Below are positions 1 through 49,896 of a stretch of DNA of 49,896 nt, one piece after another. Below the pieces are notes generated by a model that did no database searches, was not told the origin of the DNA, and was given only the letters and a program-made list of their open reading frames with translations. The DNA comes from a virus: the IMG/VR virus record IMGVR_UViG_3300046359_000022, positions 1 to 49,896 of that record; one strand, 5' to 3'. Position 1 is the first letter of the stretch; every line of letters begins with the position of its first letter. Position numbers and translations under genes: made by a program.

Positions 1-986
1 GAACACCTCCTTCTGGACCTAGCGAAGGTCAGATATATTTTGACTCTTCTGCTGGAGATAAAAAATTATACTTCTTTAATGGTACTCAATGGATTGCTAT
101 ACAAGATACAGATAACTATGTTGATGAGGTAGCCTTTTCAACTGGAACTGGTACATTGACTTTAGGTAGATCTGGAGGTCTAGCAGATTTAACTGTTAGT
201 TTGGAAGGTAGATATTTGACAGCTCACCCAGCTACAAATCCATCACCATCTGTAAACAACTCTGGAAGAACATATATTCAAGATATAACATTAGACTCAT
301 TTGGTCATATTGTTGGTATTACATCAGCAACTGAGACTATGGAGGGTAAAATATACAGTGTATCTGTAGGTGCTGGAGGAGTAAACTCTGCTACCATTGT
401 ATTAGCAGATAATGAAGGAGGAAGTGATACAGTTACTATCTCTGGTACTACTGGTGAAATACAAGTTACTGAGAGTGGAGATCAAATAAACATAGGATTA
501 CCTGATGATGTAAACATTACTAACGACTTGGTTGTTGGTGGTAACTTAACTGTTAATGGATCTGTTACAACTGTTAATACAGAGACAATTTTATTAGCTG
601 ATAACATCATAACTTTAAATAGTAATGCTACTGGAACACCGACTGAAAATGCAGGAGTTGAAGTAGAGAGAGGTGATTTAGCTAATGTATATATTAGATG
701 GAATGAAACAAGTGATAGATGGGAATTTACAAATGACGGTACTAACTATAGTGTTATACCAGTTGGATCGGATTCTCACTACGCTACATTTATAGGAGGT
801 GCTACTTCTATACCAGTTACTCATAACTTGGGAACTAAAGACGTAAGAGTTGAATTGTACGACGTTACAACTTCAGAAACAGTTTATTCTGATATTGTTA
901 GAACTAGTAATAGTGTAGTTACAATTTCATTCACAACTACTCCAGCTACAGCTTCAATAAGAGTATTGATTAGCAAGGTTGGATAA
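1..986 (+). CDS. Tail fibre / receptor-binding protein, 5'-truncated by the window
   Basis: The reading frame is open from base 3 to the stop at 986 with no convincing internal start, so the gene begins outside the window (at least 327 residues are present). The first visible residues (GQIYFDSSAGDKKLYFFNGT) resemble the short fibre modules common in phage tail proteins. The middle has the pattern GGNLTVNGSVTTVNTETILL, followed by ENAGVEVERG and RWNETSDRWEF, a pairing I know from phage tail fibres. The C-terminus (IPVTHNLGTKDVRVELYD) looks like a compact tip domain. It lies 19 bp before a giant fibre gene, so the two probably belong to the same host-recognition apparatus. Role is by analogy; the receptor is unknown. 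Confidence 0.7.
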   Translation, partial: TPPSGPSEGQIYFDSSAGDKKLYFFNGTQWIAIQDTDNYVDEVAFSTGTGTLTLGRSGGLADLTVSLEGRYLTAHPATNPSPSVNNSGRTYIQDITLDSFGHIVGITSATETMEGKIYSVSVGAGGVNSATIVLADNEGGSDTVTISGTTGEIQVTESGDQINIGLPDDVNITNDLVVGGNLTVNGSVTTVNTETILLADNIITLNSNATGTPTENAGVEVERGDLANVYIRWNETSDRWEFTNDGTNYSVIPVGSDSHYATFIGGATSIPVTHNLGTKDVRVELYDVTTSETVYSDIVRTSNSVVTISFTTTPATASIRVLISKVG

Positions 987-1005
987 TAAATAATAAAATC
1001 TCAAT

Positions 1006-4000
1006 ATGAGCCAAAAAATAAAAACATCCGTTGAAATCGACGGCTCTTTAAGTGCTTCACAAATAGCTAACGCCACAACAGATACTGATAAGTTTTTGGT
1101 ATCTGATGGCGGGACTATAAAATATAGAACAGGAGCTGAGTTAGCTACTGATTTAGGAATAGCTGCTGGAGTAACTTCTAAAGTGCAGCATCAGGTAAAA
1201 GCGGGTGTTGCGATAAATAAAGGTCAAGCAGTTTATGTAACAGGTGCAGATGGAACCAATATGATTGTTGGGTTAGCATCTAATGCTACTGAAGCAACAT
1301 CATCTAAAACAATGGGATTGCTTAATGCTACTGTTTCTGTTAACGGTTTTGCTGATGTAATTACAGAAGGATTGCTATCTGGCTTAAATACTAGTGCTGC
1401 TACAGTTGGTGATCCTATTTGGTTAGGAACTGACGGAAATCTTATTTACGGATTAGCTAATAAACCATACGCTCCATCTCACTTGGTATTCATTGGTATT
1501 GTTACCAGAGTTAATGCTAATAATGGAGAGATATTTGTTAAGATACAAAATGGATTTGAACTTAATGAAATACACGATGTAGACCTAAAAACTACTACAC
1601 CTATTAATGGACATCTATTAGGATTTAATGGAACGTTATGGGTAAATAAAACTATAGCTGGTTGGTTAGGATATACACCGCAAGCTCAACTTAATGGAAC
1701 TGGATTTGTAAAAGCATCAGGTACTACAATTACTTATGATAATACATCTTATTATCCAGCTTCAAACCCTAATGGGTATATTTCCACTTATACAGAAACC
1801 GATACATTAGCTTCGGTAACAGGAAGAGGGGCTAGCACAAGTGCGCTTTCTACTTTTGACGGGGGCTTAAATATAGGTAGTACAAAATTAAGATGGGGGG
1901 GTAGCACAACACCAACATTAGGATTGCCATTCAGCGGCTCAGCTAATGCTTTCTGGATTGATGTCAATGACGGAGATACTGGGGGATTAATGGTGGACAA
2001 CGAAGGCGTAACTGTATACGGAGCTGGGGATAATGGATATGTTTTTAGAGTAATAGACGAAGATGTTTATCAAGCTACGACTAACGTTGCGAGTTCAACT
2101 ACATTCCAAATTAATCAAGGACAAAATGGCGGAGGATCAATAAAAGGGAACTTTGATATATCTGGTACTTTAAGTGCTTCAGGATATAATAAAACAAACT
2201 GGGATACAGCTTATGGGTGGGGTAACCATTCAGGTTTATATTTAGGAATAAATTCAAAAGCAGCAGACTCAGAATTATTAGATGGAATAGATTCTACTAG
2301 AGTAATATTTGGCGATAATTCAACTGGTACAATTAGTATAAGCGATGCTACTCTAAACGGGGCTTTAAAAAGCGGTTTTTACACAGTAGGAACAGGCGGA
2401 ATACCGAATGCTACTAGTGTTAACTTTGTCTTACATACAGCTTATAATGGAGTTGGTAATGCTGCTGGATTTGATTTAGCATGTAACGATAGCACAACAA
2501 GTTCTTTTTATTTAAGACCAGCTACTGGCGGAGGTAAAGGATCTTGGCAAACAATTATTACTTCTGCTAATGTTGGTTCATACGCCGTACCTTCATCAAG
2601 AACAATAACTATTAACGGTACAACGCAAGACTTATCAGCTAACAGAAGTTTTACAGTAAGCGGAACAGTAACATCTGGCGTTAGTATAACTTCTGCTGGA
2701 TCAGCTAATAATGCCCCTTCTACACCATCTGTGAATATCGGAATGTATGTTGACACATACGCATTTATAGATTTATCTACAGCAGACACAAACGGAAGCT
2801 GGATTGATTTTAGTAAAGCTAATGGCACAGACTACGGAGGAAGAATAAGATATAATAATGGAAGTGATTACTTTAGTATATCAGCAAATGCAAATGAACA
2901 AGTAAGAATATTCAACTCGAATGCGGAAGCTTTAGGATCTTTTAGAGCTCCTTTGTTTTACGATTCAAACAATACAGGATATTACGTAGATCCAGCTTCT
3001 TCTAGTAATTTAGCATTACTTAGTCTTTATGGTCATGATAATCAATTAAAAATAAATACATATAGTGGAGGTGCATCAGGATGGTTTGCTCAAGAAGCTG
3101 GTGTAAACAAATGGGAGACTTATCATTATCAAGGTAGATATAGATGGTATAATTATACTACAAATCAAGAAGAGGCATTTTTAGATAATTCAGGCGGGTA
3201 CTTACAAGTTAGAACGTCTATGAGAGCACCTATATTTTATGACTCAAATGATACAACATATTATTTTGATGGTACAGGAGGTACTAGACAAAGTAGATAT
3301 TTAACAATATCAGGTGGCGGAACAGGTAATTATGGTAATGAATTAGTTGTAGGAAATACTTCGGTACAGTACTCATTACAAGATACAAACTTACGTCCAA
3401 TTATACAAGCTACAGGTGCTTATCCTGTTTTAACGCTAAACCATACGGTAACATCAAATGGTTCTCATGGTGGAACCGTACAGTTTACATCAAATGGGGT
3501 AGGTAATCAGTTTGTAATTGGTAGTAGTGGAAATGGTTCTAGATTAGAAATCGGTACATCATCCAACGCAAATTGGAATCCACATAACGGTATTGATAAC
3601 TATAATGGTACTACAGGGTTAAGAATGGATACTTCAGGTAACATATTTAACTTAGTATCAACTAGATCACCAATATACTACGACAATAACAATACAGGAT
3701 ACTACGTAGACCCTACCGGTGATTCAAGGGTAAACACTGTTTATGCTGATAGACTAGCAACGCCTTACGCTCAAAGTCCTAATGACTCTCACCCAGGATT
3801 TGGTATTAGACCATTCTATTCTTGGAACATAGGACAAGCTAATAATGCAAGTGCAGGATACTCTAATGGTATATCAATAGGATCAAATCCAGGTGATCAA
3901 GCGTATGGATTCCAGATCGTACAAAACATGTGGGATGACCAATTATATTTTAGAAGATATAATGGAGGTTGGCAAGGCTGGAGAACAGCTTTAGATAGCA

Positions 4001-5055
4001 GTAACTATACAGGTTACAGAGATTATGGAGGAAACGCTTTATACGCTGGTATATATTATGATGGTAATAATACAAGTTATTACGTAGACCCAAATGGAGC
4101 ATCTAGAATGGGGACTATTAATGCCGATTCATTAAAAACATATAATAATGTATATATAGATAATAATTACGGTAATACTGTTGTAGGAGTTTATAGCTCA
4201 ACAAGATACCAAGGAGTTTTTGCCATGGGTGATTCTTACAAGTTACCAACTGATGGAACTTCAACTGGATCTCTTTACGGATTGGCTTGGTCACACCCTA
4301 ATGCAGGTGGAGTTGCTGGAAATCTAAATACTCATGGTTTGTTAGCTATGGAGAACGGGACTTGGCTAGCTTCTTTAACAGGGAGTACAAGAGCAAGAGA
4401 CGACATGAGAGCTCCTATTTTTTATGATAATAACAATACAGGCTATTACATAGATCCAGCAGGTAATTCTCAGGTCTCAGCTATGTATGCAAATAACTGG
4501 TTCAGAGCACAAGGTAATACAGGGTTATACGGACAAGATTATGGTGTACACTTTTACCCTCAAACAGGAAGTGCTTGGAGTATAACAGGAAGTGGTGGAA
4601 ATATAGAGCTACAATTTAGATCTAATCATAACTCTACAATACGAGGGTATGTTTATGCAGATACATCAAATAACATAGGCTTCTTAACCTCAGGAGGAGG
4701 ATGGAGACTTAGATGTGATGACTCTGGAAATGCGATTGCCACTGGAGATGTAACAGCATACTCAGATAGAAGAGTAAAAGAAAACATACACACTATTGAT
4801 AACGCTTTAGACAAAGTAAATAACCTAAGAGGTGTATACTATACTAGAATAGATTCTGAAGATAAACAAAGAAAAGTAGGAGTTATTGCGCAAGAAACTC
4901 TAGAAGTATTACCAGAGGTTGTAGGAAAAGATACTGATGGCATGTACAATGTAGCTTATGGAAATATAACAGCTGTACTAATCGAAGCAATAAAAGAACA
5001 ACAAACACAAATAGAAGAGCTAAAACAATTAGTAAATAAATTAATAAATAAATAA
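1006..5055 (+). CDS. Giant tail fibre with C-terminal S74 intramolecular chaperone (1349 aa)
   Basis: A fibrous protein rich in Gly, Ser, Thr and Asn. Five copies of a module with core (R)(A/S)P(I/L)(F/Y)YD.N(N/D)T.YY(V/I)DP lie at about 2941, 3220, 3661, 4046 and 4405, spaced by 280-440 bp; the second copy has FDG in place of VDP. The last ~100 residues match the peptidase S74 (endosialidase-type) chaperone: AYSDRRVKENI with the serine expected to self-cleave, then VGVIAQE, VLPEVV and a terminal coiled coil (EAIKEQQTQIEELKQLVNKL). In this family the domain trimerises the fibre and then cuts itself off. The N-terminal ~250 residues probably attach to the tail. The stop overlaps the next start (TAATG). 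The adhesin assignment is strong; the receptor is unknown. Confidence 0.85.
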   Translation: MSQKIKTSVEIDGSLSASQIANATTDTDKFLVSDGGTIKYRTGAELATDLGIAAGVTSKVQHQVKAGVAINKGQAVYVTGADGTNMIVGLASNATEATSSKTMGLLNATVSVNGFADVITEGLLSGLNTSAATVGDPIWLGTDGNLIYGLANKPYAPSHLVFIGIVTRVNANNGEIFVKIQNGFELNEIHDVDLKTTTPINGHLLGFNGTLWVNKTIAGWLGYTPQAQLNGTGFVKASGTTITYDNTSYYPASNPNGYISTYTETDTLASVTGRGASTSALSTFDGGLNIGSTKLRWGGSTTPTLGLPFSGSANAFWIDVNDGDTGGLMVDNEGVTVYGAGDNGYVFRVIDEDVYQATTNVASSTTFQINQGQNGGGSIKGNFDISGTLSASGYNKTNWDTAYGWGNHSGLYLGINSKAADSELLDGIDSTRVIFGDNSTGTISISDATLNGALKSGFYTVGTGGIPNATSVNFVLHTAYNGVGNAAGFDLACNDSTTSSFYLRPATGGGKGSWQTIITSANVGSYAVPSSRTITINGTTQDLSANRSFTVSGTVTSGVSITSAGSANNAPSTPSVNIGMYVDTYAFIDLSTADTNGSWIDFSKANGTDYGGRIRYNNGSDYFSISANANEQVRIFNSNAEALGSFRAPLFYDSNNTGYYVDPASSSNLALLSLYGHDNQLKINTYSGGASGWFAQEAGVNKWETYHYQGRYRWYNYTTNQEEAFLDNSGGYLQVRTSMRAPIFYDSNDTTYYFDGTGGTRQSRYLTISGGGTGNYGNELVVGNTSVQYSLQDTNLRPIIQATGAYPVLTLNHTVTSNGSHGGTVQFTSNGVGNQFVIGSSGNGSRLEIGTSSNANWNPHNGIDNYNGTTGLRMDTSGNIFNLVSTRSPIYYDNNNTGYYVDPTGDSRVNTVYADRLATPYAQSPNDSHPGFGIRPFYSWNIGQANNASAGYSNGISIGSNPGDQAYGFQIVQNMWDDQLYFRRYNGGWQGWRTALDSSNYTGYRDYGGNALYAGIYYDGNNTSYYVDPNGASRMGTINADSLKTYNNVYIDNNYGNTVVGVYSSTRYQGVFAMGDSYKLPTDGTSTGSLYGLAWSHPNAGGVAGNLNTHGLLAMENGTWLASLTGSTRARDDMRAPIFYDNNNTGYYIDPAGNSQVSAMYANNWFRAQGNTGLYGQDYGVHFYPQTGSAWSITGSGGNIELQFRSNHNSTIRGYVYADTSNNIGFLTSGGGWRLRCDDSGNAIATGDVTAYSDRRVKENIHTIDNALDKVNNLRGVYYTRIDSEDKQRKVGVIAQETLEVLPEVVGKDTDGMYNVAYGNITAVLIEAIKEQQTQIEELKQLVNKLINK

Positions 5056-5426
5056 TGGCAATCACTTACACATTTTTAACAGACGACACAATGAAGCTAG
5101 AAATGGCTCCGCAATTAAATGGATTAGAAAAAGTAATTACTAGAGTAAGATACAACTATGTTGGTGTAGATGAAAATGGTAATGAAGGAACTTTTAACGG
5201 GGCTACTCCTATGCCTGCTCCAAACGCCGAAGGATACAAGCCTTTTGAAGAATTAACACCAGAAGATATTGTTTCTTGGTTAGAAGATACGGCTGATAAA
5301 ACTCACATGCAAGAAAGGATAGCTAAGCAAATAGAAGCTATTGTTACCCCTAAGTATGTTGGTATTGACGCTCCTTGGGCTCCAGCTAAAACAGTTGTAG
5401 AACCAGTTGTAGAACCAGAGGTATAA
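5055..5426 (+). CDS. Small conserved phage structural-type protein (123 aa)
   Basis: Starts inside the stop of the giant fibre gene (TAATG), so translation is probably coupled. The acidic protein has a predicted beta-rich first half (about 1-65), then FEELTPEDIVSWLEDT, MQERIAKQIEA and a closing APWAP followed by a Val/Glu/Pro tail (VEPVVEPEV). This order, an (E/D)LTxExVxxWLE helix, an I.KQIE helix and a Pro-Trp end, resembles a family of small proteins near tail genes of cyanophages and other marine phages, whose function is not established to my knowledge. Position between fibre genes suggests a tail accessory or fibre assembly role (inference). Confidence 0.5.
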   Translation: MAITYTFLTDDTMKLEMAPQLNGLEKVITRVRYNYVGVDENGNEGTFNGATPMPAPNAEGYKPFEELTPEDIVSWLEDTADKTHMQERIAKQIEAIVTPKYVGIDAPWAPAKTVVEPVVEPEV

Positions 5427-5427
5427 T

Positions 5428-5940
5428 ATGACAATGCCAGCATCAGGTACTATTAGTATGTCTCAAATCAATACTGAATTGGGACGTGCTAGTACTGCTA
5501 CAATATCATTAGATACAGCAGAAAATGGAGGATATGGAGCTATAAATCAAGCAAGTGGTAGTAAACCTAGTGCTAGTAATCCTGCTACATTATCTGAATG
5601 GTATAGTTATAACCATAATGCAAGTTCTCAGATAAATGTAAGTTATGATATAACATTTGCTCCTTTTGGAGGGTTAGCCAACATAACAGAAAATGGAGTT
5701 AGGATTATAAGAACATCAAGTAACGCAACTGGTACTTTTTCTTCTGTAACTGGAGATGTTGTAGTTGCATCTATTACTTCTCCAGCTGGTGGGGTTAGAT
5801 ATGCAGAGGTATCTGTTTATGTTAACGGAGTGTTCTTGGGTAGTAACGTAGGAACTACTAGCGCATCTTATACTTTTACTATAGGACAAGGAAATGTTTC
5901 TTATTATCAAATATTTATGACAGCAAATAATAACTTATAA
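5428..5940 (+). CDS. Tail fibre / virion structural protein (170 aa)
   Basis: Begins with MTMPASGTISMSQINTELGR, very like the opening of many phage tail proteins in which a (L/M)P.SG.ISMS.IN.ELG stretch is followed by a Thr/Ser-rich turn region. The rest (about 70-170) is beta-rich, with SPAGGVRYAEVSVYVNGVFL and alternating hydrophobics, like an Ig-like or lectin-like tip domain. No signal peptide or membrane segment. It lies two bases after the previous stop and is the last fibre gene before the lysis cassette. Probably a minor fibre or tail-tip subunit; no catalytic motif is visible. Confidence 0.55.
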   Translation: MTMPASGTISMSQINTELGRASTATISLDTAENGGYGAINQASGSKPSASNPATLSEWYSYNHNASSQINVSYDITFAPFGGLANITENGVRIIRTSSNATGTFSSVTGDVVVASITSPAGGVRYAEVSVYVNGVFLGSNVGTTSASYTFTIGQGNVSYYQIFMTANNNL

Positions 5941-5953
5941 TAAATAATATAAA

Positions 5954-6091
5954 GTGGCAAAAGCAAAAAACGAATCAGTTAAGTTAGAAAATAAAAAAAT
6001 AAGTCGTCCTGGTGTTCATTCAAAAGCAAAGACATCAAAACTGAAAGACTCTAAGAATTATAAGAAAACATATAAAGGTCAAGGAAGATAA
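5954..6091 (+). CDS. Small basic protein, 45 aa, conserved type in Bacteroidetes phages
   Basis: A 45-codon frame starting at GTG (5954) and ending in TAATG, which overlaps the holin start at 6091. The product is strongly basic (about one third Lys/Arg), with SRPGVHSKAKTSKLKDSKNY followed by KKTYKGQGR. I recognise this SRPG.H.K.KTSK...SKNYKK.Y.GQGR pattern from tiny genes in Bacteroidetes phages, often near lysis or tail genes. Its function is not known to me; the charge suggests nucleic-acid or envelope binding (inference). The overlap with the holin and the recognised pattern make it a real gene despite its size. Confidence 0.7.
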   Translation: MAKAKNESVKLENKKISRPGVHSKAKTSKLKDSKNYKKTYKGQGR

Positions 6092-6525
6092 TGAAATATA
6101 TTAACTACATCGCAACATCAATACTGTTATTATTCATGCCTATATATGGTTTACTTGTAGCAGTTGGAGCTTCTATAATATTAGATACATTTACTGGTAT
6201 ATTTAAAAGTATTAAACTACATGGTTGGTCTAGTATAAGAAGTAGAAAACTATCAAACGTGATAAGTAAAATGGCTTTATATGAAATATGTATAATGTTC
6301 TTATTCCTTATGGACAAGTATGTGTTGAATGAGTTTGTAAAACATGCATTTGGTTTTGATTTTATGTTTACAAAGGTTTGTGCGATTGTATTAATATTTG
6401 TAGAGCTTGTATCTGTTAAAGAAAATATAGAGGAAACATTTAGCATTGATATATGGGCATTGTTAAAAAAAGCATTGAATAGAGCTAAAGAAACTAAAGA
6501 CGATATAAATCAATTAACAAGCTAA
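6091..6525 (+). CDS. Phage holin (144 aa, multi-spanning)
   Basis: Predicted membrane segments lie at about 4-35 (two closely spaced, broken by the conserved-looking D.FTGIFKSIK), 67-85 and 95-112, with a basic/polar C-terminal tail. The D..TG..K...SRK...I.K...Y layout resembles the phage holin 4 family, which forms inner-membrane holes that let endolysin reach the peptidoglycan. It directly precedes the endolysin gene (1-base TAATG overlap) and the spanin gene, a complete Gram-negative lysis cassette. The function is supported by both sequence pattern and context. Confidence 0.8.
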   Translation: MKYINYIATSILLLFMPIYGLLVAVGASIILDTFTGIFKSIKLHGWSSIRSRKLSNVISKMALYEICIMFLFLMDKYVLNEFVKHAFGFDFMFTKVCAIVLIFVELVSVKENIEETFSIDIWALLKKALNRAKETKDDINQLTS

Positions 6526-6983
6526 TGCAATTATCTAAAAATCTATCACTAGCTGAAATGACTATTAGTTACGAAGCAAAAAGAAGAGGGATTTCTAACA
6601 ACCCTACACAAGATCATTTAGCTAATATGAAAAAGCTATCTGATAACGTATTTCAGCCCATTAGAGAGCACTTTAAGTCTCCGATACGTATATCTTCAGG
6701 TTACAGAAGTTTAGCCCTTAATAAGGCTATAAAAGGTGCTGCGACAAGTCAGCACTGTTCGGGCGAAGCTATGGATATTGATATGGATGGGACAAGCATT
6801 ACAAATGCTCAAATATTTAATTATATAAAAGATAATTTGGTATTCGATCAATTGATATGGGAGTTTGGTACAGATAAAAATCCAGACTGGGTTCACGTGT
6901 CTTATGAGTCAACTGGTAAGCAAAGAAAACAAATACTTAAAGCAATCAGAAAAAATGGCAAAACGTCTTATATTAATTATTAG
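6525..6983 (+). CDS. Endolysin, peptidase M15 family (152 aa)
   Basis: A single-domain zinc peptidase of the M15A / D-Ala-D-Ala carboxypeptidase-like fold, the usual size for phage endolysins of this type. The core SSGYRSLALN (about 57-66) is followed by SQHCSGEAMDID, giving ligands His77 and Asp84, and by WVHVS with the third ligand His124. No signal peptide is present, so export probably depends on the holin. Expected to cut peptide cross-links of peptidoglycan. Its 3' end overlaps the spanin gene by 29 bases in another frame. Confidence 0.9.
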   Translation: MQLSKNLSLAEMTISYEAKRRGISNNPTQDHLANMKKLSDNVFQPIREHFKSPIRISSGYRSLALNKAIKGAATSQHCSGEAMDIDMDGTSITNAQIFNYIKDNLVFDQLIWEFGTDKNPDWVHVSYESTGKQRKQILKAIRKNGKTSYINY

Positions 6984-7437
6984 TTTATTACTATTAGTTT
7001 CTTGTGCTTCTAGAAAAGTCGATGTATCAAAAATAGCTATCGAAACAAAAGTAGATAGTTCTGTTGTTGTTAAAGTTGACGGCACTTATGTTAAAGAAGC
7101 AAACGTAGCTACAGTAGAAACTGAAGAAGAATTAGAATACAAACCAATCGATAGTTTAAAACCTATGGTTATTGATGGTAAGTCTTATACTAATACTATT
7201 ATAAAGTCAAAGAAGAAAAAGACTGTTAAGATAGATAAAACCAAAGATATAGCTAAAGTCTCTTCTGTAAAAAAGTTAAATGTAAAAAGAGAGGGATCTA
7301 AAAAAGTGTTTGTTAAGAAGGTAGACAAGAAAGCAAACTATTGGATGTATCTTTGGTTTTTATTACCTGTAGTATTAATATGGTTATTAGAAAGATATGG
7401 TAAGTATCTATTTCCGTTTTTAAAGTTTTTTAAATAA
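6955..7437 (+). CDS. One-piece spanin (u-spanin) lipoprotein (160 aa)
   Basis: The ATG at 6955 gives MAKRLILIISLLLLVSCASR, a lipoprotein signal with the lipobox LVSC and modifiable Cys17. Earlier in-frame starts exist but would hide this signal inside the protein. The middle (about 25-125) is charged, Lys-rich and Val-rich, with short repeated blocks. The end has a strong membrane helix (WMYLWFLLPVVLIWLLERYG, about 130-149) and a basic tail. An outer-membrane lipid anchor at one end and an inner-membrane helix at the other is the layout of unimolecular spanins such as that of phage T1, which fuse inner and outer membranes in the last lysis step. It overlaps the endolysin gene. Confidence 0.82.
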   Translation: MAKRLILIISLLLLVSCASRKVDVSKIAIETKVDSSVVVKVDGTYVKEANVATVETEEELEYKPIDSLKPMVIDGKSYTNTIIKSKKKKTVKIDKTKDIAKVSSVKKLNVKREGSKKVFVKKVDKKANYWMYLWFLLPVVLIWLLERYGKYLFPFLKFFK

Positions 7438-7443
7438 AATAAC

Positions 7444-7451
7444 TATATTTG
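7444..7451 (+). promoter_or_regulatory. Bacteroidetes-type promoter -7 element (TATATTTG)
   Basis: TATATTTG fits TAnnTTTG, the -7 consensus of the primary Bacteroidetes sigma factor. It lies 25 bp before the start at 7477 and just after the lysis cassette. No clear TTG -33 element is visible. It would drive the gene at 7477. Confidence 0.6.
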
Positions 7452-7476
7452 CATACTAATTTAATTAAATAAACAC

Positions 7477-7755
7477 ATGAAAGACAAAAAAATTTCAGAT
7501 ATGGTTGAAAATCGTATCACAGAACACCAATTAGGAAAGTTACGTAACTTCGAAGAATCATTTGCTAAAGGCAGAGATATGGTTGGAGGAATGACTCTTC
7601 AATATGAGTTTCAAAAATCTTCTTTATTAGCTCAAATCGCAGAGCTTGACAAAGACTTTCAAAAACTTAAGTCAGATTTAAAAGATCAATACGGAGATAT
7701 TGATATAGATTTGACTACTGGAGTCTATACCGTTAAAGAGGTTACAGAAGAATAG
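7477..7755 (+). CDS. Small helical protein, unknown function (92 aa)
   Basis: I do not recognise a family. Predicted helices cover 5-35 and 45-73, the second (SLLAQIAELDKDFQKLKSDL) with a coiled-coil heptad. The C-terminus is short and acidic, with YGDIDIDLTTGVYTV like a beta turn. It has its own TAnnTTTG promoter upstream and an intrinsic terminator directly after it, so it can be a single-gene transcript, unusual in this tightly overlapped genome. That suggests expression independent of the neighbouring lysis and packaging genes. Confidence 0.6.
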   Translation: MKDKKISDMVENRITEHQLGKLRNFEESFAKGRDMVGGMTLQYEFQKSSLLAQIAELDKDFQKLKSDLKDQYGDIDIDLTTGVYTVKEVTEE

Positions 7756-7760
7756 AAAAC

Positions 7761-7786
7761 AAGCCATCCTAACCGATGGCTTTTAA
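7761..7786 (+). terminator. Intrinsic terminator
   Basis: An 8-bp stem (AAGCCATC with GATGGCTT, 7761-7768 and 7775-7782), a 6-nt loop, then a short T run. It lies 5 bp after the stop at 7755. Confidence 0.8.
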
Positions 7787-7797
7787 AATTTAATACA

Positions 7798-8013
7798 ATG
7801 CAAGAAATAAGAAAAGTCAGCATAGGGAATGACTACAAAAACTCTATGCATTATGTTGTTGGTCAAACTGTGTTTGGTAATTACGTAATACACACAATAC
7901 AAAGATCAGAGACTGGTATATTAATCTGGATAGAAAAAGACAAGGAAGTTGTTTGTTGGAAAGAGATAAACAATTATGTTCCTATGGCTTTAGAATTTAA
8001 TATCAATTTCTAA
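7798..8013 (+). CDS. Small conserved protein of crAss-like phages (71 aa)
   Basis: Begins MQEIRKVSIGNDYKNSMHYV and closes with WKEINNYVPMALEFNINF. The combination K.SIG.DYKN.MHY.VGQ ... WKE ... EYNI(D/N)F recalls a short protein encoded ahead of the terminase in crAss-like phages; its role is not known to me. Predicted mostly beta. The last base of its stop is the first of the next ATG (TAATG), placing it in one operon with the GroES-like gene and terminase. Confidence 0.55.
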   Translation: MQEIRKVSIGNDYKNSMHYVVGQTVFGNYVIHTIQRSETGILIWIEKDKEVVCWKEINNYVPMALEFNINF

Positions 8014-8594
8014 TGAGATCTCCATATAACTTTATAGTATCTCCTCTTGGGGATAATTACAACAATACTAAAAACATAGGTGGAAAAGATGTTATAATAA
8101 ACACATCTCTAGAATCTGCTAAGTATGTTAATAGATTAGCTGTAGTAATAGAGACACCTCATCATTATAATGGAGATGTAGAACCTGGTGACGTAGTTGT
8201 AATACATCACAATGTATTTAGAACTTATCACGATATGAAGGGTAGACAAACTAAATCTCCAGAGTTTTTTAGAGATGACTTGTATATACTAAGTCCAGAA
8301 AGGATTTATTTATACAAAAGAAACGGTATATGGAACTCACATTTAAACTATTGTTTTGTAAAACCAATTGCTACTATACAGAATGAAAGTCTTCACATAG
8401 TAGACAAAGAAGAGAAACATGTTGGGATAATTGTTTATCCTAGTAAAAATCAAATAAAAAATTTAAACTTAAATAGCGGAGATATGGTGGCTTTCACCAA
8501 GAATAGCGAGTATGAGTTTGAGATAGATGATCTGAAAATGTACAGAATGTACGATAGAGACGTTGTAATCGAATTAAATAATTATGTTGTATAA
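8013..8594 (+). CDS. GroES-like (co-chaperonin fold) phage protein (193 aa)
   Basis: The features that suggest a Cpn10/GroES-like beta barrel are VEPGDVVVIHHNVFR (about 56-70), resembling the GD.V.. core strand, and a late LNSGDMVAFTKNSEYEFEID followed by LKMYRMYDRDVVIEL, resembling the closing strands that end in a DI(L/V) motif. The opening SPLGDNYNNTKNIGGKDVII and FRTYHDMKGR also recall a conserved protein near the terminase of crAss-like phages. A phage co-chaperonin would help fold capsid or portal subunits. No GroEL partner is seen, so it would use the host chaperonin (inference). Alternative: a structural protein of unrelated fold. Confidence 0.5.
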   Translation: MRSPYNFIVSPLGDNYNNTKNIGGKDVIINTSLESAKYVNRLAVVIETPHHYNGDVEPGDVVVIHHNVFRTYHDMKGRQTKSPEFFRDDLYILSPERIYLYKRNGIWNSHLNYCFVKPIATIQNESLHIVDKEEKHVGIIVYPSKNQIKNLNLNSGDMVAFTKNSEYEFEIDDLKMYRMYDRDVVIELNNYVV

Positions 8595-8877
8595 CCATCA
8601 AGAATTAAAGCAAATGATTATAGACGCTGCTTATAAGTCTGTAATCGAGTTAGTTAAAGTATTGGCTGATGAAATTATATCTGACGATAACATAGATGAT
8701 GTGTCAGCTGATAAAATGAGGAACGCTGTGTTGGCTAAAAAAACAGCTTTAGATGACGCATTCTATATATTATCAAAGATAGAGAGCGAACAAAAAATAC
8801 TTGAGGGTACAGATAAAGAAGAAGTAGATGAAATCAAATTCCAATCTTTTGCAGAAAAACGAAGTAAGGGAAGATAA
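8584..8877 (+). CDS. Small helical protein upstream of terminase (97 aa)
   Basis: Overlaps the previous gene by 11 bases and runs 50 bases into the large terminase gene. Almost wholly helical: HQELKQMIIDAAYKSVIELV, then SADKMRNAVLAKKTALDDAF and a charged C-terminus. No known DNA-binding motif is obvious. Its place directly before the large terminase, and its size, make it a candidate small terminase subunit or terminase partner. That is inference from position only, because crAss-like phages generally lack a recognised small subunit. Confidence 0.5.
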   Translation: MLYNHQELKQMIIDAAYKSVIELVKVLADEIISDDNIDDVSADKMRNAVLAKKTALDDAFYILSKIESEQKILEGTDKEEVDEIKFQSFAEKRSKGR

Positions 8878-11095
8878 TAGTATTTTTAGAATTGTAAACA
8901 AAATACAATCTAAAGACATTGATAGATTAAATAAGAAGAAAGAATGGAAGTATGGATACAATCCAGAGTTCGATGTTGTTGTTATATCTAAAGATGGTAC
9001 TATTGGAGAGGTATATGAAATTCAAGGATTACATATAGCACTTCCTTCAACACCAAAAAGTGTTTATAAAAGAGATAGAAAGAAAGAGGAACAGTATTGG
9101 GAGGCTTTCGAATATCCAAAAGAACTACAGAAGATAACATCTGTATTTCAATGGAATGAATATCCAAACGAGTTTAAAAATAAATACGTAGACTATATTG
9201 AGAACGAGTTTGATAGACGAGAAGAAGGTTTCTGGTTTATGAATAACGGAACTCCGTGCTATGTAACTGGTACTCATTACATGTATCTACAATGGACTAA
9301 GATAGATGTTGGTCACGCTGAATTTAGAGAGGCTAACAGAGTATTCTTTTTATTCTGGGAGGCATGTGTTGCTGACGAAAGAAGTTATGGAATGTGCTAT
9401 TTAAAGAATAGACGTTCTGGTTTCTCATTTATGTCTTCAGCAGAATTAGTTAATACAGCTACTCTAGCAAGAGATAGTCGTATTGGTATTCTATCTAAGA
9501 CAGGTTCGGATGCCAAAAAAATGTTTACTGATAAAGTTGTTCCAATCTCTGGTAACTATCCATTCTTTTTTAAACCAATTATGGATGGTATGGATAAGCC
9601 AAAGACAGAATTAGCTTATCGTGTACCAGCTTCTAAAATTACAAAGAATAATATGTCGTCTTTAAAGGATGATGTTGATGGATTAGATACTACTATTGAC
9701 TGGAAGAATACCGCAGACAACAGTTATGATGGGGAGAAATTATTAAGACTAGTTCATGACGAGAGTGGTAAATGGGAGGTTCCTAATAATATCTTAAATA
9801 ACTGGAGGGTTACTAAAACATGTTTACGTTTAGGTAGAAGAATCATTGGTAAATGTATGATGGGTTCTACTTCGAACTCTATAGCAAAAGGTGGGGGGAA
9901 TTACAAGTCTTTATATAACGATTCAGATGTTACAAAGAGAAATGCAAATGGACAGACACTTAGTGGACTTTATGCTTTATTTATCCCAATGGAGTGGAAT
10001 TTTGAAGGATACATTGACATATATGGTCAACCAGTATTTAGAACGCCTGAGAAGCCCATTAGAGACATTCAGGGAGGCTTTATTTACACAGGTGTAATAG
10101 ACTACTGGGAGAATGAAGTTAGTGCCTTAAAAAACAATTCTGACGCTTTAAACGAATTCTATAGACAATTCCCAAGAACAGAGAGTCATGCATTTAGAGA
10201 TGAAGCTAAAAACTCATTGTTTGATTTGTCAAAGATATATGAGCAAATAGACTACAATGATGGATTAGAGATAAACCAAATTGTGAACACGGGTAAATTT
10301 GCTTGGAAGAACGGTGTTAAAGATAGTGAGGTTATATGGACTCCAAATCGAGATGGTAACTTTAAAGTAACTTGGTTTCCAAATAAAGAGAATACGAATG
10401 TTGTAGACATGAAGAATGGTAGGAGACATCCTGCTAATGCACACATAGGAGCTTTCGGTTGCGATACTTATGATATATCTGGAGTTGTAGGTGGTGGTGG
10501 ATCTAAAGGTTCATTACATGGTCTTACAAAGTTTAATATGGAGGACGCACCGAGTAATTTCTTTTTCTTAGAATATATAGCAAGACCTAGAACTGCTGAA
10601 GAGTTTTATGAAGATTGTTTGATGGCTTGTGTGTTTTATAGTATGCCTATATTAATTGAGAACAACAAGGTTGGTCAGTTAAAGTATTTTTATAATAGAG
10701 GATATGATAAGTTCTGTCTAAGAAGACCAGATAAACACAAGAATGATTTGAGTCAATCTGAGAAAGAGCTAGGAGGTATACCTTCGTCTATGCAAGTAAT
10801 TGAGCTTCACGCAAATGCGATTGAGGCTTACATAGATCAATATGTCGGAATCGATTACAGTGGTCAGTTTAGAGAAGCTGGTAAAATTGGTAATATGTAT
10901 TTCAATAGAACTTTACTTGATTGGGCTAATTATGATATTTCTAACAGAACAAAATTTGATGCTTCTATTAGTAGTGGTTTTGCGATTATGGCTAATCAAA
11001 CTTATGTAGTTAAGCCAATTAGAAATAATAAAGAAATATTGTTTAATTTTGCAAGATATTCCAATAAAGGATTACAAAGCGAATTATTAAAATAA
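8828..11095 (+). CDS. terL: Terminase large subunit, crAss-like type (755 aa)
   Basis: The DNA-packaging motor: an N-terminal ATPase and C-terminal RNase H-like nuclease. After a conserved-looking N-terminal part (YWEAFEYPKELQKI, FWFMNNG, YVTGTHYMYLQW), the P-loop region is CYLKNRRSGFSFMSSAE (about 192-208), where the classic GKT/S is replaced by an Arg-Arg-Ser-Gly form as in crAss-like terminases. Walker B is LVHDESGKWEV near residue 310. The nuclease begins with GAFGCDTYDISG near 545, with the first acidic residue. I chose ATG 8828 although it overlaps the previous gene by 50 bases, because no later Met leaves the N-terminal part intact. Function well supported; crAss-like affinity is from recalled motif patterns. 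Confidence 0.88.
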   Translation: MKSNSNLLQKNEVREDNSIFRIVNKIQSKDIDRLNKKKEWKYGYNPEFDVVVISKDGTIGEVYEIQGLHIALPSTPKSVYKRDRKKEEQYWEAFEYPKELQKITSVFQWNEYPNEFKNKYVDYIENEFDRREEGFWFMNNGTPCYVTGTHYMYLQWTKIDVGHAEFREANRVFFLFWEACVADERSYGMCYLKNRRSGFSFMSSAELVNTATLARDSRIGILSKTGSDAKKMFTDKVVPISGNYPFFFKPIMDGMDKPKTELAYRVPASKITKNNMSSLKDDVDGLDTTIDWKNTADNSYDGEKLLRLVHDESGKWEVPNNILNNWRVTKTCLRLGRRIIGKCMMGSTSNSIAKGGGNYKSLYNDSDVTKRNANGQTLSGLYALFIPMEWNFEGYIDIYGQPVFRTPEKPIRDIQGGFIYTGVIDYWENEVSALKNNSDALNEFYRQFPRTESHAFRDEAKNSLFDLSKIYEQIDYNDGLEINQIVNTGKFAWKNGVKDSEVIWTPNRDGNFKVTWFPNKENTNVVDMKNGRRHPANAHIGAFGCDTYDISGVVGGGGSKGSLHGLTKFNMEDAPSNFFFLEYIARPRTAEEFYEDCLMACVFYSMPILIENNKVGQLKYFYNRGYDKFCLRRPDKHKNDLSQSEKELGGIPSSMQVIELHANAIEAYIDQYVGIDYSGQFREAGKIGNMYFNRTLLDWANYDISNRTKFDASISSGFAIMANQTYVVKPIRNNKEILFNFARYSNKGLQSELLK

Positions 11096-11097
11096 AT

Positions 11098-13521
11098 ATG
11101 AGTCAAGACTTTTCATTACCTAACGTATACTTTCCAGATCAATTAGCTGACGACAATAAAAAGTTGAGCGAAGAATATGGTAGAAGTGTAGGACATGCAA
11201 TACAAGGGGAGTGGTTTAGAAAAACTTCTTTAAATGGTTCTAGATTTTATACAAATAGAGATCACTTTCACAAATTAAGATTATACGCTAGAGGAGAGCA
11301 ATCTGTTCAAAAGTATAAAAAAGAAATGAGTGTCAATGGTGATATTTCATATCTTAATGTTGACTGGACTCCAGTACCAATTATACCTAAGTTTGTAGAT
11401 ATTGTTGTTAATGGAATGTCTAATAGACAATACGAAGTTAAAGCTGAGGCTATAGATAGTATGTCTTCTATGAAAAAAGGAGCTTACAAATTTGAGCTAG
11501 AAAAAGCTATGGTTGGTAAAGAGATATTAAAGGATGCTAAGGATTTACTTGGTGTAGATATGTATCCAATACCAGAAGAAAACATGCCAGCTGACAAACA
11601 AGAATTAGATCTTCACATGGAGTTCTATAAAGATGAAGTTGAGGTTGTTGAAGAAAAAGCTATTGATAATGTTTTAAAAATAAACAACTATGATTTAATT
11701 AAAAGAAGAATAGATGAAGATGCAACTGTTTTAGGTATATCAGCTGCTAAACATTCATTCGATACTCACAATGGTATTAAGATAGAATACTGTGATCCAG
11801 CAAATATGGTTTGGTCTCCAACAGAAGATCCTACGTTTGAGGATTGCTATTATTTTGGAGAGGTAAAGAATGTAAATATAACGGAATTAAAAAAAATAAA
11901 TCCTAATTTAAGTCAAGAAGATATTAAAGAGATATCAAAACTAGCTTCAAAATGGGATTCATACCAAAATATACAAGGAGGAAATTCAACTGGAGGTAAC
12001 TTAAATAATAATAGCGCAACGTTGCTATTCTTTGCTTTTAAAACAGATATGAATATCGTTTACAAAAAGAAAAAGAACGGTAATGGTGGTGAAAAAGTAA
12101 TTAAAAGAGACGATTCATTCCAAGGTCCTAAAACTGGAGAAGCTCAATTTGAGAAATTATCTAAAAGAATAGATGTTTGGTTTGAAGGTATATTGGTAAT
12201 GGGTACTAACCACATACTTAAGTGGGAGGTTATGAAGAATATGGTTAGACCAAAATCTTCTATATCAAAAGTATATGCTCCTTACGTATTATCAGCTCCA
12301 AGAATGTATAGAGGATCTATTGATTCTTTAGTTAAAAGAATGATTCCTTTTGCTGATCAAATACAATTAACACACTTAAAATTACAACAAGTAATTTCTA
12401 GTATGAAACCTGATGGTGTTTACTTAGATATAGATGGATTAAATTCTATCAACCTAGGTAACGGTATGACTTACACGCCAGAAGAGGCTTTAAACTTATA
12501 TTTCCAAACTGGTAGTGTTATCGGTAGAAGCATGACTGAAGATGGTGAATTTAATAATGGTAAAATACCAGTGCAAGAATTAACCGCTTCGGGAGCTAAT
12601 GCTAAGATACAGTCTCTTATAGGAATGTACAATCAATACTTAGGTATGATTAGAGCGGTAACTGGATTAAATGAGGCTAGAGATGGAAGTATGCCAGACG
12701 AAAATAGTTTGGTTGGTACTCAGAAATTAGCAGCTTTAAATTCAAATACAGCCACAAGACATATTCTTCAAAGTGGTATTTTTACAACAAGAAGACTTGC
12801 TGAGTGTATTTGCTATAGAATGTCTGATGTATTAGAGTATTCTGATATGAAGGAAGACTTTGCAAATATGATTGGAGGAAGTTCTATGGATGTTATTGAG
12901 AAAATAAAAGATTTACATTTATATAATTTTGGTATTTATATTGATTTAATGCCAGATGAGGAAGAAACTCAAATGCTTAATCAAAACATACAAGCTGCAC
13001 TAGCTGCTGGTAAAATTGATATTGATGATGCTATTGATATTAGAAACGTTAAAAATGTAAAGATAGCTTCTCAATTATTAAAAGTAAGAAAGAAAAAGAA
13101 AGAGGAGAGAGACCAAGAGAATCAAAAGAAAAATTACGAATCTCAGGCACAAGCACAAGCTCAGTTAGCAGAAGCTACTTCTCAATCTAAAATGCAGTTG
13201 GTTCAAGCAGAGTCTCAATCTGATATTCAATTAGAACAATTGAAACATCAAAACGAAATGGAGAAGCTTAGAATGGAGTTTGAAATGAAAGCTGAATTAA
13301 TAAAGCTTCAAGAAGGAATGAAGTCTGAGATTAAACAAAGCGAAATGTCTATGTTGAATCAGAAAGAACAAGAGAGAGAGGATAGAAAAGATAAAAGAAC
13401 AAAGTTACAAGCAACTCAACAATCAAAAATGATTAGACAAAGAGCTAAAGATGAGGATGCTATAGACTTTGAAGAAGAAGATGATTTTGGTAATATTGAT
13501 GATATATTCAACACTATTTAA
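11098..13521 (+). CDS. Portal protein, crAss-like type (807 aa)
   Basis: Directly follows terL (2-bp gap) and has portal-like size and order. The N-terminal ~130 residues (FHKLRLYARGEQSVQKYK, then YLNVDWTPVPIIPKFVDIVV) recall the clip/wing start of crAss-like portals. The central region includes EYCDPANMVWSPTEDPTFED, and the later PFADQIQLTHLKLQQVISSM and AVTGLNEARDGS stretches fit the stem and crown helices. After about residue 660 the protein becomes Gln/Glu/Lys/Met-rich with a long coiled coil (QAQAQAQLAEATSQSKMQLV onward), ending in an acidic tail. It forms the 12-fold channel for DNA entry and exit. Identity from context plus pattern. Confidence 0.8.
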   Translation: MSQDFSLPNVYFPDQLADDNKKLSEEYGRSVGHAIQGEWFRKTSLNGSRFYTNRDHFHKLRLYARGEQSVQKYKKEMSVNGDISYLNVDWTPVPIIPKFVDIVVNGMSNRQYEVKAEAIDSMSSMKKGAYKFELEKAMVGKEILKDAKDLLGVDMYPIPEENMPADKQELDLHMEFYKDEVEVVEEKAIDNVLKINNYDLIKRRIDEDATVLGISAAKHSFDTHNGIKIEYCDPANMVWSPTEDPTFEDCYYFGEVKNVNITELKKINPNLSQEDIKEISKLASKWDSYQNIQGGNSTGGNLNNNSATLLFFAFKTDMNIVYKKKKNGNGGEKVIKRDDSFQGPKTGEAQFEKLSKRIDVWFEGILVMGTNHILKWEVMKNMVRPKSSISKVYAPYVLSAPRMYRGSIDSLVKRMIPFADQIQLTHLKLQQVISSMKPDGVYLDIDGLNSINLGNGMTYTPEEALNLYFQTGSVIGRSMTEDGEFNNGKIPVQELTASGANAKIQSLIGMYNQYLGMIRAVTGLNEARDGSMPDENSLVGTQKLAALNSNTATRHILQSGIFTTRRLAECICYRMSDVLEYSDMKEDFANMIGGSSMDVIEKIKDLHLYNFGIYIDLMPDEEETQMLNQNIQAALAAGKIDIDDAIDIRNVKNVKIASQLLKVRKKKKEERDQENQKKNYESQAQAQAQLAEATSQSKMQLVQAESQSDIQLEQLKHQNEMEKLRMEFEMKAELIKLQEGMKSEIKQSEMSMLNQKEQEREDRKDKRTKLQATQQSKMIRQRAKDEDAIDFEEEDDFGNIDDIFNTI

Positions 13522-13528
13522 AAATTCA

Positions 13529-13536
13529 TAACTTTG
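13529..13536 (+). promoter_or_regulatory. Bacteroidetes-type promoter -7 element (TAACTTTG)
   Basis: TAACTTTG fits TAnnTTTG, 29 bp before the start at 13565 in the gap between portal and the scaffold-like gene. It would give the scaffold and major capsid genes their own transcript, matching the high expression they need. Confidence 0.7.
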
Positions 13537-13564
13537 CAAAAAATTTAATTTAATATTTAATATA

Positions 13565-14668
13565 ATGGAAGGATTTACTTTTAAAGTCTTAGATGACGAT
13601 GGTGAAGTGCAAAATCAAGTTATTAGCAACCAAGAAGAAGTTGTAGATAATGATTTAGAAACTGTAGAAACAGTTGATGATGATTCACAAGTAGAAGATA
13701 CGCAAGTAGAAGACACAGAAGTAGAAGATACAGAGGTGGAAGATGTTCAATCACAAGACATCGATGATGCTAGAGTGTTAAGCTACTTAAAAGAAAGATA
13801 TCAAAAAGAGTATAACTCTTTAGACGAAGTTCTTACACAAAAAGAAAAGGCTGAGTTACCAGAAGACATTAAGAAGTTAATGGAATTTGGTGTTGACAAT
13901 TATCTTAAAATAAATAGGGATTGGAACTCAGAGAATGACGCTACTATTCTAAAAGAATATTACAAGCAAACAAAACCTCATCTAGATGATGAAGACATTA
14001 CTTATTTATTAGAAGAAGAGTATTCTTACGATGAAGATATTGATGATGATAGAGATATCAAAAAGAAAAAGGTTGCGTTAAAAGAAGAATTGTTTAGAGC
14101 TAAAAGTTATTTAAATGATTTAAAGGAACAATATAAGGTTGATCTAGGGTCTAGATCTGCTGAAGTTCCAGAGGATTATAAAGAAGCTTTTAATTTCTAT
14201 CAAGAATATACCGAGAACTCGAAGAAAGAATCAGAGATTGCTCAACAAAAGTCTAGTGTATTTTTAGATAAAACCGATAGATTATTTAATAGTGAATTCA
14301 AAGGTTTTGAATTTAATCTAGGAGATAAGAAACAGGTTTTCAAACCTAGCGATGTGCTAGAAACTAAAAATGCTCAATCAGATATTAGCGGTATTATCGC
14401 TAAGCATTTAGATGAGAATGGATATTTAAAAGACGAACACCAGTATCACAAAGCTCTAGCTATGTTTAGAGACCCAGATGGTTTCGCTAAGTTCTTTTAT
14501 GAACAAGGCAAGTCAGATGCAACTGGAAACGTAATTAAAGACGCAAAAAACATTGAGATGTCTGTAAGAGACAATAAGGATGTGACACCAAAGGGTGATG
14601 GTCCTAAAATGAGAGTGATTCCTAGCGATGATTTTGAGGGTGGTATGAAAATTAGAAAAAGAAAATAA
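13565..14668 (+). CDS. Putative capsid scaffolding protein (367 aa)
   Basis: Lies between portal and major capsid protein, the usual place for a scaffold. The composition fits: strongly acidic and helical, no membrane or enzyme motif. Residues about 43-62 are four copies of a five-residue acidic repeat (VEDTQ/VEDTE/VEDTE/VEDVQ) encoded by four 15-bp DNA repeats. The middle (about 75-260) is charged helix. The tail ends in MRVIPSDDFEGGMKIRKRK, a basic C-terminus of the kind scaffolds use to touch the capsid shell. It follows its own promoter at 13529. No protease motif is visible. Scaffold role is inferred from position and composition. Confidence 0.55.
   Translation: MEGFTFKVLDDDGEVQNQVISNQEEVVDNDLETVETVDDDSQVEDTQVEDTEVEDTEVEDVQSQDIDDARVLSYLKERYQKEYNSLDEVLTQKEKAELPEDIKKLMEFGVDNYLKINRDWNSENDATILKEYYKQTKPHLDDEDITYLLEEEYSYDEDIDDDRDIKKKKVALKEELFRAKSYLNDLKEQYKVDLGSRSAEVPEDYKEAFNFYQEYTENSKKESEIAQQKSSVFLDKTDRLFNSEFKGFEFNLGDKKQVFKPSDVLETKNAQSDISGIIAKHLDENGYLKDEHQYHKALAMFRDPDGFAKFFYEQGKSDATGNVIKDAKNIEMSVRDNKDVTPKGDGPKMRVIPSDDFEGGMKIRKRK
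13691..13750 (+). repeat. Four tandem 15-bp repeats within the scaffold-like gene
   Basis: Units begin at 13691, 13706, 13721 and 13736, each starting GTAGAAGA or GTGGAAGA and encoding VEDxx. Because the unit is a multiple of three, copy number can change without a frameshift. Confidence 0.85.
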
Positions 14669-14690
14669 TAATTAAACACAAACACAAAAC

Positions 14691-16058
14691 ATGGCTCAAG
14701 CTGTAAATTTTACAAGTAATGCTATTACTGGTGGAGCTCAATTAACTCCAGCTCCAGTTAAAGCTACATTATCTACTAACTATGTAGGTACATTTGACTT
14801 TTTGTCACATGAATTACCAGACCTTTACGAAAAAGAATTCGAAAGATTTGGAAATCGTTCTATCGCATCTTTCTTACGTTTAGTAGGTGCTGAAATGCCT
14901 TCTACTTCTGATTTGATCAAATGGAGTGAGCAAGGTCGTCTTCACGTATTTGGAACTGCTACTAAAGCAACTTCATCTACTATTACTTTTGGTGCTGCTC
15001 ATAACGTACGTTTAAACCAAACTGTAGTTATTAGCGATACTTCTAACGGAGTTACTATTAAAGCTTTGGTTACTGCTATCGATGCTGACGGTGTAACAAT
15101 TACTGTTGCTCCTTATAGCGCTGCTAACTTAGCTGCTTTAAGTACTGTTTCTGGTGCTTTGAAAGTATTTGTTTACGGTTCTGAATTCAAAAAAGGAACA
15201 GGCGGGATGGCTGGTTCTTTGGAAGCTCAATCTGACATCTTAGAAACTAACCCAATTATCATCAAAGATAAGTATGAGGTTAATGGTTCTGATATGGCTC
15301 AAGTTGGTTGGATTCAAGTTACAACTGAAAATGGTGCTGACGGATACTTATGGTATTTGAAATCTGAGCATGAAACTCGTTTACGTTTCGAAGATTACTT
15401 AGAAATGTCAATGGTTGAAGGTGAGCCTGCTGCTGCTGGTTCTGCTGTAGCTGCTGCTGGTTACAAAGGTACTAAAGGTTTGTTCTACGAAATCGCTAAC
15501 AGAGGTAACGTTGGAACAGGTGCTATCACTGATAGAACTGACTTAGAAAACATTATCAAAGTGTTGGATAAAGAAGGTGCTATTCAAGAAAACGTATTGT
15601 TTGTTAACAGAAAAACATCTTTCGAGATTGACACTGTATTAGCTGCTCAAAATAACTTCGGTTCAAGTGGAGCTTCTTACGGATTGTTTGACAACGAACA
15701 AGACATGGCTTTGAATCTTGGTTTTAAAGGATTTAACTTAGGTTATGATTTCTACAAAACTGACTGGAAATATTTGAACGATGCTACAACTAGAGGTTCT
15801 ATCTCTGACATCGATGGTGTATTGGTTCCTGCTGGAACATTGACTGTTTACGACCAAGTTCTTGGTAAAAATGCTAAACGTCCATTCTTACACACTCGTT
15901 ACAGAAAATCTGAAACAGAAGATAGAAAATACAAATCTTGGATTGTAGGATCTGCTGGAGGAGCTTCAAACTCTGACATCGATGCTATGTCTGTTAACTT
16001 CTTATCTGAAAGAGCTTTAGTTGTTTTAGGTGCTAACAACTTCATGTTGTTGAAATAG
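14691..16058 (+). CDS. Major capsid protein (455 aa)
   Basis: Position after portal and scaffold, size, and codon use support this. The gene is visibly richer in C-ending and GCT/CGT/GGT codons than its neighbours, as expected for a very highly expressed protein, and two intrinsic terminators follow it. The N-terminal part (about 30-100) contains DFLSHELPDLYEKEFERFGN and SFLRLVGAEMPSTSDLIKWSE, like the start of crAss-like HK97-fold capsid proteins. Residues ~100-150 form a beta-rich insertion. A conserved-looking C-terminal ending is FLSERALVVLGANNFMLLK. No processing site is evident. It forms the icosahedral shell. Confidence 0.85.
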   Translation: MAQAVNFTSNAITGGAQLTPAPVKATLSTNYVGTFDFLSHELPDLYEKEFERFGNRSIASFLRLVGAEMPSTSDLIKWSEQGRLHVFGTATKATSSTITFGAAHNVRLNQTVVISDTSNGVTIKALVTAIDADGVTITVAPYSAANLAALSTVSGALKVFVYGSEFKKGTGGMAGSLEAQSDILETNPIIIKDKYEVNGSDMAQVGWIQVTTENGADGYLWYLKSEHETRLRFEDYLEMSMVEGEPAAAGSAVAAAGYKGTKGLFYEIANRGNVGTGAITDRTDLENIIKVLDKEGAIQENVLFVNRKTSFEIDTVLAAQNNFGSSGASYGLFDNEQDMALNLGFKGFNLGYDFYKTDWKYLNDATTRGSISDIDGVLVPAGTLTVYDQVLGKNAKRPFLHTRYRKSETEDRKYKSWIVGSAGGASNSDIDAMSVNFLSERALVVLGANNFMLLK

Positions 16059-16086
16059 TAGTTAATAAGTTTTTATTAATATCATT

Positions 16087-16115
16087 AAGGGTAGACTTCG
16101 GTTTACCCTTTTTGT
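16087..16115 (+). terminator. Intrinsic terminator with UUCG tetraloop, after the capsid gene
   Basis: A 10-bp stem with one G-U pair (16087-16096 with 16101-16110) closed by a TTCG loop and followed by a T-rich run. It begins 29 bp after the capsid stop. Confidence 0.9.
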
Positions 16116-16117
16116 TT

Positions 16118-16125
16118 TATATTTG
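16118..16125 (+). promoter_or_regulatory. Possible promoter -7 element between two terminators (TATATTTG)
   Basis: TATATTTG fits TAnnTTTG but has no clear -33 element and overlaps the end of the first terminator's T tract. If active, it would make a ~65-nt RNA ending at the next terminator. It could be chance in AT-rich DNA. Confidence 0.35.
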
Positions 16126-16158
16126 TACTGTAATGTTTTAAAGACTCTCATTTTTTTT

Positions 16159-16194
16159 AACCGCTATTAGATTCGTCTTTTAGCGGTTTTTTTG
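16159..16194 (+). terminator. Second intrinsic terminator after the capsid gene
   Basis: AACCGCTA (16159-16166) pairs with TAGCGGTT (16181-16188). The interior has a further short AGA/TCT helix on a TTCG loop. A run of seven T residues follows. Confidence 0.88.
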
Positions 16195-16210
16195 TAATTT
16201 ATATTTTTTG

Positions 16211-16218
16211 TACTTTTG
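16211..16218 (+). promoter_or_regulatory. Bacteroidetes-type promoter -7 element (TACTTTTG)
   Basis: TACTTTTG fits TAnnTTTG and lies 28 bp before the start at 16246. A TTTG at 16191-16194, at the end of the preceding terminator, could act as a -33 element with a somewhat short 16-bp spacer. Confidence 0.65.
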
Positions 16219-16245
16219 CATCTTTAATTTTAATATAATTTAATT

Positions 16246-17022
16246 ATGGCAAAGCAAGTGCAAAAAAAAGAAGTTCCTTCTCAAAAGGAATTTGAATTTA
16301 AAGATAGAATGTATCTTTTAAAAGGTAATGCAACCCCAATCTCTTTTATGTTGCGTTCTAAACATTCACCAAACAAAACCCTTTTATATTTTGATCAAGA
16401 GTATAAGGTTAATCGTGCTTTAAGATGGAGTGATAATCAAACTTCTCCATTTATTGATGAGCAAGATGGATATGCTGTATCTACGCCTATTATTTTTGAG
16501 AACGGATCTTTGTTTGTAAAGAAAGAGCAAGTAGAGTTACAGAAATTTTTATCTATCTATCATCCAGATAATAACAATGTTTATTATGAGTTTGATGCTG
16601 AAGAAAAAGCAGCTGAAGAGTATGATGAATTAACCGCTAAACTTGATGCTCAGGTTACAGCTAGAGAAATGCCTATTGAGGAATTAGAGGCTATTGCTAG
16701 AGTGGTATTGAAGGGTAAAGTAGAATTGCTTACTTCTTCTGAATTAAGAAGAGATATGTTGATTTATGCTAGTAGAAATCCAGCAGAGTTTAATTCTTTA
16801 GTTAATGACGATTCTATTAAATTTAGAAACATTGCAATTAGAGCTGTACAGATGGATATCATTAATGTAAGTTCTGATGGAAGAACTGTTAATTGGAGTG
16901 GAAAAGACAAAGGAAGAATTATCACAGTACCATTTGGAGAGAATGCTTATTCAGCATTAGCGGCTTTCTTCTTGACGGATGAAGGTATGGATGTATTGTC
17001 TGATATTTCAAACAAATTGTAG
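16246..17022 (+). CDS. Virion-region protein of unknown function (258 aa)
   Basis: I do not recognise a named family. It is transcribed alone: promoter 16211 before it, terminator 17055-17080 after it. The N-terminal 100 residues look beta-rich (YLLKGNATPISFMLRSKHSP, LLYFDQEYKVNRALRW, TPIIFENGSLFV). A helical, acidic central part (about 105-200) includes MPIEELEAIARVVLKGKVEL. The C-terminus ends in GENAYSALAAFFLTDEGMDV. There is no signal peptide or membrane helix. Its place directly after the major capsid protein suggests a head-associated or connector protein (inference). Confidence 0.55.
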   Translation: MAKQVQKKEVPSQKEFEFKDRMYLLKGNATPISFMLRSKHSPNKTLLYFDQEYKVNRALRWSDNQTSPFIDEQDGYAVSTPIIFENGSLFVKKEQVELQKFLSIYHPDNNNVYYEFDAEEKAAEEYDELTAKLDAQVTAREMPIEELEAIARVVLKGKVELLTSSELRRDMLIYASRNPAEFNSLVNDDSIKFRNIAIRAVQMDIINVSSDGRTVNWSGKDKGRIITVPFGENAYSALAAFFLTDEGMDVLSDISNKL

Positions 17023-17054
17023 TATATTGTGTTAAATAACGATCAATTATAATA

Positions 17055-17087
17055 AAAGCGCTCTCGAAAGGGGGTGCTTTTTTTTTA
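17055..17087 (+). terminator. Intrinsic terminator with GAAA tetraloop
   Basis: An 11-bp stem including G-U pairs (17055-17065 with 17070-17080) closed by a GAAA tetraloop, followed directly by a long T run. It lies 33 bp after the stop at 17022. Confidence 0.9.
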
Positions 17088-17088
17088 T

Positions 17089-17096
17089 TAACTTTG
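17089..17096 (+). promoter_or_regulatory. Bacteroidetes-type promoter -7 element (TAACTTTG)
   Basis: TAACTTTG fits TAnnTTTG, lies directly after the terminator's T run and 17 bp before the start at 17113. It would drive the neck and tail-tip operon. Confidence 0.7.
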
Positions 17097-17112
17097 CACA
17101 AAATAACTAATT

Positions 17113-17790
17113 ATGATGATTAACGATGTAAGAAACATAGTTGACTTTATTTTGAATAAAGAAAGCCGTGGATACATAACTCCTTTGCAGTTCAACACAT
17201 TTGCTAAACAGGCACAGCAAGAGATTGTTGATGATTATTTTTATGAGTATAATAAAGCGATAGTAGGTAAAACACAAAGGGTTAACTATAAAGATACTGT
17301 AACAAGAATAAAAGAAGCTATAGATGCTTTTATAGTTGCTCCTACTACAATGACGTTTTCAAATGGATTTTTTAACAGTCCATCTAACTTATACACTACA
17401 ATAAATATAATTTACAATGGTAAAGAGGTAGAAGAAGTTCCTAGAGAAAAACTATCTTACTTCTTAACTAATAAAGTTGCTGGACCTAGTGTATTCTATC
17501 CTGCATACGTAAAATACGAAGATAAATATAAAGTATATCCAGACACGATTGTTTCTGGTGTTCAAATAATATACTTCAGAAACCCTAAGGATCCAAACTG
17601 GACCTACGAGATGATTGGTGGTAACGCTATATTTAATCCTTCTAAACAAGGATTCCAAGACTTAGAGATTGGGTATGATGATAAGTTTAAAATTATATCT
17701 AAAATATTAAAGTACGCTGGTTTAAATATGAGAGAGCCTGATATTGTTGGTGCTGCTATAGCACTTGAAAACCAAGAGGACGCAAAATAA
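17113..17790 (+). CDS. Putative head-tail connector / ring protein (225 aa)
   Basis: Begins MMINDVRNIVDFILNKESRG, then PLQFNTFAKQAQQEIVDDYF. This helical opening, in which the protein says 'partition into N- and C-parts by a beta domain', is like small neck proteins of crAss-like and related Bacteroidetes podoviruses. The middle (about 95-190) is beta-rich with FFNSPSNLYTTINIIYNGKE, PAYVKYEDKYKVYP and VQIIYFRNPKDPNW. The C-terminal helix has YDDKFKIISKILKYAGLNMR. It starts the neck/tail operon behind the 17089 promoter and lies 11 bp before a second ring-like gene. Assignment as one of the rings joining portal to tail is by order and pattern. Confidence 0.6.
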   Translation: MMINDVRNIVDFILNKESRGYITPLQFNTFAKQAQQEIVDDYFYEYNKAIVGKTQRVNYKDTVTRIKEAIDAFIVAPTTMTFSNGFFNSPSNLYTTINIIYNGKEVEEVPREKLSYFLTNKVAGPSVFYPAYVKYEDKYKVYPDTIVSGVQIIYFRNPKDPNWTYEMIGGNAIFNPSKQGFQDLEIGYDDKFKIISKILKYAGLNMREPDIVGAAIALENQEDAK

Positions 17791-17801
17791 AAATATAAGA
17801 G

Positions 17802-18665
17802 ATGACTGATTTCGAATACTACGAGAATAGTGGGGTAAACCCTAAAGATGAGAATTGGGGTAATTATCAATATGTATTATTGAAAGATATTATAAATAAC
17901 TTTTATATGATGTATGTTGGTGATGATAAAATAATAAATGACTGCAAAAGATATGAAGTTATATTTCATGCTAAGAGAGGTCTTCAAGAATTAAACTACG
18001 ATGTTGCTAAGGAAGTAAAAGCTATAGAGCTAGAGTTACCGACTAATCTTCAATTACCAGTTCCAAGAGACTATGTAAATTATGTTAGAATAAGTTGGGT
18101 TGATGAAGACGGTAATTTTAGACCTATAATTAAAAATAATCAGTCTGGTATTGTAAATTCATATCTTCAAGATAATAATTATAATATACTTTTTGATACC
18201 AATGGTCAAGCATTAGAAGGTACTTCAACTACAGAACTAAATAGTAGAAACCCAAAGTCAAATAATTTAAATGACAGCGGATCTACTTATTTAAATGGAG
18301 GTAGATTTGGTATAGATGGAAAAACAGCTAATCAAAATGGAACGTTTGTCATAAACAAGAATTTAGGTGTTATGAGATTTAGTTCTGATTTAGTTGGTAA
18401 AACTATAGTAATAGAATATATTTCTGATGGATTATCTGATTTGTCAGAAGACGAAATAAAAGTAAATAAATTAGCTGAGAAGTTTTTATATCAATTTATA
18501 AAACACGAGATACTTACGAATAAGTTTGGTGTTCAAGAATATATAGTTCAGAGAGCTAAAGTAGAATACAGAGCAATTAGAAATAACACTAAAATTAGAA
18601 TGTCAAATATTCGTTACGATGAAATTTTACAATCTATTAGAGGTGGAAGTAACTGGATAAAATAA
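17802..18665 (+). CDS. crAss-like neck ring / tail stabilisation protein (287 aa)
   Basis: Has strong patterns of a protein I associate with crAss-like phages: KRYEVIFHAKRGLQELNYDV (about 47-66), IELELPTNLQLPVPRDYVNY and VRISWVDEDG (about 70-100). A variable Asn-rich segment (about 115-190) is followed by the VGKTIVIEYISDG strand and a closing helical part with EKFLYQFIKHEILTNK. The family forms rings that link the portal to the tail barrel. It sits between the other ring gene and the giant tail-tip gene (1-bp gap to the next ATG). The crAss-like family link is more certain than the exact ring number. Confidence 0.72.
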   Translation: MTDFEYYENSGVNPKDENWGNYQYVLLKDIINNFYMMYVGDDKIINDCKRYEVIFHAKRGLQELNYDVAKEVKAIELELPTNLQLPVPRDYVNYVRISWVDEDGNFRPIIKNNQSGIVNSYLQDNNYNILFDTNGQALEGTSTTELNSRNPKSNNLNDSGSTYLNGGRFGIDGKTANQNGTFVINKNLGVMRFSSDLVGKTIVIEYISDGLSDLSEDEIKVNKLAEKFLYQFIKHEILTNKFGVQEYIVQRAKVEYRAIRNNTKIRMSNIRYDEILQSIRGGSNWIK

Positions 18666-18666
18666 T

Positions 18667-21600
18667 ATGGAGTTAAAAAAGACTTTTGTAGGTGGGTTAA
18701 TGAACAAAGATTACGATGTTCGATTAATACCAGAAGGAGAGTATATTGATGCCGAGAACATCATAGTATCAAACTCAGAAGGCTCTAGTTTAGGTCTTGT
18801 TCAGAAATCAAATGGATTAGATAAATTAACTAATTTAACTTTACCACTTAACGCTGTTACTATAGGAAGTATAACAGACGAGGGTAATGAATGCATTTAC
18901 TGGTTTGTTACTTCAACTGCTGGTAATTTTGTATACGAGTATAATATATTAGATAATGAATCTTTATCTATAATATTATCAGACACAAGAGCTGGTTCTG
19001 CCAACGTATTAAACTTTAATTCTAAGTATAAAATAACTGGTGCTAATGTAATATACAATTCGTTTAACAAGGAAAAACTTCTTGTATGGACGGACGACTT
19101 AAACCCTATACGCTGTATAAACGTAAATAGAGCTAAATCCTGGGCTGTAAATGGTTTTGCTACACAAGATATCAGTTTATACAAAAGAGCTCCATTTAGA
19201 GCTCCTAAATGCACTCCTACTCAGTTTGGTGATGGTACTGAAAATAATATAAAAGAAAGGTTCTTGTCTTTTGGATATAGATATAGATATTTAGATGGCG
19301 AGTATAGTGCTACTTCTGCATTTAGTAATCCTCAATTTTATCCTTCTGATTTCTCATTTAATTTTTCTACTCAGGAAAATAATGGGATGGTCAATTCATT
19401 TAACGCTATAAACATTGGTTTTAATACTGGTGACAAAAATGTAACCGATGTACAGTTGTTGTTTAAAGAAAGTAATAGCGGAACAATATATGTTATTGAG
19501 AATTTAAACAAAGAAAAAGAAAAGTACGGAAATAATGCCAACAAAACTTTTTTATTTTCTAATAATAAAATATACTCTATACTTCCAGAGGATGAAGTAA
19601 ATAGATTGTATGATAATATACCAGTGGTTGCAAAGGCTCAGGAGTTTATAGGTAATAGACTTATGTTTGGTAACTACACAGAAGGTAGAGATCTTGTAGA
19701 TGTATCTGGTAAAAAAATAAATGTAGATTTTAAAACATCTTTTGTTGCTGAAGATTTAAAAGAAAATTTTTTGAATACAACTGTATCTAGCAATGAAACT
19801 ACTGATAATGTTTTAAATGTACAGTTAGCTCCATCTGATATTAAAAAGGGAAAAATACTTTCTATATCATTTAGAGCTAGTAGTGATACTCCTTTCTTTG
19901 GTAACTACATGTGTGATCTATCTTTTTATTTAGAGAAAACATACGCTAGTGCTTTTGAACTTTCTAAATCAGAAGAGTTTATCACTTTCCTGTCAACTGT
20001 AGCAAGTAATAATTTTAAAAATGCTGACTTAAATAATACAGAGCCTAACAATGATATAGAATCTTATCCAGATAAGTATAAACCTTTTACATTATTAACA
20101 GCTACTTCAAGTAATGTATTAAGTATAAAGATACCGTATATAAGACACAAGATAGATACTACTCCTAATGATACAGGAGACTCTTTATTTGATTATCAAA
20201 ATGAATACTACCACATAAAGGTAGATAGTGTTAATGTTTTTTCTTCAGATAACAATGTTTATGCTAGTTGTAAATCAATTAGAAGTTATGAAACTGGGAT
20301 TGTATATTTGGATGAAGATGGAAGATATTCTACCATATTAACAAGTAATGATAATACTGTCTTTATACCAATAAAGAATAGTGTTACTAGTAATAACTTA
20401 AAGTTAGAGATAAAAAGTAAAGCGCCTGCTTGGGCTAATAGATATAAAATATTTGTAAAAGATAGTAAATTAAATTATCATACTATATATTCAGTTATTG
20501 CTTATGAAGAGCAAGGATTTATCTGGTTAAAGTTAGAAGGTCAAGATAAACAAAAAGTAAAAGAAGGAGATTATCTAATAGTAAAGAAGAATGTAAATGG
20601 ATTTGCTGATGACGTTGTAAAACTTCAAATTTTAGAATATGCTACAAATTCAAGAGACTTTATTAAAGATAATAAGAATCCAGCAGGTACAGATATAGTA
20701 GAGCCTTCTGGAGTATATGTAAAAGTAAAATCATCATCCGCATTAACAATAGATGGAGCTGAAAAAAACTTTTACGAGTTTAAAAAAGAAACTAGAGATA
20801 CTGGTGATAACTTCTTTATTTTTACTGGAGGTACAGCAGGTTTTTCTATAAATAAAGGCACTTTAAGTTTTCCAGTTGTAGAGGATATTCCAATTACACC
20901 TGGTAGTAGAATAGAGATAGAAATAAAAAATGAGAGAAGTGGACTTACTACTGTAGAATTTAAAAAGGAATATATATCAAGCGATAGTTACACTAATTTT
21001 CAGAGTTGGTTTCAAACTGAAGGAGATGGATTAGGTGATTTTAAAACCTACGAATTTGTAAGAGGATTTACTAAACCTTATAATACTGGAACTGGAACAT
21101 TTGGAACAAACTTACCTAATTCTGGAGAAACTATAATGTTAAATCCTAATGGGTATTTATATTTAAAAGTAAAAAACCAGTTAAATGGTAATGGACAAAA
21201 TCGTTCAATTATAAATGCGAAAATAACTATAACAACTGGATATAGTTTATTGATATTTGAAACTGATTCTATCGATAATACATCTGAAGTTTTTTATGAG
21301 ACTCAAGATACTTATCTTATACAGAATGGTCTACACATGTCTAATAAAGAAGAGTACCCAACTGATGTTGATCAAACTTCAAATGTACCAGCTATTATTA
21401 ATTTAAATTGGTTTAATTGCTTTACTCAAGGTAATGGAGCAGAGAGTTATATTATCAAGGATGTTTTTAATAAAAATTTCTTATCTACACATTCAAGACC
21501 TAATGCTGTACAATTAGATGGATACAAACAAGTAAGAAATATAGCTTCTATAACTTATAGCGGACCTTTTGATAAAACAACAAGTTATAACTCATTAAAT

Positions 21601-24600
21601 GAATTTAACTTATCAAGAGCAAACTATAAAGACTTGGATGATAAATACGGAAGTATTCAGAAGATACATTCTAGAGACACTGATTTAGTAGTATTCCAAG
21701 AAGACAAAGTACATAGAATACTTTATAATAAAAATGTTTTATTCGATGCTGTAGGTGGCGGTAGTGTGTCTTCTGTTGAAGATGTTCTTGGTCAAGAAAT
21801 TCCTTTTGCTGGGGAATGGGGTATTAGTAAAAACCCAGAGAGTTTTTCATATTATGCAAACTCAATATATTTTACAGATACAAATAAAGGAGCCGTTTTA
21901 AGATTAGGTGGAGATGGATTAGAGCCTATATCTAAATATAAAATGCGCGACTGGTTTAAAAACAACTTGAAACAGTACAAAAATAACTTTAAGTATGGTG
22001 GGTTTGATCCTATCCATGATAATTACATTTTGTCATTAGCTACAGATAAAATAGACTATAAAGCGTCTCTTATTTGTGGTCAAGCAATACAATGGTTAAA
22101 CATACCATCTAATAGTTATTATTCTTATAGTATAGAATTAGGAAGCAATATAGGTAATCATCTTGTTAATTATACAATTCCAGGAGGAAGTATTTTTGAT
22201 TTTGAAATGATTACAAATGGAGTTACTACTTATCTTGAAAATGTAACTGGTACTGGTAATTTTACTGTTCCTAAACCAACAACTGTATCAAGTGGTGTTT
22301 TAAACATATACAATAGAGAGAATACAATGGGATCATTGTCTCTTAAAAACGTATGTATTGGAAATCCTGAGTTAGAAGTAATTACTTTAGTTGTTGGAGA
22401 TAGTTCAGACACTAATAAATCTATGACTAATAAATATGAATGGACAAATTCAACCACAGCTACTAGTGGAATTTCTTCTTTATTAGACGTATTTGCTGTT
22501 GGTAATGTGACTAGATTCATTTCTGACACAGGTAGTGAAGGAGAAAATGAAATACCTTATAATAACTCAGTAATAAAAGTAACTTCTACTAAAGCTACTG
22601 GACAATTTACGTCTTGTAATAGAATAGGATATGTTATTACTGCTAGTGATTTAACACCTCAACAAATATTAGATTCTGCTACATATCCTGCAATCACAAA
22701 TTCTGGAGATGATAATTATATTCAATTTACATTCAATAGAACTGGATCTCAAAAACTTTATTTAGTTTGGGATTACATAGATACTGAAAATTGTGATGTA
22801 GAAGCTACTCCTATAAGATTATGTTTTAACGAATCAGATTATGCTTTAGCTTGTGAATGCGATGTTGTTCCAGTTAACTGTGTTGTTTCTGATTGGGGAG
22901 AATGGTCTACTTGTGTAGGAGGTACTCAAAGCAGAACACGTACTGTAATCACACCATCAGTTGGTGGAGGAACAGCTTGTCCTTATTTGATAGAAAGCAG
23001 AAGTTGTATACCACCTGTAGACTGCGTTGTGTCTGAATGGAGTCAATGGTCAGATTGTGTAGATGGTTTCCAAAATAGAAGTAGAACTGTAATCACTCCA
23101 GCATCAGGTGGAGGCGCAGCTTGTCCAGTATTGACTGAAAGCCGAACATGTTCTAGTATAGGAATAACAAATCTTATAGGAAACGACACTGATGGAGGAA
23201 ATACAGTTACAAAAAGATACGCAATATCTGTAGGTAACGCTCCTGTTAATTATACAATTGCAACAGGAGTTGTTACAAATTCAGCTGGATTACAATATGT
23301 TATAGATTATAATTCTGGAAGTCCTTACATACAAGTGGTATTCAAACCTTCGTTACCTTATGGAAATGAAATTTCTCTTGAATTATTTGTTAAAAATTCT
23401 TCAGGAAATATTGTTGGTACTAATGTTAATCAAACACTTTACGGAGATTATCAAAGTTACGCACCATCTCTTATTCCAGTAAACTGTGCAGTATCGGAAT
23501 GGTCTGCGTGGTCTGCATGTGTTGATGGTTCTTCTACTAGAACTAGAACAGTTGTTACTCAACCTAACTGGTTAGGTACTGCGTGTCCTACACTTAGTGA
23601 AACAAGATCTTGTACTAATTGCGTAGTATCAGAATGGTCAGCTTGGTCAGACTGTGTTGACGGAACTAAAACCAGAACTAGAACAGTAATTACCCCTGCT
23701 ACAGGTGGAGGAACCGAGTGTCCTATATTAACCGAAACAATAACTTGTTCTGGTATAGATATAACAGATACTATATGTAATACCGATGGTGGTAGTACAA
23801 TTACAAAAAGATTTAGAATAGCTTTAAATAATGCTCCTAGTACTTATACTATTGAATCAGCACCTGGAACAGTTATAAACCCAGCTGGACTTGAATACTC
23901 TATAGTATCAACGCCTGGAGATTGTTACATACAAGTTGCTTTTAGACCTGCTGTAACTTATGGTAATGAGTTTTCTATTCAATTATTGTTAAAGAACTCT
24001 TTAGGAAATACAGTTGGAATTAGTGGATCAGAAACTATGTATGGTAATTACCAAAGTTTCTTACCATCTTGTTTTCCAGTAGACTGTGTTGTTTCTGATT
24101 GGAGCGCGTGGTCAAATTGTAATGGAGGTACTCAGATAAGAACTAGAACAGTAATTACCCAACCGACTGGCGGAGGTGCTTCGTGCCCTACACTTACAGA
24201 AACGAGAGATTGTCCTGTAGATTGTGTGGTATCTGAATGGTCAGCTTGGTCAACTTGCGATTCTGGTACACAGACTAGAACTAGAACAGTTATAACGCCA
24301 GCTTTAAATGGAGGTGCCACTTGTCCTGTGTTAACAGAAAGTAGAAGTTGTGCTGTTGACTGTGTTGTGTCAGAGTGGTCTCCTTGGTCTACTTGTTCAG
24401 AAGGAACTCAGACAAGAACTAGAACTGTTGTAACTCCATCTATGAATGGTGGAGCATCTTGTCCTGTATTGTCTGAAACAATAGGATGTTCAAGTATAAA
24501 TTTAGGATCTGTAACATGTAATAATCAGTCTGGTAGTACGGTTACAAAACGATTTGCAATAACATTAGCAAATCAACCAAGTACTTATACTATATCAAGT

Positions 24601-25488
24601 AGAAATGTACAGAACTATGCTGGTTTACAATACTCTATAGTATCAACTCCTGGAAATGCTTACTTAGAAGTAACATTCAACCCTTCTGTTACTTACGGAA
24701 ATGAATTTTCAATTGAATTATTGTTAAACAATACATCTGGGTTTATAGTAGGTGCTAGTGGTGTTCGAACAGTATACGGAGAGTACCAAAGTTATTTACC
24801 GTCATGTTTCCCTGTTGATTGCGTAGTGTCTAATTGGAGCGCTTGGTCTACATGTGTTGATGGAAGTCAAACTAGAACTCGTACAGTTGTAACGCAACCT
24901 CAAAATGGTGGAGCATCTTGTCCTGTATTGTCAGAGACTCAAAGTTGCGCTATGCCAGTTGATTGTCAAGTTTCAGCGTGGAGCGAATGGTCAACATGTT
25001 TTGATGGATTTCAAAGTAGAACAAGAACAGTTGTTACACCTGCGTCAGGAGGAGGAGCTACTTGCCCATCACTAATAGAATATCAAGAATGTGTGATGCC
25101 AGTTGATTGTCAAGTTTCAGCTTGGTCTGATTGGAGCACTTGTTCTGGAGGAAGTCAAACTAGAACCCGTACAGTTGTAGTACCTGCATCTGGAGGAGGA
25201 GCTGCATGTCCAGTACTATCTGAAACTCAGAGTTGTACAGAAACACCAATATGTACTAGTTACATTGTTGGATATAGTTCTTCTTCAGAAAGTGTAGCAT
25301 GTTCTAACTACGGAATGGGATCGACTATATCAGTAGGTATAAATGCTTTGGATTGGGCAGATGCTACTTTCTTACATAGAAGTTGTGGAATATTAGCTGC
25401 TAGAGGTGCTGGATGGTACTCTGCTGATGGATTAAGTAGATACTGGAATGGATCTGCATTTACATCATCAAATGTTTGTATTTACTAG
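18667..25488 (+). CDS. Giant tail-tip ('muzzle'-type) protein with ten TSP1-like repeats (2273 aa)
   Basis: The N-terminal ~1130 residues follow the pattern of the crAss-like muzzle/stabilisation protein that closes the podovirus tail: FVGGLMNKDYDVRLIPEGEY, DAENIIVSNSEGSS and, near 1115, FKYGGFDPIHDNYILSL. Residues ~1140-1400 are beta-rich with a carbohydrate-binding look. From 1403 to 2190 there are ten ~45-residue units with core C.VS.W..WS.C..G....R.RTV..P..GG..CP.L.E...C, grouped 2+2+3+3 and separated by three related ~110-residue spacers. A Cys-rich end (about 2190-2273) follows. TSP1 repeats bind glycans or proteins in animal extracellular matrix. Here they probably enlarge host-surface contact (inference). 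In relatives I recall, the part after the YILSL region continues directly; here it is a separate gene at 26040. Confidence 0.8.
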   Translation: MELKKTFVGGLMNKDYDVRLIPEGEYIDAENIIVSNSEGSSLGLVQKSNGLDKLTNLTLPLNAVTIGSITDEGNECIYWFVTSTAGNFVYEYNILDNESLSIILSDTRAGSANVLNFNSKYKITGANVIYNSFNKEKLLVWTDDLNPIRCINVNRAKSWAVNGFATQDISLYKRAPFRAPKCTPTQFGDGTENNIKERFLSFGYRYRYLDGEYSATSAFSNPQFYPSDFSFNFSTQENNGMVNSFNAINIGFNTGDKNVTDVQLLFKESNSGTIYVIENLNKEKEKYGNNANKTFLFSNNKIYSILPEDEVNRLYDNIPVVAKAQEFIGNRLMFGNYTEGRDLVDVSGKKINVDFKTSFVAEDLKENFLNTTVSSNETTDNVLNVQLAPSDIKKGKILSISFRASSDTPFFGNYMCDLSFYLEKTYASAFELSKSEEFITFLSTVASNNFKNADLNNTEPNNDIESYPDKYKPFTLLTATSSNVLSIKIPYIRHKIDTTPNDTGDSLFDYQNEYYHIKVDSVNVFSSDNNVYASCKSIRSYETGIVYLDEDGRYSTILTSNDNTVFIPIKNSVTSNNLKLEIKSKAPAWANRYKIFVKDSKLNYHTIYSVIAYEEQGFIWLKLEGQDKQKVKEGDYLIVKKNVNGFADDVVKLQILEYATNSRDFIKDNKNPAGTDIVEPSGVYVKVKSSSALTIDGAEKNFYEFKKETRDTGDNFFIFTGGTAGFSINKGTLSFPVVEDIPITPGSRIEIEIKNERSGLTTVEFKKEYISSDSYTNFQSWFQTEGDGLGDFKTYEFVRGFTKPYNTGTGTFGTNLPNSGETIMLNPNGYLYLKVKNQLNGNGQNRSIINAKITITTGYSLLIFETDSIDNTSEVFYETQDTYLIQNGLHMSNKEEYPTDVDQTSNVPAIINLNWFNCFTQGNGAESYIIKDVFNKNFLSTHSRPNAVQLDGYKQVRNIASITYSGPFDKTTSYNSLNEFNLSRANYKDLDDKYGSIQKIHSRDTDLVVFQEDKVHRILYNKNVLFDAVGGGSVSSVEDVLGQEIPFAGEWGISKNPESFSYYANSIYFTDTNKGAVLRLGGDGLEPISKYKMRDWFKNNLKQYKNNFKYGGFDPIHDNYILSLATDKIDYKASLICGQAIQWLNIPSNSYYSYSIELGSNIGNHLVNYTIPGGSIFDFEMITNGVTTYLENVTGTGNFTVPKPTTVSSGVLNIYNRENTMGSLSLKNVCIGNPELEVITLVVGDSSDTNKSMTNKYEWTNSTTATSGISSLLDVFAVGNVTRFISDTGSEGENEIPYNNSVIKVTSTKATGQFTSCNRIGYVITASDLTPQQILDSATYPAITNSGDDNYIQFTFNRTGSQKLYLVWDYIDTENCDVEATPIRLCFNESDYALACECDVVPVNCVVSDWGEWSTCVGGTQSRTRTVITPSVGGGTACPYLIESRSCIPPVDCVVSEWSQWSDCVDGFQNRSRTVITPASGGGAACPVLTESRTCSSIGITNLIGNDTDGGNTVTKRYAISVGNAPVNYTIATGVVTNSAGLQYVIDYNSGSPYIQVVFKPSLPYGNEISLELFVKNSSGNIVGTNVNQTLYGDYQSYAPSLIPVNCAVSEWSAWSACVDGSSTRTRTVVTQPNWLGTACPTLSETRSCTNCVVSEWSAWSDCVDGTKTRTRTVITPATGGGTECPILTETITCSGIDITDTICNTDGGSTITKRFRIALNNAPSTYTIESAPGTVINPAGLEYSIVSTPGDCYIQVAFRPAVTYGNEFSIQLLLKNSLGNTVGISGSETMYGNYQSFLPSCFPVDCVVSDWSAWSNCNGGTQIRTRTVITQPTGGGASCPTLTETRDCPVDCVVSEWSAWSTCDSGTQTRTRTVITPALNGGATCPVLTESRSCAVDCVVSEWSPWSTCSEGTQTRTRTVVTPSMNGGASCPVLSETIGCSSINLGSVTCNNQSGSTVTKRFAITLANQPSTYTISSRNVQNYAGLQYSIVSTPGNAYLEVTFNPSVTYGNEFSIELLLNNTSGFIVGASGVRTVYGEYQSYLPSCFPVDCVVSNWSAWSTCVDGSQTRTRTVVTQPQNGGASCPVLSETQSCAMPVDCQVSAWSEWSTCFDGFQSRTRTVVTPASGGGATCPSLIEYQECVMPVDCQVSAWSDWSTCSGGSQTRTRTVVVPASGGGAACPVLSETQSCTETPICTSYIVGYSSSSESVACSNYGMGSTISVGINALDWADATFLHRSCGILAARGAGWYSADGLSRYWNGSAFTSSNVCIY
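22873..25236 (+). repeat. Array of ten TSP1-like repeats with three intercalated spacer repeats
   Basis: Ten units encode (V/T)(D/N)C.VS.W..WS.C..G...(R/S)RTV..P..GG..CP.L.E...C. Each unit has four cysteines, matching the first, second, fourth and fifth cysteine positions of group-2 thrombospondin repeats. The CG cysteine and the cysteine after RxR are replaced. The spacers (about 23155-23475, 23751-24085, 24490-24815) share T(I/V)TKR(Y/F), AGL.Y, YGNE.S, (L/I)YG.YQS(Y/F) and related cores. Confidence 0.9.
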
Positions 25489-25521
25489 AATAAATATATA
25501 ATTAAAAATACATAAATAAAT

Positions 25522-26028
25522 ATGGCTACAAGCTCATTATATTACATAGATTCCAGCAGTTTTAATACTGCTGTTTCTGTGTATACAAATCAAGCATTAA
25601 CAACAAAAGCCCCTGATGGGTATTATTCATTTAATGGATTATATAGAAAGCAAGTTTTTGGTAAATTACAAGACGTTGCTAATTGTAGTGGCGGAGCAGT
25701 ACCTGTGAATTGTGTTGTTTCAGAATGGTCTGACTGGTCTATTTGTTCTTCTGGATCTAAAACAAGAACGAGAACGGTAATAACACCAGCTTCTGGAGGC
25801 GGAACAGCTTGTCCTGCTCTTACAGAAACTGTTACGTGTTCTTCTGAAGAAGCTTGTACTAGTTACACGCATATAGCAAGTAGAGATGCTTTAATAACAT
25901 ATACAGCTTGTAACGGAACACCTAAGTCAATAAGCACATCTAGATTTAGTAGTTATACTTTCTGTGCAATAACTGGAAGTGTAGAAGGTGGAGCTGGTCA
26001 ATGGAGTACTAACGGATTCTGTAGTTAA
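25522..26028 (+). CDS. Small tail protein with one TSP1-like repeat (168 aa)
   Basis: Three parts are visible. Residues 1-55 carry SFNTAVSVYTNQALTTKAPD followed by GYYSFNGLYRKQ, a module I know from the ends of Bacteroidetes phage tail fibres. Residues 62-106 are an eleventh TSP1-like unit, near-identical in pattern to those in the preceding gene. Residues 112-168 are Cys-rich (ACTSYTHIASRDALITYTAC) and align by eye with the C-terminus of the 2273-aa protein (ICTSYIVGYSSSSESVAC). It therefore looks like a duplicated, shortened copy of the tip of that protein. It may co-assemble or act as an alternative tip (inference). Confidence 0.7.
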   Translation: MATSSLYYIDSSSFNTAVSVYTNQALTTKAPDGYYSFNGLYRKQVFGKLQDVANCSGGAVPVNCVVSEWSDWSICSSGSKTRTRTVITPASGGGTACPALTETVTCSSEEACTSYTHIASRDALITYTACNGTPKSISTSRFSSYTFCAITGSVEGGAGQWSTNGFCS

Positions 26029-26039
26029 AAAATTAAGAT

Positions 26040-26798
26040 ATGTCAAAAACAATAAGTTTCGATGAAAAAAATAATGGATGGACATCTTTTTGGTCTTATA
26101 AACCAGAATGGATGGCTAGACTAGGGAATAACTTTTACTCTTTTAAATGTGGTCAATTATTTAGACATCATTCAGAAACCAGTAATAAGAATTTCTTTTA
26201 TAATGATAGTGGCGTATTGGTAAACCACGACTCTTATGTAGAATTTGCTTTTAATCAAGAACCGAGTGATGTTAAACATTTTAAAACAATATCATTAGAG
26301 TCTAGTGATAGTAATTGGGATGTAGAGATACTAAGTAATCTAGACGCTGGTTACATAGATAATACACACTTTGAAACTAGAGAGGGTGAATACTATGCTT
26401 ACATAAGAAGAGATGAAGATGATTTACTTGACTTCACTCAAATATCTGTTCAAGGATTAGGTACACCAACATCAAGAAGTGGAAATACTTATACGTTTAG
26501 TTTATTACCTTCTTTCTTATCAGAGGAAGATTGTTTATATTATTCAAATCCAAGTAATGGTTCTATAGTAAAAATTGGTAAATTGGTTTCTTTTAATCAA
26601 ACTCAGCTTACAACCGTAACACCATTACCTAATACTGTAATTATAAATAATGCTTTCTATTTTATAGCTAAAAATTCAGAGGCTGAGAGTTTTGGAGTTA
26701 AAGGATATTTTGCTAAAGTAAAATTAACATCAACTGGGGTTGGAACACCACAAGATTTATATTCTGTAAACTCAGAAGTATTTAAATCTTTTCAATAG
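26040..26798 (+). CDS. Detached C-terminal part of the muzzle-type tail protein (252 aa)
   Basis: Begins KTISFDEKNNGWTSFWSYKP, then WMARLGNNFYSFKCGQLFRH and VKHFKTISLESSDSNW. In crAss-like and related muzzle proteins I recall this stretch (S(F/Y)DE...GW.SF.S(F/Y).P, NN.F.S...G.L..H, K.FKTI..E) as an internal or C-terminal part of the one long chain. Here it has its own start 11 bp after the previous gene. It is intact and in frame, so it is not debris. It probably still packs against the N-terminal part in the tail (inference). Ends with a beta-rich ~100 residues. Confidence 0.65.
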   Translation: MSKTISFDEKNNGWTSFWSYKPEWMARLGNNFYSFKCGQLFRHHSETSNKNFFYNDSGVLVNHDSYVEFAFNQEPSDVKHFKTISLESSDSNWDVEILSNLDAGYIDNTHFETREGEYYAYIRRDEDDLLDFTQISVQGLGTPTSRSGNTYTFSLLPSFLSEEDCLYYSNPSNGSIVKIGKLVSFNQTQLTTVTPLPNTVIINNAFYFIAKNSEAESFGVKGYFAKVKLTSTGVGTPQDLYSVNSEVFKSFQ

Positions 26799-26881
26799 GT
26801 ATTAAATATTTATTTAATAGGGTATTAAAGAAAAGTTTAAAGATAATAATAAATATATATATAAATATATATACAATTAAG

Positions 26882-26889
26882 TATCTTTG
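26882..26889 (+). promoter_or_regulatory. Bacteroidetes-type promoter -7 element (TATCTTTG)
   Basis: TATCTTTG fits TAnnTTTG, 15 bp before the ATG at 26905 and at the end of an almost purely A/T gap (26799-26881). It would drive the acetyltransferase-like and internal virion protein genes. Confidence 0.7.
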
Positions 26890-26904
26890 CATAAATTAAA
26901 TCAA

Positions 26905-27297
26905 ATGGAATTTAGATATATTGAACAGTCTGACTACGAAACGTTAGTTGATTGGTGGAAATTTTGGAAGTTTCCAGCTCCTCCAATTGAAATGCTACCA
27001 GATTCTGGTGTGATTGTGAACAAAGACGGAGTTGATATATGCGCTGGTTTTATATATTTCACAAATAGTAAGACATGTTGGATTGAATTTATAGTTTCAA
27101 ATCCAAATGTAAGGCAAAAAGAAGACCGTAGAGAGGCGATAATTAGTTTGATAGACATTTTATGCTCTATAGGTAAAAACAACGGTTATACGATAGCTTA
27201 TACGTCTTTAAAAAATCAGAGTCTACAGAACAAATATTTGGAGTGTGGATTTATAGAGGGAAGTAAAAATTGTAATGAATACATAAAACGATTATAA
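26905..27297 (+). CDS. GNAT-like acetyltransferase-fold phage protein (130 aa)
   Basis: I start it at ATG 26905, the first ATG after the promoter; a TTG at 26887 lies inside the -7 element and cannot be used. The chain has a GNAT-like order: FRYIEQSDYETLVDWWKFW at the start, GVIVNKDGVDICAGFIYFTN as central strands, WIEFIVSNPNVRQKEDRREA in the place of the acetyl-CoA binding turn (the classic Q/RxxGxG/A is not clean), and KNQSLQNKYLECGFIEGSKN at the end. Similar proteins occur beside tail genes in many phages; the substrate is unknown. The missing classic CoA motif leaves catalysis open. Confidence 0.6.
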   Translation: MEFRYIEQSDYETLVDWWKFWKFPAPPIEMLPDSGVIVNKDGVDICAGFIYFTNSKTCWIEFIVSNPNVRQKEDRREAIISLIDILCSIGKNNGYTIAYTSLKNQSLQNKYLECGFIEGSKNCNEYIKRL

Positions 27298-27298
27298 T

Positions 27299-28021
27299 AT
27301 GGCAGCAATAACATCAGCCGCTGTGGCTGTAGCTGGAGGAGCTTATCAAGCTATAAGTTCAGCTAAACAAGCTAGAGAAGCTAAAGACGCTTTAAATAAT
27401 TTAAAGATACCTGAGTTAAAAAATATAGCTGAGGGTCTTCAAGTTAGTACTTTAGGTGCTGATTTGCAAAGAGAAGAACTTGGTAAACAATATTCAAGCG
27501 GAGTAGATGCTTTAAGAAGTGGTGGAATAAGAGGAGTTATAGGTGGTCTTGGAGCACTGAATGCTCAACAAAATTTATCTGCTAGACAAATAGGTGCTGA
27601 CTTAGATATGCAACAAAAACAGATAGATCAGATTAGAGCTCAAGACGAGGCTAGAATTCAAGGGACTCAAGAACAGAGATATCAAGCTGATGTAGCTGCT
27701 TTGTCATCTCAGTATAACGCTGGTCAACAAGGTTTGATGCAAGGTATATCTGGAATGGCTCAAGGGGTTGCTAGTGGTGCTCAAATGATGCAAAGTCAAA
27801 AGAACTTTAATAAAATGATGGATAGTGGATTACTTAATGCTGGTTCTAACGCTCCAGTTATAAGTGGTTTGAATCCAGCTGGATTAGTTAATACTGCTTC
27901 AAGTGTTTTACCTACAGCTGCAAACATAGCTTCTGGATATTATTCATCTCCCCAAATGACTCCTGCTGGATTGACTTATAGTACTATTCCAACAGCAAAT
28001 GTAAAAATTAAAACCCCTTAA
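27299..28021 (+). CDS. Putative internal / DNA-ejection virion protein (240 aa)
   Basis: Opens with an Ala/Gly-rich helix (ITSAAVAVAGGAYQAISSAK) and continues with long Gln/Ala/Gly-rich helices, including VDALRSGGIRGVIGGLGALN, DLDMQQKQIDQIRAQDEARI and GLMQGISGMAQGVASGAQMM. The last 60 residues are Pro/Ala/Ser-rich and flexible. This is typical of podovirus internal core or ejected proteins that insert into the envelope. It starts the three-gene block 27299-35497 of internal virion candidates, each separated by 3 bp. No enzyme motif. Function inferred from composition and position. Confidence 0.55.
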   Translation: MAAITSAAVAVAGGAYQAISSAKQAREAKDALNNLKIPELKNIAEGLQVSTLGADLQREELGKQYSSGVDALRSGGIRGVIGGLGALNAQQNLSARQIGADLDMQQKQIDQIRAQDEARIQGTQEQRYQADVAALSSQYNAGQQGLMQGISGMAQGVASGAQMMQSQKNFNKMMDSGLLNAGSNAPVISGLNPAGLVNTASSVLPTAANIASGYYSSPQMTPAGLTYSTIPTANVKIKTP

Positions 28022-28024
28022 TAA

Positions 28025-29518
28025 ATGGCTATAGGTAAAGTAAACGCATACGCTACTGTAGAAGGTCCTAAAGTTGATTTTGGAGATATAGCTTTGAATG
28101 CACAAAAGATTCAACAAGCTGATCTTGAAAGAATGAAAGACATGATTCCTAAAAAAGAGAAGAATGATTTTAAGATAAACAACATAGAAGGAGGTTACAC
28201 TAAAACTGGTAATGGTGGTTATGACCAATCTATGACTAGGTTAGTTGATAAACTTACTGAAAGAAACTTACTTATAAATAAAGAAGCTGAAGCTGTAGGT
28301 AGATATACTCCAGAACTAGCTGCCGAACAACAAAAGATACAAAATACTTTAAAAGGATTAGATATTGTAGCTAAAAAATTTACTGAAGACGCAACTAGTT
28401 TTGCAAAAGATTCAAATGAAGGTAAGTTTTCTAGTGTAGATAAAAGTAGATTTGATATATTTGAGGATATAGCTCAAAAAAGAAATCTTGAGATTGAAGA
28501 AGATGAAGATGGAGATATATTATTTAGAGTTAGAGCTACTGATAAAGATGGAAAATACCTTTTAGACTCTGGTAATCCAGTGTATAAAAAATTTAATGAT
28601 AGAGGTGTTGAAAGAGATTCTATAACTAAGTATGAATTAGAAAACGGATCTTTATTTGGTAATACAATTAAAGAATTAGACAGAACTAAGACTATAGATG
28701 AGATACAAAATAATCTTAAATTAAGAACCAGCGTTAAAGATGCAAATGGTACTTTGACTAGAACTAGGACTTTTTTAACTGATGATGATGAAGGTTATAT
28801 TGATAATGCTATAAATGGTGTGTTATCAAATTATGATAATTTATCATCTTATCTTTACTCTTTAGATAGAGAGAAATATTCATCTCCAAAAACACTTGAT
28901 GAATATAAAAAAGATGGAGACATTGAATTTGCTAAAAAGGCAATGAGAAATGGTGTGTTAGCTGGATTAGGATTTGAAAATAAAGAAGATAGAGTTAAGC
29001 AGACTGTTACTAATGTAAATGTAGGTAAAGAAGATAAAACAAATTATGTTTCTCCAGAAATTTCTGAAAAAATAACAACCTATAGAAAAGGAGGTAAAGT
29101 TACTGGAAGAAGAGCTACTGGATATATGTTATCGATAAATCAAAATGATGATAACATATTTGTAGGAAGTCAAAAGGCTCAGTTGGAAGGAACTGGTTAC
29201 GACAATGAATCTAAAAGATTCTATATTAGTTACTATGCTAAGGTAGGTGAAAATAAAAAGGTTAGCGGTGGTTCTGAATCAACAAGTACATCAGAAACAA
29301 GATATATTCCTTTGAATGGAAAAGGTGCTAATGTTTCTGTAGCTAATACAATCATACCTAAGTTATCTTTCCAAGATGAAAATGGAAATGTAAGAAAATA
29401 CAATGACGTATCAGAAGTTATAGAAGCTATAAAAAGAGCTGATCCTAACGGTAAGTATTTTGGAGGAGCATCAAGCAGTAAAAGTAAAAAAACAAACGAC
29501 CCTTTAGGTATACGATAA
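28025..29518 (+). CDS. Virion-associated protein, probably internal (497 aa)
   Basis: I do not recognise a named family. It starts MAIGKVNAYATVEGPKVDFG, then is helical and acidic (about 20-140: NAQKIQQADLERMKDMIPKK, TPELAAEQQKIQNTLKGLDI). The central section is mixed; it ends in a Ser/Lys-rich tail (GGASSSKSKKTNDPLGIR). No membrane helix or signal. The gene lies between an ejection-like gene and a 1991-aa internal protein with 3-bp spacing, so all three are probably made and packaged together (inference). Confidence 0.5.
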   Translation: MAIGKVNAYATVEGPKVDFGDIALNAQKIQQADLERMKDMIPKKEKNDFKINNIEGGYTKTGNGGYDQSMTRLVDKLTERNLLINKEAEAVGRYTPELAAEQQKIQNTLKGLDIVAKKFTEDATSFAKDSNEGKFSSVDKSRFDIFEDIAQKRNLEIEEDEDGDILFRVRATDKDGKYLLDSGNPVYKKFNDRGVERDSITKYELENGSLFGNTIKELDRTKTIDEIQNNLKLRTSVKDANGTLTRTRTFLTDDDEGYIDNAINGVLSNYDNLSSYLYSLDREKYSSPKTLDEYKKDGDIEFAKKAMRNGVLAGLGFENKEDRVKQTVTNVNVGKEDKTNYVSPEISEKITTYRKGGKVTGRRATGYMLSINQNDDNIFVGSQKAQLEGTGYDNESKRFYISYYAKVGENKKVSGGSESTSTSETRYIPLNGKGANVSVANTIIPKLSFQDENGNVRKYNDVSEVIEAIKRADPNGKYFGGASSSKSKKTNDPLGIR

Positions 29519-29521
29519 TTT

Positions 29522-32500
29522 ATGGAAGAAGAAGTTTTAAATCCAATAACTCCTCAAGAGTTTTCAAGTAAAATAAAAGATAAGTATCCACAATATAAAG
29601 ATATTGACGATGTTTCTTTGGCTAAAAAAATGGTGGAGAAATATCCAGAGTATTCTGGACAAGTAGACTTTGGCTTAAAAAAAAAAGAAGAGCCCAAATC
29701 TACCTATCGAAAAAATCTTTTGGAATTGGCATCGAAACCAAAAAAGCAAAGTACTTTATTGGGTACAGAGCCTCAAAAGAAAACTTCGGAATCGGAATCT
29801 TTAAATGGAACTACAAAGAGTAGATTCGGTAAAGTAGCTCCTTCTAAACCAGCTCCTGTTGGAATGAAGAAACTTAATGGTAAGTTATCTAGCGATGACT
29901 TATCTAAGATGAAAGCTACTAATAAGACAGAGGCTAATGTAATACAACAACCTAGTGAAAATCCTAGAGATGGATTCCTTGATTACTTAAGTGATACTGC
30001 TGAGGTTGGTATACTTTCTTCTGAAAAATTCTTAGCCGATACACCAGAAATGATGTACGACTTATATTCAAAAGCAAGTATACTTCCTAGTGGTCAAATA
30101 GAAGGAGCAATTGCTGAAGCAACAGGTGTTACTCCATTCAAAAGAATGCAACAGCAACTAGGATTTGAAAATATACCTTCTAATATATTAAAAGAAAAGA
30201 TAGATGGTTTGAATCAAAGAATTCAAGTCAAAAGTCAAGATTATGGAGGGGATCCTTTATCTGCTATTGAACAAGGTAGATATTCAGATGCTGCTAAATT
30301 AATAGCTGGATCAACACTTCAATCAGCACCAATGATGGCTATAGCTATAGCTACTGGCGGAGGAGTTGTTGGTTTAGCTACTATTGGAGTGATGACTGCT
30401 TCTGGTAAATATCAAGAAAACTTACAAAATAAAGAGTTATCTCAAAACCAAAGACTATCGAATGCTGCCGCTTCTGGCGTGTTAGAGTCAACTTTAGGTC
30501 ATTTCTTTTCTGGAGCTTCTGGAGCTGTAGCTAAAAGAATACTTAAAGATAAAGGTGTGGAGGCAGGTTCTAAAATATTATCTAACTCTTTCAGAAGATT
30601 TGCTGAGAAAAACATAATGAAAAGTCCAGTAATAGGATTTTTTGGTGAAGTACTTGAAGAAACTGCTGTAGATGGTGGAGAGCAAGCTAATGATATCATT
30701 GCTGGTATTAGAAAAGAATTTGATGGTAGATCTGCTATCAATTCTGGTTTATCATCTTTAGGTTTAGGTAGTACGAATACTGTTTCTGTCTATGGAGCTA
30801 AAGCATATATATCTTCTAAAAAATATGTTCAAATAAAGAAGACCAATAAAGCCATAGCTAGACTTCAAAATGAAATCAATAATGAAGGAATTAGTGAAGA
30901 GAGCAAAAAGATTTTTCAAATAAAATCACAGGAACTTATAGCTAACAACAAGAGAGCTTTAGGAGAAGAGATTGAGAAATTAAAAACACTTTCTCCAGAA
31001 GATAAAGCTTTACTTAAAAGAACTAATTCTGTTATAGATGAGGTATCTATCTCAATGGATAACATAAAAGAAGATAAGACTTTATCTCCAGAAGCTAAAA
31101 GAATAGCTACTGCTGAGATATACAAAGACTACGTTGAAGCCGCTAAAGTTAAAAGAGGAATTTTATCAAAATTAAAAGATGTAAAGGTAGAAGGTGATTT
31201 CACAGATTTCACTGGAGTACCATTGGATTTTGATATAGAGACTAGTGGTGTTGGATCTTTACCGATTAATAAACAGAGCGAGTTAAACAAGAAGGCTCTT
31301 GAAGAATTAAATGCAGAGTTGAACCCAACTGGTATGGAGCAAGTAGACATCACTAAAGATATGGTGTCTGAAAGAGCTAGTAAACTATACGATAAAGAAA
31401 TAGAATCTGCACAAACTATTCAAGAAGAGGTTACACCCGTAGAAGAGCCTATTAACAACGATGTTAAGGTAGAAGAGTTACGTTCTCAAGAACAAACAGA
31501 ATTGAAAGAGGCATTACCTAATGCTGAAGTAAATACTGAAGGTAAGGTCGATAAAGAAAAACTATCTACTGAAGATCAAGTTGTTTTTGATGATATATAT
31601 AACAAATACGACAAACTTATTTCTCCATTGTTAGATAATACGAAGTCGGATTATAAGGCAATAGCTCAACAAGTTTTAGATAAAACCCAATTAAACACAG
31701 TTAGAGCTTCGTTAAGAGCTTCTTCTCCAGACTCATTTACATTAGAGGTTTTGGATGCTATAGCCAAAGGAGAGAGTGTTGATTTTGGTGACGACTCATT
31801 GAATCAAGCAATTGATGATGCAATACAAAATGGAGTATCTATAAATACTGTTGCTAACTTAATAATGGAGGATGATGGGTTATCTGACAATAAAGGTATA
31901 GATTCAAAAAGAAAGGCTATAGATTACGCTTTAAACATTGGAGGTAAAGGAACAATATTAAAAGCTGCTCAAGAAGCTGTATCCAACAATAAAGTAGAAC
32001 AGCAACCTATAGATAATTCAACTCAAACATTAACAGAAACAGATTTGCCAGGTTATGACAGGATGATGTCAGAAACAGATGGTATTGTTGAGAAGTCTAA
32101 AAAGAGACGTGTAAATATAGCTAAAATAGCCGATAATGTAATGAGTTACGTTACTGGTTCAAAAGTTTATGAAGATGCAACAGATGTACAGAGAGAGGCT
32201 TTAGTTAGAGATGTTCGTAATAGATTTGGTATTAAAGAGAAAGTCGCTCCTTCTGCCAATAGAATACTTGGAAACATCAAGGATGTAAAGAAGATAACAA
32301 TTAGTGAAAAAACAGCTTTAAAGAAACAAATAACAGATAAAGCTAAGGCTGCTAAAGATGCTGTTAAGGCTCAAAAAGAAATAGCTCAACAGATAGCCAA
32401 AGACGTGAAAGATATGGCTATATCTGGAGCTATAACCGATAAACAAGCTGCAAATTTAGTAGTTGCATTTAGTAAAACCAATGTTTTTGATGAAGATTCT

Positions 32501-35497
32501 GTAGATAAATTTACAACTTACGCAACTAAAGTTTTTGAGAATGCTGAGTATCAAGACAAAATTGATAATGCAAATAAATTAATATCATCCGTAAAGAAAA
32601 AGTTAAGATCTAAAGATATAGATCCAGATTTAAAAGATTTAGCTAAAAAACTTGTATCCATAAAACCTAGTAAGATTGAAGATGTAGATAAATATATACA
32701 GGTAATAGATAATGTAGATAAAAATATAAAAGGATCTACATTTAGAGGAGGAAAACTAAATATATCTGAAGGTATAGATAAAGCAGTTCTTTCTGAATAT
32801 ATTGATAAGGAAATTGAAAAATCTAAAAGTTTAGAACTTCAAGATATAATGAATTCTTTTTATGATAATACTGGATTGAATCCATCTGATTTTTCTTATG
32901 AGGAAATACAAGAAATGATATATCAAGAAAGTGAAGATTCTGATAAATTCAAAGATTATGATAGGTTGAATTTAAATTCTAAACTAAAAGAAGCTTCTTT
33001 TAAGATGAAGTCTATAGTTAATGACATGATTCAGAATAGAATAAATAGTTTTTCTTTTGATAGATTGATAATTGATGATAAAGATAAAGCTAGATTTAAA
33101 GAATTAATGGATATCAATATAGAAGATTTATCTAAGCAAGATTCATTACTTTATATAGATATATTGAATGATATAATTGTTAATGGAGACTCTAATAGAT
33201 TAGATTTATTCAATAAAAAAGCGGAAGTTATAAGAAATGTTAATGAATTTAGCAAGTCTAACAAAGCTAAAAAATTAAAGTTGTTTTTATCACCTGTTTT
33301 AGGTAGACTTAGAAATAGAAATGTATCTTCATTAGGATTGTTAACAGAGGACTTAATGAAAAGTCAACTGCTTGGAAATGAGTTGTTAGATGTAGCTGGA
33401 GTTTTGGATGTTAACAAAGGAAAGAATAAGGCTATAAGAGAGGTTGATAGTTTCTATGTAGATGTTGTTGATAAGTTTGGAAAAAACAAACCTAATGGCA
33501 AGTCTTTTACAGATATATTTAACGACCACGAAAGAGGTATGTTTTCAAGATTATTGATGAGTACTGAAGAAGATTTTTTAGATGTAAAAAATTTAATAGG
33601 TCAAAGCATAAGTAATTTAGAAAAAGGAGATTCAAATCAAAAAGAAATAGCTAAATCTCATAGAGAGGTATATGATAAAATATTAAAAGACTCAGAATCA
33701 ATAGAAGATGTAAAATCAAAAACAGACGATGTAAATATATCTACTGTTAATTATTTTATAGAAAAATATAAAAATGGATTTGACGAGAAAAATGAAATTT
33801 CAAAATCAATATATAATTCTGGTCTTAAAAATATAGAGAATTATACTCCTATAACAATGAAGTTCTTAAAGAATAATTCAGATATAGAAAATGACTTCGA
33901 TGATCTTGGTGACGTTAAGAAAAATACAAGTAAAAAAGTTTACGATAAGAAATCTGGAACATTTATAGAGAGAACAAATACCAAAACATTACCTAAAGAC
34001 TCTTTTATTAGCTTTGATTTTTTATTAGATAATAATAGAAAAATGAGGACTTCATTAGTAGATACATATACTGCTAAAGAAATTCAAGGTGTTAAAACTT
34101 TTTTAGAATCTAATGGACTTAAAAATATAATTGAAGACAGAGAAGATAGGGATTTATTTTCAGATAGAGTAAGAAAATATGTAAAAAGAGTAAGAGAAAG
34201 AGAATTCGACGAAAGCTCTAATGAAGTTAAGAAAATATCTAAAGCTTTAAATGAACTTTCTAAATTAGGTACAGCAAGAGCACTTGGGGGTATTCAACAA
34301 GCTATAAGTCAAACTATTCCAGTAGCTTCAAACACATTAATAAACTCTGGAAGATTTGATCTAATAGATGCGTTTAATAGTGATTGGAATAAATTGATTG
34401 ATTCTTCTTCTTACGATATAGCAAATAGAGGTATTGAGTCTCAGGGTGAATTTTCTAATCTAGAAAGTGTTCTTAAGCAATCAAAATCTGGATTTATAAA
34501 TAAAGCATCTGACGTTTTAATTGATTCTTATTCAAAAGCACAAGCGTTTAATTTAAAGGTATTTTTAGCAAAGCCAGATATTTTTGTAGCTAGAGCTTCT
34601 TTTATATCTTATTATAAAAAATACATGCTTGAGCAAGGTGAATCAATAGATCCTAAGAACCACGTGTTAAATGAAAAAGCTGCTAGATATGCTGAGAACC
34701 AAGTAAACAGACAACAAAACTTATCTGATAGTTATATGGAAGGTGATTGGTTAGCTGATAAAAATTCTTCTTCTAAAATAGTTAGAAGTATGTTAATTCC
34801 ATTTGCTAAATTTCAGTTGAATCAAAAAATGAGACAGTATAATGATTTTAGACAACTGCTTAGTACTTCTAATACAGTTAAAGATAAATCAATAGCTCTT
34901 AGATCTCTAGCTTCATTGTCATTGGAGGTAACTGTATTTACATTAATTAAAGAACAGATAGGTGATTTGCTTAATAAAGCAACTGAATACTATATGGGTT
35001 ATGAAGAGACTGAAGAAGAAGAGAAAAAATCCGATAGAGAGAAAGAAAACTCAAGATACTTATCTTTTACATCTTCTTTTGTATCTCCACTTCCGTTTAT
35101 GGATGGTATAATTCAGGAAGGAGCAGAATTTGCTATAGATAAAGCTGAAGAATATTATGATATTCCTAAAGAAGATAGAATACCTTTTGATCCGTATAGA
35201 CAAACAACTTTGTCATATTTTGGAACAATAGGGGCTGGTTTTACTGGAACTTCTCAAATACTAGAGTATGAATCACTAATGAATTCAGATGGAAGTTTTA
35301 AAGACTCTAGAGGACAAAAAATGAAGTTGTTAGACGAAGATATTGAAAAGTTAAAAAACGCTAGAATTTTCTTTTACTTAAATCAAGCTGGTATAGCTCC
35401 TAAAGAAGTTGAGAAAGTCATAAAGAGAATGATTAAAATATCTAAAAAAAGAGCCGTTATAGAAGGTATAGATAAAAAACCAATAAATAGATTTTAA
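29522..35497 (+). CDS. Giant internal / ejection virion protein (1991 aa)
   Basis: The N-terminus, TPQEFSSKIKDKYPQYKDID followed by DVSLAKKMVEKYPEYSGQVD, matches a ~50-residue motif I know from the starts of very large internal proteins of Bacteroidetes podoviruses and crAss-like phages. A Pro/Lys-rich linker follows. A hydrophobic Gly/Ala stretch near residues 275-305 (MMAIAIATGGGVVGLATIGV) could insert in a membrane. Most of the rest is charged helix (about 430-1500), with a Gln/Ile-rich part near 1600 (GGIQQAISQTIPVASNTLIN). No lytic transglycosylase or RNA polymerase catalytic signature (such as DxDGD) was seen. It probably lies in the head and is ejected ahead of the DNA (inference). Confidence 0.6.
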   Translation: MEEEVLNPITPQEFSSKIKDKYPQYKDIDDVSLAKKMVEKYPEYSGQVDFGLKKKEEPKSTYRKNLLELASKPKKQSTLLGTEPQKKTSESESLNGTTKSRFGKVAPSKPAPVGMKKLNGKLSSDDLSKMKATNKTEANVIQQPSENPRDGFLDYLSDTAEVGILSSEKFLADTPEMMYDLYSKASILPSGQIEGAIAEATGVTPFKRMQQQLGFENIPSNILKEKIDGLNQRIQVKSQDYGGDPLSAIEQGRYSDAAKLIAGSTLQSAPMMAIAIATGGGVVGLATIGVMTASGKYQENLQNKELSQNQRLSNAAASGVLESTLGHFFSGASGAVAKRILKDKGVEAGSKILSNSFRRFAEKNIMKSPVIGFFGEVLEETAVDGGEQANDIIAGIRKEFDGRSAINSGLSSLGLGSTNTVSVYGAKAYISSKKYVQIKKTNKAIARLQNEINNEGISEESKKIFQIKSQELIANNKRALGEEIEKLKTLSPEDKALLKRTNSVIDEVSISMDNIKEDKTLSPEAKRIATAEIYKDYVEAAKVKRGILSKLKDVKVEGDFTDFTGVPLDFDIETSGVGSLPINKQSELNKKALEELNAELNPTGMEQVDITKDMVSERASKLYDKEIESAQTIQEEVTPVEEPINNDVKVEELRSQEQTELKEALPNAEVNTEGKVDKEKLSTEDQVVFDDIYNKYDKLISPLLDNTKSDYKAIAQQVLDKTQLNTVRASLRASSPDSFTLEVLDAIAKGESVDFGDDSLNQAIDDAIQNGVSINTVANLIMEDDGLSDNKGIDSKRKAIDYALNIGGKGTILKAAQEAVSNNKVEQQPIDNSTQTLTETDLPGYDRMMSETDGIVEKSKKRRVNIAKIADNVMSYVTGSKVYEDATDVQREALVRDVRNRFGIKEKVAPSANRILGNIKDVKKITISEKTALKKQITDKAKAAKDAVKAQKEIAQQIAKDVKDMAISGAITDKQAANLVVAFSKTNVFDEDSVDKFTTYATKVFENAEYQDKIDNANKLISSVKKKLRSKDIDPDLKDLAKKLVSIKPSKIEDVDKYIQVIDNVDKNIKGSTFRGGKLNISEGIDKAVLSEYIDKEIEKSKSLELQDIMNSFYDNTGLNPSDFSYEEIQEMIYQESEDSDKFKDYDRLNLNSKLKEASFKMKSIVNDMIQNRINSFSFDRLIIDDKDKARFKELMDINIEDLSKQDSLLYIDILNDIIVNGDSNRLDLFNKKAEVIRNVNEFSKSNKAKKLKLFLSPVLGRLRNRNVSSLGLLTEDLMKSQLLGNELLDVAGVLDVNKGKNKAIREVDSFYVDVVDKFGKNKPNGKSFTDIFNDHERGMFSRLLMSTEEDFLDVKNLIGQSISNLEKGDSNQKEIAKSHREVYDKILKDSESIEDVKSKTDDVNISTVNYFIEKYKNGFDEKNEISKSIYNSGLKNIENYTPITMKFLKNNSDIENDFDDLGDVKKNTSKKVYDKKSGTFIERTNTKTLPKDSFISFDFLLDNNRKMRTSLVDTYTAKEIQGVKTFLESNGLKNIIEDREDRDLFSDRVRKYVKRVREREFDESSNEVKKISKALNELSKLGTARALGGIQQAISQTIPVASNTLINSGRFDLIDAFNSDWNKLIDSSSYDIANRGIESQGEFSNLESVLKQSKSGFINKASDVLIDSYSKAQAFNLKVFLAKPDIFVARASFISYYKKYMLEQGESIDPKNHVLNEKAARYAENQVNRQQNLSDSYMEGDWLADKNSSSKIVRSMLIPFAKFQLNQKMRQYNDFRQLLSTSNTVKDKSIALRSLASLSLEVTVFTLIKEQIGDLLNKATEYYMGYEETEEEEKKSDREKENSRYLSFTSSFVSPLPFMDGIIQEGAEFAIDKAEEYYDIPKEDRIPFDPYRQTTLSYFGTIGAGFTGTSQILEYESLMNSDGSFKDSRGQKMKLLDEDIEKLKNARIFFYLNQAGIAPKEVEKVIKRMIKISKKRAVIEGIDKKPINRF

Positions 35498-35504
35498 AAA
35501 ATAT

Positions 35505-35540
35505 AACCCTTACAACTAATAATTGTAAGGGTTTTTACTA
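35505..35540. terminator. Bidirectional intrinsic terminator between the two convergent halves
   Basis: An 11-bp perfect stem (AACCCTTACAA at 35505-35515 with TTGTAAGGGTT at 35523-35533) with a 7-nt loop. It is followed by a T run on the + strand and by TATATTTTTT on the - strand. It ends both the virion operon (stop 35497) and the leftward operon (last stop 35538). Confidence 0.92.
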
Positions 35541-35633
35541 TAATATAAAAGGTATTGACAATATTGATATACATAAAATTATTGTAGCAAATAAAAATCC
35601 AATGACTTCTATATATTTAAAAAATTTATTCAT
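35538..35633 (-). CDS. Mini membrane protein (31 aa)
   Basis: A 31-codon frame whose ATG lies inside the last codons of the upstream nuclease gene (8-base overlap) and whose stop lies just before the shared terminator. The product is MNKFFKYIEVIGFLFATIIL plus a short hydrophobic end. It has a basic head and one membrane helix. It resembles in layout two other tiny hydrophobic genes, at 48958 and 48233. No family is recognised. AT-rich DNA produces such frames by chance, so translation is not certain. Confidence 0.45.
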   Translation of the reverse strand: MNKFFKYIEVIGFLFATIILCISILSIPFIL

Positions 35634-36078
35634 TTAAAAGTTTTTTAACTTGTTCAAATACAAAGTCACACTGACCTTGGTTTCTAGGTGTGAATAACAC
35701 ATAGTTTAATTTGTTGTCAGCTATCCATTTTTTGAATAACTTAAACCTCATTGAGAATACATCAGTAGCAAGACCTTTACATTCTATTATTATACGTTGA
35801 TCTCCGTTCTCTACAATAAAGTCTGGTGTGTATATAATACCAAGGTGCTTCTTATTACCTTTATTTACAAGGTTATTCTTGCTGTTAATAGTTTTCTCAT
35901 AAGATGGGTTAGGGAAGAAGAAAGAGTCTATGATTGTGAACTTCTCTTCCTCGTACTTACACTTAACTCCATTATCATCTAGAAGCTTAAACATATAAAC
36001 CTCTAGACGACTTTGAAAGTTTTTACCTTTATACTCAGTCTTTTTAGCCCTGATTAAAGGCGTTCCTTTTTTACGCAT
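35626..36078 (-). CDS. PD-(D/E)XK endonuclease (150 aa)
   Basis: The nuclease core reads SRLEVYMFKLLDD with Glu26, then YTPDFIVE with Asp86, then IIIECKG with Glu99 and Lys101. This is the E ... PD ... ExK arrangement of the restriction-endonuclease fold used by Holliday-junction resolvases and T7 endonuclease I-like proteins. Size fits. It overlaps the upstream gene by one base (TAATG). Likely roles are resolving branched replication and recombination DNA before packaging, or cutting host DNA. The exact substrate cannot be read from sequence. Confidence 0.72.
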   Translation of the reverse strand: MRKKGTPLIRAKKTEYKGKNFQSRLEVYMFKLLDDNGVKCKYEEEKFTIIDSFFFPNPSYEKTINSKNNLVNKGNKKHLGIIYTPDFIVENGDQRIIIECKGLATDVFSMRFKLFKKWIADNKLNYVLFTPRNQGQCDFVFEQVKKLLNE

Positions 36079-36530
36079 TATAATGTGCTTTTTAATTTTT
36101 CTAGGTACAAAACGAAGTCCATAGCCTCTTGCTTAGCGTGTTCAATCCACTCTAGTGTAGATAATTTGTTATCTTGCAGTGTAGTACCATATTTTTTAAT
36201 ACCAACTTCAGATCTATTTCTTAATTGGTTTACAACTGATTCAACAATAGGATCTGTTTTTACTTCTTGTGGTTCTCTTACTTTTATTCCTTCAATACCA
36301 AATATCACTGAAGCATCTCTCTCTAGCGTATCATAAAAGTTTTCTAAAGTAAGAGCATCTCCATAAGCATTACATACTTCTGACCAGTAGTCCATACCCT
36401 CTTTTGTTTTTGAAAAGTCAAATGCAGCAGCTACTACTGTACTAGCATCTGCTAAACCTCTTTGCTCTATCATTCTTTTAAGAGCTTTCTTTTTTAAATC
36501 TTTCGGTAATTCTTTAATTTTTACAAACAT
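36078..36530 (-). CDS. MazG-like / dNTP pyrophosphohydrolase-like phage protein (150 aa)
   Basis: The C-terminal half (about 98-148) reads QLRNRSEVGIKKYGTTLQDN, then LEWIEHAKQEAMDFVLYLEK. This helical pattern (RS..G..KYG.TL ... L.WL.HA..E.MD...YLEKL) is common in phage proteins related to all-alpha NTP pyrophosphohydrolases. The N-terminal ~75 residues (KKKALKRMIEQRGLADASTV) are a separate helical module that I do not recognise. Such enzymes adjust nucleotide pools; substrate specificity is unknown. It is the first protein gene after the structured RNA, with 11 bp between the RNA's apparent end and the ATG. Confidence 0.55.
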   Translation of the reverse strand: MFVKIKELPKDLKKKALKRMIEQRGLADASTVVAAAFDFSKTKEGMDYWSEVCNAYGDALTLENFYDTLERDASVIFGIEGIKVREPQEVKTDPIVESVVNQLRNRSEVGIKKYGTTLQDNKLSTLEWIEHAKQEAMDFVLYLEKLKSTL

Positions 36531-36557
36531 TTTTAATTTAATTTAGATTAATAATAG

Positions 36558-36693
36558 TGACCGAGACAGGATTCGAACCTGTATTTATATAACTGTTTCT
36601 TTATATTTACGCCTATATAAATCACTTCTTTGTCTATTAATACTGTGCGCGTCTACCACGCCAGGGACATCCCTAGCCTTTCGCCACTCGATC
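36558..36693 (-). ncRNA. tRNA-like 3' module of the large RNA
   Basis: Ends with a perfect T arm (ACAGG-TTCGAAT-CCTGT, 36566-36582) and an acceptor-like strand CTCGGTC plus A. GATCGAG at 36687-36693 pairs with that strand over 7 bp with one G-U. Next comes GGGATGTCCC and a GCGT/ACGC hairpin with GGTAG in the loop. Where the anticodon arm should be there is instead a 9-bp A/U helix (36614-36622 with 36583-36591). The module is 136 nt long and no acceptable anticodon arm is found, so it is not a normal tRNA. It recalls tmRNA geometry, but no tag frame is seen. CCA is not encoded. Confidence 0.5.
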
Positions 36694-37090
36694 ATTTGCG
36701 GTTCGTTGCCTCTTTATACTTGCACCGCTAAACAAGTCTCATAACCGTCGGACAACTACGGAGAGAGTCTACTCTACTACTTTAGTTAGCACCCTTTTAT
36801 TATAGCTTACCGAGTTATCAGTTATGGAGCTTGTATAATAATTAGGGTCACGTAGTTATACTAAATGTAAGGACCTCTTACTAACTACTTGCTGAGAACT
36901 CATTTGTGTTGTTAAGTTCACTTCTATTAAATAGAATTAATTGATAGCTCTTAATATATTCCTTTCTCAAGGGAACAACACATCTACCATTACTGATAGT
37001 ATCTTCATGTAAATTGCGATAGCGATTTAATCTGCCACGTTTTTCTTAGGCTCAATCTATATTTACAAAGGTATTCAATGTTTAACCTAG

Positions 37091-37164
37091 TGGACCTAGT
37101 AGGATTCGAACCTACGACCTTGACATTATGAGTGTCCTGCTCTAACCAACTGAGCTATAAGTCC
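37091..37164 (-). tRNA. tRNA with anticodon CAU (Met, or Ile with lysidine)
   Basis: A complete cloverleaf read from 37164 down to 37091: acceptor GGACTTA with TAGGTCC (one G-U), D arm GCTC-AGTTGGTTA-GAGC, anticodon loop CTCATAA, variable AGGTC, T arm GTAGG-TTCGAAT-CCTAC and discriminator A. The first anticodon-stem pair is a G-A mismatch. CCA is not encoded. The CAU anticodon serves elongator Met or, after lysidine modification, AUA-reading Ile. The body resembles both, and AUA is very frequent in this phage, which favours Ile. It lies inside the large structured RNA, ~125 nt from its apparent 5' end. Confidence 0.92.
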
Positions 37165-37293
37165 ATTACTAGTCTTTCCTAGTAGTCATTTAGGCAGCAC
37201 TGTCCTAAAACGCACTTTAGACGAAAAGGTCTAGGTTTTTGAATTCGCAGAGTTGTGTTTTACCTTTAAAAAACTCCGTAGTGCTTATCATTA

Positions 37294-37301
37294 CAAATGT
37301 A
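37294..37301 (-). promoter_or_regulatory. Promoter -7 element for the large RNA (TACATTTG)
   Basis: On the - strand TACATTTG fits TAnnTTTG and lies between the stop at 37307 and the first RNA helix. A start near 37288 would put the first paired base (37285) at about nucleotide 4 of the transcript. Confidence 0.7.
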
Positions 37302-37306
37302 AAATA

Positions 37307-37642
37307 TTAAATCAATTTATCAAAGATTAATATCTTTTTTTCTCTAACTTCTTCTATGTTCTCTATAAACTTATGTATAAAGTCTGATAGTAAAATAGAA
37401 TCAGCCTCACTAAGAGATGCTATATCTTCAATCATTTGGTTTTTAAAGTTAAGAGAGTTAGTTAACATCTCAGGATCTTCTTTATAAACCCTATGGTAGT
37501 TTTGCATTATATCGCTCTCTAACGCATCTTTAAACATGTTAGCAGTATTCTTTGCTCTACCTTTTAATTTGTACTCATCCATTAACTCTAAAGCTAATTG
37601 AAGAGTGACTAAAAGCTCAATTCCATTCTTTAAATTACTCAT
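37307..37642 (-). CDS. Helical protein of unknown function (111 aa)
   Basis: No family recognised. Nearly all helix: GIELLVTLQLALELMDEYKL, KGRAKNTANMFKDALESDIM, then LSEADSILLSDFIHKFIENI. It has no membrane segment, cysteines or enzyme motif. It overlaps the upstream gene by 8 bases and is the last of a five-gene overlapped set (38996 to 37307) before the RNA's promoter. Probably an early small protein; role unknown. Confidence 0.6.
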   Translation of the reverse strand: MSNLKNGIELLVTLQLALELMDEYKLKGRAKNTANMFKDALESDIMQNYHRVYKEDPEMLTNSLNFKNQMIEDIASLSEADSILLSDFIHKFIENIEEVREKKILIFDKLI

Positions 37643-38009
37643 AATATTTCTCTCTAATTATTTCTAAATTAAAATCCTCATCAATCGAACATAACATACC
37701 GTCACTAAAATACAAGTTATCATTGTTCTTAAATTTTTCAATTACCTCATTATACGAATACTGTACACTAGTGGTAAAATGAAAAGACTTCTTATCTTGT
37801 TTTTGAATATCAATCATCATATCTAGATAAAGATCTGTATCAATACCTATTACTAAGTCTGTAGAATTTTTGTTGTCAGCATACTTAAAAATCTCAGCTC
37901 TTAACACTGTTATGTTTTCTAGCTGTGTTACAGGTTTGATAGACAAATCTGCATTGATAATAAGATTTTCTATTTTATCGTTTTTCCGTGTGTCCTTGTT
38001 TCTAATCAT
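37635..38009 (-). CDS. Unknown protein (124 aa)
   Basis: Not recognised. Mixed alpha/beta and acidic, with LRAEIFKYADNKNSTDLVIG, IDTDLYLDMMIDIQKQDKKS and a C-terminal SDGMLCSIDEDFNLEIIREK. No signal, membrane helix or metal-binding cluster. It overlaps both neighbours by 8 bases, so it is translationally coupled within the MazG-containing operon. Confidence 0.6.
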   Translation of the reverse strand: MIRNKDTRKNDKIENLIINADLSIKPVTQLENITVLRAEIFKYADNKNSTDLVIGIDTDLYLDMMIDIQKQDKKSFHFTTSVQYSYNEVIEKFKNNDNLYFSDGMLCSIDEDFNLEIIREKYYE

Positions 38010-38253
38010 CGTAATTTACTTTATTTACTATCTCATTAATTAAATCTACATACTCTCTATCGGTAAGAACCATGTACCTACCATCTTTATTAAACACCTG
38101 CATTTTATAAACAGAAATGTTTATTTTTTTGTCTTCTATACAAGCGTATAAGGTAAAGTCAACAACGAAATCATCGTCTAAACTTACATTGTAGTATTCC
38201 TTTCTGAATCCTTTCTCGCTTAACTTTACCTTTATACTTTCTTGTAACTTCAT
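38002..38253 (-). CDS. Unknown small protein (83 aa)
   Basis: I start it at ATG 38253, one base after the stop of the MazG gene. An upstream in-frame ATG at 38283 would overlap that gene by 29 bases and add ten residues of unlikely sequence. The product (MKLQESIKVKLSEKGFRKEY, then DDDFVVDFTLYACIEDKKIN and LTDREYVDLINEIVNKVNYD) is small alpha/beta, with a central hairpin of alternating hydrophobics. No motif recognised. Confidence 0.6.
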   Translation of the reverse strand: MKLQESIKVKLSEKGFRKEYYNVSLDDDFVVDFTLYACIEDKKINISVYKMQVFNKDGRYMVLTDREYVDLINEIVNKVNYDD

Positions 38254-38254
38254 T

Positions 38255-38845
38255 TTATTTGTCTTTAACAAATTGACCATCAACCATCTTACCAGTTCTT
38301 TTAGAGATTACATTGTATGCTGAGTTTAAACAGTCTGTTAACTGTACCCCTTGCATCTTAGCCTGAATAATTATAGTTACCAATATATCTCCAAGAGCAT
38401 CTATAATTTCATTCTGATCTTCTTTGTCTATAGCATCGATAAGTTCATTACATTCTTCAAGAGTTTTCAAAGCCTGACCAGTAGGATTGCCTTTATCCAT
38501 AATACCTTTATCTTCAGCCCAGTTCAGCACCATAAACTCTAACTGATCATAGTTATATACACTGCTTCTTTCAAAGTAAGGAGCTACTAAATTGTAATCT
38601 CTTCTAAGATCTGAGTTGTACTTTAATGAATCTTCAAAGTTCTTGACTAGATAAACAGCACCACTGTGGTTTTTCTTTCCTACATAGTCAACTAAATCTT
38701 GATACCTTACATTTGGTACGAACTTCTTACAGAAGTAATAGAATAAAGATTTTGCTCTAACATTGTGCATTTCCCTATTCTGGTTTTTTAATTCTAAACC
38801 TAACTTATCTTCTATAATACTAGCTATACTTTCTAACGTGTGCAT
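38255..38845 (-). CDS. MazG-type NTP pyrophosphohydrolase fused to a DnaA-domain-IV-like module (196 aa)
   Basis: The C-terminal half has MazG signatures: TLEECNEL (EExxE, about 130-134) and EIIDALGDILV (ExxD at 146-149, then Asp153), which bind Mg and cut NTPs or dNTPs to the monophosphate and pyrophosphate. The N-terminal ~85 residues (MHNVRAKSLFYYFCKKFV, DLVDYVGKKNHSGAVYLVKN) look like the DNA-binding domain IV of DnaA, where (R/K)(N/D)HS(T/G)(A/V)..A is the box-reading signature. The combination would place a nucleotide-cleaning enzyme on DNA, or make a regulator of it (inference). It overlaps a 58-aa gene upstream by 26 bases. Confidence 0.72.
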   Translation of the reverse strand: MHTLESIASIIEDKLGLELKNQNREMHNVRAKSLFYYFCKKFVPNVRYQDLVDYVGKKNHSGAVYLVKNFEDSLKYNSDLRRDYNLVAPYFERSSVYNYDQLEFMVLNWAEDKGIMDKGNPTGQALKTLEECNELIDAIDKEDQNEIIDALGDILVTIIIQAKMQGVQLTDCLNSAYNVISKRTGKMVDGQFVKDK

Positions 38846-38996
38846 ACTTCTCTCCTTTTAAAATTGCTATTTGTAATTGTAACTCTCTCTTATCATCAAC
38901 TAACGACTCATCGTTACTACCCATCTTTAATAGGTATTTTAATTTAGCATCTATAATAGCTAATTCCTCCTGTAAGTTTTTAATAGCGTCTATCAT
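38820..38996 (-). CDS. Small coiled-coil protein (58 aa)
   Basis: A 58-codon frame beginning in the stop of the 535-aa gene (TAATG) and ending within the MazG gene. The product is helical with regular leucines: MIDAIKNLQEELAIIDAKLK, then SLVDDKRELQLQIAILKGEK. It looks like a short antiparallel coiled coil. No family recognised, but the precise overlap upstream and the clean amphipathic pattern support it as a gene. Confidence 0.6.
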   Translation of the reverse strand: MIDAIKNLQEELAIIDAKLKYLLKMGSNDESLVDDKRELQLQIAILKGEKYAHVRKYS

Positions 38997-40603
38997 TACT
39001 TAAGTGTTGTAAATTTATTATTAATTATATGTACGTGATGTCCCTTACCATTAGGATATATAACGAAGTTCGAGTTCATCCAAGAACTTGGTCCTTTATT
39101 ATATCCAACTCTTAGATATGTAAGAGTACCAACAGAACAATGACCGTCTTCTCTACATGGTGTATGTGTATGACCAGTAACATTTTTAGTGTTGAGGTTT
39201 TTGAATTGAATAACTCCACCTCTACTACCGTTAGTACCTAGATGACCATGCATTCCACACTCCCAATCTTTTATTCTGTAACTCTCATCAATACCAAGGC
39301 AATATACATTCTCTAATTTAGTTTCCTCTATAATAGCTGGTATTACACCTTTACCAGTAGTATCGTTCATTAGTATGTGAGATAGAGATAAGTACTCTCT
39401 CTTATTGAAAGACTTTCTCCAATCAACATCGTTTAACCATCTATCCAAGAACTCATCGTGATTACTTCTAACCATAACAAAGTTGTATTCCTTGTACTTT
39501 AAAAAGAAATCCAACATCTGAAGTAACTCTTTATTGAGAGAATTAGTTTTATCATCTTCTCTTTTTAATAGTTGAAATGGCTGATGTCTTTCGTGATGAG
39601 ATATTGAATGACCATTGAATACATCATGAAGGATTACGTTCTCACATTTAAGATACTTAGCTAAGTCAAATGACTTTTTAAGTATGCTGTTATTTGTTTC
39701 TCCTAAGTGTAAGTCTCCGAATATAATTGATTCGACACCGCTATGAAGCATTACCTCACCGCCTGATACGAAGTATTTTAAATCATAGAACGATCCATCT
39801 TCATCGCATTGAACTTGTCTTATGTGAAATGAACTTCCGTCAATCTCCACAATAACAAACCCTAGAGTGTGGTGAAACTCACCTTTCTTACCAGACTTAG
39901 TGTCGGTATAGTTCTCAACAGAAACACTACCAGTAGATAGTAATAACTTATGAGGATAACCATCTAATATAGGTAATGATTTTAGGTGAACCCTTGGATG
40001 ACCAACTATACAACTTTCAATACCAGTCATACCATTTAATCCAGATAATGGCGTTGATGCAGTAGGTTGTATTTTAACATCTGATAGTAGACAAAGATTG
40101 TCATGTATTTTATGTCTGTTAGCGTCTAAGTATTTTATCACTCTAGGATGCCATGTGTTACTAAGATTCTTTTCTTTTGCTTGGGTATTTTTATTAGATT
40201 GAATTGACGTTGGATTTTTATACCTACCCGCAATAATATGTATCGAAGCATCTATGTGTTTAGCATACTCCTCAATATTAGTCAAGAAATCTTGATGAAT
40301 TTCAGTTTCTGATTGACACCAAGAGAAGATATACTTCTTCTTACTTTTGTCAATAACCTTTGTCTTAGCTTCTTTGAATACATCAGTCTCTTCTATGTTG
40401 TCTGATGTACTGTTTGTAACGCCTTTATTGCTTAAAAACCTAGACATTGTCCTTCTTCTTGTGTCATTAAACTCAATATCTAAATCATTACATGCGTTTT
40501 TAACCGCTTCTGTTATGGATATTTCGTTATTGCTGTACAAGAACTCTACTCTGTCCTTTAGTTTTAAAAATAATTCTCTCTCTTTTTTTTCTTTTTTACT
40601 CAT
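38996..40603 (-). CDS. Calcineurin-like metallophosphoesterase, phage T5 A1-like layout (535 aa)
   Basis: The C-terminal domain (about 290-520) has the two-metal phosphoesterase motif set: FGDLHLG (296-), HDVFNGHS (326-), RSNHDEFLDRW (379-), then MHGHLG and TGHTHTP. The N-terminal ~65 residues look like a helix-turn-helix (ISITEAVKNACNDLD). The central part (about 90-290) holds HIIAGRY and LNGMTGIESCIVGHPRVHLK. I recall this overall layout from phage proteins related to T5 A1, an early protein tied to host DNA breakdown and second-step DNA transfer. That link is from memory and is less certain than the phosphoesterase call. A nuclease role would fit. Overlaps both neighbours. Confidence 0.68.
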   Translation of the reverse strand: MSKKEKKERELFLKLKDRVEFLYSNNEISITEAVKNACNDLDIEFNDTRRRTMSRFLSNKGVTNSTSDNIEETDVFKEAKTKVIDKSKKKYIFSWCQSETEIHQDFLTNIEEYAKHIDASIHIIAGRYKNPTSIQSNKNTQAKEKNLSNTWHPRVIKYLDANRHKIHDNLCLLSDVKIQPTASTPLSGLNGMTGIESCIVGHPRVHLKSLPILDGYPHKLLLSTGSVSVENYTDTKSGKKGEFHHTLGFVIVEIDGSSFHIRQVQCDEDGSFYDLKYFVSGGEVMLHSGVESIIFGDLHLGETNNSILKKSFDLAKYLKCENVILHDVFNGHSISHHERHQPFQLLKREDDKTNSLNKELLQMLDFFLKYKEYNFVMVRSNHDEFLDRWLNDVDWRKSFNKREYLSLSHILMNDTTGKGVIPAIIEETKLENVYCLGIDESYRIKDWECGMHGHLGTNGSRGGVIQFKNLNTKNVTGHTHTPCREDGHCSVGTLTYLRVGYNKGPSSWMNSNFVIYPNGKGHHVHIINNKFTTLK

Positions 40604-40763
40604 TTTCTAAGTCATTAATTATTGAATTTAAAATTGTTATTAAATTTGTTATTGATGATTTAAAATCTTCTGTACTATCGAAGTAAGATTCATATATGTC
40701 ATCTGATGCGTCATTAATTTCCTTCATAGTGAAGTTAATGTAACCTAGTTTTTTGTTATCCAT
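40596..40763 (-). CDS. Small acidic protein (55 aa)
   Basis: A 55-codon frame 24 bp after the -7 element at 40787, overlapping the next gene by 8 bases. The product (MDNKKLGYINFTMKEINDAS, then ending in IINDLENE) is acidic and probably two helices. No family recognised. The promoter spacing and overlap support translation; it appears to lead the operon that includes the large phosphoesterase and MazG fusion. Confidence 0.6.
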   Translation of the reverse strand: MDNKKLGYINFTMKEINDASDDIYESYFDSTEDFKSSITNLITILNSIINDLENE

Positions 40764-40786
40764 TGTTATATATTATTTAATGGATT

Positions 40787-40794
40787 CAAAATTA
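40787..40794 (-). promoter_or_regulatory. Bacteroidetes-type promoter -7 element (TAATTTTG)
   Basis: On the - strand TAATTTTG fits TAnnTTTG and lies in one of the few real gaps of the leftward half (40764-40825), just before the gene at 40763. No clear -33 element. Likely drives genes 40763 to 37307. Confidence 0.6.
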
Positions 40795-40825
40795 TAAAAT
40801 AAAGTTATAAAATCACTATGATTTG

Positions 40826-41107
40826 TTAATTATTTTTATCATAAACTATTTTGTACATTTCAAACACCTTGTCCCAAGCGTCAAACTCTGAGAATGTTTG
40901 TCTATTATCTGGTAAATCTCTTTTGTCTGTATCTTTTCTCAAGAACACTGGTTTTTTATAATCTTCAAGACGATGCTTTTCTACCCAGTACATAGTTGGT
41001 CTGTCTGGTATTGGATGTATGCATACAGCTAATCCAGTGCTTACAGAATATCTAGCATACTCTAATTGTTTTAGAGTAGGGGAATATATCTTTTTAACTT
41101 TTGCCAT
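40826..41107 (-). CDS. Unknown basic protein (93 aa)
   Basis: Not recognised. Begins MAKVKKIYSPTLKQLEYARY and continues with SVSTGLAVCIHPIPDRPTMY and KHRLEDYKKPVFLRKDTDKR. Lys/Arg-rich with aromatic residues and a possible N-terminal helix that could bind nucleic acid. It overlaps the upstream metallophosphoesterase gene by 37 bases and is the last gene of that sub-operon. Confidence 0.55.
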   Translation of the reverse strand: MAKVKKIYSPTLKQLEYARYSVSTGLAVCIHPIPDRPTMYWVEKHRLEDYKKPVFLRKDTDKRDLPDNRQTFSEFDAWDKVFEMYKIVYDKNN

Positions 41108-41796
41108 AAGTTCTCACTTCTTTCTATTACATTTCCATTACTACTTAGCTTACCAAACTTACCATCTGTAACTACAGACCCATTGCTATACAATGTTTCT
41201 CCAACTGAAAACTTTAATACACCTGCATTGATAATGTCTTCAGTGTTGTGTATGTGACCAAACAAACAAAGTCCTGGCTCAATCTCTCGAACTCTATTAA
41301 ATAAAGATCTATCTCCGCAGTGCTCCATTCTTCCATCTCTATTATAAGATTTATCAAGAGCTCCCTTAGGTGGTCCGTGAGTAACAACTATGTCGCAATC
41401 TTCATTCATAGCTTTCCTCCAAAATCTTTCTAACTTTACTCTGTCTCTCATGAATGCCCAGTTACCAAACCTTGGAGTGTGTGGAGATCCAAATATCTTA
41501 AGACCTAGTATTGTTGTATACTCATTCTCTAGGTATGTAATACCAGCCTTTTGAAAATCTTCTTTAGTTACAAGTTTACTCTCTATACTTGTATCGTGAT
41601 TACCAGCTACATACACTTTGTTTTTAATAGGTATATCTTTATACCAATCAATAAACTTTCTAACCTCGCTCTCATTATTAAATGGATCTCTTGAGTTACT
41701 ACAATCTCCTGAATGTATTACTATATCTATTCCATTTGGAATATCTAATAGACTGTGAAACCCATGCGTATCACTTATGTGCCATATTTTTATCAT
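41071..41796 (-). CDS. Calcineurin-like metallophosphoesterase (241 aa)
   Basis: A compact single-domain enzyme with the full motif set: WHISDTHG (Asp9, His11), VIHSGDCSN (Asp31), VAGNHD (Asn66, His67), VVTHGPPKG and LFGHIHN. These bind two metals and act on phosphomonoesters, phosphodiesters or nucleotides. Size (about 240 aa) matches small phage and bacterial phosphodiesterases of this type. It overlaps the upstream membrane-protein gene by four bases (ATGA). Substrate unknown. It is distinct from the larger phosphoesterase at 38996, so the phage carries two. Confidence 0.85.
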   Translation of the reverse strand: MIKIWHISDTHGFHSLLDIPNGIDIVIHSGDCSNSRDPFNNESEVRKFIDWYKDIPIKNKVYVAGNHDTSIESKLVTKEDFQKAGITYLENEYTTILGLKIFGSPHTPRFGNWAFMRDRVKLERFWRKAMNEDCDIVVTHGPPKGALDKSYNRDGRMEHCGDRSLFNRVREIEPGLCLFGHIHNTEDIINAGVLKFSVGETLYSNGSVVTDGKFGKLSSNGNVIERSENLWQKLKRYIPLL

Positions 41797-42035
41797 AGTT
41801 TTTTATTTAAAAATTTAGTTATGAAATCAGTGTTTATTTTAAATTCAGGAAGATTAATTTTAAAAAATTCCATTAATCTAGATACTAAAAAGATAAGTGT
41901 TATTGGGAAAAGAAATGTAACTAACAAACATTCTTCTAAAAAAAACTTCATAGTGTGGTGATATTTTTTAGCGTCAAAATAACAAACCGAAATAGCAATT
42001 ATAGTAATTACTAAATATATTAATATCAATATCAT
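41793..42035 (-). CDS. Small membrane protein, two predicted helices (80 aa)
   Basis: Two hydrophobic segments, at about 2-19 (ILILIYLVITIIAISVCY) and 36-54 (LLVTFLFPITLIFLVSRL), joined by a short Lys/His-rich loop and followed by a polar C-terminus. Predicted inner-membrane hairpin. No family recognised. Coupled to the phosphoesterase gene by an ATGA overlap. Such early membrane proteins sometimes exclude other phages or change the envelope; that is speculation here. Confidence 0.6.
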   Translation of the reverse strand: MILILIYLVITIIAISVCYFDAKKYHHTMKFFLEECLLVTFLFPITLIFLVSRLMEFFKINLPEFKINTDFITKFLNKKL

Positions 42036-42037
42036 AA

Positions 42038-42262
42038 CTAATCTTCGTGTTTGTGTTCAAATTCAACTTCATAACCTAACTTTTTTAGCACAGCTTCTAA
42101 TGAATTCTCAACATCCATTCCTATATAACTGTTGTCGTGTACTTGTGGGTTAGGATGCTCTAATTTATCTCCATTTAAATACAGATAAGTACCGTAAGAA
42201 GTACAGCAACCATCACCGCAAGTATAGTCCCAATCTTCAAGTGTTATTTTTAATTTTTCCAT
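42038..42262 (-). CDS. Conserved small Cys-containing phage protein (74 aa)
   Basis: Carries LEDWDYTCGDGCCTSYGTYL near the start. I recognise the EDW.Y.CGDGCC..YGT arrangement from small proteins in many unrelated phages; its function is not known to me. The three clustered cysteines could bind a metal. The C-terminus is acidic and His-rich (EVEFEHKHED). It lies 2 bp before the next gene in the operon. Confidence 0.6.
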   Translation of the reverse strand: MEKLKITLEDWDYTCGDGCCTSYGTYLYLNGDKLEHPNPQVHDNSYIGMDVENSLEAVLKKLGYEVEFEHKHED

Positions 42263-42264
42263 AA

Positions 42265-42486
42265 TTACTTTTTTAATGTTTCTAAAAATTCTTCAAGCTT
42301 CATTAAATCTGCTAATGATAATGAACTTAACTCGTTTAACTTACCAATCACACCGTCTTTTTGTATTATAGCTTTAAGTCTATCTGTGTTCTCTTTATCT
42401 AATCTTCTATCCTCTAATTCGGATATTAAATTATAAGTTCCAACTTCGTCTAAGTAATCTTCTATATCAATGTCTATTCTTGCCAT
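42265..42486 (-). CDS. Small acidic conserved phage protein (73 aa)
   Basis: MARIDIDIEDYLDEVGTYNL is the recognisable opening; similar short proteins starting MAxI(D/E)(V/I)DIEDYLDEV occur in replication regions of Bacteroidetes phages. The rest is helical with regular leucines (GKLNELSSLSLADLMKLEEF). Function unknown. Starts 1 bp after the upstream stop. Confidence 0.55.
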   Translation of the reverse strand: MARIDIDIEDYLDEVGTYNLISELEDRRLDKENTDRLKAIIQKDGVIGKLNELSSLSLADLMKLEEFLETLKK

Positions 42487-42487
42487 A

Positions 42488-42871
42488 TTACTCTTGTTTA
42501 AATTTATTAAAAAATCTATCTACACTTTCAAGTTCTAGCTTATGTAATTTATTTATTTGTCTAATTCTAGATTCCTTAGCGTCTTCTAACGAATTAAATA
42601 TGTGATCACAATTCATTCTTAACGTAGTTAAATCAGTATCTTCAATAAAATCATGAGCCAATCCTTTTGGTATCTCTATTTTGTATATCATCTCTGGATT
42701 TGACCTATCGTTAAGCTCTACACCTTTTATTATACCTCTGAATATATTATCATTTCCATAAGCTATAAAAACAGATTCACCAATATTAAATTTCTTTTCA
42801 TTCCTAAGAAAACCGTAATATCTATCATAACTGTTTTGAAAAGATACTTTGTATATATTATCTATTGTCAT
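42488..42871 (-). CDS. Unknown protein (127 aa)
   Basis: Not recognised. The first ~75 residues look like a small beta barrel (FGFLRNEKKF-like strands: KKFNIGESVFIAYGNDNIFR, then GIIKGVELND), followed by a helical tail (FNSLEDAKESRIRQINKLHK). A barrel plus helix could bind RNA or protein; no motif proves it. It overlaps the upstream gene by 14 bases. Confidence 0.5.
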   Translation of the reverse strand: MTIDNIYKVSFQNSYDRYYGFLRNEKKFNIGESVFIAYGNDNIFRGIIKGVELNDRSNPEMIYKIEIPKGLAHDFIEDTDLTTLRMNCDHIFNSLEDAKESRIRQINKLHKLELESVDRFFNKFKQE

Positions 42872-43088
42872 GATTCATTTCTTTTTTAAATAGTTGTAAA
42901 ATATCATTCATATTAAAATATTCATCTGGGTCTGGGTTGCAATACTTAATTCCGTGATGATAAAACCATTCCACAAACTCAACTGCAAAATCTTCCGCTA
43001 TCTCTACACATTTATTAGATACATTCTCTGTGCGTTCATCATTCCATCCAGAAACTATTTTCCTGTATTGTTCTTTTATTGTTTTCAT
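42858..43088 (-). CDS. Unknown small helical protein (76 aa)
   Basis: Not recognised with confidence. Helical: KEQYRKIVSGWNDERTENVS, NKCVEIAEDFAVEFVEWFYH, and a C-terminal DEYFNMNDILQLFKKEMNHD. Short proteins with a 'CxxIAxxFAxxFxxW' helix are common in replication regions of Bacteroidetes phages. Starts 2 bp after the stop of the primase/ATPase gene. Confidence 0.5.
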   Translation of the reverse strand: MKTIKEQYRKIVSGWNDERTENVSNKCVEIAEDFAVEFVEWFYHHGIKYCNPDPDEYFNMNDILQLFKKEMNHDNR

Positions 43089-43090
43089 AA

Positions 43091-44842
43091 TTAAAATGGT
43101 ATATCATCGAACGCATCTTTTGGATCGATAAATATTTCTGTTTTAGGTTTATAAATAGGAGATACATCGTCATTGTATTCTCCGATAATGTATGGTAATC
43201 CATCGTCATTAACTGAATAATCAAAGTCAGCTATAGGGAATCCACGTGTATGTGTAAAGTGAGCGGTAATATGCGTGTCGTTATTAACAACAGAACAAAC
43301 TGTCTCTGCTTTCTTCAAAACAGAACTACCAATATGACCAACTGCTTTAGCACTACCATAGTTAGAGTGAAGAATGGTTGTCAAGTGAAACTGCTTATCA
43401 TCTGTCCACTTCATAATCTTTTGAATAGCACTCTGACTTTCTTTTAAATCATTGAAGTCGTCAACTAAATCCGCAAGACCATCAATACCAACCAATCCAA
43501 TATTGTCTTTCATATCACTCTCATAAATCAACCACTCTATAAATTCAAGACGTTGCTTAGGTTCGTATGGTCTCAATGCGAATGGTTTGTAGAATTCGCA
43601 TTCTGTATCGCCAGTCATACGTAGAACCCTTTTAAATACGTTTTGAGCGTGGAAAGCTGACTGCTCAGTATCAATATCGATAACAAAACAATCTCTATCT
43701 CTGTGGCTTTTAATTGAGTCTGCGTATTGATTTGTTTTACCACCTATATAAGAAGCCATGATCATAGACTTTAAGAAAGTCTTTTTAGATTTAGACGCAC
43801 CAACTATGCAAGAGAAGTTTCCGTATGTTCCAAAAGGTATGGGGAATACTCTAGTACCTAAACTATGTTCTCCTATACTAATAGCAACTGGTGGATACTC
43901 AATCTTCTTACGTACATCAACGAATGAGCTATCGTATATATTTTGAAAGTTTATATTTACTTTCTTCTCTGATTGAATAGATACTGGTGAATAGTCATCA
44001 AACTTAACATCATCACTAAATTTTTTAGTGTTGAATAAATGAGATTTTCTATAAGCACTCTCTATACATCCTTTTATCTCTTCCTCATCGAATCCATGAT
44101 GAGCAAATTGTATCATAATTCCCTTGGCTTCAAACTCACTGATACCAAATTCATTAAATGCCATGGCTAAAATGTAAGCATTTCTGTTTCTCTCACCCTC
44201 TACCATTCCATACCTTTCGCTCCACCACTTCATCAATCCAGATATGATTTTTTGATTGTCTTGAACCTCAACCTTAAAGTCTCTCTTTATTATTTCTTTA
44301 GGCTTTGCTTTGTCTGTAAACAACTCGCTATCTTTATTTACGAATACATCTTTATCAGAACTCATATAGCAAATTCTACTCTCATTAACACAACTTGTAT
44401 CGAAATACTTTGAGTTATAATAATCCTTAAGACCTAAGAAATATAATCTATGATCCTCGATGCTTTTTGGTATTTTTACAATAACCTTTAAACCGTCACC
44501 AGATGGAGATATAAATACAGCGTACGTATACTCATTTGATATTAAGTAGTCTCTATATTTATTTAGTGATTGTGAATCTTCAAAGTTATCGAAGTCTAAA
44601 CAAACAAACCCACTATGCTCAACAAATGCATCGTCACTTCTATTGCTGAATTCTCCAGAAAATAATACACAAGGAAGTTTTTTCTTTATCTCGCCTCTCT
44701 TTGACTTATCTACCTCAGAACGAACCTCATCGACTATCTTCTTACATCTCTCCTCTTTAATTCCATTAAGAACATAATCTATTGTTGCGTATCTAGGGTT
44801 GTCTAATCTAAAAAGATTGTCGAATATGGTTAATTTACTCAT
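43091..44842 (-). CDS. Primase-like (VirE-N/BT4734-type) and RecA-like ATPase fusion (583 aa)
   Basis: Residues ~50-170 match the VirE N-terminal/BT4734-like primase-type domain: CLDFDNFEDS (acidic pair at 83 and 85) and SPSGDGLKVIVKI. Residues ~200-270 are a helical linker (SERYGMVEGERNRNAYILAM). The C-terminal ATPase has a P-loop GASKSKKT (348-355), in which the usual second Gly is Lys, Walker B LVGIDGLADL (450-459), and TTILHSNYGSAKAVGHIGSS as the sensor region, like RepA/DnaB-type hexameric helicases. Together these suggest a primase-helicase for phage replication. Whether the N-domain makes primers is not shown for this family, to my knowledge. Confidence 0.75.
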   Translation of the reverse strand: MSKLTIFDNLFRLDNPRYATIDYVLNGIKEERCKKIVDEVRSEVDKSKRGEIKKKLPCVLFSGEFSNRSDDAFVEHSGFVCLDFDNFEDSQSLNKYRDYLISNEYTYAVFISPSGDGLKVIVKIPKSIEDHRLYFLGLKDYYNSKYFDTSCVNESRICYMSSDKDVFVNKDSELFTDKAKPKEIIKRDFKVEVQDNQKIISGLMKWWSERYGMVEGERNRNAYILAMAFNEFGISEFEAKGIMIQFAHHGFDEEEIKGCIESAYRKSHLFNTKKFSDDVKFDDYSPVSIQSEKKVNINFQNIYDSSFVDVRKKIEYPPVAISIGEHSLGTRVFPIPFGTYGNFSCIVGASKSKKTFLKSMIMASYIGGKTNQYADSIKSHRDRDCFVIDIDTEQSAFHAQNVFKRVLRMTGDTECEFYKPFALRPYEPKQRLEFIEWLIYESDMKDNIGLVGIDGLADLVDDFNDLKESQSAIQKIMKWTDDKQFHLTTILHSNYGSAKAVGHIGSSVLKKAETVCSVVNNDTHITAHFTHTRGFPIADFDYSVNDDGLPYIIGEYNDDVSPIYKPKTEIFIDPKDAFDDIPF

Positions 44843-44845
44843 TTG

Positions 44846-45070
44846 TTACACTTTATAATATTTAGGGTATTTATTTTTTGTTCTTAAATATTTTTTATAA
44901 TTTTCAATTACTTTGAACGCTTCGTCATATGTTTTATTATGAGAGTATTTTTCAGTTGTATTCCATGCATAATTATTTATGTTATCAATAGAACCCCATT
45001 GTAGGAAAAAATACTCCCTACATTGAGGTATAAAAATATCGCTACTGACTTGTTTTATTCTATATCTCAT
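44846..45070 (-). CDS. Unknown small protein (74 aa)
   Basis: Not assigned. The sequence RIKQVSSDIFIPQCREYFFL followed by a YDEAFKVIENYKKYL helix resembles a widespread type of short phage protein that carries an 'FIPQ.R' start, a variable aromatic middle and an A...I..Y helix. Function unknown. It overlaps ThyX by four bases (ATGA) and ends 3 bp before the primase-helicase start. Confidence 0.55.
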   Translation of the reverse strand: MRYRIKQVSSDIFIPQCREYFFLQWGSIDNINNYAWNTTEKYSHNKTYDEAFKVIENYKKYLRTKNKYPKYYKV

Positions 45071-45759
45071 AACTTAAATGCTTTTAATGTGTGTTCAAAT
45101 GGATTACCATCTATGTTCTTAACTAACTCTAGCATCTTCTCAGCTAACTCTCTAACCTCAACCTGTGCATGTTCAGAGTTTCTTAATCCTTGAAAGTGTG
45201 CAAAACTTCTAAAGTTAAATGATATATCCATAGTGATCTGGCTATTCATTGTTTTAAAGAATCTTGCTGACTCCTTAGCTCTCTTACGACCTAGTATCGG
45301 TGTTAAGTCTTCTAAACAGTCGTGATATAATGAATTAGCTATCACAGAGAAATCTCTCATAACCGTATACCAAGTCTCAGAATCTTTACTCCACTTTATA
45401 TCCTCTTCCCCATCGTTTAGATATAAGTCTTCTTTTAGCCTCATGTACTCCCAATCTTTAGGTAAGTACATTTTGTCTTCCTTGAGTTCTTTATATCTAG
45501 CACTCTCTCCATTTATACTAACACCAATACGATGTTTAAGTAAATGTATATGTGTGACTTGGTCTACATTAACCAAGAAATGTAATTGACTTTTCTCAAA
45601 AGGTGTGTGATGACCCTCTGATGCCAACATATTCAATAGGTTTGGTATTCTATCTAACTTATCGTTAGTCAAGTCTCTTGATGTTGAAGTCCAAGCTGAC
45701 TGAGCGTGTACTTTATCGTCTCCATAATACCCTAATAATTCTACGTTATTCTCGTTCAT
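45067..45759 (-). CDS. thyX: Flavin-dependent thymidylate synthase ThyX (230 aa)
   Basis: Makes dTMP from dUMP using methylene-tetrahydrofolate and FAD. Signatures: EGHHTPFEKSQLHF (about 48-61), LKHRIGVSINGESARY as the ThyX motif (75-89), and SFAHFQGLRNSEHAQVEVRE with the dUMP-binding end. The first Arg of the consensus RHRxxSxNxxSxR is Lys75, and there is one extra residue between HR and the first Ser (HR-IGV-S-I-N-GE-S-A-R). Size is normal. It fits a phage that replicates AT-rich DNA quickly. It overlaps the genes on both sides (14 and 4 bases). Confidence 0.9.
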   Translation of the reverse strand: MNENNVELLGYYGDDKVHAQSAWTSTSRDLTNDKLDRIPNLLNMLASEGHHTPFEKSQLHFLVNVDQVTHIHLLKHRIGVSINGESARYKELKEDKMYLPKDWEYMRLKEDLYLNDGEEDIKWSKDSETWYTVMRDFSVIANSLYHDCLEDLTPILGRKRAKESARFFKTMNSQITMDISFNFRSFAHFQGLRNSEHAQVEVRELAEKMLELVKNIDGNPFEHTLKAFKL

Positions 45760-45913
45760 CTGATAATTCTTTTAATGATTCATTAATACTATTTGGGTGA
45801 TAACCCGCTACTACTAATAGGTTAGTCATGTGGTCTAATACATCCGTTGAAGTGCTACCATCTGGTATCTCAACAAACATCGTTTTTCCATAATACTCAA
45901 TTGTTATTTTCAT
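45746..45913 (-). CDS. Small protein (55 aa)
   Basis: A 55-codon frame overlapping the thyX start by 14 bases and beginning right after the 2-oxoglutarate oxygenase-like gene. The product (MKITIEYYGKTMFVEIPDGS, then VLDHMTNLLVVAGYHPNSIN) is a beta hairpin plus one helix. Short phage proteins of the form M.I.IEYY...(V/E)..P ... LL...GYHP.S(I/V) are familiar from Bacteroidetes phages; function unknown. Confidence 0.65.
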   Translation of the reverse strand: MKITIEYYGKTMFVEIPDGSTSTDVLDHMTNLLVVAGYHPNSINESLKELSDERE

Positions 45914-45914
45914 A

Positions 45915-46472
45915 TTAATTTATTTTATAAAACATTACAAATACTTTTCTACTATTAGTAAACTTATTAGGATACTTACTATGAAAGTAATTACAAGGAT
46001 AAGATACCACTCTATTCTTTTTGTGACCAATAACGGTTCTTAATGTCCAATAACTTGGGAAGTCTGCATCGTGAACTATCATTTTATTAAACTTATCTTC
46101 ATCTCCATCGAAAGTGTCTCCAAGTTCCTTATGTTCCCAAAATGCAGTACCATTCAATCCTATCTCTTCTATGTCTGATACAAATAAAACCAATGCTCTA
46201 TCAGGTTGTTCTCCATTAATAATCGAATCGTTATGTATTCTCCAGTCATCATCCTGACCTTCCTTAGCCTCCCTAAAGAAACTGAGTACATTGGTTACAT
46301 TGTTACCTTCTATTTCTGATATCTTATTACATATCATTCTTATGAAATCATTAGTAGGATACTTAACCCAAAATGACTTTCCTGGCGTATCTACTTTCTC
46401 GTACTCTGATTCATCTTTGTTTAAGAAGTCAATCAAGTAGTCATCTAAAAAATTATCTTTTATGTAAATCAT
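45915..46472 (-). CDS. 2-oxoglutarate/Fe(II) oxygenase-like protein (185 aa)
   Basis: Pattern of a prolyl-4-hydroxylase-like jelly roll: first ligands in WRIHNDS (His80, Asp82), distal ligand in NYFHSKYP (His164), and Arg175 in NSRKVFVMFY as the 2-oxoglutarate contact. The spacing (82 residues between the first Asp and distal His, then 11 to Arg) fits the family, as does the double-stranded-helix strand RALVLFVSD. Phage members may hydroxylate proteins or modify nucleic acids; the substrate here is unknown. A stem-loop lies at 46528-46552 in its leader. Confidence 0.62.
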   Translation of the reverse strand: MIYIKDNFLDDYLIDFLNKDESEYEKVDTPGKSFWVKYPTNDFIRMICNKISEIEGNNVTNVLSFFREAKEGQDDDWRIHNDSIINGEQPDRALVLFVSDIEEIGLNGTAFWEHKELGDTFDGDEDKFNKMIVHDADFPSYWTLRTVIGHKKNRVVSYPCNYFHSKYPNKFTNSRKVFVMFYKIN

Positions 46473-46527
46473 ATATTATTTGTTTTTCTACCCACCTTAT
46501 ATACCCACTTTGTTTACTCAATTATAT

Positions 46528-46552
46528 AATAACGGCAATAATCACCGTTATT
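46528..46552 (-). promoter_or_regulatory. Stem-loop in the leader of the oxygenase-like gene
   Basis: AATAACGG (46528-46535) pairs perfectly with CCGTTATT (46545-46552) across a 9-nt loop. No T run follows, so it is not a standard terminator. It lies 56 bp before the ATG at 46472 and may control read-through, RNA stability or translation. Two GTGGGTA repeats follow at about 46485-46506 (- strand). Confidence 0.45.
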
Positions 46553-46565
46553 TACCTATTTTGTA

Positions 46566-46814
46566 TTATTTGTTTAAGTTACCTCTGTTTTGATGAGACT
46601 CTGAATCAATCATATCTTCAAGACTCTTCTTCTTGATCCCAAAATCTTCTAGTGTCTTTTCTTTTATCTCATCGTTAGTGAACTTTCCTAAGTCTTTATA
46701 TCCTTTACAATGATTACAGATAACATCATCAATCCATCCAGTACTTATCATTCCGTAGCAAATGTTACATAATGTAGCACCGTTACCTCCATTCAGTTTG
46801 TGTATTGGTTTCAT
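46566..46814 (-). CDS. Zinc-ribbon protein (82 aa)
   Basis: Two CxxC pairs, LCNICYG and ICNHCKG (about 16-40), form a probable zinc ribbon. The remainder is helical and acidic (FTNDEIKEKTLEDFGIKKKS). Such small zinc-binding proteins in phage replication regions may bind DNA or host proteins; no specific role can be read. Overlaps the upstream small gene by 32 bases in another frame. Confidence 0.6.
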   Translation of the reverse strand: MKPIHKLNGGNGATLCNICYGMISTGWIDDVICNHCKGYKDLGKFTNDEIKEKTLEDFGIKKKSLEDMIDSESHQNRGNLNK

Positions 46815-46932
46815 ATTTCTTTTTTATTTCTTTAGCAAAATGTTCAATTAATGGTCTACAAGACTTACAAAGAGTATCGTTTTCTTCAGCATACCACCAT
46901 TGACATGCTGTACACTTTTTTTTCTGTTTCAT
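46783..46932 (-). CDS. Mini zinc-ribbon protein (49 aa)
   Basis: A 49-codon frame joined to the upstream 44-aa gene by an ATGA overlap. The product MKQKKKCTACQWWYAEENDT followed by LCKSCRPLIEHFAKEI has two CxxC pairs with a WW between them, the minimum for one zinc site. It is basic at both ends. The cysteine pairs and ATGA coupling support a real gene. Adjacent to a second zinc-ribbon gene, possibly a diverged duplicate. Confidence 0.65.
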   Translation of the reverse strand: MKQKKKCTACQWWYAEENDTLCKSCRPLIEHFAKEIKKKYETNTQTEWR

Positions 46933-47063
46933 TTTAACATATACTTTATAGGTTTAGTATCTACGTGATTCTTAGCTAATTCTTTAGCCTTTTCTTTTAA
47001 CTCAATGTTTAGTTCGAAAATACTCTTCTTCTCTTTCAAACCTCTTTCTTTTCTTACTGGCAT
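46929..47063 (-). CDS. Small basic helical protein (44 aa)
   Basis: A 44-codon frame that starts 2 bp after the stop of the initiator-like gene and ends in an ATGA overlap with the mini zinc-ribbon gene. The product MPVRKERGLKEKKSIFELNI then ELKEKAKELAKNHVDTKPIK is Lys/Glu-rich, probably one long helix with a basic N-terminus. Function unknown. Confidence 0.55.
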   Translation of the reverse strand: MPVRKERGLKEKKSIFELNIELKEKAKELAKNHVDTKPIKYMLK

Positions 47064-47064
47064 A

Positions 47065-47742
47065 TTATATTCCCATTGATTTTAATAATTCTTTTCTTTT
47101 ACTTGCTGCTAAATCTTCTTTACTAATACCCGCACTACCAGAGTTTACATACTTCTCAAACTTATCAGGTCTTGATATAAATTCTAGAGTCAAATACTTT
47201 GGATGTGCTTGGTGAAATTCATCTTCAAAGCAATTCTTTATAGCTTTAGTTATATCTGATTTAGTATAACCATCTCTTAACCTTGCTCTAAATTGTTTCT
47301 TAGCCTTATCTGCTACCGTTCTAATTTGTTTCCCAGTAATATGATTAAACCACTTCAATAAAGAGTCAAAATCAATATCATCTGTATTACTATTTATAGT
47401 AATATTATTATTATCTTTAAACTTTTCTTTAATAGGGGTATCTAAGTTATCTTTAATACCTAAAAGCAAAACAATCTCCCTATTTTTTATCTCCTTAGAA
47501 CCATCTTTGTAAATCATTCTAGTGTTAACGTACCCGTGTTTTACTAATTGAGAAACCCATTTAGATATAGATACAGTACTTACACCATATAGGTCTGAAA
47601 AGTAATTATTTGAGGCGTTACAGACACCATTCTTGTTACATAGACAAGTTATCTCTGCAAACAATAATTTTGCGTTAGGAGACAGATTTTCATCATACCT
47701 AACTTCAGCGGGTATTATTGCGTAATAATTTGGCTTCTCCAT
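47065..47742 (-). CDS. Replication initiator-like protein, winged-helix / DnaD-like (225 aa)
   Basis: The N-terminal ~95 residues form a winged helix typical of phage and plasmid replication organisers: YYAIIPAEVRYDENLSPNAK, LLFAEITCLCNKNGVCNASN, then YGVSTVSISKWVSQLVKHGY. After a linker, residues ~120-215 (DFDSLLKWFNHITGKQIRTV, KKQFRARLRDGYTKSDITKA, HPKYLTLEFISRPDKFEKYV) match the conserved C-terminal domain that in related proteins loads the helicase. It probably binds the phage origin and brings in the ATPase at 43091 (inference). No iteron array was found inside the gene. It lies 13 bp after a terminator, so expression depends on read-through. Confidence 0.68.
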   Translation of the reverse strand: MEKPNYYAIIPAEVRYDENLSPNAKLLFAEITCLCNKNGVCNASNNYFSDLYGVSTVSISKWVSQLVKHGYVNTRMIYKDGSKEIKNREIVLLLGIKDNLDTPIKEKFKDNNNITINSNTDDIDFDSLLKWFNHITGKQIRTVADKAKKQFRARLRDGYTKSDITKAIKNCFEDEFHQAHPKYLTLEFISRPDKFEKYVNSGSAGISKEDLAASKRKELLKSMGI

Positions 47743-47754
47743 TAAGTTTAGGGG

Positions 47755-47790
47755 TTAAAAAACCACCTAAAGAATAATCAATAGGTGGTT
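47755..47790 (-). terminator. Intrinsic terminator / attenuator after the SSB-like gene
   Basis: On the - strand AACCACCTA (47782-47790) pairs with TAGGTGGTT (47761-47769) over 9 bp, and T residues follow. It lies 27 bp after the SSB-like stop and 13 bp before the initiator start, with no -7 element between. It should therefore make SSB-like mRNA more abundant than initiator mRNA. Confidence 0.85.
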
Positions 47791-47816
47791 ATAGTTGTGT
47801 GTTTAGTAATTGAGTC

Positions 47817-48155
47817 CTAGAAAGGCAAATCGTCTACTACTTCTTGTACTTTTGATGCTTGAGTAGGAGCAGATTGTGATTGTGAATCTCCACCTACAAC
47901 AATCTTTCCATCGGTCCATTTAACTCTTCCGTTACCCACATAGAATTTGTCTTTCTTAGCTTTTCTATCTTCTTCGCTTTGAGATACATACATAGATAGG
48001 TTTTGAAAAGTATCTCCTTTAGCTCCAGAGAATACTTTTGATTCATCATTAATAGAAATTGTTAGTTCAATTCCATTAAGATTTTTTGCATTAATACCTT
48101 TTAATAAAGTTTCTAAACTTTCTTTCTTCATGTAGACAGCACTTATACTTCCCAT
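47817..48155 (-). CDS. Single-stranded DNA-binding protein-like (112 aa)
   Basis: About 90 residues of predicted beta structure (MGSISAVYMKKESLETLLKG, IELTISINDESKVFSGAKGD, KFYVGNGRVKWTDGKIVVGG) followed by a Ser/Gln linker and the acidic tail VVDDLPF. The DDxPF end is the hallmark by which bacterial SSBs recruit partner proteins. The N-domain does not show the standard SSB signature, so it is probably a diverged OB fold, as in many phage SSBs. It has its own well-formed promoter and terminator, matching the need for many copies, and lies between exonuclease and initiator genes. Confidence 0.68.
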   Translation of the reverse strand: MGSISAVYMKKESLETLLKGINAKNLNGIELTISINDESKVFSGAKGDTFQNLSMYVSQSEEDRKAKKDKFYVGNGRVKWTDGKIVVGGDSQSQSAPTQASKVQEVVDDLPF

Positions 48156-48216
48156 AATTTATTTATTTAATTTAATTTCTAAGAGATTTTATTTCCGTAT
48201 CTCTTTTTAACGGATG

Positions 48217-48247
48217 CAAATGTATATAGTTATTAAATAACTAGCAA
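48217..48247 (-). promoter_or_regulatory. Promoter of the SSB-like gene (TTG, 20 bp, TACATTTG)
   Basis: On the - strand TTG (48245-48247) and TACATTTG (48217-48224) are separated by 20 bp, close to the Bacteroidetes two-part consensus. It is the best promoter in the window and lies 62 bp before the start at 48155. Confidence 0.75.
48227..48243. promoter_or_regulatory. Perfect 17-bp palindrome within the SSB promoter spacer (operator candidate)
   Basis: TAGTTATT-A-AATAACTA is a perfect 8+1+8 inverted repeat filling the gap between the -33 and -7 elements. A dimeric repressor there would block the promoter. No repressor gene is recognised in the window, and no second copy of the site was noticed. 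Confidence 0.5.
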
Positions 48248-48292
48248 GACAATTACGAAAATAATTAACAAATAATATAAATATTTATTCAT
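48233..48292 (-). CDS. Possible mini hydrophobic peptide (19 aa)
   Basis: A 19-codon frame starting one base after the exonuclease stop (TAG-T-ATG) and ending in the operator palindrome. The product MNKYLYYLLIIFVIVLLVI has a single basic residue (Lys3) and then a membrane-helix run. The stop-to-start spacing equals that after the ERF gene. Very short; could be chance in A/T DNA. Confidence 0.3.
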   Translation of the reverse strand: MNKYLYYLLIIFVIVLLVI

Positions 48293-48293
48293 A

Positions 48294-48965
48294 CTAAATA
48301 GTTCTTATAAATTCTCTACACTTAATTACTTTCTCATTGATTAGATTTATCATCTCCTCATCTCTATCTAATTCAAACACTTTGATACGATTCTCTAATG
48401 GTATATGAGAGTATGTTTGAGACTCTCTAACTTCCTCTATAAGTACATCTAAGAAGTCGTCAGGCAATTTCTCTTTATACATAATACTCTTAGCCTCACG
48501 AACAATAATATCCTCAGGCGTATCTAGTAGTACGTATACTAACTTGGCTTTTTTCTTACCAGTTAATCTCATGTACCCTTGCAACTGACAAATATAATTC
48601 TTGTTAGTAATCTTTTTCTCTAATAGAGGAAAGCTAGACAAAGAAAAGCTACATTTTATATCTAATACCTCGTCATCAGAAATTAAGTCAGGTGTCCCTT
48701 GAATGTAATCATCCTCAAAGAACTCGTCATTCTTGACATGATTGGTTTTGAACACAGTGTTGTATGCCCTAATAGCCTCATCTTCTAACTGCAAACCTTT
48801 GTCTGTATATTTAGAAGATATATCCGTTCTAACACCGAATGTTTTCTCTAGATACCAATTACTTAGATGTGTCTTTAGTGTTGCTGATATGGTCTCAGAC
48901 TTCGATCGTGGTTCAGTGAAGAGAGCTCCTAGTGCGGAGCATCTCATCTTAAATTGTTTATCCAT
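48294..48965 (-). CDS. YqaJ-type (lambda Exo-like) recombination exonuclease (223 aa)
   Basis: A PD-(D/E)XK nuclease: DKGLQLEDEAIRAYNTVF (Glu61 region), IQGTPDLISDDEVLDIKCSF (Asp93, Asp102, Lys104) and YICQLQGYMRL (Gln127, Gln129), the set expected for YqaJ/lambda exonuclease. It chews one strand from DNA ends so that the annealing protein can pair homologous single strands. It sits one tiny gene after the ERF annealing protein, the usual phage recombination pair. Size is normal. Confidence 0.85.
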   Translation of the reverse strand: MDKQFKMRCSALGALFTEPRSKSETISATLKTHLSNWYLEKTFGVRTDISSKYTDKGLQLEDEAIRAYNTVFKTNHVKNDEFFEDDYIQGTPDLISDDEVLDIKCSFSLSSFPLLEKKITNKNYICQLQGYMRLTGKKKAKLVYVLLDTPEDIIVREAKSIMYKEKLPDDFLDVLIEEVRESQTYSHIPLENRIKVFELDRDEEMINLINEKVIKCREFIRTI

Positions 48966-49023
48966 TTACTACTACTATTATCATCATTAATAAAAACGCT
49001 ACGAATGTTACAAGTTGTTTCAT
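48958..49023 (-). CDS. Mini hydrophobic membrane peptide (21 aa)
   Basis: A 21-codon frame starting one base after the ERF stop (TAG-T-ATG) and overlapping the exonuclease start by 8 bases. The product (MKQLVTFVAFLLMMIIVVVN plus G) is one basic residue then a membrane helix. It exactly bridges the gap between the two recombination genes, which favours real translation or at least ribosome transit. No family recognised. Confidence 0.42.
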   Translation of the reverse strand: MKQLVTFVAFLLMMIIVVVNG

Positions 49024-49024
49024 A

Positions 49025-49570
49025 CTATGTCAATTGTTTTAGTTGGTCAGGTGTCAATTCAAATGCACCAATCAAAGCCTCTTTAGAATACTTACCCTCG
49101 TTAATAGACTTTAAAGCCTTGTCAAACCTATCTTTACTGATAGATTGTTTCTTGTGGTCATTAGTTGCATCTGCATCTTGTGTGTCGTCAATAAGTAATA
49201 GATTACCTAGTGCGTACTTCTTAGCGTAAGATGATGCGCTACCAAACTGCTGAGGTACAGCCATACCTTTCTGCATCAAATCTACACCTACTATTGCTGA
49301 TGATTTGATTACAGCATCACTATCTACATCGTGTATTGTAGCAACACTCTCAATGATTGGTGAATCGTGATTGATTAGCATCTCTGATATTGTGAAGTAT
49401 ACATTGTACTCAGCATTGAAAGGTTTTAAACCCTCTAGAATATCCTCTGCACTTCTGAAGTTATACTTTGCAAACGCATTGTATCTACTTTTGTTCGCCT
49501 TGAAACGAATCTGAATCTCACTTAGTTTCTGTGCTAGTGAAATTGTCTTTGGTGTTTTTTCTACAGCCAT
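49025..49570 (-). CDS. erf: ERF-family single-strand annealing recombinase (181 aa)
   Basis: The ERF signature is present: KYNFRSAEDILEGLKPFNAE near the start (about 44-63), then MQKGMAVPQQFGSASSYAKKYA followed by LGNLLLIDDTQDADA (about 110-145), matching the G(A/S)..SY..(R/K)YAL...L.I....D.DA pattern. ERF proteins form rings that anneal complementary single strands, working with the exonuclease encoded just downstream. The C-terminal ~35 residues (SKEALIGAFELTPDQLKQLT) are a small helical tail. It has a -7 element 22 bp upstream. Size is typical. Confidence 0.85.
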   Translation of the reverse strand: MAVEKTPKTISLAQKLSEIQIRFKANKSRYNAFAKYNFRSAEDILEGLKPFNAEYNVYFTISEMLINHDSPIIESVATIHDVDSDAVIKSSAIVGVDLMQKGMAVPQQFGSASSYAKKYALGNLLLIDDTQDADATNDHKKQSISKDRFDKALKSINEGKYSKEALIGAFELTPDQLKQLT

Positions 49571-49591
49571 AATTTAATTAAATTTAAAGTT

Positions 49592-49599
49592 CAAAATTA
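49592..49599 (-). promoter_or_regulatory. Bacteroidetes-type promoter -7 element (TAATTTTG)
   Basis: On the - strand TAATTTTG fits TAnnTTTG, 22 bp before the erf start. A TTTTG at 49614-49618 is a possible -33 element with a short spacer. It would drive the erf-exonuclease operon. Confidence 0.6.
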
Positions 49600-49623
49600 G
49601 TGTTTATAATTATCAAAAGCAAA

Positions 49624-49896
49624 TTATATTGACAATTCTTTTTCTAAAGATGGGTATCTGTCTATAATACTCTTACATCTTTTAGAGTATTCTTCTAATA
49701 TTTTATTAGCTTTGTCTATCATCTTCTTACTAGACTTTTTATTTGTAAGAACAGTACCGTATCTCTTAAACAATACATCATACGACCTGTAACTATCTCT
49801 AGCTGATGCTTGAAACACCCCATGTTTTAGTATATAATCCATGTCTTCGTCTGTTAGTTTTCTATAGATAGTTTTTCTAGTTGTGTAGCACCTATA
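49624..49896 (-). CDS. Unknown protein, 5'-truncated by the window (at least 90 aa visible)
   Basis: The frame stays open from the Met at 49842 to the window edge (18 further codons, including YRKLTDEDMDYILKHGVF), so the real start is probably outside. The visible part is helical and basic: SYRSYDVLFKRYGTVLTNKK, SSKKMIDKANKILEEYSKRC, ending IDRYPSLEKELSI. No family recognised. It is the gene upstream of erf; a clean promoter between them suggests separate control. Confidence 0.5.
   Translation of the reverse strand, partial: YRCYTTRKTIYRKLTDEDMDYILKHGVFQASARDSYRSYDVLFKRYGTVLTNKKSSKKMIDKANKILEEYSKRCKSIIDRYPSLEKELSI

Follow-up and report, generated by a model that had tools for sequence, protein, structure and literature searches.

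Does the gene-free stretch at positions 36531–37306 of this viral genome fragment encode one very large structured RNA or several smaller ones, and do they belong to a known class? A preliminary description of the locus had read it as a single RNA of ~750 nt, either of the GOLLD or ROOL kind or of a new one. The window, which is the whole stretch of DNA analysed, comes from IMG/VR as a 49,896-base virus record. It has terminase, portal and structural proteins with matches in PHROG families, and viral contigs are its close protein relatives; from this, together with the occurrence of the core RNA described below in the Crassvirales phage phi14:2, we infer that the window is a fragment of a crAss-like phage genome.

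Organization of the locus

As the preliminary description had noted, the stretch lacks a coding frame: no open reading frame (ORF) of at least 50 amino acids is present within 36531–37306 on either strand; flanking it are a 111-aa gene, which stops at 37307, and a 150-aa gene, which starts at 36530. Its GC content of 36.5% is also higher than the 32.4% of the window, as described. On the minus strand, the parts are ordered as follows:

37294–37324 (−): promoter of the Bacteroidetes type TTTG-N19-TAnnTTTG, here TTTG-N19-TACATTTG, a perfect match
37165–37288 (−): 5' leader, conserved among close relatives in L003 and L005 but not in L002, where another sequence takes its place
37090–37164 (−): canonical tRNA-Met(CAU), called by ARAGORN and by Rfam tRNA (71 bits)
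36786–37087 (−): core RNA (covariance model R1, 115.8 bits, E 3.7e-24), beginning 2 nt past the end of the tRNA-Met call
36694–36785 (−): spacer, non-conserved in comparison with L002
36557–36693 (−): tRNA-Leu-like RNA without anticodon arm

The promoter, the embedded tRNA and the tRNA-like 3' end had all been recognized in the preliminary description. The promoter pattern occurs at three sites in the window versus 1.35 expected and is weak evidence alone, but its −7 box is preserved in L002, L003 and L005. From the promoter position, the transcript would be expected to start near 37288 (−). No credible match to the leader was found in cultured phages, and before homologues were compared, ~395 bases of uncharacterised sequence lay between the tRNA-Met and the tRNA-like element.

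The close relatives differ in which of these parts they carry. The promoter, leader, tRNA-Met and tRNA-like end are present in L005, with the core RNA absent at this place. L003 retains the promoter and leader, followed by a degenerate tRNA-Met and an ORF in place of the tRNA-Met and core RNA. In L002, the tRNA-Met, the middle and the 3' element are present with an additional tRNA-like RNA between them, the leader is different and the spacer 36785–36694 is completely replaced. Because the content of parts differs in this way, the stretch is not one conserved 750-nt RNA, and we reject that reading. Rather, the comparison indicates that the stretch is modular and holds several RNAs (tRNA-Met, core RNA and tRNA-like RNA), a single 750-nt RNA not being the unit of conservation. 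The ORF of L003 (together with the degenerate tRNA-Met, L003 11445–12012) looks, in our reading, like an HNH homing endonuclease. The contig of L003 carries a core RNA elsewhere (L474).

The preliminary description had also drawn a chain of long-range helices through the stretch. Compared with shuffled sequences, the folding energy of the 732-nt whole transcript is not clearly better than chance (z −1.21, with 2/20 shuffles equally good) and that of the conserved core is unremarkable (z −0.30). Since the single-sequence folding energy is not significant, such a chain is not establishable from one sequence; indeed, most of its helices are not the conserved ones. The structure is shown only by comparative covariation, and the MFE structure of the single sequence differs from the conserved fold.

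Structure of the core RNA

The core RNA is composed of conserved blocks (in order, GGUUAAACAUUGAAUACCUUUGUAAAU, AUUUACAUAAAGAUACUAUCAGUAAUGGUAGAUGUGUUGUUCCCUUGAGAAAGGAAU, ACAACACAAAUGAGUUCUCAGCAAGUAGUUA, UAACUACGUGACCCUACUCUUAU and AUAAGAAAGAGGGUGCUAA), between which lie four hypervariable stretches, V1–V4. We propose a structure of 47 pairs from an alignment (A1) of 28 sequences, which is nearly gap-free and, with V1–V4 trimmed to their closing stems, describes the scaffold only. The elements of this structure are:

about 37010–37066 (−): helix P1 (UGUAAAU 37067–37061 / AUUUACA 37014–37008) with hypervariable module V1, from alignment and covariation
36984–36999 (−): hairpin P2, CUAUC-AGUAAU-GGUAG, with both-side changes at 5/5 pairs
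36905–36982 (−): helix P3 (UGUGUUG 36982–36976 / CAACACA 36911–36905), inside which lie hairpin P3a (loop CUUGAGAAAG) and hypervariable module V2
36893–36969 (−): proposed pseudoknot UGAGAA (36969–36964) with UUCUCA (36898–36893), invariant in A1
36852–36888 (−): helix P4 (GUAGUUA / UAACUAC) with hypervariable module V3, from alignment and covariation
36791–36848 (−): helix P5 (ACCC / GGGU), P6 and hypervariable module V4, from alignment, covariation and R1; P6 is shifted by two in the window relative to the family register

Standard pairs account for 89.3% of the proposed pairs in A1, a percentage that is favoured by drawing the structure from the A1 sequences themselves. Both-side changes are observed at 29 of the 47 pairs, and the covariation score of 0.281 compares with 0.109 for shuffled (0/500) and at most 0.092 for slid versions, such that the compensatory counts lie far outside both controls. 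Support by covariation is strongest for helices P2 and P3. Covarying pairs among homologues, the absence of which the preliminary description itself had named as evidence against a structured RNA, are thus found for the core RNA.

The pseudoknot of the preliminary description, GCGGU/ACCGC inside an ACUUG/CAAGU hairpin, sits in the spacer that L002 replaces; it is not conserved, and we reject it. We propose that the pseudoknot supported by the homologues is UGAGAA/UUCUCA instead. The 17-mer used to collect loci covers the 3' strand of this helix, which was therefore not free to vary in A1; in a separate search, UUGGAA/UUCCAA was found in L252 and L008/L542, with two compensating changes, and the pairing is broken in L541.

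Distribution of the core RNA

When the core-RNA middle was compared by BLAST with 50,697 phage records, the matches were confined to Cellulophaga phage phi14:2 and the RefSeq copy of this phage. The 17-mer GAGTTCTCAGCAAGTAG of the core RNA has 99 matches in IMG/VR viral contigs; 98/98 aligned loci match the core-RNA middle in BLAST, and in most the match extends far past the 17-mer. The R1 model finds the core RNA in 95/96 loci, a set that includes 26 training loci, as well as in more divergent copies without the 17-mer (L008, L252, L276 and L537). The family size is a lower bound, as the scans were for exact matches, and the taxonomic spread is read from one cultured phage and the promoter type. 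In 13 Bacteroidota genomes, no R1 match was present among the best 150 candidates scored per genome, which is a weak negative. The core RNA is phage-borne and near tRNAs in the window, L002, L384, L492, L509 and others.

Some loci carry more than one copy, with two head-to-tail R1 matches in L467 (4058–4362 and 4367–4575), L483 and L526, and two weaker matches ~600–800 bases apart in L439, L471, L524, L468 and L514. In phi14:2 (L534 2913–3431), three short opposite-strand CDS are annotated on or beside the core RNA; these are probably spurious, since the RefSeq copy marks features there as removed.

Searches of Rfam 15 with cmscan returned no credible match besides tRNA and tmRNA for the window stretch (to E 5) or for seven homologous loci (to E 0.5). 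In particular, the GOLLD model had no match at these thresholds, and the ROOL model had none in the stretch, the seven loci or the tRNA-like loci. With only tRNA and tmRNA credible at both gathering and permissive thresholds, we reject membership in GOLLD or ROOL. In the open-access literature searched, no earlier account of the core RNA or the tRNA-like RNAs was found. On comparative grounds, the core RNA is a new conserved, covarying and unannotated phage RNA class of tRNA islands. The preliminary description was right in kind, that is, for a structured phage RNA of a tRNA island, and the part of its alternative that stands is the new class, whereas GOLLD and ROOL fall away.

Exchange of the variable modules

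Comparison of the 293 V modules gave 139 same-site sharings and no sharing between different sites. For pairs of core-RNA loci, 77 share exactly one of the four modules, four share two and 15 share three or more. The comparison of loci shows that phages swap core-RNA modules one cassette at a time through an invariant scaffold. When module families and the inserts of tRNA-like RNAs are taken together, both-side changes are seen in 43 cells versus 14.8 in shuffled sets, and unpaired cells number 20 versus 52.4.

The variable loops could also be tolerated expansion segments of an RNA that self-assembles into a multimer or cage like GOLLD and ROOL. The core RNA has the same habit of being phage-borne in or near tRNA islands (PMC12286853 for GOLLD), and tertiary contacts would be in keeping with its pseudoknot and its highly conserved unpaired blocks. 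However, permissive searches gave no Rfam GOLLD or ROOL match, the core of ~300 nt is small when many GOLLD RNAs exceed 800 nt (PMC12286853), and the modules do not drift freely but are retained and swapped; we regard self-assembly as unlikely, though still a serious competitor.

One hairpin module appears to connect the core RNA with the tRNA-like RNA of the window:

36584–36621 (−): hairpin module in the insert of the tRNA-like RNA, matching V4 of L485/L489/L532

The match spans 36 nt at 83% identity (E 1.2e-6; among 30 shuffled sets, the lowest value was 5e-5). The hairpin keeps the loop GGCGUAAA...AAGAAA.AGU, while its stem pairs switch, C-G becoming U-A and G-C becoming A-U. This link between the two scaffolds is suggestive, being one case and not proof. 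An antisense match between a module and a tRNA-like insert is a single 14-nt match and was disregarded.

Could the modules instead be selfish hairpin elements that insert into the loops of structured RNAs without benefit to the phage? Their location in terminal loops and the apparent presence of one hairpin family in both the core RNA and a tRNA-like RNA would agree with such elements. Free insertion is nevertheless disfavoured, because sharing restricted to the same site, as observed in the core RNA, fits homologous exchange through the scaffold, and we consider the selfish reading quite improbable.

A tRNA-Leu-like RNA without anticodon arm

The tRNA-like RNA of the window has an acceptor stem GAUCGAG/CUCGGUC (7/7 pairs), a perfect T arm ACAGG-UUCGAAU-CCUGU (5/5 stem pairs) and a Leu-type D arm, with A14, A15-U48 and A73 all present. 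It scores 27.9 bits with the Rfam tRNA model, just under the threshold of 29, and ARAGORN without introns does not call it. No credible anticodon arm (5-bp stem, 7-nt loop) was found in a constrained fold. An additional hairpin extends the D loop:

36659–36676 (−): extra D-loop hairpin GCUAGGGA-UG-UCCCUGGC, with both-side stem changes in relatives

A search pattern consisting of a Leu D arm, more than 40 nt and a T arm has at least 120 matches in viral contigs and 29 in 84,980 bacterial and archaeal genomes, some of the latter being plain or repeat-expanded tRNA-Leu. The acceptor stem is absent from the pattern, yet 91 of the 115 unique viral matches listed have 7/7 acceptor pairs; in 71 distinct acceptor combinations, pairing is observed in 87.9% of cells versus 53.9% when shuffled. 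An independent set (AGTCAGG) was selected for acceptor and T arm only and comprises, among the matches listed, 284 sequences of 60–192 nt, including a few ordinary tRNAs with an anticodon arm. Within this set, again among the matches listed, A14 is present in 96%, A15 in 93%, U48 in 83% and A73 in 89%, none of them imposed. The combination of A15 with U48 is found in 80% of the set, compared with 44% of canonical non-Leu/non-Ser tRNAs and 91% of tRNA-Leu from the same loci. Acceptor-stem covariation and Leu identity bases are shown for the family by these comparisons, and the tRNA-like RNAs are, as judged from sequence, a large phage family in which a tRNA-Leu shell has its anticodon and variable region replaced by diverse structured inserts. 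Leucylation of E. coli tRNA-Leu persists when its anticodon and variable arms are removed, the key elements being A73, A15-U48, G18G19 and A20a (PMC9976931).

The same inserts and D-loop modules can be seen with different acceptors, and the inserts fold modestly better than shuffled sequences (mean z −0.70, s.e. 0.08, 198 inserts). One record (L260) has ten tRNA-like RNAs among about 17 tRNAs. Members, mostly unannotated, are present in the cultured Enterococcus phages phiFL2A, IME197, EH-TP1 and vB_Edu_21C1 and in the thermophilic phage D6E; weak Mycobacterium and Synechococcus BLAST matches were excluded. R1 matches were found in 3/39 shell-rich records (best 70 candidates scored), and the strict shell pattern in 0/24 R1 records, though looser scans show shells beside R1.

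We note several variants. An insert-less form of 51 nt, with acceptor, short D part and T arm, is found in phiFL2A (L217 2983–3033) and at the corresponding site of IME197 (L221); it lies downstream of the gene for the ArpU regulator and within ~800 non-coding bases that have only a tRNA match in Rfam. Elements of ~155 nt in L309, L133, L196 and L342, in which G73 and acceptors like TGTCAGA accompany a long, well-conserved insert (AUAUGGGUUGACCACAAAGCCGGC...), are probably a separate class. A long D-loop module ACAACCCCGUUC...ACUACGGGGU is common to L268, L242 and L194, which differ in anticodon-side inserts and acceptors. The inserts of L094, L190, L276, L298 and L398 form one family that resembles an H-type pseudoknot whose stems change (ACUAUG/CAUAGU or ACUUGG/CCAAGU crossing GGAGU/ACUCC).

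We consider it very improbable that ordinary tRNA-Leu genes with small spliced introns underlie the tRNA-like RNAs. ARAGORN fits some of them as intron-bearing tRNAs, and group I introns occur in some cyanobacterial tRNAs, but the inserts are mostly 40–70 nt and far below group I intron size, neither an Rfam intron match nor a common anticodon stem was seen, and the lengths in the AGTCAGG set are continuous among the matches listed, some too short for a cloverleaf. Group I and group II introns are likewise rejected for the stretch and the seven homologous loci, which gave no Rfam intron match. Least probable of all is that the stretch is merely a degenerate tRNA island with a working tRNA-Met, a decayed tRNA-Leu and filler, for which loss and replacement in relatives (including the degenerate tRNA-Met of L003) and ordinary folding energies could be cited, but which is refuted as a full account by the covariation of the core RNA and of the acceptors of the tRNA-like family, and which is opposed by hundreds of intact members in other phages.

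A proposed mechanism

We suggest that the locus may be a non-coding operon in which tRNA-punctuated release provides a scaffold RNA displaying variable modules, most likely for binding host factors, a proposal to which we give slightly less than even weight. One transcript from near 37288 would carry the tRNA-Met, core RNA and tRNA-Leu-like RNA, and host RNase P and tRNase Z would cut at tRNA and tRNA-like ends (‘tRNA punctuation’), thereby freeing the core RNA with its 5' end a few bases past the tRNA-Met. The core RNA would then be a stable scaffold, built of ~seven short helices and a single pseudoknot, on which four hypervariable hairpin modules are displayed; recombination within the invariant blocks would exchange these modules singly. 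By the same logic, the tRNA-like RNA would be a second scaffold with its own swappable insert, unable to decode but retaining what RNase P, tRNase Z, the CCA enzyme and LeuRS need. The single transcript, its processing and the leucylation of the tRNA-like RNA are what we infer; the extra D-loop hairpin might hinder leucylation.

We would expect release by tRNA processing enzymes in the window, since tRNA or tRNA-like ends adjoin the core RNA in some flanks. A tRNA or tRNA-like 3' end lies 4–7 nt upstream of the core RNA in 5/59 distinct upstream flanks, including that of the window, a tRNA-like RNA starts just downstream in about 6/60 flanks, and a TAnnTTTG box is present shortly upstream in three other flanks. 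Most copies are without a close tRNA or tRNA-like neighbour, and punctuation is one arrangement of the core RNA, not the rule.

Host factors would be the most likely binding partners of the modules, whose diversity would be the mark of an arms race. The diversity and exchange of modules suggest binding to fast-changing partners, from which a counter-defence role can be proposed, speculatively. Hypervariability alone can stem from tolerance. Ro60 (TROVE, PF05731) is encoded in only 2/41 related phage records and is rejected as a general partner; a TROVE (Ro60-like) protein is encoded in L545–L547 (records G020 and G007), two phage records rich in tRNA-like RNAs. More broadly, two unrelated scaffolds, the core RNA and the anticodon-less tRNA-Leu shells, might display a shared recombining pool of hypervariable structured modules, probably against host defences or RNA-binding proteins, in Bacteroidetes phages and beyond. 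We hold this wider idea as tentative and somewhat doubtful; if true, it would be the RNA equivalent of variable cassettes for receptor binding or antigens, and categorically new.

Implications

With covariation behind it, about a hundred phage records that carry it and no entry in Rfam 15, the core RNA class provides a new target within the small set of large phage RNAs, one that is unannotated, or overlaid by spurious ORFs, in the cultured phage phi14:2. Module swapping offers a handle not known for GOLLD and ROOL, in that one loop is exchangeable and the phenotype readable. The tRNA-Leu shells predict leucylation of RNAs unable to decode and may account for odd tRNA calls in phage tRNA arrays. 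Cultured systems are available in phi14:2 with Cellulophaga baltica for the core RNA and in Enterococcus phages for the tRNA-like RNAs. Together, the tRNA-Leu look-alikes and the core RNA point to a hidden layer of phage RNA machinery.

Comparison with known systems

Bacterial Y RNA and YrlA are examples of tRNA mimicry in a non-coding RNA. The tRNA-like RNA differs in having free acceptor ends and a replaced anticodon side, and membership is rejected in view of the lack of an Rfam match and of the few records with Ro60. tmRNA has alanine-type ends and a tag reading frame; like the tRNA-like RNA, it has tRNA-like ends around a non-tRNA structured part and no anticodon arm, and it is common in phages, near the core RNA in some loci. 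The tRNA-like RNA of the window, in contrast, has Leu-type ends and a short insert, and this identity is rejected for the stretch, where neither an Rfam tmRNA match nor an ARAGORN tmRNA with a tag frame was found.

ROOL (RF03087) is, like the core RNA, a phage or prophage RNA near tRNA islands with pseudoknots, but the core RNA is smaller and does not match its covariance model. GOLLD (RF01998) is similarly a large structured phage RNA with conserved and variable parts that lies near tRNAs, sometimes downstream of tRNA-Met, as for GOLLD env-38, and the GOLLD linker can itself contain tRNAs (PMC12286853); the core RNA differs in its size of about 300 nt and its lack of a match to the GOLLD model. 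The closest likeness of the tRNA-like RNA is with tRNA-Leu, with which it shares the acceptor, the D arm with A14, A15 and GG, the T arm, U48 and A73. It differs from tRNA-Leu in that the anticodon arm and the regular variable arm are absent, and an insert of about 10–200 nt, mostly 40–70 nt, is present, sometimes together with a second insert in the D loop.
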